64,000 bases of DNA, taken from Candidatus Hebobacterum abditum. GTDB taxonomy: Bacteria > Armatimonadota > Hebobacteria > Hebobacterales > Hebobacteraceae. Where the stretch lies: NCBI GenBank assembly GCA_029821875.1, contig JALGXW010000016.1:1-64000 (forward strand). The letters are read 5' to 3'. The translations under genes and the position numbers were made by a program. Each line of letters opens with the position of its first letter. Within the stretch, counting starts at the first letter, position 1. The notes below the pieces were generated by a model. The model had not been told where the DNA came from. It saw only the letters and a program-made list of their open reading frames with translations, and did not search any database. Positions 1 through 64,000 of the stretch are shown here, in pieces.

Positions 1-1
1 C

Positions 2-490
2 CTCGACCCGGTGCTCCGCGCCTCCCCGGTCGACACGCTGCTGCTGCACTGGCATGACAAGAAGGAGAAGTTCAGCCGCGTTCTCGTGGGCGTCACTGCC
101 AGTCCACACGCTCGTCTCTGCGTCGAGGTCGCGGAGGCGCTGCACTCGCAGGTGAAGAGCAAGCTGCGCTACCTCCACGTCATACGGCGCGGCACACCCA
201 TGGACGACGCCACCGAGAAGGCCTTCCTCCGGGAGACGCCCGACGGCGAGCCACCGCTCGACCTCCAGATCGTCCAGGCCCGCACCACCACAGGCGGAAT
301 CGTGGAGGCGTCGAAGGACGCTGATCTGCTCATCCTCGGCGCTGCCCGTGAAGGCCTCCTCAGCCAGCTCATCTTCGGCGAGAAGACGCGCCGCATCGCT
401 CGCCGCGCTCCTTGCTCGGTACTTCTAGTCAAGCGCCGCCCGAGCCCTGGCGTCTCTCTCCTTCGCCGCCTCTTCACGAAGCAGACCTAG
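2..490 (+). CDS. Universal stress protein (C-terminal part, cut by window start)
   Basis: The frame is open from the window edge, so this is the end of a longer protein. The first residues (DPVLRASPVDTLLLHW) look like the last strand of one UspA domain. A second complete UspA fold follows, starting at FSRVLVGVTASPHARLCVEVAE and ending in the glycine-rich nucleotide-loop region (ILGAAREGLLSQLIFGEKTRRIARRAPCSVLLVK). Tandem Usp domains, alone or fused behind a transporter, bind adenine nucleotides and help in stress survival. Which parent protein this belongs to cannot be seen. A GTG at 11 could be read as a start, but the domain boundary argues that it is internal. Confidence 0.8.
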   Translation, partial: LDPVLRASPVDTLLLHWHDKKEKFSRVLVGVTASPHARLCVEVAEALHSQVKSKLRYLHVIRRGTPMDDATEKAFLRETPDGEPPLDLQIVQARTTTGGIVEASKDADLLILGAAREGLLSQLIFGEKTRRIARRAPCSVLLVKRRPSPGVSLLRRLFTKQT

Positions 491-519
491 CGCATTCGCA
501 CGCGCCCCCGGAGCCTGCC

Positions 520-804
520 ATGCACATCTGCCAGTTCCAACACCTGATCGAGAGCATCTACCTCGAAAAGGACAGCGCGCGAGGCCTTCCGGCCAACTTC
601 CGATGGTTCATCGAGGAGGTGGGCGAGCTGTCCCGCGCTATGCGCGGGAACAGCAAGGATCAGCTCGCAGAGGAATTCGCAGATGTACTCGCCTGGCTCT
701 GCACGATGGCCAGCATCTGCGAGATCGACCTGGAAGAGGCGACGCGCAAGTACGCCGACGGGTGCCCTAAGTGCGGAGAAACGCCTTGCGGCTGCAACGG
801 GTGA
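520..804 (+). CDS. MazG-like nucleotide pyrophosphohydrolase
   Basis: A 94-residue all-alpha protein with the MazG-type metal-binding pattern: EEVGELSRAM in the first helix and EEFADVLAW in the second, which give the E-x-x-E and E-x-x-D ligands for Mg2+. Members hydrolyse (d)NTPs to monophosphates and pyrophosphate, usually as house-cleaning enzymes. The C-terminus adds CPKCGETPCGC, a four-cysteine knuckle that could bind zinc. ATG at 520 is chosen because a longer in-frame ORF from 412 would overlap the Usp gene and adds only low-complexity sequence. Its 3' end overlaps the convergent gene at 767-1270 by 38 bp. Confidence 0.8.
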   Translation: MHICQFQHLIESIYLEKDSARGLPANFRWFIEEVGELSRAMRGNSKDQLAEEFADVLAWLCTMASICEIDLEEATRKYADGCPKCGETPCGCNG

Positions 805-1270
805 TCGGCGTACCGCCCACGGCGCGCGAGTCGATTCTCCGCCTGCGCTGCGCGGCGGTTTCGCGCTGCTCCTCTACCAGACGGTCGAGAAGTTCCTCCC
901 CGATGTAGATGGGTGACTTGCTCCGGAGAGCGACCGCTATCGCGTCGCTGGGCCGACAGTCGATGCTGGTTCTGTCGTCCCCGTCTCGCAGGTCGAGAGT
1001 GGCGTAGTACGTGCCCCCACGCATGTCCACGATGGTCACCCGCTCGACCTCGACCTCCATCTCCGTCAGGATCGAGACGATGAGATCGTGGGTCATCGGC
1101 CGGGGAGAGCGCTGCTGCTCGAGCGGCATGCTGATCGCGTTTGCCTCCAGGAGCCCGACCCAGATGAATACGGCCCGCTGGCCTTCATGCTCACGCAGCA
1201 CGATTATCGGATTGCCCTTCCAGTCGAGGGCAACCGCTTCGACCTGCAGCTGTACCTCACTCGCGGCCAT
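767..1270 (-). CDS. Bifunctional nuclease domain (BFN, DUF151) protein
   Basis: 167 residues. The DUF151 core is clear: VEAVALDWKGNPIIVLRE near the N-terminus, IWVGLLEANAISMPLE, HDLIVSILTEMEVEVERV, then the conserved DCRPSDAIAVALRSKSPIYIGEELL. The family has DNase/RNase activity in plants and is widespread in bacteria with an unsettled role. ATG at 1270 is used rather than the longer frame to 1438, since the extra 56 residues are arginine-rich, unlike the family, and would run over the ATP synthase promoter. It is convergent with and overlaps the MazG-like gene. Confidence 0.85.
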   Translation of the reverse strand: MAASEVQLQVEAVALDWKGNPIIVLREHEGQRAVFIWVGLLEANAISMPLEQQRSPRPMTHDLIVSILTEMEVEVERVTIVDMRGGTYYATLDLRDGDDRTSIDCRPSDAIAVALRSKSPIYIGEELLDRLVEEQRETAAQRRRRIDSRAVGGTPITRCSRKAFLRT

Positions 1271-1408
1271 CTGACAAGGGCGCTCCTGCTCGCCCAGCGC
1301 AACATCTATCTTGCCAAGACTACAGGGGCCGCGTCCAAAAGTCAACCGGCCTCTGGACCGACGGGCCGCATACGCTCGACACAGGCACCCACGAGGTACT
1401 GGGTATGC

Positions 1409-1438
1409 TTGACAGCGCCGACGAAGCGGGGCTATCAT
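1409..1438 (+). promoter_or_regulatory. Sigma70-type promoter of the ATP synthase operon
   Basis: TTGACA at 1409-1414, an 18-bp spacer and TATCAT at 1433-1438 give a near-consensus housekeeping promoter. The first gene starts at 1527, leaving a leader of about 80 nt that includes a GGAGGAGG Shine-Dalgarno run. Confidence 0.65.
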
Positions 1439-1526
1439 ACGGGGGCCACGAAGAAGAGCAGAGCCGTCTCTCCCAGCGAGGCCCTGGTTGCCTCGTTCGG
1501 TTTTTTCGTGGAGGAGGCGCAGGGCG

Positions 1527-1763
1527 ATGGCCGGCCGGTACCGCGGGCCGATACGCGCGATCGGAATGGCGGGCGGCCTCGGCTTCGTGTTGGGCCTGAG
1601 CGTCGTTCTCGGCGCTCTTCTGGGACATTACCTGGATGAGCGATGGGACACGGGCGGCCCCTGGCTGACTCTGGCGGGCATCCTGATCGGGATCGGCGTT
1701 GGATTCCGCGAGGTGATTGTCGTCCTTCGACGGTTGGGCGAGACGGGCGATGGGAGCACCTAG
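1527..1763 (+). CDS. AtpQ/AtpZ-like ATP synthase accessory membrane protein
   Basis: 78 residues with two predicted membrane helices (GMAGGLGFVLGLSVVLGALLG and the LTLAGILIGIGVGFREVIVV stretch) separated by a short DERWDTGG turn. This is the layout of the ATPase_gene1 family (AtpQ/AtpZ), usually first in atp operons and linked to assembly or Mg2+/Ca2+ uptake. ATG 1527 follows GGAGGAGG at about 1510-1517; a TTG at 1488 is less likely. The next gene starts three bases after its stop. Confidence 0.75.
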   Translation: MAGRYRGPIRAIGMAGGLGFVLGLSVVLGALLGHYLDERWDTGGPWLTLAGILIGIGVGFREVIVVLRRLGETGDGST

Positions 1764-1766
1764 TAG

Positions 1767-2192
1767 ATGAGCGGACCAAGGGACAAGGCCGACGGTCGCG
1801 GCCTCCAACCGGCCACGCGCATCGGCCTGTGGTCGCTGGTCCTGTGGGGCGGGGCCGCGGCGGGGGCGGCCTGGGCAGGGCCAGAGGCGGTTGGCGGCGT
1901 GGCCACGGGTGGCGCGGTCACATTGTGCTCCTACGCGATCCACCTGGGACTAGCACGATCGTGGGCGTTCGGCCGGCGCCGGCGCTCCGCCCGTGCCTAC
2001 CTCTGGTTCCTGTGGCTGCTGAAGTGGCCCCTCGTGGGCTCACTCCTGTACGTCTCACTGCGCACAGGCTTTGCCGCGCCGGGCTGGATCTGTGCGGGCG
2101 CGGGAATCGTGCCGGTCGCCGCGACCCTCTTCGCTCTCCGAGTCCTGCTGAGAGGAACCAGCTTCGGTCCCGCGCGGGGGGAGGCCATCTGA
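1767..2192 (+). CDS. atpI: ATP synthase protein I-like (AtpI)
   Basis: 141 residues with about four hydrophobic segments, including WSLVLWGGAAAGAAWA and a final AGAGIVPVAATLFALRVLL. Size, topology and the place directly before the a subunit match the poorly conserved AtpI group, thought to help assemble the c-ring. The identity rests mostly on position. Its TGA overlaps the ATG of atpB in a TGATG arrangement, which suggests translational coupling. Confidence 0.6.
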   Translation: MSGPRDKADGRGLQPATRIGLWSLVLWGGAAAGAAWAGPEAVGGVATGGAVTLCSYAIHLGLARSWAFGRRRRSARAYLWFLWLLKWPLVGSLLYVSLRTGFAAPGWICAGAGIVPVAATLFALRVLLRGTSFGPARGEAI

Positions 2193-3031
2193 TGGCGGCT
2201 GCTGCCATCAGGCCGGCTGCAATCGGGATAGGCGCGTTGCTTCTGTTGTCTGCGACACCCGCTGTTGCTGCGGAGCAAGGCGGCGTGCCCCATCCGCGGA
2301 CCTGGCTCGACTGGATCATGTCGGTTGAGGTCGCCGGGAGGCCGGCCTTCCACAGCACCGGTGTGCTGGCCTTCGCCTGGTCGTTGGTGGCCATCGTCAT
2401 CCTGGCGGCCGTCTCGATGGTTGGGACGCGCCGCGTCTCGCTCCGGCCGCGGGGCGTTCAGACGGCTCTGGAGATGGTCGTCGGCGGCCTGCGGGCGATC
2501 GTCGTGAGCATCATGGGACCGGAGGGCTCGAAGTTCGTGCCCTTCATCGGCACGCTCTTCATCTACATCGCGCTGATGAACCTCATGGGGCTCATTCCCG
2601 GCTTCATGGCGCCCACCTCCAATCTGAACATCACAGCCGGTCTCGCCATAATGGTGTTCGTCGTCGTCCAGTCCTACGGAGTGCGGGAGCATGGGCTCGG
2701 CTACTTCAAGCATTTCATAGCCGGCGTTCCCCCACGGTTCCCCTACCTGCTGCTGGCGCCTCTCGTCTTCATGACCCATCTGGTTGGCGAGCTCTTTCGG
2801 CCCGTCACGCTGGCCCTGCGTCTCTTCGGCAATCTGATGGCAGAGGAGACGGTCATTCTCATTCTCATCGGCCTCGTGGCTGGACTTGCGAAGCACTGGA
2901 TACCGATTCCGCTTCAGCTTCCGAACATGCTGCTCGGCGTGCTCGTCTCTCTGGTTCAAGCGGCGATCTTCGCGATGCTGGCGACCGTCTACCTGGACGG
3001 CGTCGTCCGCCACGCCGAAGCAGAGGAGTGA
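2192..3031 (+). CDS. atpB: F1Fo ATP synthase subunit a
   Basis: 279 residues, multi-helix membrane protein forming the ion half-channels beside the c-ring. The diagnostic helix reads FRPVTLALRLFGNLMAEE and carries the essential arginine (Arg210 in E. coli numbering) and the following asparagine. The N-terminus has a hydrophobic leader ending TPAVAAEQ. ATG at 2192 overlaps the atpI stop; a long in-frame upstream extension to 1643 reads through atpI in another frame and is rejected. An unusually long spacer (151 bp) precedes atpE. Confidence 0.93.
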   Translation: MAAAAIRPAAIGIGALLLLSATPAVAAEQGGVPHPRTWLDWIMSVEVAGRPAFHSTGVLAFAWSLVAIVILAAVSMVGTRRVSLRPRGVQTALEMVVGGLRAIVVSIMGPEGSKFVPFIGTLFIYIALMNLMGLIPGFMAPTSNLNITAGLAIMVFVVVQSYGVREHGLGYFKHFIAGVPPRFPYLLLAPLVFMTHLVGELFRPVTLALRLFGNLMAEETVILILIGLVAGLAKHWIPIPLQLPNMLLGVLVSLVQAAIFAMLATVYLDGVVRHAEAEE

Positions 3032-3182
3032 AAGTGAATAGGAGGGCCGCGGGACACAGAGCACAGAGGACCGCGCCCTCTCTGCCAAGAGGGAGGAGTT
3101 GGCGGCCGGCGCTCGGGGCCACGCGGCGCGCCCGGCCTAGGGGCGGATGTCTCGCCCGGGAAAGCTGAGAAAGGAGACGCAC

Positions 3183-3452
3183 ATGCTCTATCTCTTTGGA
3201 CTGGCGCTGGCGACTGGGCTGGCGGTCGCGATCGCGGCCTTCGCCGGCAGCCTCAGCCAGGGGCGCGCCATCTCGGCTGCGCTGGAGGCGACTGCTCGAC
3301 AGCCGGAGGCGGGCGGGCGGCTCTTCACGTTCCTCATCCTCGGGCTGGCGTTCATCGAGTCGCTTACGATCTACGCCCTTGTGATCAGCCTGCTGCTGTC
3401 GTTCAAGCTGCCCCTCGCGGAGGCCGTGCTGGAGAAGCTCGGGGGAGGCTAG
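3183..3452 (+). CDS. atpE: F1Fo ATP synthase subunit c
   Basis: 89 residues, two membrane helices joined by the polar ARQPEA loop typical of subunit c. The ion-binding glutamate is Glu59 in helix 2 (FIESLTIYALV). Gln26, Glu59, Ser60 and Tyr64 line up with Gln32, Glu65, Ser66 and Tyr70 of the Na+-binding Ilyobacter c-ring, while the position of Thr67 is leucine (Leu61). ATG 3183 has AAGGAG about 7 nt upstream; the in-frame start at 3147 would add a polar tail. Confidence 0.93.
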   Translation: MLYLFGLALATGLAVAIAAFAGSLSQGRAISAALEATARQPEAGGRLFTFLILGLAFIESLTIYALVISLLLSFKLPLAEAVLEKLGGG

Positions 3453-3488
3453 CGGCCAGGGAACAGTTCTCGGAGGCTCAGAGAGAGG

Positions 3489-3995
3489 ATGGGTGAGAGC
3501 GGCAGTTTGCTGAACCTGGACCCAGCGGTTCTGTTCTTGCAGATCGTTGCGTTCGTCATACTCTTCCTCTTGCTGCGGCGATACCTCTTCCGCCCGCTCC
3601 TGGGTGTGATGTCCGAGCGGGAGAAGGAAATCGAAGAGGGGCTCGACGCGGGCGAGCGCGCGCGCGCCGAGCTGGGCCGCATCGACGAAGAGCGAGGACG
3701 CCTGCTGAGTGAGTCCCGCGAGGAGGGGAGGCGCCAGGTCCGAGAGGCAGTGCAGGAGGGTGAGCAGGCACGCGACCGCATCGTGCAGGAGGCCCGCGAA
3801 GAGGCACAGCAGATACGCCAGAGGGCACGCGAGACCGTCGACATCGAGCGCGAGGAGGCCATGCTCCAGCTTCGCCGCGAGGTCGTAGATCTCGCCTTGC
3901 TCGCGGCGCGACAGGCCGTGCTGTCGCCGCTGGATGAGGAGAAGCATCGCCAGGCGATCGATGACTTCATCGGTCGGTTGGAGCAGCAGGAGTGA
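3489..3995 (+). CDS. atpF: F1Fo ATP synthase subunit b
   Basis: 168 residues: one N-terminal membrane helix (AVLFLQIVAFVILFLLLRRYL) then a long, highly charged coiled coil rich in Glu and Arg, ending in the delta-binding region (EVVDLALLAARQAVLSPLDEEKHRQAIDDFI). It is the peripheral stalk that holds F1 against rotation. GTG of atpH overlaps its stop by four bases. Confidence 0.92.
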   Translation: MGESGSLLNLDPAVLFLQIVAFVILFLLLRRYLFRPLLGVMSEREKEIEEGLDAGERARAELGRIDEERGRLLSESREEGRRQVREAVQEGEQARDRIVQEAREEAQQIRQRARETVDIEREEAMLQLRREVVDLALLAARQAVLSPLDEEKHRQAIDDFIGRLEQQE

Positions 3996-4537
3996 GCGCG
4001 CCCCGCGTCGCGGCCCGCTACGCAGAGGCCCTCTTCGGGTTGGCCCTCGACAGGGAGTCGGTGGGCGACCTTCGCCGGGAACTCGCCGACCTCGTCGGCC
4101 TGCTCGAAGGCTCCGACGAGCTACGCCACCTTCTGGGGCGAGCGGACCTTCCTGCCCAGCAGAAGCTGAGCGCTGTCGAAGGCGCCCTCGGCGGCGCCTT
4201 CTCCAAGGTTGTCTTCTCCCTGCTCGCGGCGCTGGTCAGGCACGGACGCGGCGAGGCCGTCGCCGGGGTTGTCGATGCATATGATGAACTCGCAGACGAG
4301 GCGGCCGGTGTGGTGCGGGCGGAGGTCTGCACGGTCGTGCCGTTGGGCGGCGGCCAGCGGGACCGCCTGACCGCGATATTGGAGCACATGACCGGACAGC
4401 GGATAAGCCTGGCCGAGCGAGTCGATCCCACAGTCCTCGCGGGCGTGAGGCTTCAGGTCGGCGACAGACTCATAGACGGGAGCGCCGCAGGCCGGCTCGC
4501 ACGCCTGCGAGAAGAGCTGATAGAAGAACGAGGGTAA
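3992..4537 (+). CDS. atpH: F1Fo ATP synthase subunit delta
   Basis: 181 residues. N-terminal helical domain begins RVAARYAEALFGLALDR, the usual OSCP/delta opening; the C-terminal part has the conserved hydrophobic pattern around VDPTVLAGVRLQVGDRLIDGS. It links the peripheral stalk to the top of F1. GTG start at 3992 overlaps the atpF stop (GTGA), implying translational coupling. Confidence 0.93.
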   Translation: MSAPRVAARYAEALFGLALDRESVGDLRRELADLVGLLEGSDELRHLLGRADLPAQQKLSAVEGALGGAFSKVVFSLLAALVRHGRGEAVAGVVDAYDELADEAAGVVRAEVCTVVPLGGGQRDRLTAILEHMTGQRISLAERVDPTVLAGVRLQVGDRLIDGSAAGRLARLREELIEERG

Positions 4538-4543
4538 TCGATC

Positions 4544-6099
4544 TTGAGGATCAGTCCCGACGAAGTCAGCGCAGTCCTGAGACAGCAGATGGAGAAGTTC
4601 GGCGCCGAGGTCGAGATGACGGGCGTCGGGCGCGTGCTGCAGGTTGGCGACGGTGTGGCCCGGGTGTACGGCCTGCAGGGCGCCATGCTGGGTGAGATGA
4701 TCGAGTTTCCGGGTGGCGTCTATGGACTGGCCCACAACCTGGAGGAGGACAACGTCGGCTGCATTCTGCTCGGCCCTGGGACGGACATCAAGGAGGGCGA
4801 CACCGTAAAGACCACGGGTCGGATCATGGAAGTGCCCGTCGGCGAGGCACTCCTCGGCCGCGTCGTCAACGCTATCGGCGAGCCGCTCGACGGCCGCGGG
4901 CCGGCGCCGGTCAAGGAATACCGGCCGGTAGAGACACGCGCTCCCAACGTCGTCGAGCGCCAGCCCGTCAACGAGCCGCTCCAGACCGGCCTCAAGGTGA
5001 TCGACGCCATGACCCCCATCGGCCGGGGCCAGCGCGAGCTGATCATCGGCGACCGGCAGACGGGAAAGACGGCGCTAGCCGTCGATACGATCATCAACCA
5101 GAAGGGACAGGACTGCCACTGCATTTACGTGGCCGTGGGGCAGAAGCTCTCGACCATCGCCCGCGTAGCCCACGTGCTGGAACAACACGACGCCATGGAC
5201 TACACGACCATCGTGTCGGCCTCCGCCGACGACCCGGCCGCCCTCCAGTACCTGGCCCCATACGCCGGGTGCTCGATGGGCGAGTACTTCCGGGAGAAGG
5301 GGATGCATGCGCTGGTCGTCTACGATGACCTCACGAAGCATGCTCAGGCCTATCGGCAGATCTCGCTTCTCCTGCGTCGCCCGCCGGGCCGGGAGGCCTT
5401 CCCGGGGGACATCTTCTACCTCCATGCGCACTTGCTGGAGCGGGCGGCGAAGCTCAGCGACGAGCGGGGCGGCGGGTCGCTGACGGCCCTCCCCATCATC
5501 GAGACCCAGGAGGGGGACTACTCGGCCTACATCCCCACGAACGTCATCTCCATAACCGACGGCCAGATCTATCTGGAGTCCGACCTGTTCTTCTCTGGCT
5601 TCCGCCCGGCGATGAACGTCGGCCTCTCCGTATCGCGCGTCGGGGGAGCGGCCCAGCGACCGGCCATGAAGCAGGTGGCCGGGATGCTGCGCCTCGACCT
5701 TGCCTACTATCAGGAGCTCCAGGCGTTCGCCCAGTTCGCCACCGAGTTAGACCGTGCCACGCGGGCCCAGCTCGCGCGCGGCGAGCGGATGATGCAGCTC
5801 CTGATCCAACCGCAGTATGCACCCATGCCCTTGTCGGAACAGGTGGCCGTCATCTACGCGGGCATCCGTGGCTATGTCGACGAGGTGGCGGTGGACGACG
5901 TCTCTGCGTTCGGCCGAGAGCTCATCCGGTTCGTCCGCGAGCACTACCCGAGCGTTCTAAACCAGATTACGGATACGGGTGAGCTGACTGAAGAAGCCGA
6001 GGGCCAGTTGAAAGACGCGCTGGAACACTGCTGCGAGCGCTTCCGCGCCGAGCGGCAGAGCGAGGAGCCGGGAGAGCGGGGAGGCGAGGGAGAGCCCGC

Positions 6100-6103
<4 letters not shown>
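4544..6103 (+). CDS. atpA: F1Fo ATP synthase subunit alpha
   Basis: 519 residues, TTG start six bases after atpH. It carries the N-terminal beta-barrel ([21 protein letters not shown]), the non-catalytic Walker A GDRQTGKT around residues 169-176, and the family signature region near [17 protein letters not shown]. It forms the alpha3beta3 hexamer with AtpD. The C-terminus is extended by a charged tail (about 20 residues rich in Glu, Arg, Gly) not needed for the fold. The last four bases overlap atpG. Confidence 0.96.
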
Positions 6104-8357
<2,254 letters not shown>

Positions 8358-8810
8358 GTGCCCTCACCGCCCTTCGACCTGACAGTGCTGGCGCCGGACC
8401 ATGCGCTCTTTGAGGGGAGGGTGACTTCTCTGGTAGCTCCTGGCATCGATGGCTACTTCGGCGTATTGGCGAGGCACGCGCCGATGGTCGCCCAGCTCGG
8501 CTCCGGGGCGATGATGATCAGGCAGGAGAACGGCAGCGAGGAGTACTTCGCCGTCTCCGCGGGCTTCCTGGAAATTGAGCTAGATGGTGTGACCATCCTT
8601 GCGGATACGGCGGAGGCCGCCGCTGAGATAGACGTGGAACGTGCGCGCGCCGCCCAGGAGCGCGCTCGCCAGCGGATACGACGTCGCGAGCGAGACCTGG
8701 ACGTGGCGCGCGCGGAGGCCGCCCTCCAGCGCGCCCTGGCCAGGCTTCAGGTTGTTGAGAAGACTGGAATGGCGCGAACGCGCGCGACCAGCCAAGCAAG
8801 GCAGCAATAG
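8358..8810 (+). CDS. atpC: F1Fo ATP synthase subunit epsilon
   Basis: 150 residues, GTG start immediately after the atpD stop. The N-terminal beta-sandwich is clear (LTVLAPDHALFEGRVTSL, GYFGVLARHAPMV), followed by a long C-terminal helical hairpin rich in Arg and Ala (ERARAAQERARQRIRRRERDLDVARAEAA in parts), the element that can extend and inhibit ATP hydrolysis. It ends the canonical atp genes; murA follows after eight bases and is probably co-transcribed. Confidence 0.93.
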   Translation: MPSPPFDLTVLAPDHALFEGRVTSLVAPGIDGYFGVLARHAPMVAQLGSGAMMIRQENGSEEYFAVSAGFLEIELDGVTILADTAEAAAEIDVERARAAQERARQRIRRRERDLDVARAEAALQRALARLQVVEKTGMARTRATSQARQQ

Positions 8811-8818
8811 GAGCAGCC

Positions 8819-10087
8819 ATGACCGCAGAAGCCTGGCGCATCACGGGCGGTCGGCCACTTCACGGAACAGTCCGGCCCGCGGGCAGCAAGAACGGTGCCC
8901 TCCCCGTGCTTGCGGCAACGCTGCTGCTCGACGGCGAGACCGTCCTCCACAATGTTCCTCGAATCGCTGACGTAGCGACGATGATCCACCTCCTCCAGGC
9001 CTTAGGTCTCAGCGTCGAGGCCGAGGGGCAGAATGCCGTCAGGATCGCCAACTCCGGGATCACCACCCATCACCCCCCTGACGAACTCGTGCGCAAGATG
9101 CGCGCCTCGCATTACCTGCTCGGCCCGCTGGCGCTGCGGCTCGGCCGTGCGGAGTTGGGGCTGCCGGGGGGGTGTGATCTCGGCAGCCGCCCGGTCACAC
9201 ATATCGTGTCAGTGCTGGAGGCCCTGGGCGCAGAAGTGACGGTGGACGCGCGTGCCATCCGGCTGCGGTGCAAACGGCTGCGGGCATCGGCGGTGACCCT
9301 GGACCCGCGCCATCGGAACCCGGGTGCCACCTTCACGGCCCTGATGGCGGCGTCCCTGGCGGACGGTGAAACGGTGATTGAGAACGCCTCCTATGAGCCC
9401 GACGTCGTTCACTTCTGCGAGTTCCTCAACGCGGCCGGCGCCTGCATCGGCGGCATCGGCCGGCCGAGACTGACCGTAGCGGGAGTGGCGCGACTGGAGG
9501 GGGCCTCTCACCGACTCAACTCCGACCGTCTAGAGGCCGGCACGCTCGTATGCGCGGCCGCCGCTACGCGCGGCGAGGTGAGAATCGAGGATACCACCCC
9601 GGAAGAGCTCGGGCAGACGGCGGACAAGCTCCAAGAGGCGGGGGCAGAGCTGTCGGTCGAGGCGGGCCGCCTCGTGGCCGGGTGCCCTCGGCGGCCGCGC
9701 GGCATAGACATCGTGACCGATCCCTTCCCCGCCTTCTCGACGGACCTGCAGCCACCCGTCGCAGCTGTGCTGGCGACGGCCGAGGGTACCAGCACGATTC
9801 ACGAGACCGTGTTCGACCGGCGACTTCAGTACGCCGAGGAGCTCGCAAAGATGGGCGCGGACATGGAGGTGCGAGACTCCCGGCATGCGGTCATCCGCGG
9901 GGTGGAACGTCTGGCCGGTGCCACCGTGGAGGCCGGGAACATCAGAGAAGGAGCCGCGCTGGTGATTGCAGCCCTGAGCGCCGACGGTGAGAGTATCGTG
10001 TCGGGACGTCGCTTCGTGGAGCGCGGATACGAAGACTTCGAGGGCAAGCTGCGTGCCCTCGGGGCCGAGATGATGCCGGCCAAGTAG
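8819..10087 (+). CDS. murA: UDP-N-acetylglucosamine 1-carboxyvinyltransferase
   Basis: 422 residues. MurA adds enolpyruvate to UDP-GlcNAc, the first committed step of peptidoglycan synthesis, in the cytoplasm. Seen: GSKNGALPVLAATLLLDGE near the N-terminus (substrate lysine/asparagine pair) and LPGGCDLGSRPVTH with the loop cysteine that fosfomycin attacks in E. coli (Cys115). It sits eight bases behind atpC and 19 before an mreB-like gene; the atp-murA-mbl order is also known in Firmicutes. Confidence 0.95.
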   Translation: MTAEAWRITGGRPLHGTVRPAGSKNGALPVLAATLLLDGETVLHNVPRIADVATMIHLLQALGLSVEAEGQNAVRIANSGITTHHPPDELVRKMRASHYLLGPLALRLGRAELGLPGGCDLGSRPVTHIVSVLEALGAEVTVDARAIRLRCKRLRASAVTLDPRHRNPGATFTALMAASLADGETVIENASYEPDVVHFCEFLNAAGACIGGIGRPRLTVAGVARLEGASHRLNSDRLEAGTLVCAAAATRGEVRIEDTTPEELGQTADKLQEAGAELSVEAGRLVAGCPRRPRGIDIVTDPFPAFSTDLQPPVAAVLATAEGTSTIHETVFDRRLQYAEELAKMGADMEVRDSRHAVIRGVERLAGATVEAGNIREGAALVIAALSADGESIVSGRRFVERGYEDFEGKLRALGAEMMPAK

Positions 10088-10106
10088 GGAGGCGACGGGC
10101 GGGCCC

Positions 10107-11141
10107 ATGTTTGGCCTCACGGAATCCATCGGGATCGATCTGGGCACCTCCAACATGCGCGTGTACGTACAGGGGCGCGGGATCCTCCTCCGCGAGCCAT
10201 CCGTCGTGGCCGTGTCTGGAGACGAAGTGCTCTGCGTGGGCGAAGAGGCAGCGGCGATGCTGGGACGGACCGGCGACGCGATCGAAGTTGTCCGACCCGT
10301 CGACGACGGGGCGATCGCGAACTACAGCATCACGCGTCTCCTGCTCAGCTACCTGATCGAGAGCGTGTGCGGGCGTCGCAGGCTTTTCAAGCCTCGAGTC
10401 TGCCTATCCGTCCCCTCCGGGGCGACGGCCGTGGAGAAGCGGGCGGTGGTAGATGTGGCTCGGTCCGCGGGCGCCGGCCGCGCACTACCGGTGGAGGAGC
10501 CGGTCGCCGCCGGCGTCGGAGCGGGGCTCGAGGTGACCAGCCCTAGGGGCCACCTGATCGTCGATGTCGGCGGAGGCACAACTGACGCCGCCGTGGTCTC
10601 GCTGGCCGGCATCGCGGTCAGCGAGTCCATCCGCCTTGGGGGCTCCGAGATGGACGCGATGATCGTGCGCCACCTGAGGGAACGCCACAGCTTGATCGTC
10701 GGGGAACGCACCGCCGAGGACGTGAAGATCAAGATCGGGTCGGCCTATCCACTGTTGGAGGAGACAACGCTGGAGGTGACAGGCCGCGACGTCGTCTCGG
10801 GTCTGCCAAGGACGATCGAGGTGAACTCCGAGGAGATCAGGGATGCCCTCAGCGGCCCTGCTGCGGCGATCGCTGAGTGTGTGCGGCGCGTCCTAGTACG
10901 CACACCCCCCGAACTGGCCGCTGACACTATGGAGCTGGGCATCACTATGACCGGGGGCGGTGCGCTGCTGAGTGGCCTGGATCGGCTTGTCGAAGATCAG
11001 ACTGAGCTGCGCGTGCGGGTGGCGGAGGAGCCGCTGACCTGTGTCGTGGTGGGGACGGGGCTCTATCTCGATATGGCTCCGAGTTTGCCGGACGGACTTC
11101 TGGCAACGGCCTCGGACGCATCGTCGGGCTACTCGCGGTGA
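10107..11141 (+). CDS. MreB/Mbl-like rod-shape actin homologue
   Basis: 344 residues with actin-fold signatures: IGIDLGTSNMRVYV (phosphate 1), the DVGGGTTDAAVVSL phosphate 2 loop, GGSEMDAMIVRHLR, and the adenosine motif TMTGGGALLSGLDRLVE. Membrane-bound MreB filaments guide lateral wall synthesis. It may be the Mbl paralogue, because the same gene follows murA in Bacillus. No mreC or mreD is adjacent, so whether it is the only MreB cannot be told. Confidence 0.88.
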   Translation: MFGLTESIGIDLGTSNMRVYVQGRGILLREPSVVAVSGDEVLCVGEEAAAMLGRTGDAIEVVRPVDDGAIANYSITRLLLSYLIESVCGRRRLFKPRVCLSVPSGATAVEKRAVVDVARSAGAGRALPVEEPVAAGVGAGLEVTSPRGHLIVDVGGGTTDAAVVSLAGIAVSESIRLGGSEMDAMIVRHLRERHSLIVGERTAEDVKIKIGSAYPLLEETTLEVTGRDVVSGLPRTIEVNSEEIRDALSGPAAAIAECVRRVLVRTPPELAADTMELGITMTGGGALLSGLDRLVEDQTELRVRVAEEPLTCVVVGTGLYLDMAPSLPDGLLATASDASSGYSR

Positions 11142-11159
11142 GCGCTTGTGCCCGGCCGC

Positions 11160-11183
11160 GGCTGCGGGAGCGGAGGCGCAGCC
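11160..11183. terminator. Hairpin between convergent genes
   Basis: A 7-bp inverted repeat (GGCTGCG at 11160-11166, CGCAGCC at 11177-11183) lies between the convergent mreB-like and M48 genes. There is no T-run on either side, so an intrinsic terminator is only a guess. Confidence 0.3.
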
Positions 11184-11190
11184 ACCACAC

Positions 11191-12408
11191 TCAATAGGCC
11201 CGCTCGACCTTCTCCTCACTGAAGCCCAGGCGTATGGCCCCCATCGCTCTCTGTGCAAGGGCCTCGGAGGCCGATTCGTGGAAGGCTGCATCATCCGAAG
11301 TGATGACGAAGATCACCTCGCCTCTTGCCTGGAAGATGGCCGACTCGTCCTCGCGGACGATTCGTATCTCGAGCAGCCGGAGGTTCTTCTTGAGGAGACG
11401 GTTGAAGATATCGGCACCGCGCTCGGCGCGGGCAAGTGGTGAGAGGCCGTCGAGCTCGGCGGCGGGGCGGAATACGGAACGTCCGTTGAGGCTCAGCTCG
11501 CCTATCTCCACCTCGTCCTGGGTGGCCGGGCCGTAGTCTGCCACAAGGGAGTGCGTGACGCGACGGCGCTCTATCGGCACTCCGAGCTCGGCGAGTTGCC
11601 TCTCGACGGCCGCCACCCGCTGCTTGCCGTACGGGTGTGTCTGGAACACACCAAGCTCAGGATTGCCCAAGGAGGCCTCCATGCGAGCCAATCCCTCCAC
11701 CACGGTTAGCACGGCCACCGGGTTGTAGTTCCCGTTCTGGTGCAGGTAGAGGACGGCTTCCCGGTCGGCCTCGAACTCCGCTTCGCGCCCGTAGTGGTTG
11801 ATCGCGTCCTGCACCACGAGGCCCCCCACTGCTGCGATGGCGCCTGGATCTACCCCCTCCGCGTTGCTCAAGATCGACAGCACGAGCAGCGAGCCCAAGA
11901 TCTTCTGATACTTCTCATCCTTGCTCATCAACCTGCGGGAATGCATGAGGCATACGTGAACCATCTCATGCGCAACAACGGCTGCCAACTCGTCCTCGGA
12001 CTCGACGGCATCGAGTATGCCTTGCATGAAGTAGAGGTAGCCCCCAGGCAGCGAGAAGGCGTTCACCCCCTCGCTGTCGATAACCCTTATCTCGTACTTC
12101 TGGAGGGGCTTCTGCGTCGCCGGTCGCAACATCTCCACGACTTTGGCGATGCGAAGGAGGTCGGGGCTGTTCGCCACGAGCTTGAACCGCTTGGACTGCT
12201 TCTCGAGCTCCTCCGCCGCGGACCTGCCGATCTCGGCATCGGCCCTCTCCTCCTCGGTCAGGTCCTCCGAAGGCTTCCCAGGGATCACGACAACCGTGCG
12301 CTCGGTGTCGTCGCTGCCCTCGCCGGCCGGGTCCTCGGCCGAGGCGGAGAAGCAGCACGCGAGCGCGGCTACTGACAGGAGCAGAAGTAGAGACAAAGTA
12401 GCTCGCAT
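11191..12408 (-). CDS. M48-family metallopeptidase, exported
   Basis: 405 residues. A hydrophobic leader (RATLSLLLLLSVAALACCFSASA) contains an imperfect lipobox (ALAC), so it may be a lipoprotein. The zinc site is HEMVH at 147-151, with the third ligand in REAEFEADREAV, which fits M48 peptidases of the BepA/LoiP kind that act on envelope proteins. The SLPGGYLYFMQGIL segment is also typical. The C-terminal about 100 residues carry no motif I recognise. ATG 12408 opens the signal peptide; the longer frame to 12465 adds sequence before it. TATACT at 12426-12431 (minus) may be its -10, giving a very short leader. Confidence 0.88.
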   Translation of the reverse strand: MRATLSLLLLLSVAALACCFSASAEDPAGEGSDDTERTVVVIPGKPSEDLTEEERADAEIGRSAAEELEKQSKRFKLVANSPDLLRIAKVVEMLRPATQKPLQKYEIRVIDSEGVNAFSLPGGYLYFMQGILDAVESEDELAAVVAHEMVHVCLMHSRRLMSKDEKYQKILGSLLVLSILSNAEGVDPGAIAAVGGLVVQDAINHYGREAEFEADREAVLYLHQNGNYNPVAVLTVVEGLARMEASLGNPELGVFQTHPYGKQRVAAVERQLAELGVPIERRRVTHSLVADYGPATQDEVEIGELSLNGRSVFRPAAELDGLSPLARAERGADIFNRLLKKNLRLLEIRIVREDESAIFQARGEVIFVITSDDAAFHESASEALAQRAMGAIRLGFSEEKVERAY

Positions 12409-12602
12409 CGGCCTGACTCTCTGAGAGTATACCATACAGGAGGGCAGGCAAACGAAGTAGCACAAGGCTGTCCGATTTTGTGTTCCTCCGGCACACGAAT
12501 CGTGGTATATAGCCAGCGGAACGCATGAAACGGGGGGTAGCTTGCAGACTTAGGTGGGTACGATCAAGATGGCTTCCATGGGTTCCCGGAGAGGGACTAG
12601 CC

Positions 12603-13214
12603 ATGAACTGGAGAGAGCGCGAGCTACCGGTGTTGGGACAGTCTCGGAGACCTGAATACCAGGTCATGATCGACTACATCAAGGATCAGGTCGGTGAGGG
12701 GTCAGAGTACAGAAACGACCTGGTCCGGGTGGTGCTGTCGGAGCGCGGCTGCTACTACGAGTTCCGCGATCTGCCCGAGGAATTCTCTGGCGCTGTCGGC
12801 TCAGGCTTCCGGTACGAGTTCATCGGCACCGACGATGGTCTAGGGCTTGCCGCGCGACTACACGATATGGCTCTAGGCCCGGAGACGGCCGACACGCACG
12901 AGATCAGCCTGATGCTGATCTACGGGTGGGACGGCGTGTTCAAGCCTGAGGACACCTTCGTCTACCACTGGCGTTGCTACGGATCCGAGGAAGAAGGCCC
13001 CACGATGCTGGGGATCTTCCGTCCATCCGTTCTGCCAATCTTCTTCAAGCTGAAAGCGGACAGCGATCTTGTTGAGCCGATATTGGGAACCCGAAAGGGA
13101 GTGCTGTTCTTCGTTGCCAACCTGAGCGATCAGCACCTATTGGTCAAGATCCCTCATCAGGGCCCGGGCGTGACCGACCTGAACGAGGTGACGGGTCAGC
13201 GCCTCGTCCACTGA
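12603..13214 (+). CDS. Protein of unknown function
   Basis: 203 residues, soluble, no signal peptide. ATG 12603 gives MNWRERELPVLGQSRRPEYQ; the frame is open further upstream to 12525 but that part is arginine- and tryptophan-rich. I see no catalytic motif. It has regular alternation of acidic and aromatic residues, and a beta-rich middle (EISLMLIYGWDGVFKPEDTFVYHW). It stands alone between a divergent M48 gene and its own terminator at 13237-13272, so it is probably monocistronic. Confidence 0.7.
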   Translation: MNWRERELPVLGQSRRPEYQVMIDYIKDQVGEGSEYRNDLVRVVLSERGCYYEFRDLPEEFSGAVGSGFRYEFIGTDDGLGLAARLHDMALGPETADTHEISLMLIYGWDGVFKPEDTFVYHWRCYGSEEEGPTMLGIFRPSVLPIFFKLKADSDLVEPILGTRKGVLFFVANLSDQHLLVKIPHQGPGVTDLNEVTGQRLVH

Positions 13215-13236
13215 TGCCGGCGCGAGTCAGACCGCG

Positions 13237-13272
13237 GCCGGCCCGGCGAAGCCTGCCGGGCCGGCGCTTTTG
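13237..13272 (+). terminator. Rho-independent terminator after the unknown gene
   Basis: A perfect 11-bp GC stem (13237-13247 with 13255-13265), a 7-nt loop, then GCTTTTG. It closes the gene ending at 13214 and separates it from the rplS promoter. Confidence 0.75.
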
Positions 13273-13297
13273 TGGGGGGCTGGTGGACTGACAGGGG

Positions 13298-13327
13298 TTG
13301 AATTGCGCTCCGCTCCTGTGCTATACT
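13298..13327 (+). promoter_or_regulatory. Promoter upstream of rplS
   Basis: TTGAAT at 13298-13303, an 18-bp spacer, then TATACT at 13322-13327 preceded by TGC (an extended -10). The leader to the rplS start is about 65 nt and GC-rich; I could not fold it into a known ribosomal-protein leader. Confidence 0.55.
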
Positions 13328-13400
13328 CCTCTAGTTGGCATGACGATCCGCGCCTCTGGGCCGACGTGCCCCAGGGCTTCTCTCCCGGGAGTGAAGGCAG

Positions 13401-13748
13401 ATGTCCGCGATTGACAGCATAGAGAAGGCACAACTGCGCCAGGACGTGCCCGACTTCCAGCCTGGCGATCTGGTAAGGGTCACTGTTCGAGTCGTCGAAG
13501 GGGGTAGAGAGCGATCGCAGCCGTTCCAGGGCGTCGTGATCGCGCGCCGGGGCAGCGGCCTGAAGCAGACGTTCAGCGTTCGCCGGGTGACGCACGGGGT
13601 AGGGGTCGAGCGTACCTTCCTGCTTCATTCTCCAAGGGTCGAGAAGGTAGAGGTCTTGCGCCGCGGCCGCGTCCGAAGGGCCAAGCTCTTCTATCTGCGC
13701 CAGCGAGTGGGGCGCGCCGCCCGCATCCGAGAGGACCGTCGCCGCTAG
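13401..13748 (+). CDS. rplS: 50S ribosomal protein L19
   Basis: 115 residues with the L19 landmarks [33 protein letters not shown] and [24 protein letters not shown]. It sits at the 30S-50S interface. The usual upstream partners rpsP, rimM and trmD are absent here; instead it leads an rplS-lepB-rnhB operon, with lepB starting on the next base after its stop. Confidence 0.96.
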
Positions 13749-14486
13749 ATGAACCTCAATCTCGATCAACCTTGGAAGATAGCGACCGTCATCGGGTTGC
13801 TGGCATTCCTTCGCATCGTATGGGGCCTCTGGCGCCAGGCTCCCGGGCGCGCCTTCATGACGGAACTCCTCGACTCGGGGCTCATCGCCTTCGTGCTGGT
13901 GTTCTTGCTCATCCGGCCTTTCGTGGTGCAGGCCTTCTATATCCCGTCCAGGTCGATGGCGCCGACGCTGGTCGAGCACGATCGGATCCTCGTGAACAAG
14001 TTCGTCTACAGGCTGAATGAGCCACAGCGCGGAGACATCATCGTGTTCGACGCGCCGCGGCACGCGCTGTATGGGGACGGGCGAAAGGATTTCGTGAAGC
14101 GGTTGATTGGGCTCCCCGGGGACGCTGTGCAGATCAGGCGCGGCGACGGAGTCTACGTCAACGGGAAACGACTCGAGGAGCCCTCTGAGGTCGCGCGGCC
14201 CGACTACAACTGGCCTGAGGACGAGCGCGGGATGCCCGCCGCCGAGCCGTATCGTGTGCCCGATGGCTGCTACTTCGTGCTTGGCGACAACCGCAACGAG
14301 AGCAACGATAGCCACAAGTGGACGCGGCCGGAGTTGGAGGCAGACAGAATCATCGGCAAGGCAATGGTCATATTCTGGCCCCTTCCCAGAATACGGCTTG
14401 CCGGGGATAACAAGCAGATAGAACTGGGGGAGGAGACCGAGATCGGCATGCTCGGCTACGCGGCCGCGAAGGGCGTTGGCCGCTAG
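13749..14486 (+). CDS. lepB: Signal peptidase I
   Basis: 245 residues, one clear membrane segment (SGLIAFVLVFLLIRPFVVQAF) then the S26 catalytic domain. The nucleophile is Ser69 in PSRSMAPTL and the general base Lys117 in DFVKRLIGLPGD; GDNRNESNDS is the conserved box near the end. It removes signal peptides outside the membrane, which suits a window rich in secreted proteins. It starts directly after rplS. Confidence 0.95.
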   Translation: MNLNLDQPWKIATVIGLLAFLRIVWGLWRQAPGRAFMTELLDSGLIAFVLVFLLIRPFVVQAFYIPSRSMAPTLVEHDRILVNKFVYRLNEPQRGDIIVFDAPRHALYGDGRKDFVKRLIGLPGDAVQIRRGDGVYVNGKRLEEPSEVARPDYNWPEDERGMPAAEPYRVPDGCYFVLGDNRNESNDSHKWTRPELEADRIIGKAMVIFWPLPRIRLAGDNKQIELGEETEIGMLGYAAAKGVGR

Positions 14487-14531
14487 GCGGATATCGCTTC
14501 CGCCGCATCTGTCCGCCGCCGGAGGTTGCCA

Positions 14532-15167
14532 TTGAGGGGCCTGTGGAGGACGGAGAGGGAGCTTCGCGGGGAGGGATTCCTTCGCATCGCAGGAGTCGAC
14601 GAGGCCGGCCGAGGCCCGATAGCGGGGCCCGTGGTCGCGGCCGCCGCCGTGTTCGCGGATGGGTGTCGCCTCCCAGGGCTGGCTGACTCGAAGCTGCTGA
14701 AACCGGAAGAGCGAGAGCGGCTGTTCGAGCTCATTCGGGAGAAGGCAGTCTGTGTTGCCGTGGGGACGGTTGACGCCCAGACGGTGGACCGGTTGAATAT
14801 ACTGGGCGCGACCCATCTCGCCATGAGAGAGGCGATCGGAGGGCTGCAGCCGGCGCCCGACTTCGTTCTCGTGGACGGCCGAGGGCTGCCTGGCACATCG
14901 GTTCCGCAGCGCGCAGTTGTGGGAGGCGACAGGACCTGCGCCTGCATTGCCGCCGCCTCGATTGTGGCAAAGGTGACCCGGGATAGGATCATGTTGGGGC
15001 TCGACAGGACGTATCCCGGATACGGTTTCGCTCAGCATAAGGGATATGGCACGCGCAAGCATCTCGCGCGTCTCATCGAACTCGGCCCGTGCCCGGAGCA
15101 CAGGAGCAGCTTCAAGCCTGTCCGCGCGGCACGCCAGGGGAGCCTTCATCTCGAGGGCGCGCCCTGA
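14532..15167 (+). CDS. rnhB: Ribonuclease HII
   Basis: 211 residues. Catalytic carboxylates are visible in GVDEAGRGPIAGPVVAAAAVF (Asp, Glu), LVDGRGLPG and SIVAKVTRDRIM; the end GYGTRKHLARLIELGPCPEHRSSF is typical. It removes RNA from RNA-DNA hybrids and single ribonucleotides from DNA. TTG 14532 is chosen because GGAGG at 14521-14525 lies six bases before it; an in-frame TTG at 14526 is too close to that site. Confidence 0.93.
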   Translation: MRGLWRTERELRGEGFLRIAGVDEAGRGPIAGPVVAAAAVFADGCRLPGLADSKLLKPEERERLFELIREKAVCVAVGTVDAQTVDRLNILGATHLAMREAIGGLQPAPDFVLVDGRGLPGTSVPQRAVVGGDRTCACIAAASIVAKVTRDRIMLGLDRTYPGYGFAQHKGYGTRKHLARLIELGPCPEHRSSFKPVRAARQGSLHLEGAP

Positions 15168-15241
15168 CGACGGTCGGTCGGCGTTCACGTATGTGGTGGT
15201 TCATCAGTTAGGTGGAAACTAAGAGCTGAGGGTAGCAGTCT

Positions 15242-15481
15242 ATGAGGCAGAGGTCCCGCAGGGGAATCGCGGCGAGCACTGAGGTGCTCGACCGGTTGTC
15301 GAAGCGATTCGGGAAGTACGCTCTTGTGGTGGGAGTGGCGAAGCGAGCGCACGACCTGAAGGAACGGATTCACAGCCCCTTGGAGCCCAGCGGCGGGGGC
15401 CTGGTGAATCGGGCGATCGACGAGATCGCCGATGGTCGTGTGAGGATCCGGGGGGAGGAACCCGAGGACGAATCGGAATAG
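15242..15481 (+). CDS. rpoZ: RNA polymerase omega subunit
   Basis: 79 residues. RFGKYALVVGVAKRAHDLKE followed by LVNRAIDEIADGRVRI matches the two conserved blocks of omega (the ALV-x-x-AKRAR block and the A-x-x-EIA-x-G-K-I block). Omega wraps the beta-prime C-terminus. It is not beside gmk as in many bacteria but is 15 bases before dnaJ. It is short and the call rests on two motifs. Confidence 0.75.
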   Translation: MRQRSRRGIAASTEVLDRLSKRFGKYALVVGVAKRAHDLKERIHSPLEPSGGGLVNRAIDEIADGRVRIRGEEPEDESE

Positions 15482-15496
15482 GGTGCCGTCTCGGCT

Positions 15497-16615
15497 ATGG
15501 CCCCGAAGCGCGACTACTATGAGATCCTGGGTGTGGACCGCAAGGCCACCCAGGACGAGATAAAGCGGGCGTTCCGCAGACTCGCCCGGCGTCACCATCC
15601 CGATGTGAACCCCGACGACGCAGAGGCCGAGGCCAGGTTCAAGGAAGTGTCCGAGGCCTACGAGGTGCTGCGGGACCCGGAGCGGCGCGCCCAGTACGAC
15701 TACTTCGGGCACATCCCTCCCGGCGCCGCGGCCGCGGGCGACTTCTGGGGGGAGTTCGCCGGGTTCGGCAACCTATTCGACGCCTTCTTCGGGGCTCAGC
15801 GGGGCGCTGCGCGCGCTCGTCCCCGGCGCGGCTCCGACCTGCGCTACGATCTCGACATCGCTCTGGAGGACGTCCTGACGGGCACCGCCACGACGATAGA
15901 GGCGGAGCGAGTGCAGGTCTGTGAGGACTGCGAGGCCACAGGGAGCCGCTCCCACGGCGGTGAGCGGCCCTGTCCGGGGTGCGGTGGGGCCGGACAAACG
16001 CAGCACGTGACTGCGACTCCCTTCGGGCGCCTCTCGACAGTGACGCCATGTGGGACCTGTCAGGGCGGTGGCACGGTCGTCGCCGATCCCTGTGAGAGCT
16101 GTGGGGGCACGGGGCGCCGGGTCGGCACGGCGCAGATACCCGTCGAGATTCCAGCGGGCATGGAGGACGGAGCCTCCATTCGAGTCAGCGGCGCCGGCGA
16201 GGCCGGAGAGCGCGGCGCCGCGGCCGGTGACCTCTACGTCTTCGTCCACGTGAAGCCGCACGAGGTCTTCGAGCGGCGGGGCCGAGATATCTTCTGCGAA
16301 CTGCCGGTTTCGTTTGCGACGGCTACGCTTGGCGGCACAGTTACGGCGCCGACTCTCGACGGATCAGAGGAGCTGAGCATTCCGTCCGGCACGCAGACCG
16401 GCGAGGTGCTGACGATCCGCGGGAAAGGGCTGCCGGACATGCGCACAGGAGTCCGCGGCGCGGAGCACGTCAAAGTGCGCGTCGTGACCCCGCGCAGCCT
16501 GACGCCTCGCCAGCGAGAGCTGCTGGAGGAGTACGCTCGCGAGGGCGGCGACGAGGTGGAGGACGAGAGGGGCTGGTTCGCCCGCTTCCGCGACGCACTC
16601 CGCGGGGAGGGATAG
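15497..16615 (+). CDS. dnaJ: Chaperone DnaJ (type I J-protein)
   Basis: 372 residues. J domain at 1-70 with the HPD motif ([10 protein letters not shown]), a Gly/Ala/Phe-rich linker, four CxxCxGxG zinc repeats around 145-215 (the first reads CEDCEATG, with alanine for the usual glycine; then [24 protein letters not shown]), and the C-terminal client-binding domains. It stimulates DnaK ATPase and hands over unfolded clients. No dnaK or grpE is nearby. It ends 13 bases from the convergent oxidoreductase gene. Confidence 0.95.
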
Positions 16616-16628
16616 CCGCCGACAAAGC

Positions 16629-17627
16629 CTAGCGCTTGACCTTGACGGGCTTCCCGAGGCGTGCCGACTCCCACGCAGCCTCCGTCAGCTGTGCGACGCG
16701 AAGCCCACAGACGGCCGGCGTCTGCGGCTCCGCCTCGCCGCGGATCGAGTCGACGAAGTTCTTGTCGGGATCACCCTTGTACCTCAACCTGTCGGTGATG
16801 TCCTGACTCTTGACGCCTCCGCTTCTGGCGCGCGTCTGGAGGATGAGTCGGTTATCGCGGATATAGAGCGACCCGTCCTCGCCGTAGAAGGTCACGTCCT
16901 CCCACCAGCCCGGGGCATCGCCGACCACGGCGATGGTGCCGATCGCTCCTCCCCTGAACCGCACGGTCAGCGCCGATAGTATGTCGACCTTGCTGCCTCT
17001 GTTGTCGATCTGCGCGCAGACGACATCGGGCTTCAGGTCGGTGAGCCACAGCAGCGCGTCCAAGAGATGGCTGCCCGAGTCGTTCAGCTGGCCGCCGCTG
17101 CTGAGAGCCGGATCTTGCCGCCATGTTCCCTTCGTCCCGCGCAGCCAGTCCTGGGCCTGAAGAGCCGCCACGAAGGTGATACGCCCGAGCTTCCCAGAGG
17201 TGAGCATCTCTCGCGCCAGACGGAAGGCAGGGAAGTAGTGGCGCTGGTATCCGATCATCAGGACTAGGTCCTTGCGCTTCGCCTTCCTGATCACGGCCTT
17301 GGCTTGCTGAACGCTGTCCACCATCGGCTTCTCGGTCAGCACGTGGACACCATGGCCGAGGGCGTCCATGATCTGCTCGTAGTGGGAGCTGTGCGGCGAC
17401 GCGATCACCATCCCGTCCAGCTCCACCTCCTGGAGCATATCGCTGTGGCTTCCGAAGGTGGGGAGGTCGGCCAGCTCCGGGTGGTGGCCGAGAAAGCGCT
17501 TGAGGTTCCTCTTGCTCGGCTCCACGAGCGCCTCGATCCGGGCCGCCCTCACGGCCGCAAGCCGTCCCACGTGCGCCCGCATGAACCCGCCACATCCGAC
17601 CAAGCCCAACCTGACCTTGTTTGCCAT
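16629..17627 (-). CDS. Gfo/Idh/MocA-family oxidoreductase
   Basis: 332 residues. N-terminal Rossmann fold with VRLGLVGCGGFMRAHVGRLA, then the family's EKP motif in GVHVLTEKPMVDS and the GYQRHYFPAFRLAREML region that opens the C-terminal domain. Members are NAD(P)-dependent sugar or inositol dehydrogenases; the substrate is not predictable. ATG 17627 has a GGGAGAGA site upstream. It lies 131 bases behind ricT on the same strand and may be its own unit. Confidence 0.88.
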   Translation of the reverse strand: MANKVRLGLVGCGGFMRAHVGRLAAVRAARIEALVEPSKRNLKRFLGHHPELADLPTFGSHSDMLQEVELDGMVIASPHSSHYEQIMDALGHGVHVLTEKPMVDSVQQAKAVIRKAKRKDLVLMIGYQRHYFPAFRLAREMLTSGKLGRITFVAALQAQDWLRGTKGTWRQDPALSSGGQLNDSGSHLLDALLWLTDLKPDVVCAQIDNRGSKVDILSALTVRFRGGAIGTIAVVGDAPGWWEDVTFYGEDGSLYIRDNRLILQTRARSGGVKSQDITDRLRYKGDPDKNFVDSIRGEAEPQTPAVCGLRVAQLTEAAWESARLGKPVKVKR

Positions 17628-17758
17628 CAGTGAGATCTCTCCCGTTTCATGTCGCGTCGAGCCCAGCGCAGGCTGCGCTCGGCTCGACGCGCCCATCCTC
17701 GTTTCTTTGGGATGGTTGCCGGGTCCTTTCGGTGGCCGCTCCGCTTTGCGGCTCCGCC

Positions 17759-18604
17759 TCAGCCGCTCCCGCGCTCGGCCTCGCGACCGTGAGGACAGCC
17801 CGGCTTGTGCCTTGCCAGCGCCGCCAAGGGCAGCTGGACCTTGCCGCCCTCATCAAGAGTGATGACCGCCCGGTTCCGGATGACGTCGATCTCCGCTATC
17901 CGCCCCGGCCCCTGCTCGGTCTCGACCTTGCTCCCCGTTTTCGGCACACACTGACGCGCCTCGCGGTAGAAATCATACTCGAAGTTCAGGCAGCACATGA
18001 GTCGGCCGCAGGCGCCGGAGATCTTCTGGGGGTTGAGGGAGAGCTCTTGCTCCTTGGCCATCTTGATGCCCACGGGGTCGAAGTCGGTGAGGAAGGTGGC
18101 GCAGCACAGCGGCCGACCACAGTGGCCCAGGCCGCCCTGCATCTTCGCTTCGTCCCTCACGCCAACCTGATGGAGCTCTACTCTCGTCCGCAATGACCGT
18201 GCGAGATCACGCACCAAGGCACGGAAGTCCACGCGGCCCTCCGCACTGAAGTGAATCACCATCCTGGAGCCGTCCAACGTAGCCTCAGCCTCGACCAGCT
18301 TCATTGGGAGGCCGTGCTCAGCGATCTTCCGCGCAGCGATCTCCATCGCCTCGCGCTCCCGCTCGGCGTGTCTCTCGTCTCTGCGCAGGTCGTCCTCGGT
18401 CGCCCGCCGCAGAACCGGCGTCGCGTTCTTCTTGAGGTCATCCTCGCTCACTTCGACCGGGCCGGCGCGGACTGTTGCTATCTCCTGTCCGCGCGCGGTC
18501 TTCGCCACGACTTGATCGCCGGGCCGGAGATCCAGATCGCCAGCATCGAAGTAATAGGACTTGCCGGCACGGCGGAAGCAAAGGCAAACCACTCGCGGCA
18601 TCAT
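17759..18604 (-). CDS. ricT: PSP1/RicT-type regulatory Fe-S protein
   Basis: About 281 residues, starting at ATG 18604 or the adjacent ATG 18601, behind GGAGAGG. Two cysteine motifs define the family: GGLGHCGRPLCCATFL and ISGACGRLMCCLNFEY. In Bacillus the YaaT/RicT protein forms an Fe-S complex with RicA and RicF that affects RNase Y and phosphorelay control. No ricA or ricF is here. It starts seven bases after the mfd stop, so the two are almost certainly one operon. Confidence 0.88.
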   Translation of the reverse strand: MMPRVVCLCFRRAGKSYYFDAGDLDLRPGDQVVAKTARGQEIATVRAGPVEVSEDDLKKNATPVLRRATEDDLRRDERHAEREREAMEIAARKIAEHGLPMKLVEAEATLDGSRMVIHFSAEGRVDFRALVRDLARSLRTRVELHQVGVRDEAKMQGGLGHCGRPLCCATFLTDFDPVGIKMAKEQELSLNPQKISGACGRLMCCLNFEYDFYREARQCVPKTGSKVETEQGPGRIAEIDVIRNRAVITLDEGGKVQLPLAALARHKPGCPHGREAERGSG

Positions 18605-18611
18605 CCTCTCC

Positions 18612-21600
18612 TCATCGCTGCGCGGCGAGGTCCGCTCGCCGCCGATGGCGCCGCGCCTCACTCTCCAGAGGGAGCGAGGCGAGCGCGGTGAGCACCTCCT
18701 CCAGGCGGGAGAAGATCTCATCGGTTCGCGCCTTTCGCAGGGATACCACGACGCGGTCGTGGTTCAGCAGGGCGATCCAGATCCTGATCTTCGCCGGGAG
18801 GGCGGCGCGCAGCTTCCGTATCATCTGCGGGGTCAGCCGTCTATCCTCATCGAGGAGTAGGGCGGCCAGATTCCCCTCCAGGCTGATCCTACGCACTCCG
18901 GCCTGTACGCACCGGATCTTGACGCCGGCCAGCCGTATCAGGTTCTCGGCCGGTTCGGGCACGGGACGGCCGAAGCGATCGGCGATCTCGTCGGCGACTT
19001 CCTGCAGCCTGGCCTCATCAGGAGCGCCCGCGAGCCTTCGATAGAGGTCGATGCGCTGGTTCCTGTCGGGTGCGTAGGACTCGGGGAGGTAGGCGGCCAC
19101 CGGCAGGTCAACGCTGACCTCCGGGCGAGGAGCCGGCGCCTCTCCCTTGGCCTCTTGCACGGCATCCGCGAGCATCTGCATGTAGAGCTCGAATCCCACC
19201 GAGGCGACGAACCCGTGCTGCTCCGCCCCCAGCAGATTGCCCGCCCCGCGGATCTCGAGGTCCCGCAGCGCTATCTTGAATCCCGATCCGAGTTCGGAGA
19301 ACTCGCGGATCGCCGCAATGCGCTTCTCAGCGCCCTCTGTCAGCCGCTTGTAGGGTGTCCACATCAGATACGCGTAGGCCTGCCGGTTGGACCGGCCAAC
19401 ACGGCCGCGCAGCTGGTAGATCTGGGCCAGCCCGAGCCGATCGGCGTCAGTGACTATCAGCGTGTTCGCGTTCGCGATGTCGAGCCCGTTCTCGATGATG
19501 GTGGTGCAGACGAGAACGTGAGCATCGCCCGCGTAGAACTGAAGCATGGCGTTCTCGAGCTGTCTCTCACTCATCTGGCCATGGCCTACGAGCACCCTCG
19601 CGTGGGGCACGAGTTGCTTCACGTGCTGGGCGACATGCCCTATGGACTCGACGCGGTTGTGGACCACGTACACCTGCCCGCCGCGCTCGAGCTCGCGCAA
19701 GATCGCCTCTCTCATCAGGCCGTCTTCGCGGGGCACCGTGCGAGTGATGACAGCGGTCCTGCCCTCCGGCGGGTCGTTCATCACGCTCATGTCGCGAATG
19801 CCGGAGAGCGCCATGTGAAGCGTTCGCGGGATCGGGGTCGCCGTCATCGTGATCACGTCGACGGTCGTGCGAAGCTGCTTGAGCTTCTCCTTGTGTCGCA
19901 CGCCGAAGCGCTGCTCTTCATCCACCACGACGAGGCCCAGGTCTTTGAACTTCACATCGTTAGACAGGAGCCGATGCGTGCCGATCACGATGTCGACGGC
20001 CCCGGCCTCCATGTCCGCGACGACCTTCTCCTGTTCCTTCCGGCTGCGGAACCGGCTCAGCATCTCTATCCGGACGGGGTAGGGGCGGAGGCGCTCGTTG
20101 AAGGTCGTGTAGTGTTGTTGCGCGAGAACGGTGGTGGGCACCAGTACGGCGACCTGTCGGCCGTCCATGACCGCCTTGAAGGCCGCCCGCATCGCCACCT
20201 CCGTCTTCCCGTACCCGACATCCCCGCAGACCAGCCGGTCCGTCGCACGCGGGGCCTCCATGTCCTCCTTGACGGCCCTTATCGCCTCGAGTTGGTCGGG
20301 CGTCTCCTCGTACTCGAATCCATCCTCCATCTCTCGCTGCCACGGCGTGTCTAGCGCGAAGGCATGCCCCGGGCGATCATGTCGTGCCGCGTAGAGCCGG
20401 AGAAGCTCGCCCGCCATCTGCCGCGCCGAGCGCCGAGCGCGCTTCTTCGCCCGTTCCCACTCGCTGCCGCCGAGCCGGTGCACCTGCGGACGCTCTTCCT
20501 CGCCTCCCAAGTACTTCTGAACTCGATCGAACTGCTCGGTCGGGACGTAGAGACGGTCGCCCTCCGCATACTCGACGAGCAGGTACTCTCGCTCTCCATC
20601 CGTCGGCCCTCGTCGGACGAGACCTCTATAGATGCCGATCCCGTGATTGATGTGCACCACGTAGTCGTCGGCCCGCAGGTCGGTCAGCGAGCCGATCGGC
20701 GCCGCCTCTGGCGCGCGGCGTCGAACGGGCCGACGCACCCGCCGCCACCCGAATACCTCCCGGTCTGTTATGACTGCGATGCCGGCTCCGGGCAGACTGA
20801 ATCCCTCGTTCACGGGCCGCGGCGAGATGACCAGCTCACCCGGACGGGGCTGCCGGCTCGCCTGCTCCCGCACCATGTTTCCGATGCCGGCCTCGTCGAG
20901 CAGCTCGGCAATCCGGTCCCCCTGCCGAGTCGCAATCAGAACGCGTGTGCCTTCCCGCTGCAGGCGCTCCAGCTCCAGTGCCATGCGCCTGATGTCGCCG
21001 GCGAACTCCTCCATCGGCTGGCTCGCGACGGCCACGCGCGGAGCGGTCTCTCCATCAGAGGCGAGACCGAACTGGCTCAACTCGACCACCCGGGTGCTGC
21101 TGAGACGTGAACGGGCCTGTTCCAGAGTGATGTGGAGAGCCTCGGGAAGCGGCAGCAGCAGGCCCTGATCGAGTCGCGCAAGCTGAAGCTCCAGTAGGTC
21201 GCTCTGGAACTCATTGTGGTGGTCGTCCAGTCGGCCGGGTTCGTCGATGACGACGATGGCATCTTCTTGCAGATAGTCGAGTGCCGTGGTGTTCCCCGGG
21301 TAGAGGAAGGGAAACAAGTACTCCACCCCTCGCACGTAGGCGCCCTGACGAAGGGCCCCCACTACTTCACTGATTCGTCCTTCCAGGCGGTCTGCTTCCG
21401 CATCCTTCCCCTCGCCGCGCAATGCCCTCGCTTGGGACTCCAAGGCCTCCTCGATCTGCGGGACGGCTCTCGCTATCGCCTCCTCGGTGAGGAGGACCTC
21501 CCGGGCCGGTAGGACTGCAACGCTCTCCCTCTCGCCCTCCGATCGCTGGCTGCTCGGGTCGAACGTCCGCAGCGACTCTATCTCATCGCCGAAGAGCTCC

Positions 21601-22196
21601 AGCCTCACCGGTTCCGAAGCGCCTGCCGGAAAGACATCCACGATGCCGCCTCGAACGCTCACCTGACCGGGCGACTCGACCATCGCCTCGCGCTGGTAGC
21701 CAAGCTCGAGCAGACGGGCGATCAGCTGGTCGAGATCTACGGTGTCGCCGCGCGCAAGCGCTACGAAGGCCGAGCGCAGATGCTCGGCCGGCAGGCCGCG
21801 TTGTAGGGTGGCGGGAGCGCTTGCTACGAAGATGCGCGCGTCGCCCTGCAGCAGCATGCGCAGCGCGCCCAGTCGCTGGCCCACCAGCGTGGGGTCCGGC
21901 GAGACATCTTCGTAGAGGAGCACTTCGAGTGAGGGCAGCAAGACGACGCGCTCATCTTCGAGCCGGCCGTCGCCTGTCAATGCTGCAACATGGTCGTGGA
22001 ATGTCTCCGCCGACTCGTTCGTGGGCGAGATGACGAGGACTGGGGCCTGACTCCCGCGCGCCAGGGCGGCAGCGATAAGCGCCTTGACAGGCCCCGTCGC
22101 GCCGTCCACGCGAATCCGGGAGGCGCTGCTCTGCAGCCCCTCCTGTATCTTCCTCAGGTCCGCCCACTTGTCGAGGGCGGCAGCTACCCAACTCAT
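18612..22196 (-). CDS. mfd: Transcription-repair coupling factor
   Basis: 1194 residues. N-terminal UvrB-like module, the RNA polymerase-interacting domain ([21 protein letters not shown]), then the SF2 translocase with Walker [14 protein letters not shown] and the DEEQ box in [30 protein letters not shown], and [14 protein letters not shown]. It pushes stalled RNA polymerase off lesions and recruits UvrA. ATG 22196 has no Shine-Dalgarno site and lies close to a strong -10, so the mRNA may be leaderless or nearly so. Confidence 0.96.
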
Positions 22197-22204
22197 ACGT
22201 GACG

Positions 22205-22234
22205 AGTATATACCGTCAATCGCGGCTGTGTCAA
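22205..22234 (-). promoter_or_regulatory. Promoter of mfd-ricT
   Basis: On the minus strand, TTGACA (22234-22229), an 18-bp spacer and TATACT (22210-22205). The predicted start point is near 22198, two or three bases from the mfd ATG at 22196. Confidence 0.65.
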
Positions 22235-22262
22235 CGCGGCACGTTGGCGGACCTGCCTCGCC

Positions 22263-22292
22263 TTGCGTTCTACCGCTCGGCGGTGCTATCAT
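22263..22292 (+). promoter_or_regulatory. Promoter of the riboflavin operon
   Basis: TTGCGT at 22263-22268, an 18-bp spacer and TATCAT at 22287-22292. Only 36 bases remain before the first start codon at 22329, too few for an FMN riboswitch. Confidence 0.5.
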
Positions 22293-22328
22293 TTCCCCAG
22301 GTGGCCACTAGGCAGCAAGGGGTCCTCT

Positions 22329-22745
22329 GTGCACACGATAGGCGTTTCGCTTGCGATCCTCGGGATCATGGTGGTGCTCCTCCTGCTGGTCGAGGTGCGG
22401 AGCTTCCGGACTCGACGGACTCTGATCACGCGACGGCGGCTTCTGCTGCGGCTCGCGGCCGGGGTGATGCTGCTGGCGCTCCTCTCGGCGGTGTTCGTGG
22501 GGCTCTTCGTGCTGCGGCTCGTCGATACCCAGAGTCGCCCGCAGCTCTTCGTGGCCTACTGGTCGGGGTGTCTCCTGATAGCCATCGCTCTCGTGTGGGC
22601 GATGCTGACTGATCTCCGGGAGGTGGAAGACAAGTTCAACGCGCGGCGACATGAGATCTGGCACGACATGGCGCGCTTCGTCGCCGAGCAGATGAAGGGC
22701 GACCACGATGCCAAGCAGACCACGAAGGGTCAGCGGAACGAATGA
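22329..22745 (+). CDS. Small two-helix membrane protein of unknown function
   Basis: 138 residues from GTG 22329. Helix 1 covers IGVSLAILGIMVVLLLLVEV, helix 2 LRLAAGVMLLALLSAVFVGLFVL, and a third hydrophobic stretch SGCLLIAIALVWAML follows; the C-terminus is a charged amphipathic tail (EVEDKFNARRHEIWHDMARFVAEQM). Its TGA overlaps the ATG of ribD (ATGA), so it is translated together with the riboflavin genes. It does not look like the RibU or RibN transporters, which are larger. Function unknown. Confidence 0.75.
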   Translation: MHTIGVSLAILGIMVVLLLLVEVRSFRTRRTLITRRRLLLRLAAGVMLLALLSAVFVGLFVLRLVDTQSRPQLFVAYWSGCLLIAIALVWAMLTDLREVEDKFNARRHEIWHDMARFVAEQMKGDHDAKQTTKGQRNE

Positions 22746-23842
22746 GCGGCGCCGCCCGGTGGATGAAGCGCGCTCTTCGCCTCGCCGCGCGCGGCCACGG
22801 GCGAACCAGCCCTAACCCAATGGTGGGGGCAGTCATCGTCGCCGGCGATCGAGTCGTCGGCGAGGGATATCACCGAGAAGTCGGGGGGCCGCATGCTGAG
22901 ATATGGGCCCTGCAGGAGGCCGGGGGCGAGGCGCGCGGTGCCACGCTCTACGTGACTTTGGAGCCGTGCGCCCACGAGGGCCGCACTCCTCCCTGCGTAG
23001 ACGCTCTCACCGCGGCCGGCATCGATCGAGTGGTCGCGGCCGTCCTTGACCCCAACCCGCAGGTGAATGGGAAGGGGATGAAGGCCCTCGAGGAGGCGGG
23101 TGTCCGAGCGGAGCTGGGTCCGCTCGAAGAGGAGGCCCGCCAGCTCAATACCGCCTACTTCAAACACACGCTGACTGGCCTGCCGCTGGTCTCGCTCAAG
23201 GCGGCCATGAGTCTCGATGGCAAGATCGCCACGGCTTCCGGCGAGTCGCGATGGATCACGGGCGAGCGCGCTCGCAGAGAAGCGCACCGCCTGCGGGCCG
23301 CGCACGACGCTGTCCTCGTCGGGGTCGGCACGGTTATAGCCGACAGGCCGAGGCTGACCGTCCGACATGTCAGGGGCCGCACGCCGCTCCGGGTTGTGGC
23401 GGACAGCGAGGCCCGTACGCCGACTGACTCCCCGCTGCTCACCGCCGACGAGATGCCGCCCATTATCGCCGTCACCGAGGCGGCGCCACGGGAGCGCGTG
23501 GACCGCCTGAAGAGCGCCGGGGCGGAAACGTGGGTGATGTCGTCTGGGAGCTGTGGCGTCGATCTCGGGGCACTCATGCAGCGCCTCGGCGAGCGGCAGG
23601 TGCAGAGCGTGTTGGCCGAAGGCGGCGGCACGGTCGCGGCGACACTGCTGGAATCGGACCTCGTAGATCGTGTATACTTCTTCATAGCGCCGAAGTTGAT
23701 TGGTGGCAAGGCCGCGCCGAGCCCGGTTGACGGCGCGGGAGTCGATAAGCTCGCCGACGCGTGGCGGCTCAAGCGGATGCGTGCGGGACGGATAGGGGAG
23801 GACATACTGATAAGCGGCGACATCGCCCGTCAGTCAGACTGA
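22742..23842 (+). CDS. ribD: Riboflavin biosynthesis deaminase/reductase
   Basis: 366 residues, two domains. The deaminase has HAEIWAL and the zinc cysteines in LEPCAHEGRTPPCVDAL; the reductase starts near LVSLKAAMSLDGKIAT and carries GVGTVIADRPRLTVR. It converts the GTP cyclohydrolase II product through deamination and side-chain reduction. Start overlaps the upstream membrane protein and its stop overlaps ribE by one base. Confidence 0.95.
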   Translation: MSGAARWMKRALRLAARGHGRTSPNPMVGAVIVAGDRVVGEGYHREVGGPHAEIWALQEAGGEARGATLYVTLEPCAHEGRTPPCVDALTAAGIDRVVAAVLDPNPQVNGKGMKALEEAGVRAELGPLEEEARQLNTAYFKHTLTGLPLVSLKAAMSLDGKIATASGESRWITGERARREAHRLRAAHDAVLVGVGTVIADRPRLTVRHVRGRTPLRVVADSEARTPTDSPLLTADEMPPIIAVTEAAPRERVDRLKSAGAETWVMSSGSCGVDLGALMQRLGERQVQSVLAEGGGTVAATLLESDLVDRVYFFIAPKLIGGKAAPSPVDGAGVDKLADAWRLKRMRAGRIGEDILISGDIARQSD

Positions 23843-24483
23843 TGTTCACAGGTCTCATAGAGGAAGTCGGTACGGTCGTCGAGCTGACGCGTGGCGCGGG
23901 TCTGCGTCTGTGCATCCGGGCACGGAGCGTGCTCGAAGATCTCAAGCCCGGCGACAGCATTGCCGTGAGCGGGCCGTGCCTGACGGTGGAGGAGGCATCG
24001 GCCGACCGCTTCTGGGCGGCCCTTCTACCGGAGACCGCCGAGCGTACGACTCTTGGCCGCCTCAGACGAGGCGATCGCGTGAATCTGGAGCGGCCTCTGC
24101 AGATCGGAGATCGCATCGGCGGGCATCTCGTGGCCGGCCATGTCGACGGCCAGGCGACCGTCAGTTCCGTGAGCGATAGGGCCGAAACACGGCTCGTCCG
24201 GCTGGAGTGTCCGGCTGTCCTGGAACGGTACCTCGCGGACCGGGGCTCTGTCGCCCTCGATGGCGTGAGCCTGACGGTTGTGGAGCCGCGCGGCCGGCAG
24301 TTCGCCGTGGCCCTCGTCCGAGCAACGTTGGCAGCGACTACGCTGGGCGATCTGCGGCCAGGCGGTCGGGTGAACATGGAGGCCGATCTCCTCGCGAAGC
24401 ACATAGAGCGGCTCATGGAGGCGCGGGGAGGCGGCCCCGGCTCGGAGCAGTTGGCGTCATGGCTGACCGAGTCGGAGGCGTGA
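23842..24483 (+). CDS. ribE: Riboflavin synthase alpha subunit
   Basis: 213 residues made of two similar beta-barrels: [12 protein letters not shown] opens the first, and the second begins near [29 protein letters not shown] is present in the second half. It dismutates two lumazine molecules to riboflavin and the pyrimidine intermediate. ATG 23842 shares a base with the ribD stop (TGATG). Confidence 0.95.
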
Positions 24484-24490
24484 GAGCGGT

Positions 24491-25753
24491 ATGAACCAGC
24501 GCGAGGACGACAATCCGGTCGTATCGGTCGAAACGGCCGTCGAGGACTTCAGTGCCGGCCGTCCCTTGATCGTCATCGACGACGAGGACCGCGAGAACGA
24601 AGGCGATCTGGTCGTGGCGGCCGAGTTCGTCACCCCGGATGTCATCAATCTGATGACGAAGGAGGGGCGCGGCCTGCTCTGCGTCTCGATGACTCGCGAG
24701 CGCCTGCGAGAGCTGGAGTTGTATCCGATGGTGGCAGACGGCGGGCAGAGCGCGCTTCACGGGACGGCCTTCACCGTGTCGGTCGACGCCATCCACGGAA
24801 CCACGACGGGCATATCGGCCTATGATCGCGCGAGGACGGTTCAGGCACTCATCGATCCCAACACGAAGCCGAGCGATCTGGCGCGGCCGGGGCACATGTT
24901 TCCGCTGGAGGCCAAGGACGGCGGGGTGCTCGTCCGTGCCGGCCAGACCGAGGCCTCCGTGGACCTCGCCCGGATGGCAGACCTGTACCCGGCGGCCGTC
25001 ATCTGCGAGGTCATGGCCGATGACGGGACCATGATGAGACTGCCGGCGCTCCGGGACTTCGCGCGGAAGCACGGCCTTCACATCGTCACCGTAGAGTCGA
25101 TCATCCGTCATCGGCGCCAGCGGGAGAAGCTCGTTCGCCGCGCGGCGAGCTCCCGCGTGCCGACCCGCTTCGGGATGTTCAGCTTGCATGCCTATGAGAG
25201 CCAGGTGGACACGAAACCCTACCTGGCGATGGTGTACGGCGATGTCGGCCCGAAGCCAACTCTCGTCCGAGTGCATTCGAGCTGCTTGACGGGCGACGTC
25301 TTCCACTCCTTTCGCTGCGACTGCGGCGAGCAGCTTGAGGCGGCGCTGCAGAAGATAGTGGAGGAAGGGGCAGGCGTTCTGTTGTACATCCAGCAGGAGG
25401 GGAGAGGCATCGGGCTCATCAACAAGATACGCGCCTATGAGCTGCAGGAACATGGGCACGATACAGTGGAAGCCAATCAGCTCCTCGGCTTTGCGGCAGA
25501 TATCCGCGACTACGGGATTGGGGCTCAGATCCTGGCCGATCTGGGTCTGAAGGAAATCCGCCTGATGACGAACAACCCCGGCAAGGTCGTCGGGCTGGAG
25601 GGGATGGACATACGCGTGGTGGAGCGAGTGCCGCTCGAAGTGCCGCCCACCGAAGCCAACCGCGGCTACCTCCAGACGAAGCGTGACAAACTGGGGCATA
25701 TTCTGTCCGATCTGGTCGGGGGAGAGGACAGCGGAAAGGACGCGACGCAGTGA
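24491..25753 (+). CDS. ribBA: DHBP synthase / GTP cyclohydrolase II fusion
   Basis: 420 residues. The N-terminal half is 3,4-dihydroxy-2-butanone 4-phosphate synthase ([33 protein letters not shown], and [18 protein letters not shown]). The C-terminal half is GTP cyclohydrolase II with zinc cysteines in [20 protein letters not shown], then QQEGRGIGL and [11 protein letters not shown]. It supplies both precursors of the pathway. Seven bases after ribE; its stop overlaps the GTG of ribH. Confidence 0.96.
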
Positions 25754-26226
25754 GCAAGACCTACGAGGGAAAGCTGCTTGCAGACGGGCTCCGGTTCGGC
25801 ATCGTCGCCAGCCGGTTCAATGAACTCATTACCAGCCGGCTGCTGTCGGGAGCGTTGGACGCGCTTAGGCGCCACGGCGCGGCCGACGAGAACATCGAGA
25901 TAGCCTGGACCCCTGGTGGCTTCGAGCTGCCGATGGTGGCTCAGCGGCTCGCCGAGAGCGGCAAGTATGATGCGGTGATCTGCCTTGGCGCCATCATCCG
26001 CGGCGCTACCCCGCATTTCGACTACGTTGCCTCCGAGACCGCGAAGGGCATCGCCCAGGTCTCGCTGCGCACGGGGCTCCCAGCAATCTACGGGGTTGTG
26101 ACCGCGGACACTATCGAGCAGGCCGTCGAGCGGGCGGGCACCAAGGCTGGAAACCGGGGCGCCGACGCCGCAGCTTCGGCCATCGAGATGGCCAACCTGC
26201 TCCGCAAGCTTCCCAAGAAGAGCTAG
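25750..26226 (+). CDS. ribH: 6,7-dimethyl-8-ribityllumazine synthase
   Basis: 158 residues, GTG start overlapping ribBA by four bases. [63 protein letters not shown] and [17 protein letters not shown] are all family blocks, including the catalytic histidine in TPHFDYV. It condenses DHBP with the pyrimidine to make lumazine. The operon thus has every dedicated enzyme of riboflavin synthesis. Confidence 0.96.
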
Positions 26227-26237
26227 CGAGGGACTCG

Positions 26238-26693
26238 GTGCGGGCGGTCGTCCAGCGCGTCGCCTCGGCGCGGGTGGAGGCAGAGGGGGATGTCACAGGA
26301 GGCATCGGGCGCGGCCTGCTCGTGCTGCTGGGCGTCGCCCAGGGCGACACTCCCAAGGAAGCCATCTGGCTCGCCGACAAGATCGCCGGCCTACGCGTCT
26401 TCGAGGATAGCGAGGGTAAGATGAACCTATCGCTCGAGGACGTCGGCGGCTCCATGCTTGTGGTGAGCCAGTTCACACTGCTGGGCGATTGCCGCAAGGG
26501 CCGGCGGCCGAGCTTCACCGGGGCCGCGCCGCCGGAGGAAGCAGGCCAGCTCTACCAGGTCTTCGTCGAGCGGGTGCGCGAGCAGGGACTACCGGTCGAG
26601 ACCGGCGTATTCCAGGCACGGATGCAGGTGCATTTGGTGAATGACGGGCCGGTGACGTTGCTGCTTGATACGGAGGGAGTCGGCCCTGGTTGA
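26238..26693 (+). CDS. dtd: D-aminoacyl-tRNA deacylase
   Basis: 151 residues, GTG start. [26 protein letters not shown] opens the fold; the two signature motifs are SQFTLLGD (catalytic threonine) and [12 protein letters not shown]. It strips D-amino acids and glycine mischarged on tRNA. Eleven bases after ribH on the same strand, so probably the last gene of the riboflavin transcript. Confidence 0.95.
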
Positions 26694-26718
26694 CGTCTCC
26701 GCGCGCTTGTGTTACGTT
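26690..26718 (+). promoter_or_regulatory. Possible promoter of the IscU-type gene
   Basis: TTGACG at 26690-26695 and a weak TACGTT at 26713-26718 with a 17-bp spacer, followed by an AAGGAG Shine-Dalgarno site before the GTG at 26758. The -10 matches only half of the consensus. Confidence 0.35.
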
Positions 26719-26757
26719 CAGTCGGTTTGCTGACGTGCCGAGAAGGAGCGGGCATCT

Positions 26758-27168
26758 GTGTACAGCGATCAGGTAATGGAGCATTTCCGGAATCCCCGCA
26801 ATGTCGGGGAGATCGAGAATGCTGACGGTGTAGGCAAGGTCGGGAACCCTGTCTGCGGCGATATCATGGAGCTGAGCATCAAGGTCAAGGACGGGAAGAT
26901 CGAGGATGCGAAGTTCCGGACGTTTGGGTGTGGAGCGGCGATCGCGACGAGCAGCATGGTGACCGAGCTGGTCAAGGGGAAGACGGTCGAGGAGGCCCTC
27001 GAGATCAGCAACAAGGCCGTCGTGGAGGCGCTCGGGGGGCTGCCGCCGGTGAAGATGCACTGCTCCGTGCTGGCGGAGCAGGCGCTCAAGTCGGCGATAG
27101 AGGACTTTCGCAAGCGCGAAGCAGGGGAGGAGTCCTCGGACGACGAGGCGGCGGACGAGGAGAAGTAA
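26758..27168 (+). CDS. IscU/NifU-type Fe-S scaffold
   Basis: 136 residues, GTG start with AAGGAG about ten bases upstream. The three cluster cysteines lie in GNPVCGDIM, FRTFGCGAAIATSS and KMHCSVLAEQAL, the standard IscU spacing, with the aspartate after the first. The acidic tail (GEESSDDEAADEEK) is extra. It assembles Fe-S clusters and normally works with a cysteine desulfurase, but no iscS gene is adjacent in the window. Confidence 0.9.
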   Translation: MYSDQVMEHFRNPRNVGEIENADGVGKVGNPVCGDIMELSIKVKDGKIEDAKFRTFGCGAAIATSSMVTELVKGKTVEEALEISNKAVVEALGGLPPVKMHCSVLAEQALKSAIEDFRKREAGEESSDDEAADEEK

Positions 27169-27382
27169 ACCGGCCGCCACCAGTCGGGAGGGGACGATCA
27201 CATTCGGCGGGAGGTGTCCTCCTGCCTGACGTGTTCCAGGAGTGGGACAGCAGTAGGGTGGCTACGGCACGTCTTCGGGCGTGAGGCGGCTTAGAAGGCC
27301 GCTGCTGTCCCTTTCCGTTGCTCTCTTCAGTGCGTCCTGCGGCGCTCAGCGTACTTCTGGACCACGCCGAAGGGGGATCGAC

Positions 27383-28957
27383 ATGCTCATGTGCTTCCGT
27401 CGTGGCCTGATTCCGTGTCTTCTCGTGCTGCTGTTGCAGGGCCGGGTTGCGGCCGATGTTGTCCTCGATGACAGCGACTGGCGCTCCCCCGGCCTCGTTG
27501 CGCGTGCGCGGGGTGTCGAGCACGAAATGGTGCCATCGCTCCTGCTGAAGACTGAGTTCGAGAAGCCCGCCTTCCTCTTTGATCCAACGGACGACGAGAC
27601 GATCACGAGCATCACCGACTTCCAGGGGAAGCTGTACCTGGGGTCCTGCACCAGGCCCGCAGGGACTGCCACGGGATCGGTCTTCACCTATGCCCCTGAA
27701 TCGCACCACTGGGAGAAGGTCCACCAAGTGAACGAAGAGGGACTGGTGCGTCTCGAGGTCTACGGGGACCGACTGTACATACCCGGCTATGACGCCAATG
27801 ACGGCGGCTGGGATCTGGGCAACATCTACATCCACGACGGCGACACTTGGGTCGAGCACCGGACCGTTCCGCGTGCGGTCCATATCTACGGCCTGGCCGT
27901 GTACAAGGACCGCATCTACGTCTCAGCCGACATCTTCGACGAGCCGCCACCGGGCAAGTCGGTGGACGAAGCATCCGAAGAAGGCCTGCCCATCTACGGG
28001 CGGGTCGTATCCTCGGGCGACGGGGGGGAGACGTGGCGGGAGGAGTACCGCGGCCCAGAGGAGGGCCAGGACGTCGGGTTCATGACGGTGTTCGAGGATA
28101 CGCTGGTCCTCAACGCACACGGCGATCTCGTGGTGTTCGACGGCACGAGCTGGGAGCGGCTTAGTCTGGACCCCAATGTACTGCTTGTCCTCGACTACTG
28201 CGCTGCTGGCGACGTGCTGCTGCTCGGCACATCGGTCGGTCTGTGTGCCTTCGAAGGCGAGAAGTTCCGGATGCTAGACGTGCTACGGGGAAGAGGAATG
28301 CACGTGCGCGCCATTCGCCGCTTTGGCTCGCGGTGGGTAATGGTGGGAACGCGCATACCCGGAGGCACGCTGGGGCATGGTCCTGGTGGGACGGGCTACA
28401 TGTATCTGAAGGGAGACGAGGAGCCGTTCTGGTGCTGGGTACAGGTTATCCCGGATCTCGTGTTCCGGGCCGGTGTGCTTGGGGAAGCCGACGCGCAGCG
28501 AGAGATCGAAGAGCACGAACCCGAGGAGTGGGCGAGTTGGATCTCCTGCGAGGAGATGATCGTGTCGGCCCATGTCTTCAAGGGACGGACGTTCTTCGGT
28601 ACCCATCCAGAGGGGCGCGTGTTGGTGCTCCCGGTCGCGCAGAAGGGCGCTTTGGACTCAGCGCCCCGCCCGATCCCTGGCAAGATCCCTGGCAAGGGCA
28701 CCTACAGCATTGTGTGGGAATCGGCGACCCCGCCGGGGACGTCGTGCCGGTTCCAGATTCGCACGGCGCCAACGCGGGAGGCGCTGGAGAGCGCTCCGTT
28801 CGTGGGTCCTCATGAGGCGTCGAGCTTCTTCGAGCAGCCGGGCACAGAGTTCGAGGTGGGCGAGCCGGGCTTCCTGCAGTACCGCGTGATCCTGGAAACA
28901 GACGATCCCGCCCTCACACCCTATCTGAAGCGGGTGACGGTGCGGGCGGCAAGGTAG
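27383..28957 (+). CDS. Secreted beta-propeller-like protein, function unknown
   Basis: 524 residues. A signal peptide (MLMCFRRGLIPCLLVLLLQGRVAADVV) follows ATG 27383, which has GGGGG about seven bases upstream; a GTG at 27281 would add a second hydrophobic stretch and is less likely. The body has repeated short beta units with aromatic-glycine turns (FQGKLYLGSCT, VYGDRLYIPGY, VYKDRIYVSAD, FEGEKFRMLDV, FKGRTFFGTHPEGRVLVL), which suggests a propeller. The last 90 residues look like a beta-sandwich (PPGTSCRFQIRTAPTREAL). A 12-bp direct repeat at 28672-28695 encodes IPGKIPGK at the junction. It has no SLH domain, unlike its two neighbours. Confidence 0.6.
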   Translation: MLMCFRRGLIPCLLVLLLQGRVAADVVLDDSDWRSPGLVARARGVEHEMVPSLLLKTEFEKPAFLFDPTDDETITSITDFQGKLYLGSCTRPAGTATGSVFTYAPESHHWEKVHQVNEEGLVRLEVYGDRLYIPGYDANDGGWDLGNIYIHDGDTWVEHRTVPRAVHIYGLAVYKDRIYVSADIFDEPPPGKSVDEASEEGLPIYGRVVSSGDGGETWREEYRGPEEGQDVGFMTVFEDTLVLNAHGDLVVFDGTSWERLSLDPNVLLVLDYCAAGDVLLLGTSVGLCAFEGEKFRMLDVLRGRGMHVRAIRRFGSRWVMVGTRIPGGTLGHGPGGTGYMYLKGDEEPFWCWVQVIPDLVFRAGVLGEADAQREIEEHEPEEWASWISCEEMIVSAHVFKGRTFFGTHPEGRVLVLPVAQKGALDSAPRPIPGKIPGKGTYSIVWESATPPGTSCRFQIRTAPTREALESAPFVGPHEASSFFEQPGTEFEVGEPGFLQYRVILETDDPALTPYLKRVTVRAAR

Positions 28958-29152
28958 AGCAAGCCGATCGGTCGACCGGATAGAGGACACGATCGGTCCC
29001 GTCCGCGGCTGGCATGACAGGACGCGCTGAGGCCGCGCCAGAACTTCGGCGCTACATCCCGCGTCTAATGAGTGGGTGTCCTGGCGACAACGTTGCGTGC
29101 CGCAGCAGTGTGGGCCATGATCATCGATTGTCTGGCGAGGGAGCTGCGACAA

Positions 29153-31042
29153 ATGACGGTGGGCAGGCGGGTCATATCACTCCTCGTCGGCATCCTCTGG
29201 CTGGCGGCGTGCTCGTCGGTGGCCGAAGACGAACTGCCTGGGCCGGACCAGCCGACACCACTGCCGAGTCGGTGGGTCTCGTCCGATGGCGCTCCGAAGC
29301 CTCGCCACGCGCTTCCGCCTCATCGGGGCCCCCTTGTCGCTCGTTCGCTGGCGCGCCGGTCGTGGAGTCCATCCGCCGGGGCCGTGCAGTCCCACTCGAA
29401 GGGTCGGGTCTGTGTTGTCGTCGCCGACGCGAACTACGACGAGATCGCACCGGCCCTCGACGTGTACTGCCGGGACCTGGAGGCCGAGGGATACGACGTC
29501 GTCGCCTACGAGCTCGCGTCGGGGAGCGCCGAGTCGCTGCGCGGCCTGTTGAGCGGGCTCTACGAAGAGCCGGCCTCGCTGGTCGGCGCCGTGCTCATCG
29601 GCGATCTGCCCTATGTCATCTACGAGCTGATGCAGTCATTCGCAGACGAGGATCCGCGGTACGAGGACTTCCCCTGCGACCTGTTCTTCATGGATCTGGA
29701 TGGTGTCTGGCAAGACGTCGTCGAGGAGGGCGACGTCCATGCAGACAACGGCAAGTACGACCTACACACCGGCGAGGTCGGACTCGAGATATGGGTCTGC
29801 CGCATCGACGCCAGCAGGCTCCCAAGTCTCGGGAACGAGGCCGATGTGCTGCGGAACTACTTCGAGAAGAACCACCTTTACGGCGTCGGCGGGATGCCGG
29901 TAGAGCGCCGGGCGCTCATCTACCTCGACGATCAGTGGGCCCACAAGGGGGCCGGCGATAGCGACTGCGCGGCTATTGTCTACTCGGAGGCGGCCGTTGA
30001 GTTGGTGGCCGAGCCAGAGACCACGACGAGGAGCGATTACCTGAGCCGGCTCGCGACTCAGGGATATGAGCTGATCCACACACGATGCCACGGCACCGCT
30101 CGAGATCATGGCTATGCTCGCGACGGTGGCGAGATCTACGACGAGGTCTACGCGACGGACTACATTGTGTATGACCCGCGTGTGCTCTTCTTCTCACTAT
30201 ATGTCTGCTCCGGCGCGGACTATACTGCCGATGGATACCTCGCCGGGACGGCCGTGCTCAACCGCTCATGGGGGCTGTTCGCCTGGGGGAGCACCAAGAT
30301 GGGCGGCATGTATGAGGAGGCCCCGTTCTACGATTCGCTCGCCTCGGGCTCGTGTTTCGGGAAGGCATTCCTCACCTGGTACGAGCACGTGCGGCACCGC
30401 CGCACTCCGTCTTGGGCGCAGAAGTGGTGGTATGGGATGGCTCTCATCGGCGACGCCACGCTGGGCCATCGGGTCTTTCGCGACGTGGGACGGACCCACT
30501 GGTCGGGCCGCGAGATCGCGGCCTGCGCCCGGGCCGGGGTCGTCAGCGGGTACGCCGACGGCGCATACGGGCCCTCTGTAGAAGTGTCTCGCGACCAGAT
30601 GGCGGTCTACATCTCGCGCGCCGTTGCCGGCGGAGACGAGCACGTGCCTCCTGGCCCCCCTGAGCCGACATTCTGGGATGTGGGCGCGGAACACTGGGCC
30701 TTTGACTGCGTCGAGTACGCCGCCGAGAACGGCATCGTAGAGGGCTATTGGAACAGAAGCTATCGCCCGACCCTGACCGTGGACAGAGGGCAGATGGCCG
30801 TCTACATAGCCCGCGCTCTGGTCGCACCCGAGGGTGAGGCGGGACTCGTCGACTACGTGCCATCAGACCCGCGGGACTTCCCCGATGTGGGCTCCGACTT
30901 CTGGGCTTACACCCACATCGAGTACTGCGTCGAGAACGACGTGGTCTCAGGGTACGACGACGGTAACTACTACCCCGACACCATCGTCACCCGCGACCAG
31001 ATGGCCGTCTACATCGCCCGCGCATTCGGCCTGCTGAACTAG
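29153..31042 (+). CDS. C25/caspase-like cysteine protease lipoprotein with three SLH domains
   Basis: 629 residues from ATG 29153 (GAGGGAG upstream). A lipoprotein signal ends in LAAC (Cys20). Residues about 85-410 resemble the gingipain/caspase-like fold: VGAVLIGDLPYVIYE, then a probable catalytic His313 in HTRCHGTARDHG and Cys352 in FFSLYVCSGADYT. Three SLH domains close the protein at roughly 442-493, 507-558 and 575-629, each ending in RDQMAVYI-like sequence (RGQMAVYI in the second). SLH domains bind pyruvylated wall polymer, so the protease should be held at the cell surface; CsaB is encoded at 43.5 kb. The protease call is from fold motifs, not a close match. Confidence 0.75.
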   Translation: MTVGRRVISLLVGILWLAACSSVAEDELPGPDQPTPLPSRWVSSDGAPKPRHALPPHRGPLVARSLARRSWSPSAGAVQSHSKGRVCVVVADANYDEIAPALDVYCRDLEAEGYDVVAYELASGSAESLRGLLSGLYEEPASLVGAVLIGDLPYVIYELMQSFADEDPRYEDFPCDLFFMDLDGVWQDVVEEGDVHADNGKYDLHTGEVGLEIWVCRIDASRLPSLGNEADVLRNYFEKNHLYGVGGMPVERRALIYLDDQWAHKGAGDSDCAAIVYSEAAVELVAEPETTTRSDYLSRLATQGYELIHTRCHGTARDHGYARDGGEIYDEVYATDYIVYDPRVLFFSLYVCSGADYTADGYLAGTAVLNRSWGLFAWGSTKMGGMYEEAPFYDSLASGSCFGKAFLTWYEHVRHRRTPSWAQKWWYGMALIGDATLGHRVFRDVGRTHWSGREIAACARAGVVSGYADGAYGPSVEVSRDQMAVYISRAVAGGDEHVPPGPPEPTFWDVGAEHWAFDCVEYAAENGIVEGYWNRSYRPTLTVDRGQMAVYIARALVAPEGEAGLVDYVPSDPRDFPDVGSDFWAYTHIEYCVENDVVSGYDDGNYYPDTIVTRDQMAVYIARAFGLLN

Positions 31043-31106
31043 CCTGCCGACATCTCGGGGCATGGAGGCGTTGGGATATGATGCCGTGTGCCAGAAGGGA
31101 GAACAC

Positions 31107-34100
31107 GTGCGCGTGCGCCGACTAGCTCTGTGCGGTCTGGTGTTCATCCTGGCCTTGGCCTCGGCCGGGCAGGCCGAAGAGGTCGCGGTGGCCTGGCACA
31201 GCCTCGAAGGAGGGCCATCGGCCGTGGCCGTCAACACCTCGGACAGCTCCTGTTGGCTGGTGTTGGATGCGGGGGGCTTCTCGACCGTACTCCTCCACCT
31301 CACTGGCGATGGCACGACCATCGCGCAAATCCAGGTTCCTTGGTGTGCCGTGGCTCCTTCAGTGAACTCGGCTGACGGCTCCTGCTGGGTGACTTCCTGC
31401 CCAGGCCAGATGCTGGCGCATCTGGCCGAAGACGGGACGGAGCTGTGGCAGGGCGGCGACTTCGTCAGCCCGACACGCGTCTCGGTCAACCCAACAGATG
31501 GCTCCTGCTGGGTGGCCGACTATGGTAGCGGGGAGGTCGTGCACCTCTCTGCGGGGGGGATGGAGCTGTGGCGAGGTGGCGACTTCGTCAGCCCGACACG
31601 CGTCTCGGTCAACCCAACAGATGGCTCCTGCTGGGTGGCCGACTATGGTAGCGGGGAGGTCGTGCACCTCTCGGAAGAGGGTGTCGAGCTGTGGCGCGGA
31701 GGAGAATTCGACGATCCCCACAGTGTGTCGGTCAACCCTACCGACGGCTCCTGCTGGGTGGCCCACGGAGGTCTCTACGGCCACGTAGTGCATCTGGCTG
31801 AGGACGGGACGGAGCTCTGGCGGGGAACGGACTTCAGCCATCCGGCAGACCTGTCCGTGAATTCGGCCGACGGCTCCTGCTGGGTGGCGGATTTGGGACG
31901 CTTTGACCCCGTAGACGGGCAGCATGTGGACGGCGCGGTGGTGCATCTGGCTGAGGATGGCACGGAGTTGCTGCGACTACCCGCGCCCGGAGGTGTCCGG
32001 GGCCTCGCCGTGGACCCCGCCGACGGTTCGTGCTGGGTGATCGGCGACGACGTCATGCACCTGGCCGCAGATGGCACGGTACTCGGACCAAGGGGCATGA
32101 CCGGCTTCGGCTATCCGGTCGCCGTGTCGGTGGACCCGACGGATGGGTCATGCTGGGTGGTGGATAGGGGTTCCTGGGCTGGCCCGGTGACGCGTATTTC
32201 TGAGGATGGTCTCCGTCTCTGGCAAGCATCTGAGCCAGACCGGCCTCGCGCCATCGCGGCGGACCCTTCCGACGGGTCATGCTGGGTGGCCGACCGGTTG
32301 GAGGGGGGAACGGTCGTGCATCTGTCCGGCGACGGCGCTGAACTGGGCCGGGCGGAGGCGTTCGGCTTCCCCTCCGATCCGAGCGCCGCGCAGTACCTCT
32401 CCGTCGACCCAGCCGACGGCTCCTGCTGGGTGGCCAACTACGAACACGACGAGATAGTCCATCTCGGACGCTTCGGCGAAGTGCTGGCGCGCCGGGGGGG
32501 CACGAGCCGGCTCAATGGTCCGCTGTCCGTCAACGCCGCCGACGGCTCCTGCTGGGTGGCGGACACCGCCAACGATCGAGTGGTCCGCCTGAGTGCAAGC
32601 GGCGCCGGGACGGTTGTGGCAGAGGGCTTCGGCCGCCCTGCCGCGGTGGCCGCAAGTCCGTTGGACGGTTCCTGCTGGGTCGCCGACGCGGGCAACGACC
32701 AAGTCGTGCACGTCGGCTTCGACGGCGCGGAGCTGTGGCGGGGGGACGGCTTCTTCGGGCCCGAGTCTGTGGCCGTCGATCCGAGGGACGGGTCGTGCTG
32801 GGTCGCCGACACCCGGCACCATCAGGTGGTGCACGTTGCCGCGGACGGCAGCCAGTTGCAGCGGGTGGGGGGCTTCTACTACCCCGGCGGAGTCTCGGTG
32901 GATCCGAGCGACGGCTCCTGTTGGGTGGCCGACAGCGCCAACAACGAGGTCGTGCGCCTCGGAACGAGCGGCGTGGAGCTGTGGCGTGGAGGCGCATTCA
33001 ACTATCCCGCGGCGGTGTCGGTGAATCCGGCCGACGGCTCCTGCTGGGTGGCAGACAGCGGCAACGGTGAGGTTGTGCATCTGGCGCGAGATGGCACTGA
33101 GCTGTGGCGGGGAGGCGAGTTCGTCTGCCCCATTGCCGTGTCGGTGAATCCGACCGACGGCTCCTGCTGGATCTCCGACAACGTGGCCAACGAGGTGGTT
33201 CACATCGCCGCGGGCGGAGCGGAGCTGTGGCGGGGCTCGGGATATAGAGAGCCCTGGGCGGTGTCCGTGGACGACAGCGATGGCTCCTGCTGGGTGGCGG
33301 ACACCTATGGAGACGCCATCGTGCACCTTGCGGAGGACGGCGGGGTGCTTTGGCGGGGCACCGAGAGCAGAGCCTTCGAGGGTCCGTGCTCCGTCTCTGC
33401 CGATCCGACCGACGGCTCGTGCTGGACGGTGGACGAGGGACGCGGAGAGGTCGTCCGCCTGCGCGGCGACTGTGCTGAGCTGTGGCGCGGGGGAGACTTC
33501 CTGGAACCGTCCTTCGTCTCCGCGAACTCGGCCGACGGCTCCTGTTGGGTGATCGACGCGGCCAGCAGGGAGATCGTCCACCTGGCGAGGGACGGCCGTG
33601 AGCTCTGGCGGGGCGGAGGCTTCAACAGCCCGGTGTGGCTTTCTGTCAACTCCAGCGACGGCTCCTGCTGGGTGGCCGACGGGCAGCGCTTCCACCTGGG
33701 GGAGTATGTCGACGGCGCGCTGGTGCATCTGGCCGAGGATGGCACGGAGCTGTGGCGGGGCCAGGAGTTTACCAATCCGAAGTGCGTCTCGGTGAACGCC
33801 ATGGACGGCTCCTGCTGGGTGGTGGACGGGAGCCAGGTCTTCCGCCTCGTCATCGCCCGGTTTCCCGACGTGAGCGCGGACCACTGGGCCTTTGACGCTG
33901 TGAACCACTGCTTCGGCCAGGGCATCGTCAGCGGGTACCCCGATGGGCTGTATCACCCTGAGCTGCCTGTGAGCCGCGACCAGATGGCCGTCTACCTCGC
34001 TCGCGCCCTCGCGGGAGGCGATGAGCACGTGCCGCCGGAGTCGCCTGGTCTCACCTTCTGGGACGTGAACCGGGACCACTGGGCGGTCAAGTACGTCAAG

Positions 34101-34403
34101 TACTGCGCGTCCCGCGGCGTCGTCTTGGGATTTCCCGGGGGCCTCTATCGGCCCGATGAGCTGGTGGATCGGGGGCAGATGACGGCCTTCATCGCACGCG
34201 CCGTCGCCGGGGGAGAGGCAAGCGTCCCACCGGCACCATCGGAGGCGACATTTGCGGATGTACCCCGCGACCACTGGGCCTCCCGGTACGTCGAATACTG
34301 TGCCGACCGTGACATAGTCCGCGGGTATGATTCGGGAACCTACGCGCCGAGCAACACAGTCACGCGTGACCAGATGGCTGTGTGCGTTGCTCGTGCCTTC
34401 TAG
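31107..34403 (+). CDS. Giant surface protein: 21 DGSCW repeats plus three SLH domains
   Basis: 1098 residues from GTG 31107 (AGGGAG upstream), with a signal peptide ending LASAGQAEE. Residues about 30-915 contain 21 repeats of mostly 41 residues, each with a core like NPTDGSCWVAD, then GEVVHL, DGTELWRGG and a short loop. The pattern resembles NHL/YVTN propeller blades, enough for three or more propellers, but every unit carries a cysteine before the tryptophan. Three SLH domains follow at about 918-1098, ending RDQMAVCVARAF. It begins 64 bases after the SLH protease gene and is likely co-transcribed. The ligand is unknown; propellers of this kind commonly bind sugars or proteins. Confidence 0.8.
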   Translation: MRVRRLALCGLVFILALASAGQAEEVAVAWHSLEGGPSAVAVNTSDSSCWLVLDAGGFSTVLLHLTGDGTTIAQIQVPWCAVAPSVNSADGSCWVTSCPGQMLAHLAEDGTELWQGGDFVSPTRVSVNPTDGSCWVADYGSGEVVHLSAGGMELWRGGDFVSPTRVSVNPTDGSCWVADYGSGEVVHLSEEGVELWRGGEFDDPHSVSVNPTDGSCWVAHGGLYGHVVHLAEDGTELWRGTDFSHPADLSVNSADGSCWVADLGRFDPVDGQHVDGAVVHLAEDGTELLRLPAPGGVRGLAVDPADGSCWVIGDDVMHLAADGTVLGPRGMTGFGYPVAVSVDPTDGSCWVVDRGSWAGPVTRISEDGLRLWQASEPDRPRAIAADPSDGSCWVADRLEGGTVVHLSGDGAELGRAEAFGFPSDPSAAQYLSVDPADGSCWVANYEHDEIVHLGRFGEVLARRGGTSRLNGPLSVNAADGSCWVADTANDRVVRLSASGAGTVVAEGFGRPAAVAASPLDGSCWVADAGNDQVVHVGFDGAELWRGDGFFGPESVAVDPRDGSCWVADTRHHQVVHVAADGSQLQRVGGFYYPGGVSVDPSDGSCWVADSANNEVVRLGTSGVELWRGGAFNYPAAVSVNPADGSCWVADSGNGEVVHLARDGTELWRGGEFVCPIAVSVNPTDGSCWISDNVANEVVHIAAGGAELWRGSGYREPWAVSVDDSDGSCWVADTYGDAIVHLAEDGGVLWRGTESRAFEGPCSVSADPTDGSCWTVDEGRGEVVRLRGDCAELWRGGDFLEPSFVSANSADGSCWVIDAASREIVHLARDGRELWRGGGFNSPVWLSVNSSDGSCWVADGQRFHLGEYVDGALVHLAEDGTELWRGQEFTNPKCVSVNAMDGSCWVVDGSQVFRLVIARFPDVSADHWAFDAVNHCFGQGIVSGYPDGLYHPELPVSRDQMAVYLARALAGGDEHVPPESPGLTFWDVNRDHWAVKYVKYCASRGVVLGFPGGLYRPDELVDRGQMTAFIARAVAGGEASVPPAPSEATFADVPRDHWASRYVEYCADRDIVRGYDSGTYAPSNTVTRDQMAVCVARAF
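31455..31672 (+). repeat. Perfect 95-bp direct repeat inside the DGSCW gene
   Basis: Bases 31455-31549 and 31578-31672 are identical over 95 bp, offset by 123 bp (exactly one 41-residue unit). All other repeat units differ by many substitutions, so this pair looks like a recent duplication or gene conversion. Confidence 0.85.
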
Positions 34404-34722
34404 TGTCCGCAGTGGCGTGCCGCTCTCTTCGGACAGACAGAGACCGCCCTCGATCCCGACGGGCCCCGCGGCGGACAGCGGCGCTCACGGCCGCGCATGC
34501 GTGGTAATCCAGCACTGATTCGTGGCAGATATGAACGCTCAATCAGTGTGGAACCCTCTGTGACATCGCGCCGAGCAGTCTCGCCTTGGACCGCCGGGAG
34601 CAATGCGCCGCTGAGCCGCTCCCTGCGGTCTCTTTCCTGTCGGGGGGGTCGTCGCGGCCTATTGGTCGGAGTTCACCCGCCCAGCCAGCCGCTGAGGCCG
34701 TGACCGAAGTGGTGGGAGGTGG
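34404..34722. other. Intergenic region between convergent SLH and cimA genes
   Basis: 319 bases without a supportable gene. Immediately after the SLH gene stop, 34404-34435 can form an imperfect hairpin (TGTCCG/CGGACA outer arms with an inner wobble stem), a possible but T-run-less terminator. I see nothing else. Confidence 0.5.
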
Positions 34723-36312
34723 CTACTCGGTGGCATTCGGCTCGCCGAGGCTCTTGAGGAGGCCGTATTCGACGCCGTCCACGAGGGCCTGCCAGCTCGC
34801 CTCGATGATGTTGGTATGGACGCCAACGGTGGTCCAGGTGTTGGCCCCGGCTCTCGACTCGACCATGACCCGTACCGAGGCTGCGGTCGCCTGAGCCGGC
34901 GCGTCCACGACCCTCACCTTAAAGTCAGTGAGGCGGATACCTCTCAACTGGGGATAGAATCGCTCCAGCGCCTTCCGCAAAGCATTGTCGAGAGCGTGAA
35001 CGGGGCCGTCGCCTTCGGCCGCCGTGTGCTCCTCTTCGCCATTCACCTTCAGCTTGATGGTGGCCTCGGTCCTGATGCCACCATCGCGATCCTTCTCGAC
35101 GATGACGCGGAAGCCTTCGAGGTCGAAGCGAGGCTGATAGCGACCGACACTCTTCTGGACGAGCAGCTCGAAGGACGCTTCGGCGCCGTCGAACTGGTAG
35201 CCCGCGTGCTCCATCTCCGCCATGCGCTCCATGATCTCCCGGGCCTGCGGGGAGTCTTTGTCGAGGCCGAGGTCGAGCGACTGAGCCTTGAAGATGACGC
35301 TGCCGCGCCCGGAGATGTCGGAGACAAGATAGCGGCGCTCGTTGCCAACTAGCTCCGGACGAATGTGTTCGTAAGTTCGGGGATGTTTGAGCATGGCGTC
35401 GACGTGCATGCCCCCCTTGTGAGCGAAGGCGCTCCGCCCGACATAGGCATCACGCTCAGGCGGGGGCATGTTGGCCACGGAGGCGACATAGTGGGCCACA
35501 TCATAGAGTTGCGCGAGCTGGTCTTCGGCCAGGACCTCTCTCCCGAACTTCAGCTGCAGGTCGGGGATGACAGTGCACAGGTTGGCCGTGCCGCAACGCT
35601 CGCCGTATCCGTTGACCGTCCCCTGCACTTGACTCACACCTGCCTCTACGGCGGCCAGGGTGTTGGCCACGGCCAGTTCGCAGTCGTTGTGAGCATGGAT
35701 GCCCAGCGGCACCGGGACCGCCGCCGCGACCACTCCAACCGCCTCCCGGACCTGCTCGGGAAGCACACCGCCGTTCGTGTCACAGAGGCAGATGGAATCC
35801 GCCCCGGCCTCGGCCGCGGCATGGAGGCACTGCAGAGAGTACTCTCGGTTGTTCGCGAATCCGTCGAAGAAGTGTTCTGCGTCGAAGCAGACCTCGACGT
35901 CGTGCGCCTTGACGAAGCGGACGGAGTCCCGAATCATGGCGAGGTTCTCTTCGAGGTCGATACGGAGGGCGGCCGTAACGTGCAGGTCCCAGGTCTTGGC
36001 GACTATAGCAGCGGCCGACGTGCGCAGCTCCACAAGGTTCCGCACGCCCGGATCATCCTCTGCCGTGACACCCGCGCGCCGCGTCATGCCAAAGACGACG
36101 AGCTTCGCGTTCTGCAGGGGCTCCTGTCGCATCCTCGCGAAGAAATCCATGTCCGCGCGGAGGCTCGGGTGTGAGAAGCCTCCCTCGATGTAGTGGACAC
36201 CGAGTTGGTCAAGCTTCCTGGCGATCTTGATCTTGTCGTCGACGGAGAACGAAATCCCCTCTGTCTGTGCACCATCGCGCAGAGTGGTGTCGTACAGCAG
36301 AAGGTCGCTCAC
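34723..36312 (-). CDS. cimA: (R)-citramalate synthase
   Basis: 529 residues. The DRE-TIM barrel opens with LLLYDTTLRDGAQTEGISFS, and carries GIHAHNDCELAVANTLAAVEAG, GTVNGYGERCGTANL and SAFAHKGGMHVDA. The C-terminal regulatory LeuA-type domain is present. Length and the RDGAQTEGI start point to citramalate synthase (pyruvate plus acetyl-CoA, a threonine-free route to isoleucine) rather than LeuA, though homologous isopropylmalate synthase cannot be fully excluded. GTG 36312 has GGAGGA upstream; the longer frame to 36351 would start before that site. Confidence 0.85.
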   Translation of the reverse strand: MSDLLLYDTTLRDGAQTEGISFSVDDKIKIARKLDQLGVHYIEGGFSHPSLRADMDFFARMRQEPLQNAKLVVFGMTRRAGVTAEDDPGVRNLVELRTSAAAIVAKTWDLHVTAALRIDLEENLAMIRDSVRFVKAHDVEVCFDAEHFFDGFANNREYSLQCLHAAAEAGADSICLCDTNGGVLPEQVREAVGVVAAAVPVPLGIHAHNDCELAVANTLAAVEAGVSQVQGTVNGYGERCGTANLCTVIPDLQLKFGREVLAEDQLAQLYDVAHYVASVANMPPPERDAYVGRSAFAHKGGMHVDAMLKHPRTYEHIRPELVGNERRYLVSDISGRGSVIFKAQSLDLGLDKDSPQAREIMERMAEMEHAGYQFDGAEASFELLVQKSVGRYQPRFDLEGFRVIVEKDRDGGIRTEATIKLKVNGEEEHTAAEGDGPVHALDNALRKALERFYPQLRGIRLTDFKVRVVDAPAQATAASVRVMVESRAGANTWTTVGVHTNIIEASWQALVDGVEYGLLKSLGEPNATE

Positions 36313-36461
36313 GGCAGTCCTCCGGTGCCGGAATGGTTCAGCCGCGGGCATGCCTGGATGTGTACGCGGCGGCCGCGCGGCTTCGACTGGGGGATTCTAC
36401 TCCGAGGTGAGCATTCGTGTCAAACGTGACTCTCGGCCATCACCCGGAGGGCAGCGCCCCG

Positions 36462-37628
36462 CTACTCGAGGAAGGGCTTAGGATCGATGGGACGCCCGTC
36501 GCGGCGCACCTCGAAGTGCAAGTGCGGCCCCGTCGAGAGGCCTGTGCTGCCCACGTAGCCGATCACCTGGCCATCGGTGACAGTCTGCCCCTTCGTGACG
36601 GTTAGACGTGAACAGTGCGCATACAGCGTGGCAAGGCCGCCGCCGTGATCGACGATGATGCAGTTGCCGTATCCGCCCCACCGAGACGCGTGCATGACGG
36701 TCCCGTCGCCGGCGCACCGAATCGACGTGCCCCTCGGCGCTGCTATGTCCATTCCGGTGTGAAGTTTGCGGACCCTGTGGATGGGATGTCTGCGATAGCC
36801 ATACCCGGAGGTGAGGCGGCCGCTGACAGGCATGCGGAACTTCCCTGTCCATGGCTTGGCGAGACGCTCTCGGCCCTCCGGGGTCTGTTGTTCGCGCTGG
36901 AGCATGGCCTCGATCTCGCGAGAGTTCTGCTCCTTCTCGGCAAGGGCCCGCTCCCAGGCGACCCGGTCGCGCAGCAGCCTTTCCTTCTCCCTCTCCGCCT
37001 TCCTGCGCTCGCTTGAGCTGTGCCGCTTCTCGGCCGCGATGCGGACCTGCAGATCCTCCAGCTCCTCGTGGCGCTTGGCCAGCTCCGCCCGCAGTTCCTC
37101 TGCTTCTACTTGCGCCTGGTCGAACTCCTCGAGCATCTCGGCGTCGCGCCCAATGACCTCATTGAGCAAGTAGAGGCGGTTGGCGAAGTCCGCGAAGCTC
37201 GCCGACTGCAGTAGGACCTCCAAGGGACGTGTCTGGCCGCGTTCGTAGACTACAACCAGGCGCTTTGCGATAACCGCTTCCTGCTCGGCAAGCCGGACCT
37301 CGGTTTCTTCGCACTCCGCATTTGCCTTTGCCAGCTCTGCCTTCGTGACACGTACGCTGGCGCTGACTCGGCGCAGCCTCGATTCGGCCTCTCCCATGCG
37401 CGCGTCGAGCGACGCCAACTGGCGCGTTACCTTTCTCTCCTCCGCCTTGACTCCTCGGAGCTTCTGCTGGAGAAGGGCCTTCTCGCGCGCCAACTCATCA
37501 AGTTCCTGGGCAAGGCTCGTGACATCGCCGCCTGTCGGCGCGGCCAGGGAAGCTGCCACCGTCGCCGTGGCGAAGGCAAGTAATGCCACGACCACGAGGC
37601 GGGCCCGCCGACCACGGTTGCTCTGCAT
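36462..37628 (-). CDS. EnvC-like M23 peptidase with coiled coil
   Basis: 388 residues. Signal/anchor helix (RLVVVALLAFATATVAASLAAP), then about 220 residues of coiled coil rich in Glu, Arg and Leu, then the M23 domain. Zinc ligands are intact: HTGMDIAAP, LYAHCS and HLHFEVR, so it should be an active endopeptidase rather than a degenerate EnvC activator. It probably trims peptidoglycan cross-links during division. ATG 37628 chosen over GTG 37643. The gene is divergent from the SpoIIE-type phosphatase. Confidence 0.88.
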   Translation of the reverse strand: MQSNRGRRARLVVVALLAFATATVAASLAAPTGGDVTSLAQELDELAREKALLQQKLRGVKAEERKVTRQLASLDARMGEAESRLRRVSASVRVTKAELAKANAECEETEVRLAEQEAVIAKRLVVVYERGQTRPLEVLLQSASFADFANRLYLLNEVIGRDAEMLEEFDQAQVEAEELRAELAKRHEELEDLQVRIAAEKRHSSSERRKAEREKERLLRDRVAWERALAEKEQNSREIEAMLQREQQTPEGRERLAKPWTGKFRMPVSGRLTSGYGYRRHPIHRVRKLHTGMDIAAPRGTSIRCAGDGTVMHASRWGGYGNCIIVDHGGGLATLYAHCSRLTVTKGQTVTDGQVIGYVGSTGLSTGPHLHFEVRRDGRPIDPKPFLE

Positions 37629-37842
37629 CACTGTACCCCCCACTGCTCACAGGACAAGAAGCCCCCCCGCCCGCGCAGCAACGCGAGGGCTGCCTTGCCA
37701 CACAATCCTCCATCTGGCTTATACCATAGAGCGAACACCCATTCCCAATCTTGGGCGCTGGTCAATCAGGACCAGGGCACTCACCGACAGAGCAGGATTG
37801 CAGCTTCCCCCGCCGAAGACCGCGCACACGCCGGGGGGCAAC

Positions 37843-39198
37843 ATGTCAGCTCCGACGACTCCTCCAACAAGCCGGGTGGACCTGCACCGCCGCGACACCG
37901 AGATAGCGGTTGCCGTGTTTCGGACGGTCTTCCTGCTCATCGTCGTCCTCTCGCCCCAGTTCGTGCACGCCCGAGGCACGCAGGGCAATCTGTTGATCAT
38001 TGCCACTATCGCCGCGGCCGTCTACAACTTGGCCCTCTTCATACTGCACATGGAGAAACTGTCCTTCCCCCGGCCAGTCATCGTCGCTGTCGATACCATT
38101 CTCATCAGTCTGTGGATATACTTCGCGGGTCCCGACGGTGACCGGTACTTCGTGATGTACTTCGCAGTCGTGATTGTCGGGGGTCTGTGGTTCAGACGTG
38201 GGGGAGCCTTCGCGGTGGCACTACTGGCATCGATGCTGTATGTCGGGGCGATCAGCACCGCGCTGCTCCCTTCCGGCGTTGCGCGAACCGGCGCTGGCAC
38301 GGTCGCTCTGCAGGTGCTGTTCCTTCTCCTGACGGCCGGTATCGTCAGCATCGCAACCGAGGTCCAGCAGCGGGAACGGGAGGAGCTGGTTCTGAGCAGG
38401 GCGGCACTGCGGCAACACTGGGAGAGGATACGCATCGCCCAACATGTTGACGAAATGCTGCGACCGCGACGCCTCCCACCTACGCCTGGCCTGGCGATCG
38501 CATTCCGATTTCGACCTGCTGCGAAGGCCGTTTCGGGAGACTACTACGATGTCGTGCCCCTAGGGGGGAGGCGATGGGGCATCGTGGTGGCCGACGTGCG
38601 GGCCAAGGAGGAGCTCGGGCTCGCCTATCTTCCGCTGTTCAAATCGACGCTCCGGGTCGCCGCGCGACGCGAGGACTCGCCGGCCCAGGTCCTCACACAC
38701 ATCAACCGCGAGGTCGCAGCGGAGATGCATGATCGGGATGAGCCCGAGTCATTCATCAGCATGAGCCACACGGTTGTCGACCTCGATGAGGGAACGATCA
38801 CGTGTGCCAACGCGGGCATCGAGCCCTCGGTTCTTATCCCTCAGCCCGGTGAAGAGCCGGTCACACTGGGCGGCGCCGGGATAGTGCTCGGCGTACTGCC
38901 GGAGGTGTCCTACGAGGAAGCCATACATCCCATTCGGACCGGTGCGACCGTGGTGTTCTTCACGGATGGTATGACCGAGGTCTTCGACAGCGAGGATCGT
39001 GTTCTGGGGCGAGACGGCCTCCTCGAGCAGGTGCGGTCTCACGCAGACGCTTCAACCGCGGATGCCATGGCCAAGGGTATCTTCGAACATGTGACCGACT
39101 ACGGGAGGGATGGTCGTCGCCGCGACGATATGACTCTGCTGGTCGTGCGTGTGACGGCGACGGATGTCGGCACCAGTCGCGAGCCGAGCGCAGTCTAG
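37843..39198 (+). CDS. Membrane SpoIIE/PP2C-type serine phosphatase
   Basis: 451 residues. Five or six membrane helices fill residues about 20-175, then a short linker and a PPM-type domain (FRPAAKAVSGDYYDVVPLG, GIVVADVRAK, VVFFTDGMTEVFD, GRRRDDMTLLVVRV) with the metal aspartates visible. Such proteins dephosphorylate anti-anti-sigma factors in response to membrane signals. ATG 37843 has GGGGGG upstream; the longer in-frame ORF runs over the divergent M23 gene. No partner-switching genes are nearby. Confidence 0.88.
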   Translation: MSAPTTPPTSRVDLHRRDTEIAVAVFRTVFLLIVVLSPQFVHARGTQGNLLIIATIAAAVYNLALFILHMEKLSFPRPVIVAVDTILISLWIYFAGPDGDRYFVMYFAVVIVGGLWFRRGGAFAVALLASMLYVGAISTALLPSGVARTGAGTVALQVLFLLLTAGIVSIATEVQQREREELVLSRAALRQHWERIRIAQHVDEMLRPRRLPPTPGLAIAFRFRPAAKAVSGDYYDVVPLGGRRWGIVVADVRAKEELGLAYLPLFKSTLRVAARREDSPAQVLTHINREVAAEMHDRDEPESFISMSHTVVDLDEGTITCANAGIEPSVLIPQPGEEPVTLGGAGIVLGVLPEVSYEEAIHPIRTGATVVFFTDGMTEVFDSEDRVLGRDGLLEQVRSHADASTADAMAKGIFEHVTDYGRDGRRRDDMTLLVVRVTATDVGTSREPSAV

Positions 39199-39210
39199 AA
39201 TCTGGCCCCT

Positions 39211-39729
39211 CTACAGATCCACGTCGAACCACGTCTCCCCGGCTCGCCACATGACTCCCTCCGCAAAGCGGAGCCCTTCTCGCCGCGTCCAATAGCCGCC
39301 CTCTACCTTGTCGGCCACTGCCTTGGTGAGGCAGTCCTTGAAGGTGAGGGCCGCCCCGTAGGTCTCCTCTGCGTGCCAGTTGTCGCCGGCCCACAGCAGC
39401 GTATCCGGGCGACTGGCGACCTCCGGATACTCGGTGTAGAAGCGGACTGCGGCGCTCGGCGATATGATCGGGAGCCAGCACGTGTCGACGATCAGGTTCG
39501 GCCGCTCAGATGCCATCGCCAGCACGTCGTCGAGCCACGCCCGCAGCGACTCAGGGCTGTCCGCCAGCTCGTCGTTGTGGGCGACCCACTCGACGCAAGA
39601 TTCGCGGAACAAGGTGTACAGCGTTGTTCCGGGTGCGTCCCATTCGGCCCCGTAGTGCTCATGCGTGTCGATGATGGGGATTTCGTCGAGCGCTCTGCGG
39701 ATGTCCTCGAACTGCCGGCCAGTGAACAC
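39211..39729 (-). CDS. Internally shortened amidohydrolase-family protein
   Basis: 172 residues from GTG 39729 (GGAGGGAGG upstream; TTG 39756 also possible). The N-terminus has the metal-binding HxH (IPIIDTHEHYGAEW) expected on strand 1. After only about 90 residues it passes into what looks like the C-terminal end of the same family (CWLPIISPSAAVRFYTEY, LLWAGDNWHAEETYGAA, KVEGGYWTRREGL). Barrel strands carrying the other metal ligands appear to be missing, as family members usually exceed 350 residues. It is last in a row behind nanE and a sugar kinase. Either a decayed gene with an in-frame deletion or a minimal protein. Confidence 0.55.
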   Translation of the reverse strand: MFTGRQFEDIRRALDEIPIIDTHEHYGAEWDAPGTTLYTLFRESCVEWVAHNDELADSPESLRAWLDDVLAMASERPNLIVDTCWLPIISPSAAVRFYTEYPEVASRPDTLLWAGDNWHAEETYGAALTFKDCLTKAVADKVEGGYWTRREGLRFAEGVMWRAGETWFDVDL

Positions 39730-39761
39730 GACTCGAGCCCTCCCTCCCCAGAGCAATTAGA

Positions 39762-40454
39762 CTAAGACTGCGGACGTTGACCGATGGCTTCTGTGAACTT
39801 CTGCGTCAGCTCGACCGGCCGCGTGATGGCGCTGCCGATGACGATGGCGTACGCACCGCGGGCGAAACACGCCCGCGCCTCCTCCGGTGTCTGGATGTGT
39901 CCCTCGGCGACGACCGGGACCTCCACCCCGCGCACCACCGCTTCGAGCAGCTCGAGGTCGGGTGTTTCCCGCTTCGGGCTGTAGGTAGTGTAGCCGCTCA
40001 GAGTCGTGGCGACGATGTCTGCCCCGGCCTTCTCTGCCGCGATTGCCTCTTTCAAGGCGGCGATGTCAGCCATGACGGGGAGCTTGAGCTCAGTCTTGAT
40101 ACGCTGGACAAGCTCCTCCATCGTCGCGCCCCCCGGCCGCGGTCGAGGCGTGCAGTCGAGGGCGATGATGTCCGCGCCCGCCTCGGCGATGCGCTGCGCG
40201 TCCTCAAAGCGCGGGGTGATGTACACCTCGAGATCCTCCAGATAGACCTTGTCGATTCCGATGATGGGAAGGCTGCACATCTCCTTGATGGCCCGGATGT
40301 CCGGCTCCTTTGCACGAATGGCGACAGCGCCCCCCACCTCCGCGGCTCTGGCGAAGCGGGCCATCGACTCCGGCTGGAAGAAGGGGCTGCCCTCCTCGGC
40401 CTGGCAGGAGACGACGAGCCCGCCCTTGATCCTCTTCACGACCGGTTCGGTCAT
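39762..40454 (-). CDS. nanE: N-acetylmannosamine-6-phosphate 2-epimerase
   Basis: 230 residues, TIM barrel. GGLVVSCQAEEGSPFFQPESMARFARAA, GIDKVYLEDLEVYITP, IIALDCTPRPRPGG, VMADIAALKEAIAAEKAGADIVATTLSGYT and GHIQTPEEARACFARGAYAIVIGSAITRP are hallmark blocks, with the catalytic lysine/glutamate region intact. It turns ManNAc-6-P into GlcNAc-6-P in sialic acid or ManNAc use. It follows the kinase gene by 32 bases. Confidence 0.95.
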   Translation of the reverse strand: MTEPVVKRIKGGLVVSCQAEEGSPFFQPESMARFARAAEVGGAVAIRAKEPDIRAIKEMCSLPIIGIDKVYLEDLEVYITPRFEDAQRIAEAGADIIALDCTPRPRPGGATMEELVQRIKTELKLPVMADIAALKEAIAAEKAGADIVATTLSGYTTYSPKRETPDLELLEAVVRGVEVPVVAEGHIQTPEEARACFARGAYAIVIGSAITRPVELTQKFTEAIGQRPQS

Positions 40455-40486
40455 CCTGCTGCTCCTTTGCTCGGCCCGGTGCGAGC

Positions 40487-41473
40487 CTACTTGCCGCCGA
40501 TCTCGTCCGAGGCCGTTTCCAGATTCGCCAGAACGGTTTGTGTCAGCCGCACCCCGGCCATCTTCAGCGCCAGGACGACGGAGCCGATGACCGGCGCAAA
40601 GCGAGCCGGCGCGAACTGTGCCCGCGGAACGTGCCTCCTGACCTGGTGACGGAAGCTGCGCCGGACCTCCGCCGAGCCGCCGAAGACGCCGCCCACCATG
40701 CCCACCGTCGTCCGGCCGCGGTGCATCTCCAGTCGCCGGGCGACTGTCCCCGCTGCGAGGCCGAGCTCGCGTCCGGCTTGGTATAGGATGCTGCGGGCCG
40801 TCCGGTCCCCCTGAGCCGCGGCTGTCGGCACGGCTCGCGCAAGGCCCGCTATCGCCGACCGGGAGATCTTCGCCGAGTAGATGAGGAAGTGTAGGTCCCA
40901 GAGGTCCGGCGCGCCGGCCTCGGCCAGCAGCATACGGCTCAGAGCCGTCTCCTCACCCCTGCCATCGTAGGCGCGGCATGCGGCTGCTATGGCCTCCCGG
41001 GCGATCCAGAATCCCGCCCCCTCGTCGCCCAGTAGAAAGCCCCAGCCACTTGCGGTGGCACAACGGCTGCGCGAGTTCTCTCCGTAGGCGATGGTGCCGG
41101 TGCCCGCGATGACAACCACGCCGGGCTTGCCGGCGGTGACGGAGGCAAGGGCGTTGACTTTGTCGTTGGCGATTCGCAGGCGCTTTGTCCTGACACAGTT
41201 CCTGACCGCACACTCAGTTCGGCCATCGTCCTTCGTCCCCGTGATTCCAAGGAACGCGGCGTCGAAGATCGTCTGCCTGGGCAGTCGGGCAGCCTCCAGT
41301 GCCGCGGTCGTACTGCGCTTGACCGCGCGCCTGGCACGTTGCACGCCCCCGGGCTCCCAGACATGGTTGGCCGGCCCCGCGCGGCCGACTCCCACAAGCC
41401 TCCCGTTCGCTTCGCACACCGCGGCGGTCGTCGAAGTCTGGCCGCCGTCCATTCCCAGGACTAGTCTCGGCAC
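40487..41473 (-). CDS. BadF/NAGK-type amino-sugar kinase
   Basis: 328 residues, GTG start with GGAGAAG upstream. ASKHA-fold motifs: LVLGMDGGQTSTTAAVCE (phosphate 1), VIAGTGTIAYGEN, SGWGFLLGDEGAGFWI, and the adenosine-site region VGMVGGVFGGSAEV. This matches the N-acetylglucosamine kinase branch of the BadF/BadG family. Being the first gene before nanE, its likely job is phosphorylation of ManNAc or GlcNAc. Substrate is inferred from the neighbour. Confidence 0.85.
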   Translation of the reverse strand: MPRLVLGMDGGQTSTTAAVCEANGRLVGVGRAGPANHVWEPGGVQRARRAVKRSTTAALEAARLPRQTIFDAAFLGITGTKDDGRTECAVRNCVRTKRLRIANDKVNALASVTAGKPGVVVIAGTGTIAYGENSRSRCATASGWGFLLGDEGAGFWIAREAIAAACRAYDGRGEETALSRMLLAEAGAPDLWDLHFLIYSAKISRSAIAGLARAVPTAAAQGDRTARSILYQAGRELGLAAGTVARRLEMHRGRTTVGMVGGVFGGSAEVRRSFRHQVRRHVPRAQFAPARFAPVIGSVVLALKMAGVRLTQTVLANLETASDEIGGK

Positions 41474-41529
41474 CGATCTTCTCCACGGCCCGTTTCGCCG
41501 GATCTGTGGGTCCTCCCTCGCCTCTGTGT

Positions 41530-41558
41530 TTGCCGCTCGCTGCTTGGCGTGCTACAAT
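41530..41558 (+). promoter_or_regulatory. Promoter of DUF5693-csaB
   Basis: TTGCCG at 41530-41535, a 17-bp spacer, TACAAT at 41553-41558 with an extended -10 TGC before it. The first start codon is at 41593. Confidence 0.6.
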
Positions 41559-41592
41559 GCGGCGCACAGGCACTCGCGGGCAGGGGCTCTCG

Positions 41593-43503
41593 ATGGATCG
41601 TACGGACAAGTTCTTCATCCTTCTCGTCGTCATCGGTGTGGCCGCGGCCGTCTTCCTCGCCGTCGGGCGCGCGGGCATAGAACGGGCGAACCGCACGGTC
41701 GAGATCGTGATAGACGCCGACGACGCACGCCTCGTGGCCGCGTCGGCCGGGACGACGCTCCCGCTATTCCTGGCCGAGTTGCGACAGGCCGGGGCCGGGG
41801 CTGTGGCCGTGCGCGAGCTGACAGTCGGCGACCTCGCCGACCAAGGCCGCCTAATGGCGATGGCCCTCGGGGACGAGACCAATCTGATAACGCCCGATGG
41901 CGCACTTGCGGGGCTCGTCGCTCCCGCGCTGGCCGCTCGGCTGCCGCAGACCGAGATTACGGTAGGCACGCCGCCGCCGGTGATAATCCTGCGCCTCCCT
42001 GCGGGACAGGCCAGTGATATCCCGGTCTTACTGCCTATGGAAGACGTGGCGGCGGCCGAGGCCGCGGGGCTCGGGTTGGTTGCCCGCCTACGCAACTTCC
42101 CCGGCGCAACTCCTCCTGCGGTCCGGGCTGCGGTGGAGGCCGCGGCCGCCGCTGGCGCCGGGCTGGTCATCTTCGACAAAGAGGAGATCCTCGGCTATGA
42201 CGGTCTGATGGACGTCACGGCCGACGCGATGCGCGAGCACGGCCTGCTCTTCGGGCGCGTAGAAATGGCCGGCCAGCGCGGCGGCGGGGCCCTCGCGCGG
42301 AGTCTGTTCGACCGTACGGTGCGGGTCCACAGCATCAGCGAGTCGGACATGCTGACCATGGTCCCCGCCATCGCCGTTCCTCGCTACGCGCGGGCGGTTC
42401 AGGAGCGGAACATACGAGTCGTGTACGTGCGTCTCATCACGCGCGGGCTGGCCGATGCGGCGGCCTACAACACGGACTATGTGCAAGCCATCGCTCAGGC
42501 ACTGCTCGCTCGCGGATTCTCCCTCGGCGAGGCCGAGCCGTTCTCCGCTCCCGCGGAGTGGCCCCCCCGCTGGCCACGGGGACTCGTGGTCTTGGCGACC
42601 TTGGCTGGAGCGATGCTCCTGCTCCGACGCCTGGTGCCTCTGGGCTGTGCCTGGGCATGGGTCCTGTTCCTGGTCTCGCTTATAGCCGGCCTGGGAGTGG
42701 CGGCGCTCAGGCCGCAGCTTGTGACCCCTGCGGGGGGTCTGCTGGGCGCGCTCGCATTTCCGACGCTCGCGACCGTGTGGGCTGTGCAGGGGGTGCGCGG
42801 CCCGCAGCTCGCCGCTGGGCCTCTTCTTCTTCTGCGCGTGGCCGCGTGGCGTCTATTGGGCGCGTGCGTGATCTCGCTTGCTGGCGCAATGCTCGTGGTC
42901 GGGCTCTACTCACGTGTTGGCTATCTGTCAGGTCTGGTGCTCTTCACCGGGGTGAAGATCTCCTTCGTATTCCCCCTCGTGCTCGTCCTCGCGGCAGGAG
43001 TCGCGGATGTCTCGGCCGAGCTCCGACCTCTCTCCCTATGGTGGGTCCGGTGTCGGACGCGCGTCCAGGAGTTCGTACGGCAGCCCGTCAATGTGTTGCA
43101 GCTAGCCGTCGTGATAGCGGCCATCGCCGCGCTCGGGTTCACCCTCACGCGGACTGGGAATCAGCCGATCGTGTCGCCCTCCACGCTCGAGGTCAAGATG
43201 CGAGGCGCGCTTGAATCGATACTCGTCGTCAGGCCGCGCACGAAGGAGTTCCTGTTGGGGCACCCGGCGCTCATGCTCGCGGTCGTGCTGGCGCTGCGGC
43301 GCCGCCGAATGTGGCTCCCGCTTGTGGCGACAGCGGCGGCCATGGGCCAGGTCTCTCTGCTCAACACCTTCTGCCACTTCCATACGCCGCTCCACATCTC
43401 GCTGCTGCGCAGCCTGAACGGCTTCTGGCTGGGGGCAGTCTTCGGGGCAGTGGTCCTTCTTGTCTGGGCAGTGGCCGGGCGATGCTGGGCTCGACCGACA
43501 TGA
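41593..43503 (+). CDS. DUF5693-family membrane protein
   Basis: 636 residues. One N-terminal helix (FFILLVVIGVAAAVFLAVGRAGIE), an outer domain of about 300 residues (LRQAGAGAVAVRELTVGDL, GLVIFDKEEILGYDGLMD), then about eight membrane helices. The whole layout matches DUF5693, a family regularly found beside csaB in SLH-bearing bacteria. Its exact role in wall-polymer modification is not known. ATG 41593 opens the first helix. The stop overlaps the csaB start (ATGA). Confidence 0.8.
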   Translation: MDRTDKFFILLVVIGVAAAVFLAVGRAGIERANRTVEIVIDADDARLVAASAGTTLPLFLAELRQAGAGAVAVRELTVGDLADQGRLMAMALGDETNLITPDGALAGLVAPALAARLPQTEITVGTPPPVIILRLPAGQASDIPVLLPMEDVAAAEAAGLGLVARLRNFPGATPPAVRAAVEAAAAAGAGLVIFDKEEILGYDGLMDVTADAMREHGLLFGRVEMAGQRGGGALARSLFDRTVRVHSISESDMLTMVPAIAVPRYARAVQERNIRVVYVRLITRGLADAAAYNTDYVQAIAQALLARGFSLGEAEPFSAPAEWPPRWPRGLVVLATLAGAMLLLRRLVPLGCAWAWVLFLVSLIAGLGVAALRPQLVTPAGGLLGALAFPTLATVWAVQGVRGPQLAAGPLLLLRVAAWRLLGACVISLAGAMLVVGLYSRVGYLSGLVLFTGVKISFVFPLVLVLAAGVADVSAELRPLSLWWVRCRTRVQEFVRQPVNVLQLAVVIAAIAALGFTLTRTGNQPIVSPSTLEVKMRGALESILVVRPRTKEFLLGHPALMLAVVLALRRRRMWLPLVATAAAMGQVSLLNTFCHFHTPLHISLLRSLNGFWLGAVFGAVVLLVWAVAGRCWARPT

Positions 43504-44651
43504 GCAGTCCGGCCCGTGTCCTCGTTTCCGGATACTACGGGTGCGGGAATGTAGGCGACGAAGCGATACTCGCGGGCCTGGTCGATGGCTTCCGCGAACT
43601 CGCACCGACGGTTGAACTGGTCGTTCTCTCCGGCGACCCCGAGGCGACGTCAGCCGAGCACGGCGTGATGGCCGTTCCGCGCGGGCTGCTCTCGGCCCGA
43701 CATCAGGCGAAGCTTGCCGATCTGGTCATCAGCGGCGGCGGCGGGCTGCTTCAGGATGTCACAAGCTGGCAATCGCCGCTCTACTACCTCGCGGTCATGC
43801 ACTTCGCTCGCAGGGCCGGCCGTCCGGTCGCCTTCATCGGACAGAGTGTCGGCCCTTTGCGCCGAGCAACCGTCCGGTCGGCCGCGAGGCGGGTACTGGC
43901 GGGGGTCGAGGTTGTGTCGGTCCGCGACCGGCACTCTGTGGACGCGCTACAGCGTCTGGGCCTTGCTCGAATACCCGAGGTCACGGCAGATCTGGCGTTC
44001 CTTCTCCCGCCACCCACGCCAGCGGAGATCTCCTCGGCTCAGGAGAAGGTGGGTCTGGCCGAACTTGGCGCGGTGCGACATGCAGCTATCGCATTGAGGC
44101 CGATTCCGGGCCGTGGCGCGGACTCGGATCTGGCAACGCGACTCGGGGCCGCCATCGGCGAGGTCTGTGAGCGGGCCGATCTGCGCCCCCTCCTCCTGCC
44201 CATGCAGCCGAGTCTGGACCTTGACTTCACGCGCCAGGCGGCCGCGGAGATGCGATGCGGTCCGCGCGTAGTCGAAGAAGAGCTGACGGCGCGGGAGGCA
44301 CTGGGCCTCGTGGCGAGCTGCCGGGTACTGATCGGAATGCGGCTGCACGCGCTCGTTTTCGCGGCTCTGGCGGCGGTTCCCCCAGTGGCCATCTCCTACG
44401 ATCCCAAGGTGGACGGGCTGATGGAGCAGCTCGGCACGGCGCCGGCCACGGGAGTGGCTCATCTGGACAACGAGCGCCTGGCCAGGGAGGCTCGCCGCGC
44501 AGTGGCGGGGCGCGACGAGATCGCAGCCCGACTGGCGACCCGCACCCCGCAGCTGCGCGCAGGTGCTCTGCGGAACGTCGAACTCGCGGTCGAGCTTCTG
44601 GCGGGTGGGCCCGGCAAGGGCCTCCCGCCTCCTGGGGGCGCGGGCCGATAA
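43500..44651 (+). CDS. csaB: Polysaccharide pyruvyl transferase
   Basis: 383 residues. VLVSGYYGCGNVGDEAIL at the N-terminus, DLVISGGGGLLQD, FIGQSVGPLRR and GMRLHALVFAALAAVPPVAISYDPKVDGLM are the CsaB family blocks. It adds ketal-pyruvate to the secondary wall polymer, which makes the negative ligand recognised by SLH domains. This fits the two SLH proteins at 29-34 kb. ATG 43500 overlaps the DUF5693 stop; an in-frame ATG at 43482 is possible. Confidence 0.92.
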   Translation: MSSPARVLVSGYYGCGNVGDEAILAGLVDGFRELAPTVELVVLSGDPEATSAEHGVMAVPRGLLSARHQAKLADLVISGGGGLLQDVTSWQSPLYYLAVMHFARRAGRPVAFIGQSVGPLRRATVRSAARRVLAGVEVVSVRDRHSVDALQRLGLARIPEVTADLAFLLPPPTPAEISSAQEKVGLAELGAVRHAAIALRPIPGRGADSDLATRLGAAIGEVCERADLRPLLLPMQPSLDLDFTRQAAAEMRCGPRVVEEELTAREALGLVASCRVLIGMRLHALVFAALAAVPPVAISYDPKVDGLMEQLGTAPATGVAHLDNERLAREARRAVAGRDEIAARLATRTPQLRAGALRNVELAVELLAGGPGKGLPPPGGAGR

Positions 44652-44957
44652 TCGGCGAAGCGAGAACTAATCGCCTCTCTTGCGCGTCTAATAGCTACTC
44701 AATCCCTCAGAGGGCAGTGCCCTCATGGCGAGCAGGGGAGAGGAGTGAAGGAAGGAATTGAGGGGCACTCCGCGACCGGACCTGTCAACCGGACCCTGAA
44801 GCTCCTCTCCCCCATCGTCAGCCCGTCCCGGCGGCCGCGGCGCGAGCGGTCAGGTCCGGCCGGGCAGGTGATCGGCCGCTAGCGCATCCCTCCTTGTTCT
44901 GATAGAATCCCGCAGCCGCGGCTCGTCGTGGATGCCACGTGCTGCGGGACGGTGACC
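44652..44957. other. Intergenic region after csaB
   Basis: 306 bases. A 6-bp inverted repeat with a 3-nt loop (44710-44724) has no T-run. A possible extended -10 (TGATAGAAT, 44900-44908) precedes the next gene, with no good -35. No gene seen. Confidence 0.45.
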
Positions 44958-46253
44958 ATGCACCTTACGCTGCTCGCGCTCGCATTTGCCTTTCTGCCAA
45001 TCTGCCGACTGACCGCATGTAACACGGCCTCGAGTGGCTTCTGCGAACTCGTCAGGATACGCATCGTCAATGACCGCGGCGGCGAGATCGCGGCGAGCCA
45101 CGACGGGGGGAAGACATGGCACGCCGTCGGTCGAGTGCTACGCTACACGACGCGGGTGAACGACCGCGGCTACACGGCCAGCAAGTGGGTCCCGGCGGGC
45201 CGGGTAGCGGCAACGGCTGTGAACGCGGTCCACATCAACGTGGGCTACAACGAGAAGGATGACCGGGGGATTATCTTCTCGCTCCTGCCCCGCGAGTTCG
45301 TCGCCCCGATGGCAGGCTATAGGTCCTTCCTCAGTCCTGATTCATCGATCTACACAGACATCTCGGCGGGGGAGGGCATCTTCGGAGGCGGGATCGCGCC
45401 TCTCGTCGGTAACCCGGTGTCTCTGGAAGCCGGGGATTCGCGACTGGTTCCTCTGCCGGCCGACTTCGTGCCCGCCCGCGGAGATGTCCTCGTCATAGTT
45501 GTACTCCGGCCAAGCCTCTACCCACTCGAGGTGGAGTTCGAGAATACGGAGGGTGGATCGATCGCTCTCCGCTATCCCGACGGCTCACGTCGCCTGCTCG
45601 GATGGGTTATCCGGCCGGTCCGAGGGATCGGCCGGTTCGCAGGCTCGTTGTACGCTGGCATTGGCCGCGTCCGCGCGGGACACGCGGGGGTGGTCGATAT
45701 ATCGACATCGCCACCGGACTTCCTGGGGGCATTCCAGGTCATCCCCGTCGGCCATGCTCTCAGCCCCGAGATGGGCTACGCATGGACCAAGTCACAGTGG
45801 ATGATCGTCGGGCCCGCGGCGGCCGAATCTCCGTTGTGGGAAGGCTTGAGGCCGCTGTTCTACCAGCACATCCGCCCAGATTACCTGGCCGACGACCTGC
45901 GCGCTGCTGAATGGCGGGACCGACTGCTCGCGCGCTTCCTCGTGGAAGTCGACACGGGCCACGGCTGGGCCCCAATGCCCTGCTTCCGGCTCCCGCCGGA
46001 CCCTACCGTTCCGCTCCCAGCCTGGGCCGACACCGCCCTGGGCGGTGTGCGACGCATCCGAATCCTCTTTCCAGTTCCCGCCGGCTCGCCAGCCAGCGGC
46101 GCGGACTGCGCCGCGAGCGGCAGCGCAATCCAGTGCCGCCCGTGGGAAGGCGCGACGAAGAACAGCGGCCCAGCGGGGGCGCTCGTGAGGGCGGCGAGCG
46201 CCTGGCCGCTAGGCCGCAAAGAAAAAGGGCCTCCCCGAAGAGGCCCCTCCTGA
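44958..46253 (+). CDS. Secreted protein of unknown function
   Basis: 431 residues from ATG 44958 with a signal-like start (HLTLLALAFAFLPICRLTACN). It is beta-rich with repeated Gly/Arg/Val strands (RIRIVNDRGGEIAASHDGGKTWHAVG, DRGYTASKWVPAGRVAATAVNAVHINVGYNEKDDRGIIF). It shows no SLH domain or catalytic motif known to me. The last residues (GRKEKGPPRRGPS) are encoded by a minus-strand terminator, so the true end may be under a different constraint from the rest. Confidence 0.65.
   Translation: MHLTLLALAFAFLPICRLTACNTASSGFCELVRIRIVNDRGGEIAASHDGGKTWHAVGRVLRYTTRVNDRGYTASKWVPAGRVAATAVNAVHINVGYNEKDDRGIIFSLLPREFVAPMAGYRSFLSPDSSIYTDISAGEGIFGGGIAPLVGNPVSLEAGDSRLVPLPADFVPARGDVLVIVVLRPSLYPLEVEFENTEGGSIALRYPDGSRRLLGWVIRPVRGIGRFAGSLYAGIGRVRAGHAGVVDISTSPPDFLGAFQVIPVGHALSPEMGYAWTKSQWMIVGPAAAESPLWEGLRPLFYQHIRPDYLADDLRAAEWRDRLLARFLVEVDTGHGWAPMPCFRLPPDPTVPLPAWADTALGGVRRIRILFPVPAGSPASGADCAASGSAIQCRPWEGATKNSGPAGALVRAASAWPLGRKEKGPPRRGPS
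46218..46246 (-). terminator. Rho-independent terminator inside the 3' end of a convergent gene
   Basis: Read on the minus strand: GGGCCTC stem (46246-46240), loop TTCGGG, GAGGCCC (46233-46227), then TTTTTCTTT. It ends the transcript of the GAF gene at 46348-47349 and lies within the last codons of the plus-strand gene ending at 46253. Confidence 0.8.
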
Positions 46254-46347
46254 CACAGTTCGTTCGCTCGGCGCCGCTTCTGGGCGCCGGTCAGAGCTTG
46301 CTGCAGCGCAAGCTCTGCCACAGCTTCCGAAGAGCACGCGCGCGAGA

Positions 46348-47349
46348 CTAGACCGGGTCCGCAGTGCCCACCGGAGCGGCAGAGCCGGAGCCGGTGAGGT
46401 CCGCGCGGCCCTCGCCACTCTCCTCGGACGTTGCGGCTGATGCCTGGCGGCGGTCGTGTGCGCCGCGCAGTTCGTCCAGCAGTCCCCCAAGTCGCTGCAA
46501 CTGCTTCTGGTTCTCGGCGTACAGATGCGCCTTCTCGAGCGCGATTGACGCCTGACTGCCGAATGATGCTAGGACCTCTGTCACATTGTCCGGAAACGGC
46601 CCTTCGGGCCCGAGTTGGCCGACCAGAAGAGCGCCCCTGATGGTATCGGCCGCGAACAGCGGAGTCGCGGCTATGCCGATCAGTTCCTCCCACGCCAGGT
46701 CAGGCCGGTCGAGGTCGTCCGGGACGGAGCCGAGCCGGAGGTCCATCGGCTCGCCCGTTGCGATTACCTTCGCGGCGACTTTCCGCGCCAGTTCGGTCTC
46801 CATTCCGCGCCGATGGATTGCCGCGAGTCGCAAGTGGGGGCTGCCCTTGTCGGAGAGTATGACGGCCGCGCAGTCCGACTCCGTTACATCGGCAGCCGTC
46901 CGAGCGATCAGCTCAAGGAGACGTGGGAGGTTGAAGTTCGTTATCAACTGATGGCTGAGCTGATCCCACGTGTCGAGCTGATGGCTGCGAAGTGCGAGCA
47001 GTCGGGCGTTCGCGTCGAGCGCCCGCACAAGACCGCGATTCTGTTCCCGCACCATCAGTAGCTTCTCGTAGAGATAGGCGCAAGCCAGCACCACGATGGC
47101 GAACAGGGCGACGGTCGTCCCGTACTCATTGAGCACGTGCTGCGCCACATCCTTGATGCCGAAAAGCAGACGGTCGGCCGTCCTGAATGCCGCGTCGATC
47201 GTCAGCAAGCTGAGGCTGACCAGCACGAATAGGACGAATGCCAGAATCCACAAGCGCTGCTCGGTCTTCTCTATCTTGCTGAGTGAGTCGAGGCTATTGC
47301 TGGTCTTGGTACGCTCTTTCGTATCGGCCGGCTTGCTGGTTCCGTACAT
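46348..47349 (-). CDS. Membrane-bound GAF-domain sensor
   Basis: 333 residues. Two membrane helices (LWILAFVLFVLVSLSLLTI and TTVALFAIVVLACAYLYEKLL), a coiled-coil signalling linker, then one GAF domain (about 140-290: LLELIARTAADVTESDCAAVILSD, GIAATPLFAADTIRGALLVGQ, FGSQASIALEKAHLYAENQKQL). The tail is a short coiled coil and a low-complexity end. There is no histidine kinase, GGDEF or phosphatase output. It is divergent from the ANTAR regulator, which suggests a shared pathway. Confidence 0.85.
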   Translation of the reverse strand: MYGTSKPADTKERTKTSNSLDSLSKIEKTEQRLWILAFVLFVLVSLSLLTIDAAFRTADRLLFGIKDVAQHVLNEYGTTVALFAIVVLACAYLYEKLLMVREQNRGLVRALDANARLLALRSHQLDTWDQLSHQLITNFNLPRLLELIARTAADVTESDCAAVILSDKGSPHLRLAAIHRRGMETELARKVAAKVIATGEPMDLRLGSVPDDLDRPDLAWEELIGIAATPLFAADTIRGALLVGQLGPEGPFPDNVTEVLASFGSQASIALEKAHLYAENQKQLQRLGGLLDELRGAHDRRQASAATSEESGEGRADLTGSGSAAPVGTADPV

Positions 47350-47681
47350 TGGGTCAACGGTCTCCCCACAGCCGATAGAGACAGCGCGGCGGCAGGCCGA
47401 GGGGCGGGGCGGAACTCAGTGATCATCGGCCTGTCATAGGCGCGATACGCCACCTGAGCCGGCTGCTTTCCAGTGGGAACATTCCACATTCGACGCAGGC
47501 GGATGAGATGCTTTGGGCACGCCGTGGTTCGCCTCTGAGACGGAGTTCTGTGGCGACTGACGTGCGCTGTCGCCCCGCCCTCCCCCTACGGGCCTGCTCA
47601 CCAGACGCGGCCCCTCGGAGTGGCGGTGTCTTTGTGGAATAAGTGAGCCAGAGGCGAGCGCGGAGCGCTGGAGGGGGCAAC
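47350..47681. other. Divergent regulatory region between GAF sensor and ANTAR regulator
   Basis: 332 bases with no gene. A short dyad at 47473-47487 (GTGG, 7-bp centre, CCAC) could be an operator, weakly supported. No good promoter on either strand was found. Confidence 0.35.
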
Positions 47682-48266
47682 GTGGGAACCATGCGGCTTC
47701 TTGTGGCTGACGACGAGGACGCGGTCCGGAATGCTATTGTCCGGATGTCGGAGTCTCTCGGTCACCAGGTCGTGGCCCAGGCCAGCGACGGCCGGGAGGC
47801 GGTGGCCATGGTCGAGGAGGCCAAGCCAGACCTGGTATTGCTCGACATTCGCATGCCGGAACTCAGCGGATTGGAGGCGGCCAGATCGATCCTCGACATC
47901 CGCCCAGTGCCCATCGTGATCGTCACCGGCCACACCGACCAGTCCCTGATTGACGACGCGGCCGAGCTTGGCGTCTTCAGCTACTTGGTCAAACCACTCA
48001 CGCGCGAGCGCCTTGCGGCCGCCATCGCCACGGCGCTCGCACGCTTCAAGGACGCGGAGTCGCTCCGCGGAGAGGTCGGCGACCTGAAGGACTCGCTCGA
48101 TGCCCGCAAGCTGGTCGAGCGAGCCAAAGGGATCATCATGCGCGACATGGACGTTAGCGAGCAGGAGGCCTATCGCTGGCTCCAGAGGACCAGCAGTCGC
48201 TCCAACCAGAAGCTCGCCGAAGTCGCGCGCAGAATCGTGGCCCTCGAAGCAAGAGCCACCCGTTGA
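47682..48266 (+). CDS. Response regulator with ANTAR RNA-binding domain
   Basis: 194 residues. Receiver domain with the acidic pocket (LLVADDED) and phospho-acceptor Asp in LVLLDIRMPE, conserved Thr and Lys (IVTGHTD, YLVKP). A coiled linker leads to the ANTAR domain (RKLVERAKGIIMRDMDVSEQEAYRWLQRTS), which binds paired hairpins in mRNA leaders to prevent termination. GTG 47682 sits seven bases after GGAGG; ATG 47691 is also possible. No cognate histidine kinase is adjacent. Confidence 0.92.
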   Translation: MGTMRLLVADDEDAVRNAIVRMSESLGHQVVAQASDGREAVAMVEEAKPDLVLLDIRMPELSGLEAARSILDIRPVPIVIVTGHTDQSLIDDAAELGVFSYLVKPLTRERLAAAIATALARFKDAESLRGEVGDLKDSLDARKLVERAKGIIMRDMDVSEQEAYRWLQRTSSRSNQKLAEVARRIVALEARATR

Positions 48267-48632
48267 TGGCTGCCTCCGACCACCGCCGGATCGCGTAGCC
48301 CGCTTACTCCTCGCTTGCCGACAACGTCTCGGGTCGTGCCCCCCGTAGGGCTGTGATTGCCAGCCGATGCGGTTGGGCTGTTGTCTGAGGCCTGCGTCGT
48401 GGTCGAGAAGGTCGCCGAGACCGCGCAGGGAGAGAGGGGCGGATTCGAAGGCATTGGATTCTGGAGTCCGACCTCGTTCGACCCATATAGCGACTCCTGT
48501 TACCCGACTGGTGGTGTCTGGATCTACTAGGACCGGCTCAGATCTTGCCCCAGCAGGATAGGCTGTCTGTTGAGTGTCAGGGCGGAGCGTCCGAGTCGGG
48601 CGCTCCGCCCGCCTTTGCCGGTCCGGCGCCAC
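48267..48632. other. Convergent intergenic region
   Basis: 366 bases between the ANTAR gene and the GT39 gene. Apart from the hairpin at 48580-48610 I see nothing; short frames here look non-coding, and a tRNA-like stretch near 48430-48480 does not fold properly. Confidence 0.5.
48580..48610. terminator. Perfect 14-bp GC hairpin downstream of the GT39 gene
   Basis: Arms 48580-48593 and 48597-48610 pair along their full length with one wobble pair and an AGT loop. No clear T-run follows on either strand, so it may be a Rho-assisted or bidirectional end. Its core (CGGAGCG...CGCTCCG) recurs at 53523-53548. Confidence 0.5.
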
Positions 48633-50336
48633 CTAGCTCTCAGGGCCCGCGCTCGCCTGGATGTTCCCCCACACACGGGGTATCCGGTGGTTGGAGACCA
48701 GGACGAAGTCACCGCGGCGGGTCCACACGTGGAGCTCCGGGACTTCCTCGATCAGAGTGGGGACGAACTTCGCGTGTGTGAGGGCGGTGGCTGGGCTCGG
48801 CGAGGAGAGGAAGCGGGTCAGCTCTGCCACTTCCCACTCGCCGAGGTCCACGATCGGGCGGCGGGCGTAGAAGATGGTGGCATTGCGCTTGGCGTAGAAC
48901 ACGCCGAGTGGCTCATACTCGGGGAGCGCGGCGGCCGCGAACTGGGCGAGCTCCTTGCGCGGCTGGGCCTGGATCTGCGCCAGCCGCGGCTTGAACCAGC
49001 CGATGTGGGCCACGCCAGCGACGGCCATGGCCGCGACCAGCAGCGGGAACACCGCGCGCCGGCGCCCGGCCGCGGCGGCGACGGCCGTACCGATTGATCC
49101 GGCAGCGAGGGCCGCCAGCATGACTACCGGCGCGGCGCCGGGGGTCCAGGAGCCGTAGGATGCCGCGAGCCTATCCCTGACCCATGGCGGCATGGTCGCC
49201 GCGACGCCGGCCGCAAGGGCCCCCGCTGCCCCGATCACGGCGAGCAGGGAGAAGCCCGCGGCTGTGAGCGGCCTGCTGATAGCTCGTCTCTGGAGCCAGG
49301 CCACCGACCAGCCCGCGGTCATGATCGCCAGGGCGGGGAAGGCGGGCACGAGGTAGTGAGGAAGCTTCGCACCCGCGAAGGAGAAGGTCACGATCACTGT
49401 GAGTGCCCACCAGGCGGAGAACCTGAGAACGTGGTCGCGGGGCTGGCGGAAGGCATGTGCGAGTGCCGCAGGCAGGAGGGCCACCCACGGGTAGAACCCG
49501 ATCAGCAGGTTCTTCAGGTGTCCCCACCAGGGCTCATCACGGGCCAGCTCCCCTTGCAGGTGGCCGAAGTGCTCTCGCAGCAGGAACGTCTGGACGAATC
49601 CCGGCTCGCGCAGACTTTCGTAGACGTACCAGGGCGCGGCGACGGCGAGCATGAGAGCAATGCCCGGAAGCAGTCGGGCCTCCGCAAGTGTCGATCGCAG
49701 CCGCCCCGCGCCAAGCAGATAGGCGATGAGTCCAAGGATGACGAGTCCGGTGGCGACAGGGCCCTTGGCCAGCAGCGCAACGCCCAGCAGCGCGTAGGCC
49801 GGCAGATAGAGCACAGGCTTGCGGCTCGGGTGGGCGCGCATGGCAAGGAAGAACAGGAACATGGCGAGCGCCAGCGCGGCCGTCAGCGGCATGTCAATCA
49901 TGGCCTCTCGGCCCGTGTCGATCCACACATAGCAGAGCGCAAGCATGAGCCCGGCTAAGAGGCCGGCGGTCCGGCTCAGCGTACGAGCCGCGAACCAGTA
50001 GGTGACTAAAACGATAAGCGTCGCGAAAAAGGCGGACACCGACCGAGCGGCGAATTCGGTGATGCCGAACAGGCGGAAGGCGGCTGCGATGAGCCAGTAG
50101 ATGAGGATTGGCTTCAGCAGGAACGGCTTTCCGTTGAAGTACGGTGTGCCGAGGTCGCCGCGCGCGAGCATTTCGCGGGCGCCCTCTGCATAGTAGGCTT
50201 CATCGAAGTCGTCGAGCGGTGTCACACCGAGTCGCCAGAAGAAGAGCACAGCGCAGAGAGCTAGCAGGAGCAGCGGGTACCAGAGGTCCCGCCGATCACG
50301 CTCGCGAGGGCCGGCCGGTTTCGAAGTTGCGTTCAT
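48633..50336 (-). CDS. GT39-like membrane glycosyltransferase
   Basis: 567 residues from ATG 50336 (an upstream ATG 50348 is also possible). About 11 to 12 membrane helices. The first lumenal loop has GVTPLDDFDEAYYAEGAREML with the acidic DDFDE motif typical of ArnT/PMT-type GT-C enzymes, followed by YFNGKPFLLKPILIYWLIA and AKLPHYLVPAFPALA. These enzymes move a sugar from a polyprenyl phosphate to a lipid or protein outside the cytoplasm. It starts head to head with a GT2 fusion that could make the polyprenyl-sugar donor. Confidence 0.85.
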   Translation of the reverse strand: MNATSKPAGPRERDRRDLWYPLLLLALCAVLFFWRLGVTPLDDFDEAYYAEGAREMLARGDLGTPYFNGKPFLLKPILIYWLIAAAFRLFGITEFAARSVSAFFATLIVLVTYWFAARTLSRTAGLLAGLMLALCYVWIDTGREAMIDMPLTAALALAMFLFFLAMRAHPSRKPVLYLPAYALLGVALLAKGPVATGLVILGLIAYLLGAGRLRSTLAEARLLPGIALMLAVAAPWYVYESLREPGFVQTFLLREHFGHLQGELARDEPWWGHLKNLLIGFYPWVALLPAALAHAFRQPRDHVLRFSAWWALTVIVTFSFAGAKLPHYLVPAFPALAIMTAGWSVAWLQRRAISRPLTAAGFSLLAVIGAAGALAAGVAATMPPWVRDRLAASYGSWTPGAAPVVMLAALAAGSIGTAVAAAAGRRRAVFPLLVAAMAVAGVAHIGWFKPRLAQIQAQPRKELAQFAAAALPEYEPLGVFYAKRNATIFYARRPIVDLGEWEVAELTRFLSSPSPATALTHAKFVPTLIEEVPELHVWTRRGDFVLVSNHRIPRVWGNIQASAGPES

Positions 50337-50346
50337 GGCAGGCAAC

Positions 50347-51918
50347 ATGAGCCTCTCGTTCGTCTATCCAGTATACAACGAGATCGAGAATCTCCCGCAC
50401 TTGCTGCCCGAGACGCGGCGGATCGCTGAAGGCTTCACTTCCGATCTGGAAGTCGTGCTCGTCGACGACGGCAGCACCGATGGCAGCGGCGCCTTCATGG
50501 CCCGACTGGCCGACGAACATCCATGCATCGTGGCCGTCCATCACGCGCGCAACCGCGGGCTCGGCGCGGCGATCCGCACCGGACTATCCGCCGCGACGAA
50601 GGACCTAGTTCTCTACATGGACTCCGATTTCCCTGTAACTGTGGAGGAAGCCAGGGCCGCGCTCGCGAAGTTCTCCGATGAGGTCGATCTGCTGATCGGC
50701 TACCGGCTCGGCCGGGCCGAGGGGCCGCGCAGGGAGATCATGTCATGGACCTACAACCGGCTGATCCGGGTCGCCTTTGGGCTCAAGGTGAGGGATGTCA
50801 ACTTCGCCTTCAAGTTGATCCGCCGGTCTCTGCTCACCCAGATGCGGCTGCGGAGTGAGGGATCGTTCATCGATGCGGAGCTGCTGCTGGAGGCCGCTCG
50901 CCTCGGCGCGCGCGCGCGGGAGGTGGGCATTCACTACCATCCCCGGACCGCGGGGGTGTCGACGGCGGCCAGCACTCGCGTCGTGCTGCACATCTTCCGA
51001 GAGATGTGGCGCTACTGGCGAGGCCGCGGGGTTGGACGCTCGGGGCCGGCGCGCCTGATCGTCAACGCGGACGACTTCGGCCTGAGGAGAGAGATCGATC
51101 TCGGAGTGATCGAGGCCTTCGAGCGCGGCATCGTGACCAGCGCCAGCTTGATGGCGGCGGGTGCGAGCTTCGATCACGCGGTGGCGCTGGCCCGCTCGCG
51201 ACCGGCCTTGGACTTAGGCCTGCACCTCGTTCTGACCGAAGGCAGACCGGTGTCGGCCTGCCACCGGATTCCAGGCCTCGTGGACAGGCAGGGGCGGCTC
51301 CCGCCGACATGGGGGAGCTTCCTCAGGCGTTACGCAGCAGGCCGGGTCCGCGCGCCCGAGGTCGAGATCGAGCTGCGGGCCCAGATCGAGCGCGCACTCG
51401 CCACGGGCCTGCGGTTCTCCCACATCGACAGCCATCAGCACTTGCACATGCTCCCCCGCGTTCTGCCGGTGGTCATCGGGCTCGCAAGCGAGTACGGCAT
51501 CGCGGCCATCCGCTGCCCTCGGCAGTTGAGCTCCCCTGGCGCAGGCCGGGGCGCGGCCGGCGCGGTCGGACGTCGGGCCCAGCTGGGCGCCCTGCGCCTG
51601 CTCTGTCGTCTCGGCGAACGTTCGCTCCGGGGCAATGGTATCCTGACGGCCGATGAGTTCCGGGGTTTCACAGAAGCGGGACGCTGGCGCACCGATTCTC
51701 TGGTCAGCACAATAGAGGGGCTGGGGCCCGGCCTCACTGAGGTTGGCTGCCACCCCGGCGCGGACGATGCCGTGGACCGCGACCTCGGCTGGGGCTACCG
51801 CTGGGAGCAGGAGCTGGCTGCCCTGACGAGTCCTGAGGTGGCTGACGCCGTCACCCAGGGCGGCGTGGGCCTGACGACGTACCGCGACGCCCTGTCGCGG
51901 CAGGGGAAGTCGAGCTAA
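50347..51918 (+). CDS. GT2 glycosyltransferase fused to HpnK/YdjC deacetylase
   Basis: 523 residues from ATG 50347 (ATG 50335 also in frame). Residues about 1-220 are a GT-A fold of the dolichol-phosphate-mannose synthase type (SFVYPVYNEIENL, VVLVDDGSTDGS, DxD in LYMDSDF). From about 232 a YdjC/HpnK-like deacetylase begins: RLIVNADDFGLRREIDLGVIEAF, GLHLVLTEG and HIDSHQHLHMLPRVLPV, with Asp-Asp and His metal ligands. Together it could make and de-N-acetylate a lipid-linked sugar for the divergent GT39 enzyme. The fusion is clear because no stop or frameshift separates the halves. Confidence 0.88.
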   Translation: MSLSFVYPVYNEIENLPHLLPETRRIAEGFTSDLEVVLVDDGSTDGSGAFMARLADEHPCIVAVHHARNRGLGAAIRTGLSAATKDLVLYMDSDFPVTVEEARAALAKFSDEVDLLIGYRLGRAEGPRREIMSWTYNRLIRVAFGLKVRDVNFAFKLIRRSLLTQMRLRSEGSFIDAELLLEAARLGARAREVGIHYHPRTAGVSTAASTRVVLHIFREMWRYWRGRGVGRSGPARLIVNADDFGLRREIDLGVIEAFERGIVTSASLMAAGASFDHAVALARSRPALDLGLHLVLTEGRPVSACHRIPGLVDRQGRLPPTWGSFLRRYAAGRVRAPEVEIELRAQIERALATGLRFSHIDSHQHLHMLPRVLPVVIGLASEYGIAAIRCPRQLSSPGAGRGAAGAVGRRAQLGALRLLCRLGERSLRGNGILTADEFRGFTEAGRWRTDSLVSTIEGLGPGLTEVGCHPGADDAVDRDLGWGYRWEQELAALTSPEVADAVTQGGVGLTTYRDALSRQGKSS

Positions 51919-51934
51919 CGCGGAGAGCTGCGGT

Positions 51935-52306
51935 TCATGTCGGCCGGTTGTCCGCCCTGTACTGGCCGGGCGTGCAGCCGTAGCGGGCGACGAAGGCCCG
52001 GTGCATATGGCTGCCGTCCACGAAGCCGGCTCTCTGCGCAATCGCCTGAGTCGGGAGATCTGTGGACAGGAGCATCTCGGCCACGAAGCCGAGCCTCGAC
52101 CTTAGGCAGAATCTGCCGAAGCTCATCCCCATCGTGTCACGGAACACGAGGGAGAACTGGGCTCGCCCCAGGCCGCACCTGCTGGCCGCCTCGTCCACTG
52201 CGACCCGGCGCCGTCCGCGTAGAATGCCGATGGCAGGGCCGCAGACGTCCTGACTATATGGGTCCGGCCTGGTGGTGCAGCCGCCGCGGAAGTGGGGTAA
52301 GATAGC
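51935..52306 (-). pseudogene. AraC-type DNA-binding domain without a clear start
   Basis: The frame encodes a full AraC/XylS two-helix-turn-helix unit (AVDEAASRCGLGRAQFSLVFRDTMGMSFGRFCLRSRLGFVAEMLL in parts, then QAIAQRAGFVDGSHMHRAFVARYGCTPGQYR). No sensor domain precedes it, and upstream the frame runs antisense into the pilin-like gene with no ATG, GTG or TTG just before the domain. A GTG at 52198 would cut off the first helix. Most likely a truncated regulator remnant; a short protein with an unusual start is possible. The upper bound given is approximate. Confidence 0.5.
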
Positions 52307-52411
52307 TGAACGGAGGTGAGAACGTCTGCGCTCGTCGCCCGCAGACGCTGAGGGCGAGCAGCTCTCGGAAATGCTGCACCTCGAATCTCTGTGTGGAAGG
52401 GGAGACCGTCT

Positions 52412-53479
52412 GTGGGTACGCGGAGAGCACGAGGATTCACCCTGATTGAGCTGCTGGTCGTCATCGCGATCATCGGGATCTTGGCCGCGATGGTCTTTCC
52501 CGTGTTCTCCCGCGCGCGGGAGTCCGCGCGCAAGGCAGTCTGCCTGTCCAACGTGAAGAACGTTGCCCTCGCCTTTCAGATGTATCTGGCGGACAACAAC
52601 GACATCATGCCCCCCACCGAAACTAGGACCGAGATCCACGACTACTTCCTGGCGAAAGCAGGGGAGGATCGATACGGGGAGTGGTGTGTGTTCCAGAGCA
52701 ACCCCTACCTGCGACACCCGGTCATCCTGGACGAATACATGAAGAACCGTGACGTGTGGCGCTGCCCCAGCGGCAAGGTCGAAGGGGGGGCCACCTGGAT
52801 CATGCCCGGCGGCGACTGGTTCACCTACATGCTGGTATATGACGCTGAATGGGGACCTGGCGCATCCGACTCCGACGACTGGGTCGTCGGCCCCTGCTTC
52901 TGGTCCTGGCCGCCAGGATGGGGCGGCGATGTCACGGACTCCTACCTGCAGCGCCGGCTCGTCGTCTCTGAGCTTGGGACCGGGAGCGCCGCTGCCAAGG
53001 CCTTCGTCCAGACTGTAGGGACCCAGTGGACGGGGGGCATGAAGATGGTCGAGGTCGAGGACCCGGTCAACTTCGTCATCTGCGGCGACTCCGGCGTCTC
53101 GGCCGAGGACAGCAACGTCGGCATTGCTGCCTATCCCGACCTGTGCGCGCTAGAATGCGGCAACTGCGCCGGATGGGTCGACTGGGAGATCGCCGGCGGC
53201 GCTGATTGCTGCGGCGACGGCCCGTGGCAGTTGTATGCGCCCATCGACGGCTCCTTCCTGCGGGACCCGGAGTTGCGCAAGCCGTACACGCGCCACCTCG
53301 GTGGCGTGAACCTGGGCTTCCTCGACGGGCACGCGTCCTGGATCAACTCGACAGCGCTGATCAACAGAGTCGCCGAGGGCGATCTCGACGGCCTCGACAG
53401 TTGGGGACCGACCTCGGACGACAGGTCAGGTTGGGGCTACCCGTGCGGATTCCCGGAGACTGAGCCGGTTCTCTACTAG
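52412..53479 (+). CDS. Type IV pilin-like protein (DUF1559 type)
   Basis: 355 residues from GTG 52412 (GGGGAG upstream). The leader RRARG|FTLIELLVVIAIIGILAAMVFPVFSRARESAR is a class III/type IV pilin signal cut after Gly, with Glu5. The late block RHLGGVNLGFLDGHASWI is the H-x9-DG motif. Many cysteines in between suggest disulfides. It is anchored in the membrane or assembled as a pseudopilin, and is one of many paralogues expected in such genomes. A terminator follows at 53521. Confidence 0.9.
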   Translation: MGTRRARGFTLIELLVVIAIIGILAAMVFPVFSRARESARKAVCLSNVKNVALAFQMYLADNNDIMPPTETRTEIHDYFLAKAGEDRYGEWCVFQSNPYLRHPVILDEYMKNRDVWRCPSGKVEGGATWIMPGGDWFTYMLVYDAEWGPGASDSDDWVVGPCFWSWPPGWGGDVTDSYLQRRLVVSELGTGSAAAKAFVQTVGTQWTGGMKMVEVEDPVNFVICGDSGVSAEDSNVGIAAYPDLCALECGNCAGWVDWEIAGGADCCGDGPWQLYAPIDGSFLRDPELRKPYTRHLGGVNLGFLDGHASWINSTALINRVAEGDLDGLDSWGPTSDDRSGWGYPCGFPETEPVLY

Positions 53480-53818
53480 ACTATCGGGAGGCATCAGGCC
53501 TCTCCGACGGACATTCGAGTGCACGGAGCGCCCGGCCGGGCGCTCCGTGTCTTCTTGTCGCCGCCTTGCCGCTGGCCCAGTGCGGTGCCGGCGCTGAGCA
53601 TCCTGGGCGCCATGGTGCGTTCCTGGCACACAGCGCGTCACTCTGTGACGCCGGCGGAACAGATGCATCGCCACAGGAGGCCGCAGTCTATGGTATGAGA
53701 CGGCGGCGGTCACCACCACCAACTCAATCAGCGTGGCCACCACCAAGGCAGCTCTGGAGGCGATTCGACATCGCCCAGGGCTGTTTTCGTTCGTGGTCTC
53801 AGGCTGGCTCCTGGAAGC
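53480..53818. other. Intergenic region after the pilin-like gene
   Basis: 339 bases. It holds the terminator at 53521-53560 and a second 7-bp hairpin with a 3-nt loop at 53635-53651. No coding sequence is supported. Confidence 0.5.
53521..53560 (+). terminator. Palindromic terminator after the pilin-like gene
   Basis: Bases 53523-53548 are a perfect 26-bp palindrome (13-bp arms), extended by one more C-G pair, followed by GTCTTCTTGTC as a T-rich tail. Confidence 0.7.
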
Positions 53819-54763
53819 TCAACGCGCCTTCCGGCTGCTCGGCGACCGCGGTGACGGCTCCTTCAGCCCCTCGGGGAAGAGCCACCACCAGCTCAGTGGG
53901 ATGATGACGGGCGCATAAGGAAGGAACAGCCGGACCTCGTTGACCATGGCCACAACGTAGTGCAATGCCACGTACGGCGGAAGCAGCCACAGGGCCCGCC
54001 GTAAGAGGATTGGCGCCTGTCGTGCGCCGATAACGGCGACTACCCACAGCACGCCGAAGAGAAGCACGACCGAGACTGTCGGGCCCCAGGAGGCGACATT
54101 GATCTCCCACATCAGGACATCGCAGTAGTAGTCACGCCTGCCGTATAGGCTGAGAAGGCCGAAGTAGACTGCCCCCCAGGCGACGCCGAGCGCCGCGGCG
54201 CGGCCAAGCACCTGCTTTGCCGGTCGTTGCCCCCACCGCGCGAGCAGGTAGACAGCGGGTATCAGCGCAGTGGCCTCTCTGTTCAGCGTGCCGATTGCCA
54301 CCAGTGGGAGGAGCGTCGAGTCGCGATCTTCGGCCATGGCCCAGAACGCCAGCACGAAGACCAGCAAGTTGATGGGGTCGCTCTCCTGGACGACGCGGAG
54401 GTACGTGAAGGGGAGAATTGCCGCCAGCGCGAGGGCTCCTGCCGCGGCGGCCGCCGGTCTGAACCAGACACGCATGTATCGATCGAAGAAGTAAAGGGCG
54501 AGGCCCGTGGCAAGCGCGCGCAGGAGCATGTAGGTCAGGAACACGTCGTTGCGAGGAAGTAGCTGCCGGAGACCCTCGGCGAGCCACGGCGCCAGCGGCC
54601 GATACTGGTTCGGCGCGGGTGCCTGGCCTGTAATCATCTCGACATGCCAGGCCGGGAGCGCGGGCAGATTCGCGACGCGCACCCAGATGAGGGCGCTGGC
54701 CAGTCCCAGACCGAGGTACAGGAGTAGCAGTGCGGTTTGCCGGGAGGCGAGCTCGGTTCGCAT
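53819..54763 (-). CDS. Multi-pass membrane protein, possibly GT-C type
   Basis: 314 residues from ATG 54763. About eight membrane helices with polar loops (QAPAPNQYRPLAPWLAEGLRQL, TYLRVVQESDPINLL, TLNREATALIPAVYLLARW). The NREATAL box and overall helix pattern resemble DUF2029-like or mannosyltransferase membrane enzymes, but the acidic catalytic loop of classical GT-C enzymes is not obvious. The frame is open for another 248 codons upstream, antisense to and inside the next gene, which I do not count. Confidence 0.65.
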   Translation of the reverse strand: MRTELASRQTALLLLYLGLGLASALIWVRVANLPALPAWHVEMITGQAPAPNQYRPLAPWLAEGLRQLLPRNDVFLTYMLLRALATGLALYFFDRYMRVWFRPAAAAAGALALAAILPFTYLRVVQESDPINLLVFVLAFWAMAEDRDSTLLPLVAIGTLNREATALIPAVYLLARWGQRPAKQVLGRAAALGVAWGAVYFGLLSLYGRRDYYCDVLMWEINVASWGPTVSVVLLFGVLWVVAVIGARQAPILLRRALWLLPPYVALHYVVAMVNEVRLFLPYAPVIIPLSWWWLFPEGLKEPSPRSPSSRKAR

Positions 54764-54825
54764 GGGCAGTGTCGCTGGCTTGGTAGTTCCGCCTGCGGCT
54801 CGCCATCCCTGCAGGAGCTCGCCGC

Positions 54826-56730
54826 CTAGGTTGCTACCCCCGCCTCCGCGGCCTCCTCGACGCGCGGCCAGCCCCTGACACAGCGGCGGACGGCCGCGAC
54901 ACTGAGCAGCGCGAATGGCAGGAGTGCCAGCTCCAACCACCAGAGATTCACACTCTCCATCAATCCGCCGACGTGCACGTATCCGGTAATCGCATCGAGC
55001 CCGGTCAATATCAAGAACCCATACCAGAACAGCGACCGTCGGCCGCTGACAACCGCGAGCAGGACCAGCACCCGCGAGCCCGTGTGGCAGAGGATGGCGA
55101 TCGCCCGCTCGGCCGGCCCAATGAGCCACAGCGCCGAAGTTGCGCCCGTAGCGGCGAGATCTTCGCTCAGGGCCTCCATGCCCGGGGTGTTCAGCATCAG
55201 GGCGAGCGCCCCTGCGGACCCCCCGGCGCCCAGCAGTATCGCCTCGATTGCACCCGCGCCGACGCCCACTGCCACGGCCCGCGCCGCAGTCCGCGACAGC
55301 TTCCGCCAGATGAGCGCTGCAGCCAGCGTTACCCCGATCTCGAAGATGCCGGTCAACCCGCCGACGTAGAGTGACCCGGCGATGAGATATCCGAGGCGCG
55401 GCACGGAGTTCTCCAGAAACGCCAGCACGGATCCATGGGGACCCGCTGCCCAGGCTGCCTTCAGCGCTACGCCGGCAATCCAGATGGCCGCGCCGGCGAA
55501 GAACCATCGCATGGGCACGGCCCAGACGAGTCGGGTCACGACTACAAAGGCGAGTGCGAGAAGCACCATCAGTGTGCCCGACACCAGAAGGGAGCGGACC
55601 ACCCCCGGCGGGACAGTGGGCGGCGGCTTTGGCTTGCTCGGCTCAACATACTCTTGGAAGAAGGCCACTATTCTTGCTGCGAACGAATCGAGCGTCGGAT
55701 ACTCGTCGCGGCTCGCCTCGTATTCCTCGAACAGCTCCGAGAGCGGCTCGATCCACAGGAACCCCCTGTCGCGATCCTGGCGCGTCTGCTGTCTGGCTGC
55801 GGCTTCGCCCTCGTGTGTGGCAAGATAGCGGATGACGCTCGCCCGCACCAGGGATTCGCGCATCATCGTCTCCCAGGCTCCGTAGGCGTTGCGCCGCATC
55901 TGCATCTCGACCCGAGCGAAGAGCTTCTTAGCAGGTCCCTCGAGTTCGGCGGCGTGCCGGTCGGCGACCGGGTTGGCATAGGAATGGCAGAACTCGTGGA
56001 TGATCGTTGGAATGACGGCTCTGCTGAAGGCCGGAGAGCCATCTTCACGCTGTCCCGGCACGCCAAGGATGCAGTAGATCTCGGTGACAGCATGGCCGGG
56101 GAACCTAGGGCCGTAGTTGTGGGCCCCGTTCAGCAGGCTCGGCACGAGGCGGAACTCGTCTCGCTTCCCCTCTCCGAAGAAGCTCTCGAACCAGCCGAGG
56201 TCAACTGCGTCGGCCAACACCGACTCCAGTTCCCGGGCCGCGCCCCGATGCACCGGCTCGTGAGCATCGAAGAACCCCCAGAAGTCGCTCTCGTCCACGA
56301 AGCTGCGCAGCTTCTCGAGGAAATCCGTCACGTCCTCCGGCTGCCAGCGCTGGTCGAGGGTGGCCGGCCAGGGCTCCAGCGGAACGCGCAGTTGAAGGCT
56401 GCGGTCGTCCGTGAGATGCACGGCCAGGCTCATCGGCGCGTCGAACGATACGCCATGCTCCGCTCGCAGGCGTCGGGCCGTGGTGACGGCCGGGTGGCCC
56501 TGGACCGACTCGAAGTGCTGCTGGACTTCGCTCTCGTAGCTCGGCACGCGGCACATGTTGTACTCGGGGTTGCCGGCAAGGTGGAAGATGGTGCTGATGA
56601 GTTCGATTCGCGGATCGACGCGGATGGACAGCGACGGACGCTGGCCTTCCTGCTCGGCAGCCCGAGTGTGGGACGCCAGACACGCGAGCAACGCCGCAAC
56701 GCAGCACGCAGCTATCCGAAGACGTGGCAT
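54826..56730 (-). CDS. DUF4932-like metallopeptidase fused to a YhfC-like intramembrane protease
   Basis: 634 residues. Signal peptide at 1-24 (ACCVAALLACLASHTRA). The outer domain (about 30-365) resembles DUF4932: IELISTIFHLAGNPEYNMCRVPSYESEVQQHF in parts, and the zinc motif HEFCH at 245-249. A proline-rich linker (SKPKPPPTVPPG) leads to about eight membrane helices at 378-615. These resemble YhfC-type glutamic intramembrane proteases: GAGAIEAILLG with Glu496 and ERAIAILCHTGSRVLVLL with Glu541 and His549. The usual third-motif His is not seen; LTGLDAITGY (Asp579) stands there. One uninterrupted frame. The domain calls are by motif and are less sure for the membrane part. Confidence 0.6.
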   Translation of the reverse strand: MPRLRIAACCVAALLACLASHTRAAEQEGQRPSLSIRVDPRIELISTIFHLAGNPEYNMCRVPSYESEVQQHFESVQGHPAVTTARRLRAEHGVSFDAPMSLAVHLTDDRSLQLRVPLEPWPATLDQRWQPEDVTDFLEKLRSFVDESDFWGFFDAHEPVHRGAARELESVLADAVDLGWFESFFGEGKRDEFRLVPSLLNGAHNYGPRFPGHAVTEIYCILGVPGQREDGSPAFSRAVIPTIIHEFCHSYANPVADRHAAELEGPAKKLFARVEMQMRRNAYGAWETMMRESLVRASVIRYLATHEGEAAARQQTRQDRDRGFLWIEPLSELFEEYEASRDEYPTLDSFAARIVAFFQEYVEPSKPKPPPTVPPGVVRSLLVSGTLMVLLALAFVVVTRLVWAVPMRWFFAGAAIWIAGVALKAAWAAGPHGSVLAFLENSVPRLGYLIAGSLYVGGLTGIFEIGVTLAAALIWRKLSRTAARAVAVGVGAGAIEAILLGAGGSAGALALMLNTPGMEALSEDLAATGATSALWLIGPAERAIAILCHTGSRVLVLLAVVSGRRSLFWYGFLILTGLDAITGYVHVGGLMESVNLWWLELALLPFALLSVAAVRRCVRGWPRVEEAAEAGVAT

Positions 56731-56881
56731 GGTTGCCCCCCGGCGGCATGCAGGAACACGCCTGTCGGTGACGCATCGCCGGATGCCGCTTCAAGCCTGT
56801 TCGGCAACCAAGTCGGCTGCACCTCTGCTGGGAAGCGTCCCCGAAGGAGGCGCGTATGGCCGCGGTGAAGACGCGTAGGCC

Positions 56882-57775
56882 ATGCGGTCTGAGCGAATCT
56901 CAGTCGGCGCCGATCTGGCCCTGCTCGCGGTGGCGGCAATCTGGGGGCTCACGTTCACTGCAGTTCAGCGCGCGCTCGAGGACGCCGGCGCGTTCTCTTT
57001 CCTGACGGCCCGGTTCCTCATCGCGGCGTTGGTGCTGGCCGTCGTCTTCCCGAGGAGAGTCTCTCGCCTGAATAGGCGAGTCGTGTTGTTGGGGGGCCTC
57101 ATCGGCCTGTGGCTGACAGCGGGATACTCGCTGCAGACGGTCGGTCTCCTTTACACGACGGCCTCCAAGTCCGCCTTCATCACCGGCGTAAGCGTGGTGC
57201 TCACCCCGCTGCTGTCCTTTGCCGTCTCCCGCGTCCGCCCCCGCGCCTCGTCGGTCGGCGCCGTCGGCCTGGCAGTCGTGGGGCTGTACCTGCTCGCGTC
57301 ACCTGGTGCCGGGGGCGCAAACCTGGGGGACGTGCTCACGCTGGGGTGCGCCGTCGCCTTCGCACTGCACATAGTGACAACGGAGCGGGTGGCCCCCCGC
57401 CACGATCCTGTGTCGCTCGCCTTCTCGCAGATCGCCACAGCCGCGCTGGCTTCGGGGCTGCTCATGGCGCTGGCGGAGGGGCCGCGCCTGGCGCTCACTC
57501 CGTGGACTCTGTCCGCTCTGGTGGTCACCGGCGTCTTCGCCACCGCGGTCGCCTTCGGGGTGCAGATGTGGGCGCAGCGGCGCACCAGTGCCACGCACGT
57601 CGCGGTCATCTTCACCGCGGAGCCTATCTTCGCCGCCCTCTTCGCCTGGGTGATACAGGGCGAGGTGCTGGGTGTGAAAGGGATCCTGGGCGGGGCATCG
57701 ATCATCGCTGGCATCCTCATCGCGCAGCTAGGCGCGAGGGGACGAGCGGCCTCCGGCGGCGCGTCGGAGAGCTGA
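56882..57775 (+). CDS. EamA/DMT-family transporter
   Basis: 297 residues, ten hydrophobic segments in two similar halves. The halves begin DLALLAVAAIWGLTFTAVQRALE and NLGDVLTLGCAVAFALHIVTTERV, as in the EamA repeat, and the end TFTAEP-like box reads VAVIFTAEPIFAALFAWVIQGE. Members export amino acids, metabolites or drugs; the substrate is open. It is divergent from the fused protease gene, with 151 bases between. Confidence 0.88.
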   Translation: MRSERISVGADLALLAVAAIWGLTFTAVQRALEDAGAFSFLTARFLIAALVLAVVFPRRVSRLNRRVVLLGGLIGLWLTAGYSLQTVGLLYTTASKSAFITGVSVVLTPLLSFAVSRVRPRASSVGAVGLAVVGLYLLASPGAGGANLGDVLTLGCAVAFALHIVTTERVAPRHDPVSLAFSQIATAALASGLLMALAEGPRLALTPWTLSALVVTGVFATAVAFGVQMWAQRRTSATHVAVIFTAEPIFAALFAWVIQGEVLGVKGILGGASIIAGILIAQLGARGRAASGGASES

Positions 57776-57854
57776 GTTCGCAGATCACACAGGAGATCAG
57801 CCAAGAGGTCGGAAGGATGCTGAAGTTGACAAGGGCGGGAGGGAAGACGTCGCT

Positions 57855-58241
57855 ATGGGAAGCCAGCCTATGACTCGGCCAGGGCGAGGGATTCTCTGCA
57901 TCATGGTCGGGGCGATCTTGATGGTGGGGGTCGCGATCTTCCTGAAGAACCTCGGAGCGTTCATCGATGGCGTGGACTTCTACGTCGATATCCGCGTGAT
58001 GGGAACCATCGTCGGGGTGATCGCGCTCGTCGGAGCGGGCCTATGGCTGCGCGGCCACCAGGTCTACGCGAAGTCGAAGGGACGAACGCCCTTCTCCGGC
58101 TTCGCACTCGGTCTGCTGCCAGTGGTCGGGCTCGTCGTGCTGGCCGCGCTCCCAGCCCGGGCCGGGGGCGAAGCTGCCACTGGTCCCCCAGAGGGGGAGG
58201 GAGAGGCCTCCAAGCCGGAGGGCGAGCAGCAGGAATCTTGA
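57855..58241 (+). CDS. Small membrane protein of unknown function
   Basis: 128 residues. Three hydrophobic segments (GILCIMVGAILMVGVAIFL, VMGTIVGVIALVGAGLWL, GFALGLLPVVGLVVLAALPA) and a C-terminal low-complexity tail rich in Gly, Glu and Pro. No motif recognised. ATG 57855 follows GGGAGGG at a long distance; ATG 57870 is also possible. It lies 79 bases after the DMT gene and may be co-transcribed. Confidence 0.6.
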   Translation: MGSQPMTRPGRGILCIMVGAILMVGVAIFLKNLGAFIDGVDFYVDIRVMGTIVGVIALVGAGLWLRGHQVYAKSKGRTPFSGFALGLLPVVGLVVLAALPARAGGEAATGPPEGEGEASKPEGEQQES

Positions 58242-58373
58242 GATGACGCGCCCGCTGGCCGCTCTGGGCGTGTCGAACGGGCGCCAGGCGCAGAGCCACT
58301 CCGTGTAGCCGTCGCCTCGGCTGAACCCCTGGCTGTTTCCGTTTCAACACCTCAGTTTGCAGGCAATTGCCTC

Positions 58374-58403
58374 TTGTCGGGGGAGCCGAGAGGCCGGTAT
58401 CAT
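58374..58403 (+). promoter_or_regulatory. Promoter overlapping the second pilin-like gene start
   Basis: TTGTCG at 58374-58379, an 18-bp spacer, TATCAT at 58398-58403. The expected start point is near 58410, the same place as the ATG at 58409, so the mRNA may be leaderless. Confidence 0.5.
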
Positions 58404-58408
58404 GAGGC

Positions 58409-59008
58409 ATGCACCGTAGCCTGGGACGGGACCGGGCCTTGACGCTGGTCGAGACTCTCGTGGTTACGGCAATCATAGGCGTTCTGGCCGGGCTCCTGTT
58501 CCCCACATTCGCGAAGGCAAGGGACGGGGCGAAGCGGGCGTCGTGCATGAACCAGCTCCGCCAGCTCGGCATGGCCATGCAGATGTACACGGCCGATCAT
58601 GGGGAGCTCGCGCCCTGGTTGTCCGCGGTCTGTCCCACCTACTGCCCAGACGCCAGCGTCTTCGTCTGCCCCTCAGACCCGGCCGCCGGCCGCCACGATG
58701 CCAGCGCCTACATGGAGGGCGCCACCCGTCTTCCCTCGGGCGTCAGCTATACCTATCTCCCGAACTGGAAGTACGCCTGGGAGCTGGGGTGGTGGGGCCG
58801 GCCGCCACACTACGGCCGGGGGAAGTGGCGTGACAGCACGCCGCTCGCGATGTGTCACTGGCACTGGGGGAAGCGTTGGGATCCAGAGCTAGACGCCCAG
58901 GCCTGGGGCAAGGATCCCAAGGGCTGGGTGGTCCTCTTGGAGGCCGGGGGCAGCGTTCGCCGGATCAGAGCCGAACAGCCGGTGAGCGAGTTCGACCCGA
59001 CTGCTTGA
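58409..59008 (+). CDS. Type IV pilin-like protein, short form
   Basis: 199 residues. The pilin leader is ALTLVETLVVTAIIGVLAGLLFPTFAKARDGAKRASCMNQLRQLG in parts, with Glu at position 5 of the mature form. The processing site before it reads RDRA|LT rather than G|FT, so cleavage is less certain. The body has repeated Trp and Pro and ends without the H-x9-DG motif. No Shine-Dalgarno site precedes ATG 58409. It is convergent with the transglutaminase-like gene. Confidence 0.75.
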   Translation: MHRSLGRDRALTLVETLVVTAIIGVLAGLLFPTFAKARDGAKRASCMNQLRQLGMAMQMYTADHGELAPWLSAVCPTYCPDASVFVCPSDPAAGRHDASAYMEGATRLPSGVSYTYLPNWKYAWELGWWGRPPHYGRGKWRDSTPLAMCHWHWGKRWDPELDAQAWGKDPKGWVVLLEAGGSVRRIRAEQPVSEFDPTA

Positions 59009-59023
59009 GGGGGCAGGCCGGGC

Positions 59024-60265
59024 TCATCTCACCTCGTACCGCAGCAGGCCCTCGTGTCTCTTGCTGCTGGGAAAACGGGCGAACACTCCAGCCTGACCTC
59101 TCTCAACAACGACCTCGCCGGAGAAGACTCCGTCGCCTGCCGGTGCCAGATGTCTCGCGAGCCCGTTCACGCCCACGATCACGTCCTCCGCGCCCGGGGC
59201 ACGCACTCGGAAGTGGACCCGCGCATCCGCCTTCAGGATCCCGGAGATGGGCGAGGCGAGATGGCACCCTCGCTCCTGAAACGACAGATACATCTTCGGG
59301 AACACCTCGTGGGCCGAGCCTTTGGCGTGAATGGCGTACTCGAGTGCCGAATCGTACTCCTGTGCGGCGGCGTTTCGCTCGCGAGCGAAGACGCGCAGCA
59401 CGTAGTCGCCCGGAGCGGGGAAGACTGCACGAATCACGAACCCGCGTGCTTCCCTCTGGGTGAAGGTGTGGTTTTCGTCTAGGGTCCATCCGTTCTGCAA
59501 CAGAGACGCCACAACTAACGTCTCCTCCGACGCCCCAATGGTGATGGTCAGGGAGTCGTCCACTTCGATGTTGCCCCTCTCATGGCTGACCAGGCGCAGA
59601 CCGTGCTCGAAGAAGGCTGACTGGACCCAAGCGCGCGCCAGGAACTCCGCTTTCGTGACCGGCCTCTGGAGCAGCTGCCATCTGTCCTCCGATGGGAGAT
59701 GGTCGTAGATGAAGAGCTCGGGCGGCGTAAGGAAGTAGTGGTCGGTGAATCGCTTCTCGAACTGCATTCGCTCATTCAGCCTGCCCGCGCCCCACGTGCA
59801 GTCGAGAAGCGCCCATCTCCCGTCGATCTTCACCGCGTTCCAGTCGTGTGTCAGCAGGCCGTCAGCGCTGATTGCCGCTTGGGGGCCCATGCCCTTGGCA
59901 TGTCCGTGGATGACCTCGGCATCCAGACCTGCCGCGTCCGCCAGTGCCTTGAAGAGCGCCGCGTATCCGGCGCAGACTGCTCTTCTCTCTGCTAGCACCG
60001 ACCTGGGGTCAGGAGGCCGCCCGAATCGCGACACATCGTAGTTGATGTTGAGGGCCATCCAGGTAAACAACGCCCGCGCCTTCTCACGGTCACTTCGGGC
60101 CGGCCCCGTGAGGTAGGTGGCGAGCGACGTGATCGAAGTGCAAGCGGCCGACGGGGCAGCTCGGGCATGCGCGTCGATGGCGGCGAACTCGGCCTCTGCG
60201 CCGACGGCCAAGGGCGCAGATCCCACGAACAACGCCATCAGGACCAGGGATACCATCCTCACCAT
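59024..60265 (-). CDS. Secreted transglutaminase-like protein (kyphoscoliosis-peptidase type)
   Basis: 413 residues from ATG 60265 (GGGAG eight bases upstream). Signal peptide VSLVLMALFVGSAPLAVGAEAEF. The transglutaminase core shows the triad: Cys in ERRAVCAGYAALFKALADAAG, His in LLTHDWNAVKIDGRWALLDCTWGAG, and the Asp of that second block. Beta-rich C-terminal domains follow. Bacterial members can be proteases or cross-linkers of the envelope. The frame continues upstream to 60409 without a signal sequence, which I reject. Confidence 0.85.
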   Translation of the reverse strand: MVRMVSLVLMALFVGSAPLAVGAEAEFAAIDAHARAAPSAACTSITSLATYLTGPARSDREKARALFTWMALNINYDVSRFGRPPDPRSVLAERRAVCAGYAALFKALADAAGLDAEVIHGHAKGMGPQAAISADGLLTHDWNAVKIDGRWALLDCTWGAGRLNERMQFEKRFTDHYFLTPPELFIYDHLPSEDRWQLLQRPVTKAEFLARAWVQSAFFEHGLRLVSHERGNIEVDDSLTITIGASEETLVVASLLQNGWTLDENHTFTQREARGFVIRAVFPAPGDYVLRVFARERNAAAQEYDSALEYAIHAKGSAHEVFPKMYLSFQERGCHLASPISGILKADARVHFRVRAPGAEDVIVGVNGLARHLAPAGDGVFSGEVVVERGQAGVFARFPSSKRHEGLLRYEVR

Positions 60266-60440
60266 TCGCTTGTCTCCCGGGATATCATTTCCACATGCGC
60301 GGTGCTCACAAGCCATTTCGATCTCCATCTCTGGCCGATCGTAGCCCCAGGTTGACCATGCTCTGGCCCCGGTCTCGTAGGAGATGCCGCGCCTCTGTGG
60401 TAGGCCCATTCAGGAGCGTGTGGCCTCCTGGGGGTAGTGA

Positions 60441-61625
60441 ATGAAGATCTCTGATGTTGTGCTGACCGAGGTGACCGGCGAGTTTCCGGCTGACGAGCTC
60501 CAGGCTGCGGAGCGGGGTTCGAGGCCGCTCGACGTGTATCCCGAGTTCCGGGGCACGCGGACGTTCGAGCCGTCGCACGCGCCTGACGAGAAGGTCCGAC
60601 AATCGGACGTGTACCTGGAGGTCCACACCGACGAAGGAGTGACTGGGCTGTTCGGGCCGGTGGACGGCGGTCACGCCATCATCCTGCGGAGGGAGATTCG
60701 AGACTTCCTGATCGGCCGCGATCCTCTTGCCATCGAGAAGACCTGGGACCTCCTGCTGCGCCGCAACCGGCATGCCCGGTCCAGCTACTACATGATGGCG
60801 ATGAGCGCACTCGACTGTGCTCTGTGGGATCTCAAAGGAAAGGCGCTGGGGCAGCCGGTGTATCGGCTGCTCGGGGGCCCGGTTCAGGAGCCTGTGCGAG
60901 CGTACGCGAGCATGCTCGGCTTCTCCCTGGAACCGGAGGCGCTGGCCGAGCGGGCGGCGGAGTACAAGCAGCTCGGATACTGGGCCCAGAAATGGTTCTT
61001 CCGGCATGGGCCGCCCGATGGCGACGAGGGGGCCGCAGAGAACGTCGAGGTCGCCCGCACCTTGCGCCAAGCCGTCGGCGACGATATCGCGCTCATGTTC
61101 GACGCCTTCAACTCCTGGGATGTGCCGTATGCGATCGATGTTGCGCGCCGGATCGCGCCGTACCGGCCGGGGTGGCTGGAAGAGCCTGTGCCGGTCGATC
61201 GGATCGAAGGGCTGCGCAGAATCCGGGAGCGCAGCGGCATTCCCATCGCCACCGGCGAGCACCTCTACACTCGGTGGCAGGTCAAGCAGATCCTCGACGC
61301 AGGTGCGGCCGATGTGATTCAGGCCGATCCCGACTGGTGTGGCGGCATCAGCGAGTTGGTCAAGATCGCCGCGCTCTGCTCGGCCTACGATGTGCCCGTG
61401 TGCCCGCACGGTCACTCGCTGCATGCGGCGTTGCATGTGGCCGCCGCGCTGCCGCATTCAGTCTTGCCGCAGGTGGAGTTCCTGATACTTCATCAGCGAC
61501 ACAAGCAGCGCTTCATGAAGGGATTCCTCGAGCCCGAGTCGGGGGTGATCCAGCCGCCCGAAACGCCGGGATTGGGAATAGAGATAGACCCCGCGAAGGT
61601 GCAGTCGCGACGAGCTGTAGAGTAG
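60441..61625 (+). CDS. Enolase-superfamily sugar-acid dehydratase (mandelate racemase type)
   Basis: 394 residues. N-terminal capping domain, then the barrel with a catalytic-strand lysine (AQKWFFRHG), metal ligands Asp in ALMFDAFNSWD, Glu in WLEEPVPV and Glu in ATGEHLYTRW, and the general-base His in CPHGHSLHAALHV. This is the pattern of acid-sugar dehydratases such as D-galactonate or mannonate dehydratase. The substrate is not set by these residues. It is divergent from the transglutaminase-like gene. Confidence 0.85.
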   Translation: MKISDVVLTEVTGEFPADELQAAERGSRPLDVYPEFRGTRTFEPSHAPDEKVRQSDVYLEVHTDEGVTGLFGPVDGGHAIILRREIRDFLIGRDPLAIEKTWDLLLRRNRHARSSYYMMAMSALDCALWDLKGKALGQPVYRLLGGPVQEPVRAYASMLGFSLEPEALAERAAEYKQLGYWAQKWFFRHGPPDGDEGAAENVEVARTLRQAVGDDIALMFDAFNSWDVPYAIDVARRIAPYRPGWLEEPVPVDRIEGLRRIRERSGIPIATGEHLYTRWQVKQILDAGAADVIQADPDWCGGISELVKIAALCSAYDVPVCPHGHSLHAALHVAAALPHSVLPQVEFLILHQRHKQRFMKGFLEPESGVIQPPETPGLGIEIDPAKVQSRRAVE

Positions 61626-61671
61626 GACAGGAGGTCACTCACGATCGCGCATGTGACCTGCGCTCGTCATG

Positions 61672-63162
61672 TCACCACAGATGCAGCAGCGCGTCGACCG
61701 GGGCGTAGTCGTCAGTGAGGACAGGGACATCGCCAGTGGCCACGGGCTGGGACACATGGTCATCTAGGCGCTGCGGAAGCTTGTCGTCCTTGATGAGCTT
61801 CCCCTGAAGCTGTGCAGCCCGCTGTCGCAGGTCGCTAAGTGGGAAGCTCTGACTCGCGTTGACCGCGAAGACCTCGATGTTGATCCAAGTCCCGCCGCTG
61901 GCTCTCACCTTGAAGGCGGAGACCCGAGGGAACACCTCTGCCATCGTCTTGTACACCGACCGGAAGAACTTGCTCCTCGGTCCGGTCACCTGGCCGACGA
62001 CGTTGTTCACAAGGACTCCACCGGGGCTGAGCCGGCTCTTGGCGATGGTGAAGAACTCCCGAGTTGTCAGGAAGAAGGGCACGGTGTCTGAGTAGTAGGC
62101 GTCGAGTAATATCATGTCCCACTTCTGCTCGGCGCGCCGCAGGAACTGGCGGCCGTCGGCCTCGTGTATACTGAGTCGAGGCCCGGTCTTCACATCGAAG
62201 TACTGGCGCGCGATCCTGATGACAGCCGGATCGATCTCCACTGCGTCGACTGTCACCTGCGGGTAGTCCCGAACGAATCGCTTAGGCACCGTTCCGCCAC
62301 CCAGTCCGATGACCAGAACCCGGCGGATGTTCGGGTTGAAGAGGAACGCCAGGTCCACGTAGTCGGAGTAGGGGAGGCCGCGGCCGTGCGGGTCCCGCAG
62401 GTCCATCTGCGTGTGCCAGATGTTGTCTGCGCGCAGCCAGCGATAGTGGTCATCCTCCGTTACAAACAGGCGGTGATAGGAGCTGTCGCGTTCGAGCAGT
62501 ATCTGCTCTTTGGCGTGGCTCGGCTGAGGGACCAGCAGGAGCAGGAAAGCGATAGCAGCGGCGGAGCCGACGCGTCGGCGTTGTGTCAGGGAGAGACAGA
62601 GGAGCGCGGTCACGACAAGGCCGGCTCCGAGCAGGTAGAGTATCTTCTTTGTTCCCAAGGCGGGGATCAGGTAGAAGGCGGTCCCCAATGTGCCCGCGAT
62701 GCTCCCGATGGTCGAGACGGCGTAGACGGCCCCGGCTGTCCGGCCCACTTCGCCTATGCTGTGTGCCGTCAGGCGGATGACGAAGGGAGAGGTGACTGCC
62801 ATCAGCGCCCCAGGCAGGAAGAACAGGATCATGCATGTGATCAGGGAGCCGGCGCGCACGTCCGTATACCGCACCGAGACAGCGTCGGCGACGGCCGAGC
62901 CGTAGCGCGGCAGCAGGAACACGAGCGCGGCCGACAACAGGAGTGTGGTGCCCAGAACGCCGGCGCTCGGCCAGCGGTCGACGAGCCTGCCCCCGAGGTA
63001 GTAGCCGATGCTGAGCGCGGCCAGGAACACTCCTATGAGGCTCCCCCACACGAATATGGATCCCCCGAAGGAGGGCGCCAGCACGCGGAAGCCAACGAGT
63101 TCGAGCGCCATGAGAATGGCGCCCGCCAGAAACGCCACTAGAAGCAGAAGCCCTCTGCGCAT
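61672..63162 (-). CDS. MFS-like membrane domain fused to spermidine-synthase-like domain
   Basis: 496 residues, ATG 63162 with AAGGG upstream. Six or seven membrane helices occupy residues 1-210 (LLLLVAFLAGAILMALELVGF, SLIGVFLAALSIGYYLGGRL), then a Rossmann domain of the spermidine synthase fold (RRVLVIGLGGGTVPKRFVRDYPQVTVDAVEIDP, WDMILLDAYYSDTVPFFLTT). The active-site Asp region ILLDAY is present. Fused proteins of this kind are common and their substrate is often unknown, so polyamine synthesis should not be assumed. Confidence 0.88.
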   Translation of the reverse strand: MRRGLLLLVAFLAGAILMALELVGFRVLAPSFGGSIFVWGSLIGVFLAALSIGYYLGGRLVDRWPSAGVLGTTLLLSAALVFLLPRYGSAVADAVSVRYTDVRAGSLITCMILFFLPGALMAVTSPFVIRLTAHSIGEVGRTAGAVYAVSTIGSIAGTLGTAFYLIPALGTKKILYLLGAGLVVTALLCLSLTQRRRVGSAAAIAFLLLLVPQPSHAKEQILLERDSSYHRLFVTEDDHYRWLRADNIWHTQMDLRDPHGRGLPYSDYVDLAFLFNPNIRRVLVIGLGGGTVPKRFVRDYPQVTVDAVEIDPAVIRIARQYFDVKTGPRLSIHEADGRQFLRRAEQKWDMILLDAYYSDTVPFFLTTREFFTIAKSRLSPGGVLVNNVVGQVTGPRSKFFRSVYKTMAEVFPRVSAFKVRASGGTWINIEVFAVNASQSFPLSDLRQRAAQLQGKLIKDDKLPQRLDDHVSQPVATGDVPVLTDDYAPVDALLHLW

Positions 63163-63545
63163 TTTCCCTTCTCGAGCCGCTCAGGAGCCCTGGGGCGTCG
63201 TCTCCCCCAAAATACGTGTTCAACAGCCCCGAGAGCGCTCCTCTGACGGGATCGCGTTCGCCTCAGTCTCAATGCAGATCGCCGAATCAGAGGGAATGCG
63301 ATTGTTACCATTTTCGTCTTATAGATGCAAGAACCGCGAGGTAGACATGAGATAGCAGCTCAATTGGGCACTCTCACCTTGCCCCGTCCGTCACGCGATC
63401 GTGACGATGCCGAGGACCCGCCGGTGGCGGTTCCTCGGCGCGTGTGGTCGTCCGCTTCTCCGCCGCTCAGAAGGATATCGCGCCGGGGAAGGGAAGACTG
63501 CGGCCCGGACGGACACGTCCCAAGTCAGGGGAAAGGTGTAACAGC
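63163..63545. other. Divergent intergenic region with two adjacent hairpins
   Basis: 383 bases. Two strong inverted repeats stand side by side: 63389-63406 (7-bp arms, CGAT loop) and 63409-63439 (8-bp plus 5-bp stem with one mismatch, GGT loop), about 107 bases before the ThuA-family start. No T-run follows. No gene seen. Confidence 0.55.
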
Positions 63546-64000
63546 ATGTCGAGCAAGACCATCAGGGTGACGGTCTGGAACGAGTTCCGACACGAGAAGA
63601 CCGATGAGGTCGTGAAGAAGCTGTATCCGAAGGGCATCCATGCGGCCATCGCGGATCACCTCAACGCCCAGGACGGGATCGAGGCCGGGACCGCGGCCCT
63701 GGACGAGCCGGCACATGGGCTGCCGGAGAAGGTGCTGAAGGCCACAGATGTGGTCATCTGGTGGGGGCACATGGCCCATCACGAAGTGGCAGATGAGGTG
63801 GTGGCGCGCGTTCGCGAGCACGTGCTCTCAGGCATGGGGCTGATCTGCCTCCACTCCGCGCACTTCTCGAAGGTCTTCCGCACGATGATGGGGACCAACT
63901 GCTCCCTAAAATGGCGGGAGGTGAACGAGAAGGAGCGGCTGTGGAACATCGAGCCGGGCCACCCGATCACCGGGGGCATCGGCGAGTACTTCGAGCTGCC
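63546..64000 (+). CDS. ThuA-family protein (cut by window end)
   Basis: At least 151 residues from ATG 63546 (AAAGGTG upstream). [32 protein letters not shown] is the characteristic ThuA opening, then [21 protein letters not shown] and [19 protein letters not shown], with the glutamine-amidotransferase-like fold. ThuA genes take part in trehalose and related disaccharide use in rhizobia, and similar proteins often lie beside Gfo/Idh/MocA enzymes. The 3' end is beyond the window. Confidence 0.88.

What the first reader, a model, noticed from the sequence alone, without database searches (positions are those of the whole stretch)
54826..56730. Two-protease fusion: DUF4932-like metallopeptidase plus YhfC-like intramembrane protease
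Seen: one frame encodes a signal peptide, a domain with HEFCH at 245-249, a proline-rich linker, and about eight membrane helices carrying GAGAIEAILLG (Glu496) and ERAIAILCHTG (Glu541, His549). Known: DUF4932 proteins carry an HExxH-type site, and YhfC proteins are glutamic-type intramembrane proteases related to Rce1/CPBP. Inference: an exported metalloprotease and a membrane protease joined in one chain could cut a substrate first outside and then inside the membrane, a one-protein form of regulated proteolysis. The pairing is not one I know. The divergent DMT transporter and the GT-C-like gene downstream give no clue to the target.
Basis: partly seen in the sequence, partly recalled or inferred. 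Interest (0 to 1): 0.68.

Follow-up and report, generated by a model that had tools for sequence, protein, structure and literature searches.

The report
Zinc peptidase fused to YhfC membrane domain
One bacterial gene joins an exported zinc-peptidase-like domain to a seven-helix membrane domain of the YhfC family; the join is real and so far found in only one Armatimonadota genus, but the membrane half lacks parts of the usual protease signature, so whether it also cuts is open.

Summary
An uninterrupted 634-codon frame on the minus strand (54826-56730) encodes a signal peptide, a DUF4932 domain (E 2e-56) and a YhfC-type membrane domain (E 4.5e-5, just under Pfam's cut-off; relatives score far above it). 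A second species of the genus has the same junction in one contig, and both halves are under purifying selection. Among about 1,280 genomes of four phyla no other DUF4932-YhfC fusion was seen; in a related family the halves are separate genes. In at least three other lineages the same membrane domain carries other exported beta-type domains, so the ectodomain is a swapped module. The DUF4932 site is intact (H245, E246, H249, plus invariant E292). The membrane half folds with high confidence into seven helices, N-terminus outside, with E464, E496, H549 and D579 near one depth. It belongs to a well-supported clade that lost the second Glu and Arg of EExxR, the GHG His and the His of HxxxN. It may be a modified intramembrane protease or a non-cutting APH-1/TMEM147-like scaffold. 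I favour a membrane-tethered zinc peptidase whose YhfC half holds the membrane part of the substrate; two-step cutting is possible but unproven.

The parts
54826..56730 (-). Whole fusion gene, 634 aa (P0001), including stop codon
   Evidence: Open frame; single copy in the genome
56659..56730 (-). Sec-type signal peptide, residues 1-24 (cleavage near TRA/A)
   Evidence: Read from the sequence: RLR basic start, hydrophobic core, A-rich end; no signal predictor was run
55660..56628 (-). DUF4932 domain, about residues 35-357; HEFCH at 245-249, N253, Y283, E292, R296
   Evidence: PF16286 E 2.2e-56 and 4e-57; H245, E246, H249, N253, Y283, E292, R296 invariant in 28 aligned DUF4932 domains
55984..55998 (-). 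HExxH site HEFCH (residues 245-249)
   Evidence: identical in sister species
55855..55857 (-). E292, candidate third metal ligand (E of the ESLVRA stretch)
   Evidence: Invariant in the 28-row alignment; ligand role inferred
55591..55656 (-). Proline-rich linker, residues 359-380 (QEYVEPSKPKPPPTVPPGVVRS)
   Evidence: conserved in position in the sister species, in one contig with both flanks
54829..55605 (-). YhfC-type membrane domain, residues 376-634; TM at 377-403, 407-429, 445-474, 482-512, 534-562, 565-587, 596-619
   Evidence: PF10086 (relatives 41.7-83 bits); AlphaFold2 model pLDDT 92.2, pTM 0.88; tree
55339..55341 (-). E464 (TM3, LTGIFEIG), counterpart of the first Glu of canonical EExxR
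   Evidence: Invariant in 26 YhfC sequences
55243..55245 (-). E496 (TM4, GAGAIEA)
   Evidence: Invariant in 26 YhfC sequences
55084..55110 (-). E541, R542 ... H549 (TM5, ERAIAILCH)
   Evidence: E541 and R542 invariant, H549 in 90% or more of 26 rows
54994..54996 (-). D579 (TM6), counterpart of the last residue of HxxxN/D; the His position is Leu575
   Evidence: Invariant in the 20-row subfamily alignment; columns

Best explanation
The gene makes a membrane-tethered, outward-facing zinc peptidase. Shown: the fusion is real, the DUF4932 ectodomain keeps an intact HExxH...E site, and the C-terminal half is a seven-helix YhfC-family domain with conserved charged residues inside the membrane. Inferred: the protein is exported by its signal peptide, the DUF4932 domain sits outside the cytoplasmic membrane, and it clips membrane-bound or membrane-proximal envelope proteins. 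The YhfC half anchors the enzyme and holds the transmembrane part of the substrate in the polar cluster E464/E496/H549/D579. Because its clade has lost parts of the usual catalytic motifs, I think it more likely that this half captures and presents the substrate (as APH-1 or TMEM147 do for partners of peptidase-like ectodomain proteins) than that it makes a standard second cut, but a second cut is not excluded.
For: Domain hits. Metal-site residues invariant across 28 DUF4932 domains and kept in the sister species. Same junction in a second species with dN/dS 0.24 (ectodomain) and 0.35 (membrane half), so both halves are maintained. Model pLDDT 92.2, seven helices. Cytoplasmic loops and tail carry 2, 4, 2 and 4 K/R against 1, 1, 0 and 0 on the outer side, giving N-out, C-in. 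E464, E496, H549 and D579 lie 10-14 residues from the cytoplasmic helix ends, on four adjacent helices. The clade lacks EExxR, GHGG His and HxxxN His, with 100/100 support for its separation from canonical YhfC. Best fold matches among the 50 listed: a 224-residue chain of the multipass translocon (TM 0.58/0.65, prob 0.99) and a 221-residue chain of the TMCO1 translocon (TM 0.49/0.56, prob 0.91). TMEM147 in that complex has seven TMDs and was modelled on APH-1, with Nicalin modelled on Nicastrin (PMC7505659). Other lineages carry different exported domains on the same membrane half.
Against: No activity is known for any DUF4932 protein in the papers searched; one paper calls a member only a putative metalloprotease (PMC5410138). 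Six charged residues kept in the membrane across a clade of about 25-30% identity look more like catalysis than scaffolding. Foldseek E-values are not significant (best 0.39; 0.53 for the translocon chain). No coordinates could be inspected, so contact between the polar residues is inferred from sequence depth. The ectodomain was not modelled reliably (pLDDT about 40).
Confidence: 0.42

Rival explanations
1. One-protein regulated proteolysis: the zinc ectodomain sheds the outer part of a membrane protein, then the YhfC half cuts the remaining stub inside the membrane, perhaps freeing a cytoplasmic regulator such as an ECF sigma factor.
For: Conserved intramembrane Glu/His/Asp set. Two of three relatives with other ectodomains lie next to ECF sigma genes: L048 has two ECF sigma genes, each followed by a membrane-protein gene, then the beta-domain-YhfC gene; L045 has an ECF sigma gene and a Ser/Thr kinase gene just upstream. 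PrsW, a distant relative, is known to act in such a pathway (general knowledge).
Against: EExxR and HxxxN are incomplete in this clade. No sigma gene was found in the window by the three queries used. ECF sigma genes are common in these phyla, so two of three is weak.
Confidence: 0.3
2. The membrane half is only an anchor: DUF4932, usually a free exported protein, became tethered to the membrane by chance fusion to a YhfC gene whose own activity is lost or irrelevant.
For: DUF4932 elsewhere is typically a signal peptide plus domain plus a C-terminal Ig-like tail without membrane domain; the fusion is confined to one genus.
Against: All superfamily-invariant membrane residues are kept in both species and the half is under purifying selection; a single helix would suffice as an anchor.
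Confidence: 0.15
3. The DUF4932 domain is a non-catalytic gatekeeper or receptor (as Nicastrin is) and the YhfC half is the enzyme or chaperone.
For: In relatives the same position is held by apparently non-enzymatic beta-type domains; APH-1/Nicastrin and TMEM147/Nicalin parallel.
Against: HExxH, N253, E292 and R296 are fully kept, unlike a dead peptidase.
Confidence: 0.1

Closest known systems
DUF4932 (PF16286) exported proteins, here mainly of Planctomycetota, Armatimonadota, Acidobacteriota
   Same: Signal peptide, full 332-position domain, HExxH...E pattern
   Different: Others typically end after the domain or go on into an Ig-like tail or, in L003, a beta-propeller plus CBM9 domain; this one goes on into a seven-helix membrane domain
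YhfC family (PF10086, formerly DUF2324), canonical members such as L018/L019
   Same: Same Pfam family, same order of conserved E, GxGxGxxE, ER...H and N/D positions
   Different: Belongs to a separate clade without the second Glu and Arg of EExxR, the GHGG His and the HxxxN/D His; carries an exported enzyme-like domain
Ectodomain-YhfC fusions L045 (Planctomycetia), L047 (Anaerolineae), L048 (Armatimonadota)
   Same: Signal peptide, exported domain, then a YhfC half of the same clade
   Different: Their ectodomains are short and look beta-type with no confident Pfam match, not DUF4932
CPBP glutamic intramembrane proteases (Rce1, myxosortase MrtX) and PrsW
   Same: YhfC/DUF2324 is described as PrsW-like (PMC3482391); Glu/His in transmembrane helices
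   Different: MrtX and Rce1 use EExxxR and HxxxN (PMC11980579); neither motif is complete here
TMEM147-Nicalin and APH-1-Nicastrin
   Same: Seven-helix membrane protein paired with a large extracytoplasmic peptidase-like domain; fold match to a translocon chain I take to be TMEM147
   Different: Separate chains there; Nicalin and Nicastrin are of another peptidase fold (general knowledge); homology not shown
PrsW-DUF2324 fusion in archaea (Pyrococcus horikoshii PH0065)
   Same: A YhfC-type domain joined to another peptidase domain (PMC3482391)
   Different: Both parts are membrane peptidases; no exported zinc peptidase

Membership tests
DUF4932 (PF16286) | Score above Pfam's gathering cut-off over the whole profile | tested here: met
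   192.1 bits against 28.7, profile 2-332 of 332
DUF4932 (PF16286) | HExxH and other invariant residues of the family | tested here: met
   H245, E246, H249, N253, Y283, E292, R296 all kept
DUF4932 (PF16286) | Zinc binding and peptidase activity | not testable with these tools
   Needs purified protein; no solved relative found by sequence
YhfC (PF10086) | Score above Pfam's gathering cut-off | tested here: inconclusive
   Window protein 23.5 bits against 24.2; sister 27.6; clade relatives 41.7-83 bits
YhfC (PF10086) | Residues invariant across canonical and non-canonical members (E464, GxGxG, E496, E541, R542) | tested here: met
   26-row alignment
CPBP-type glutamic intramembrane protease | EExxxR-type motif (EExxR in YhfC) | tested here: not met
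   E464-I-G-V-T against FEEVAR in L018
CPBP-type glutamic intramembrane protease | HxxxN/D motif in a later core helix | tested here: not met
   L575...D579 against HAGIN in L018
CPBP-type glutamic intramembrane protease | Fold match to Rce1 (4CAD) | tested here: inconclusive
   Not among the 50 best PDB hits; 204 further hits were not shown
Two-step regulated intramembrane proteolysis (site-1/site-2) system | Two sequential cuts of one membrane substrate | not testable with these tools
   No substrate identified; neighbours give no candidate
APH-1/TMEM147-like scaffold | Same fold and topology | tested here: inconclusive
   TM 0.58/0.65, probability 0.99, but E 0.53; seven helices N-out by charge distribution

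The most novel reading that the evidence does not exclude
A single-chain bacterial counterpart of the peptidase-like-ectodomain plus APH-1-fold pair: a zinc peptidase outside and a YhfC-fold domain with a reduced, possibly novel intramembrane active site (Glu-Glu-His-Asp instead of EExxxR/HxxxN) act on one membrane substrate, within a wider clade in which the exported module is swapped between lineages.
Probability: 0.25. Interest if true: 0.75.

Novelty: new variant of a known kind. Interest (0 to 1): 0.5.

Why it matters
YhfC proteins are annotated as intramembrane proteases largely by distant resemblance, and DUF4932 has no assigned function. A natural fusion links the two and gives each a testable context. 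The swapped ectodomains suggest that the YhfC half of this clade works on extracytoplasmic membrane substrates, and the clade without EExxR/HxxxN poses a clean question: is it a protease with a different active site, or a scaffold like APH-1?

Tried and rejected
Assembly chimera: rejected, because the sister species has the junction in one contig. Chance frame: rejected (domain scores, selection). DUF4932-YhfC fusion elsewhere: none in about 1,280 genomes of Armatimonadota, Planctomycetota, Chloroflexota and Acidobacteriota, none in plasmids. L079, L083, L085 and L088, whose alignments ran past residue 363, turned out to have Ig-like tails, not membrane helices. Solved-structure search by sequence: nothing relevant for either half. 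Single-sequence model of the whole chain: useless. Viral contigs for DUF4932 rows: none. Viral fold library: nothing. NCBIfam: nothing relevant. Obligate co-occurrence of the halves: not seen; G264 and G056 have YhfC without a DUF4932 hit.

Full report
What is there. The minus-strand frame 54826-56730 encodes 634 residues without a stop. It begins with a Sec-type signal peptide (residues 1-24, read by eye). Pfam finds DUF4932 (PF16286) at 35-357 with 192 bits and YhfC (PF10086) at 453-590 with 23.5 bits, 0.7 bits below the curated cut-off. The gene is single-copy in the genome.

Is the fusion real? Yes. The other species of the genus held in the collection (G001; its contig is labelled Candidatus Hebobacteria, Armatimonadota) has the DUF4932 C-terminus, the proline-rich linker and the first membrane helix in one contig (aa 146-413). 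The end of that contig overlaps by 114 exact bases the contig that carries the rest of the membrane half. By Nei-Gojobori counting, dN/dS is 0.24 for the ectodomain and 0.35 for the membrane half, so both halves are maintained. G001 lacks about 91 bases inside the DUF4932 part, which shifts the frame there; whether that is decay or an assembly error cannot be told.

How rare is it? Searching the whole protein in 291 Armatimonadota, 392 Planctomycetota, 301 Chloroflexota and 297 Acidobacteriota genomes gave more than 30 genomes with DUF4932 proteins and a number of YhfC proteins, but the fusion only in the window's genus. The DUF4932 proteins whose tails were examined end after the domain or continue into soluble, mostly Ig-like tails. 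In G008, of the same order, the DUF4932 pieces and the YhfC half lie on different contigs as separate genes, and one DUF4932 protein carries a beta-propeller and a CBM9 domain instead. The fusion is thus a recent, lineage-specific event.

The membrane half. A scan of 84,980 species genomes found 19 loci of its subfamily in Armatimonadota, Planctomycetota, Chloroflexota, Acidobacteriota, Bacillota, a Nealsonbacteria MAG and archaea. The ten relatives of this clade scanned with Pfam scored 41.7 to 83 bits against YhfC, so family membership is sound although the window protein alone misses the cut-off. Three of them (L045, L047, L048) have a signal or lipoprotein leader and a short, apparently beta-type exported domain in front of the YhfC half. 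The exported module is therefore swapped, and the window's version uses an enzyme-like one.

Active-site residues. Across 26 YhfC sequences, E464, G489, G491, G493, E496, E541 and R542 are invariant and H549 is in at least 90%. In the 20-row subfamily D579 is invariant too. Canonical YhfC (L018, L019) reads FFEEVAR, GHGGFE, ERIATLPVH and HAGIN at these places; the window reads IFEIGVT, GAGAIEA, ERAIAILCH and LTGLD. The second Glu and the Arg of EExxR, the GHGG His and the HxxxN His are missing. A maximum-likelihood tree separates the two kinds with 100/100 support. CPBP proteases such as Rce1 and myxosortase depend on EExxxR and HxxxN (PMC11980579). So the protein should not be filed as a standard glutamic intramembrane protease.

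Structure and topology. The membrane half, modelled with 20 relatives, has mean pLDDT 92.2 and pTM 0.88 and seven long helices. Basic residues crowd the loops expected inside (2, 4, 2, 4) and avoid those outside (1, 1, 0, 0), which puts the DUF4932 domain outside. E464, E496, H549 and D579 sit 10-14 residues from the cytoplasmic ends of four adjacent helices, so at similar depth; E541 and R542 lie nearer the outer face. Among the 50 best PDB matches only one exceeds TM 0.5 by both lengths: a 224-residue chain of the multipass translocon (7tm3, probability 0.99), with a 221-residue chain of the TMCO1 translocon (6w6l, TM 0.49/0.56, probability 0.91) next; E-values are not significant. I take both to be TMEM147 from chain length and complex (my inference). 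TMEM147 has seven TMDs and was modelled on APH-1, and its partner Nicalin on Nicastrin (PMC7505659). ECOD places APH-1 with Rce1 by homology (PMC6588880).

The ectodomain. H245, E246, H249, N253, Y283, E292 and R296 are invariant in 28 DUF4932 domains. HExxH plus a downstream invariant Glu is the pattern of gluzincin zinc peptidases (general knowledge). No solved relative was found and no reliable model could be made, so activity is inferred.

Mechanism. Shown: fusion, maintenance, motif state, predicted seven-helix fold. Inferred: export, zinc-dependent cleavage outside, substrate binding in the membrane. My leading reading is a tethered zinc peptidase whose YhfC half captures the membrane part of the substrate; the two-cut idea stays a serious rival. 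In favour of the rival, two of the three relatives with other ectodomains lie beside ECF sigma genes: L048 has two sigma genes, each followed by a membrane-protein gene, one of them DUF6768, just upstream; L045 has a sigma gene and a Ser/Thr kinase. The window itself has no sigma gene detectable by these queries, and such genes are common in these phyla.

Verdict. A real, rare domain fusion of two known families, with an unexpected twist in the membrane half. New variant of a known kind, moderate interest.

Noticed in passing
window 50335-51915 +: One frame joins a family-2 glycosyltransferase (residues 8-167) to a YdjC-like deacetylase domain (240-506); an unusual-looking pairing.
   Followed up: no
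window 61675-63162 -: Membrane (MFS-like) N-terminal part joined to a spermine/spermidine-synthase-like domain.
   Followed up: no
window 59027-60409 -: Transglutaminase-core protein with a KY-type Ig-like domain.
   Followed up: no
L048:3174-6723: Two ECF sigma genes, each followed by a small membrane-protein gene (one DUF6768), then a beta-domain-YhfC fusion; looks like a sigma/membrane-protein cassette with a YhfC partner.
   Followed up: partly
L045:1235-6699: ECF sigma gene, then what look like small toxin-antitoxin genes (by eye), then a Ser/Thr kinase and a beta-domain-YhfC fusion in Planctomycetia.
   Followed up: partly
L047:3880-5259 +: A serpin (protease inhibitor) gene lies about 0.9 kb downstream of a lipoprotein-type YhfC fusion in an Anaerolineae genome.
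   Followed up: no
L003:1-2145: DUF4932 joined to WD40-like (PD40) repeats and a CBM9 domain in a related family.
   Followed up: partly
L008 (G001 contig C331): About 91 bases missing inside the DUF4932 part of the sister gene, shifting the frame.
   Followed up: partly
YhfC alignment A3 and tree: PF10086 splits with full support into a canonical EExxR/GHGG/HxxxN-D clade and a clade with single Glu, no GHG His and mostly KxxxD; the second also occurs in archaea.
   Followed up: yes
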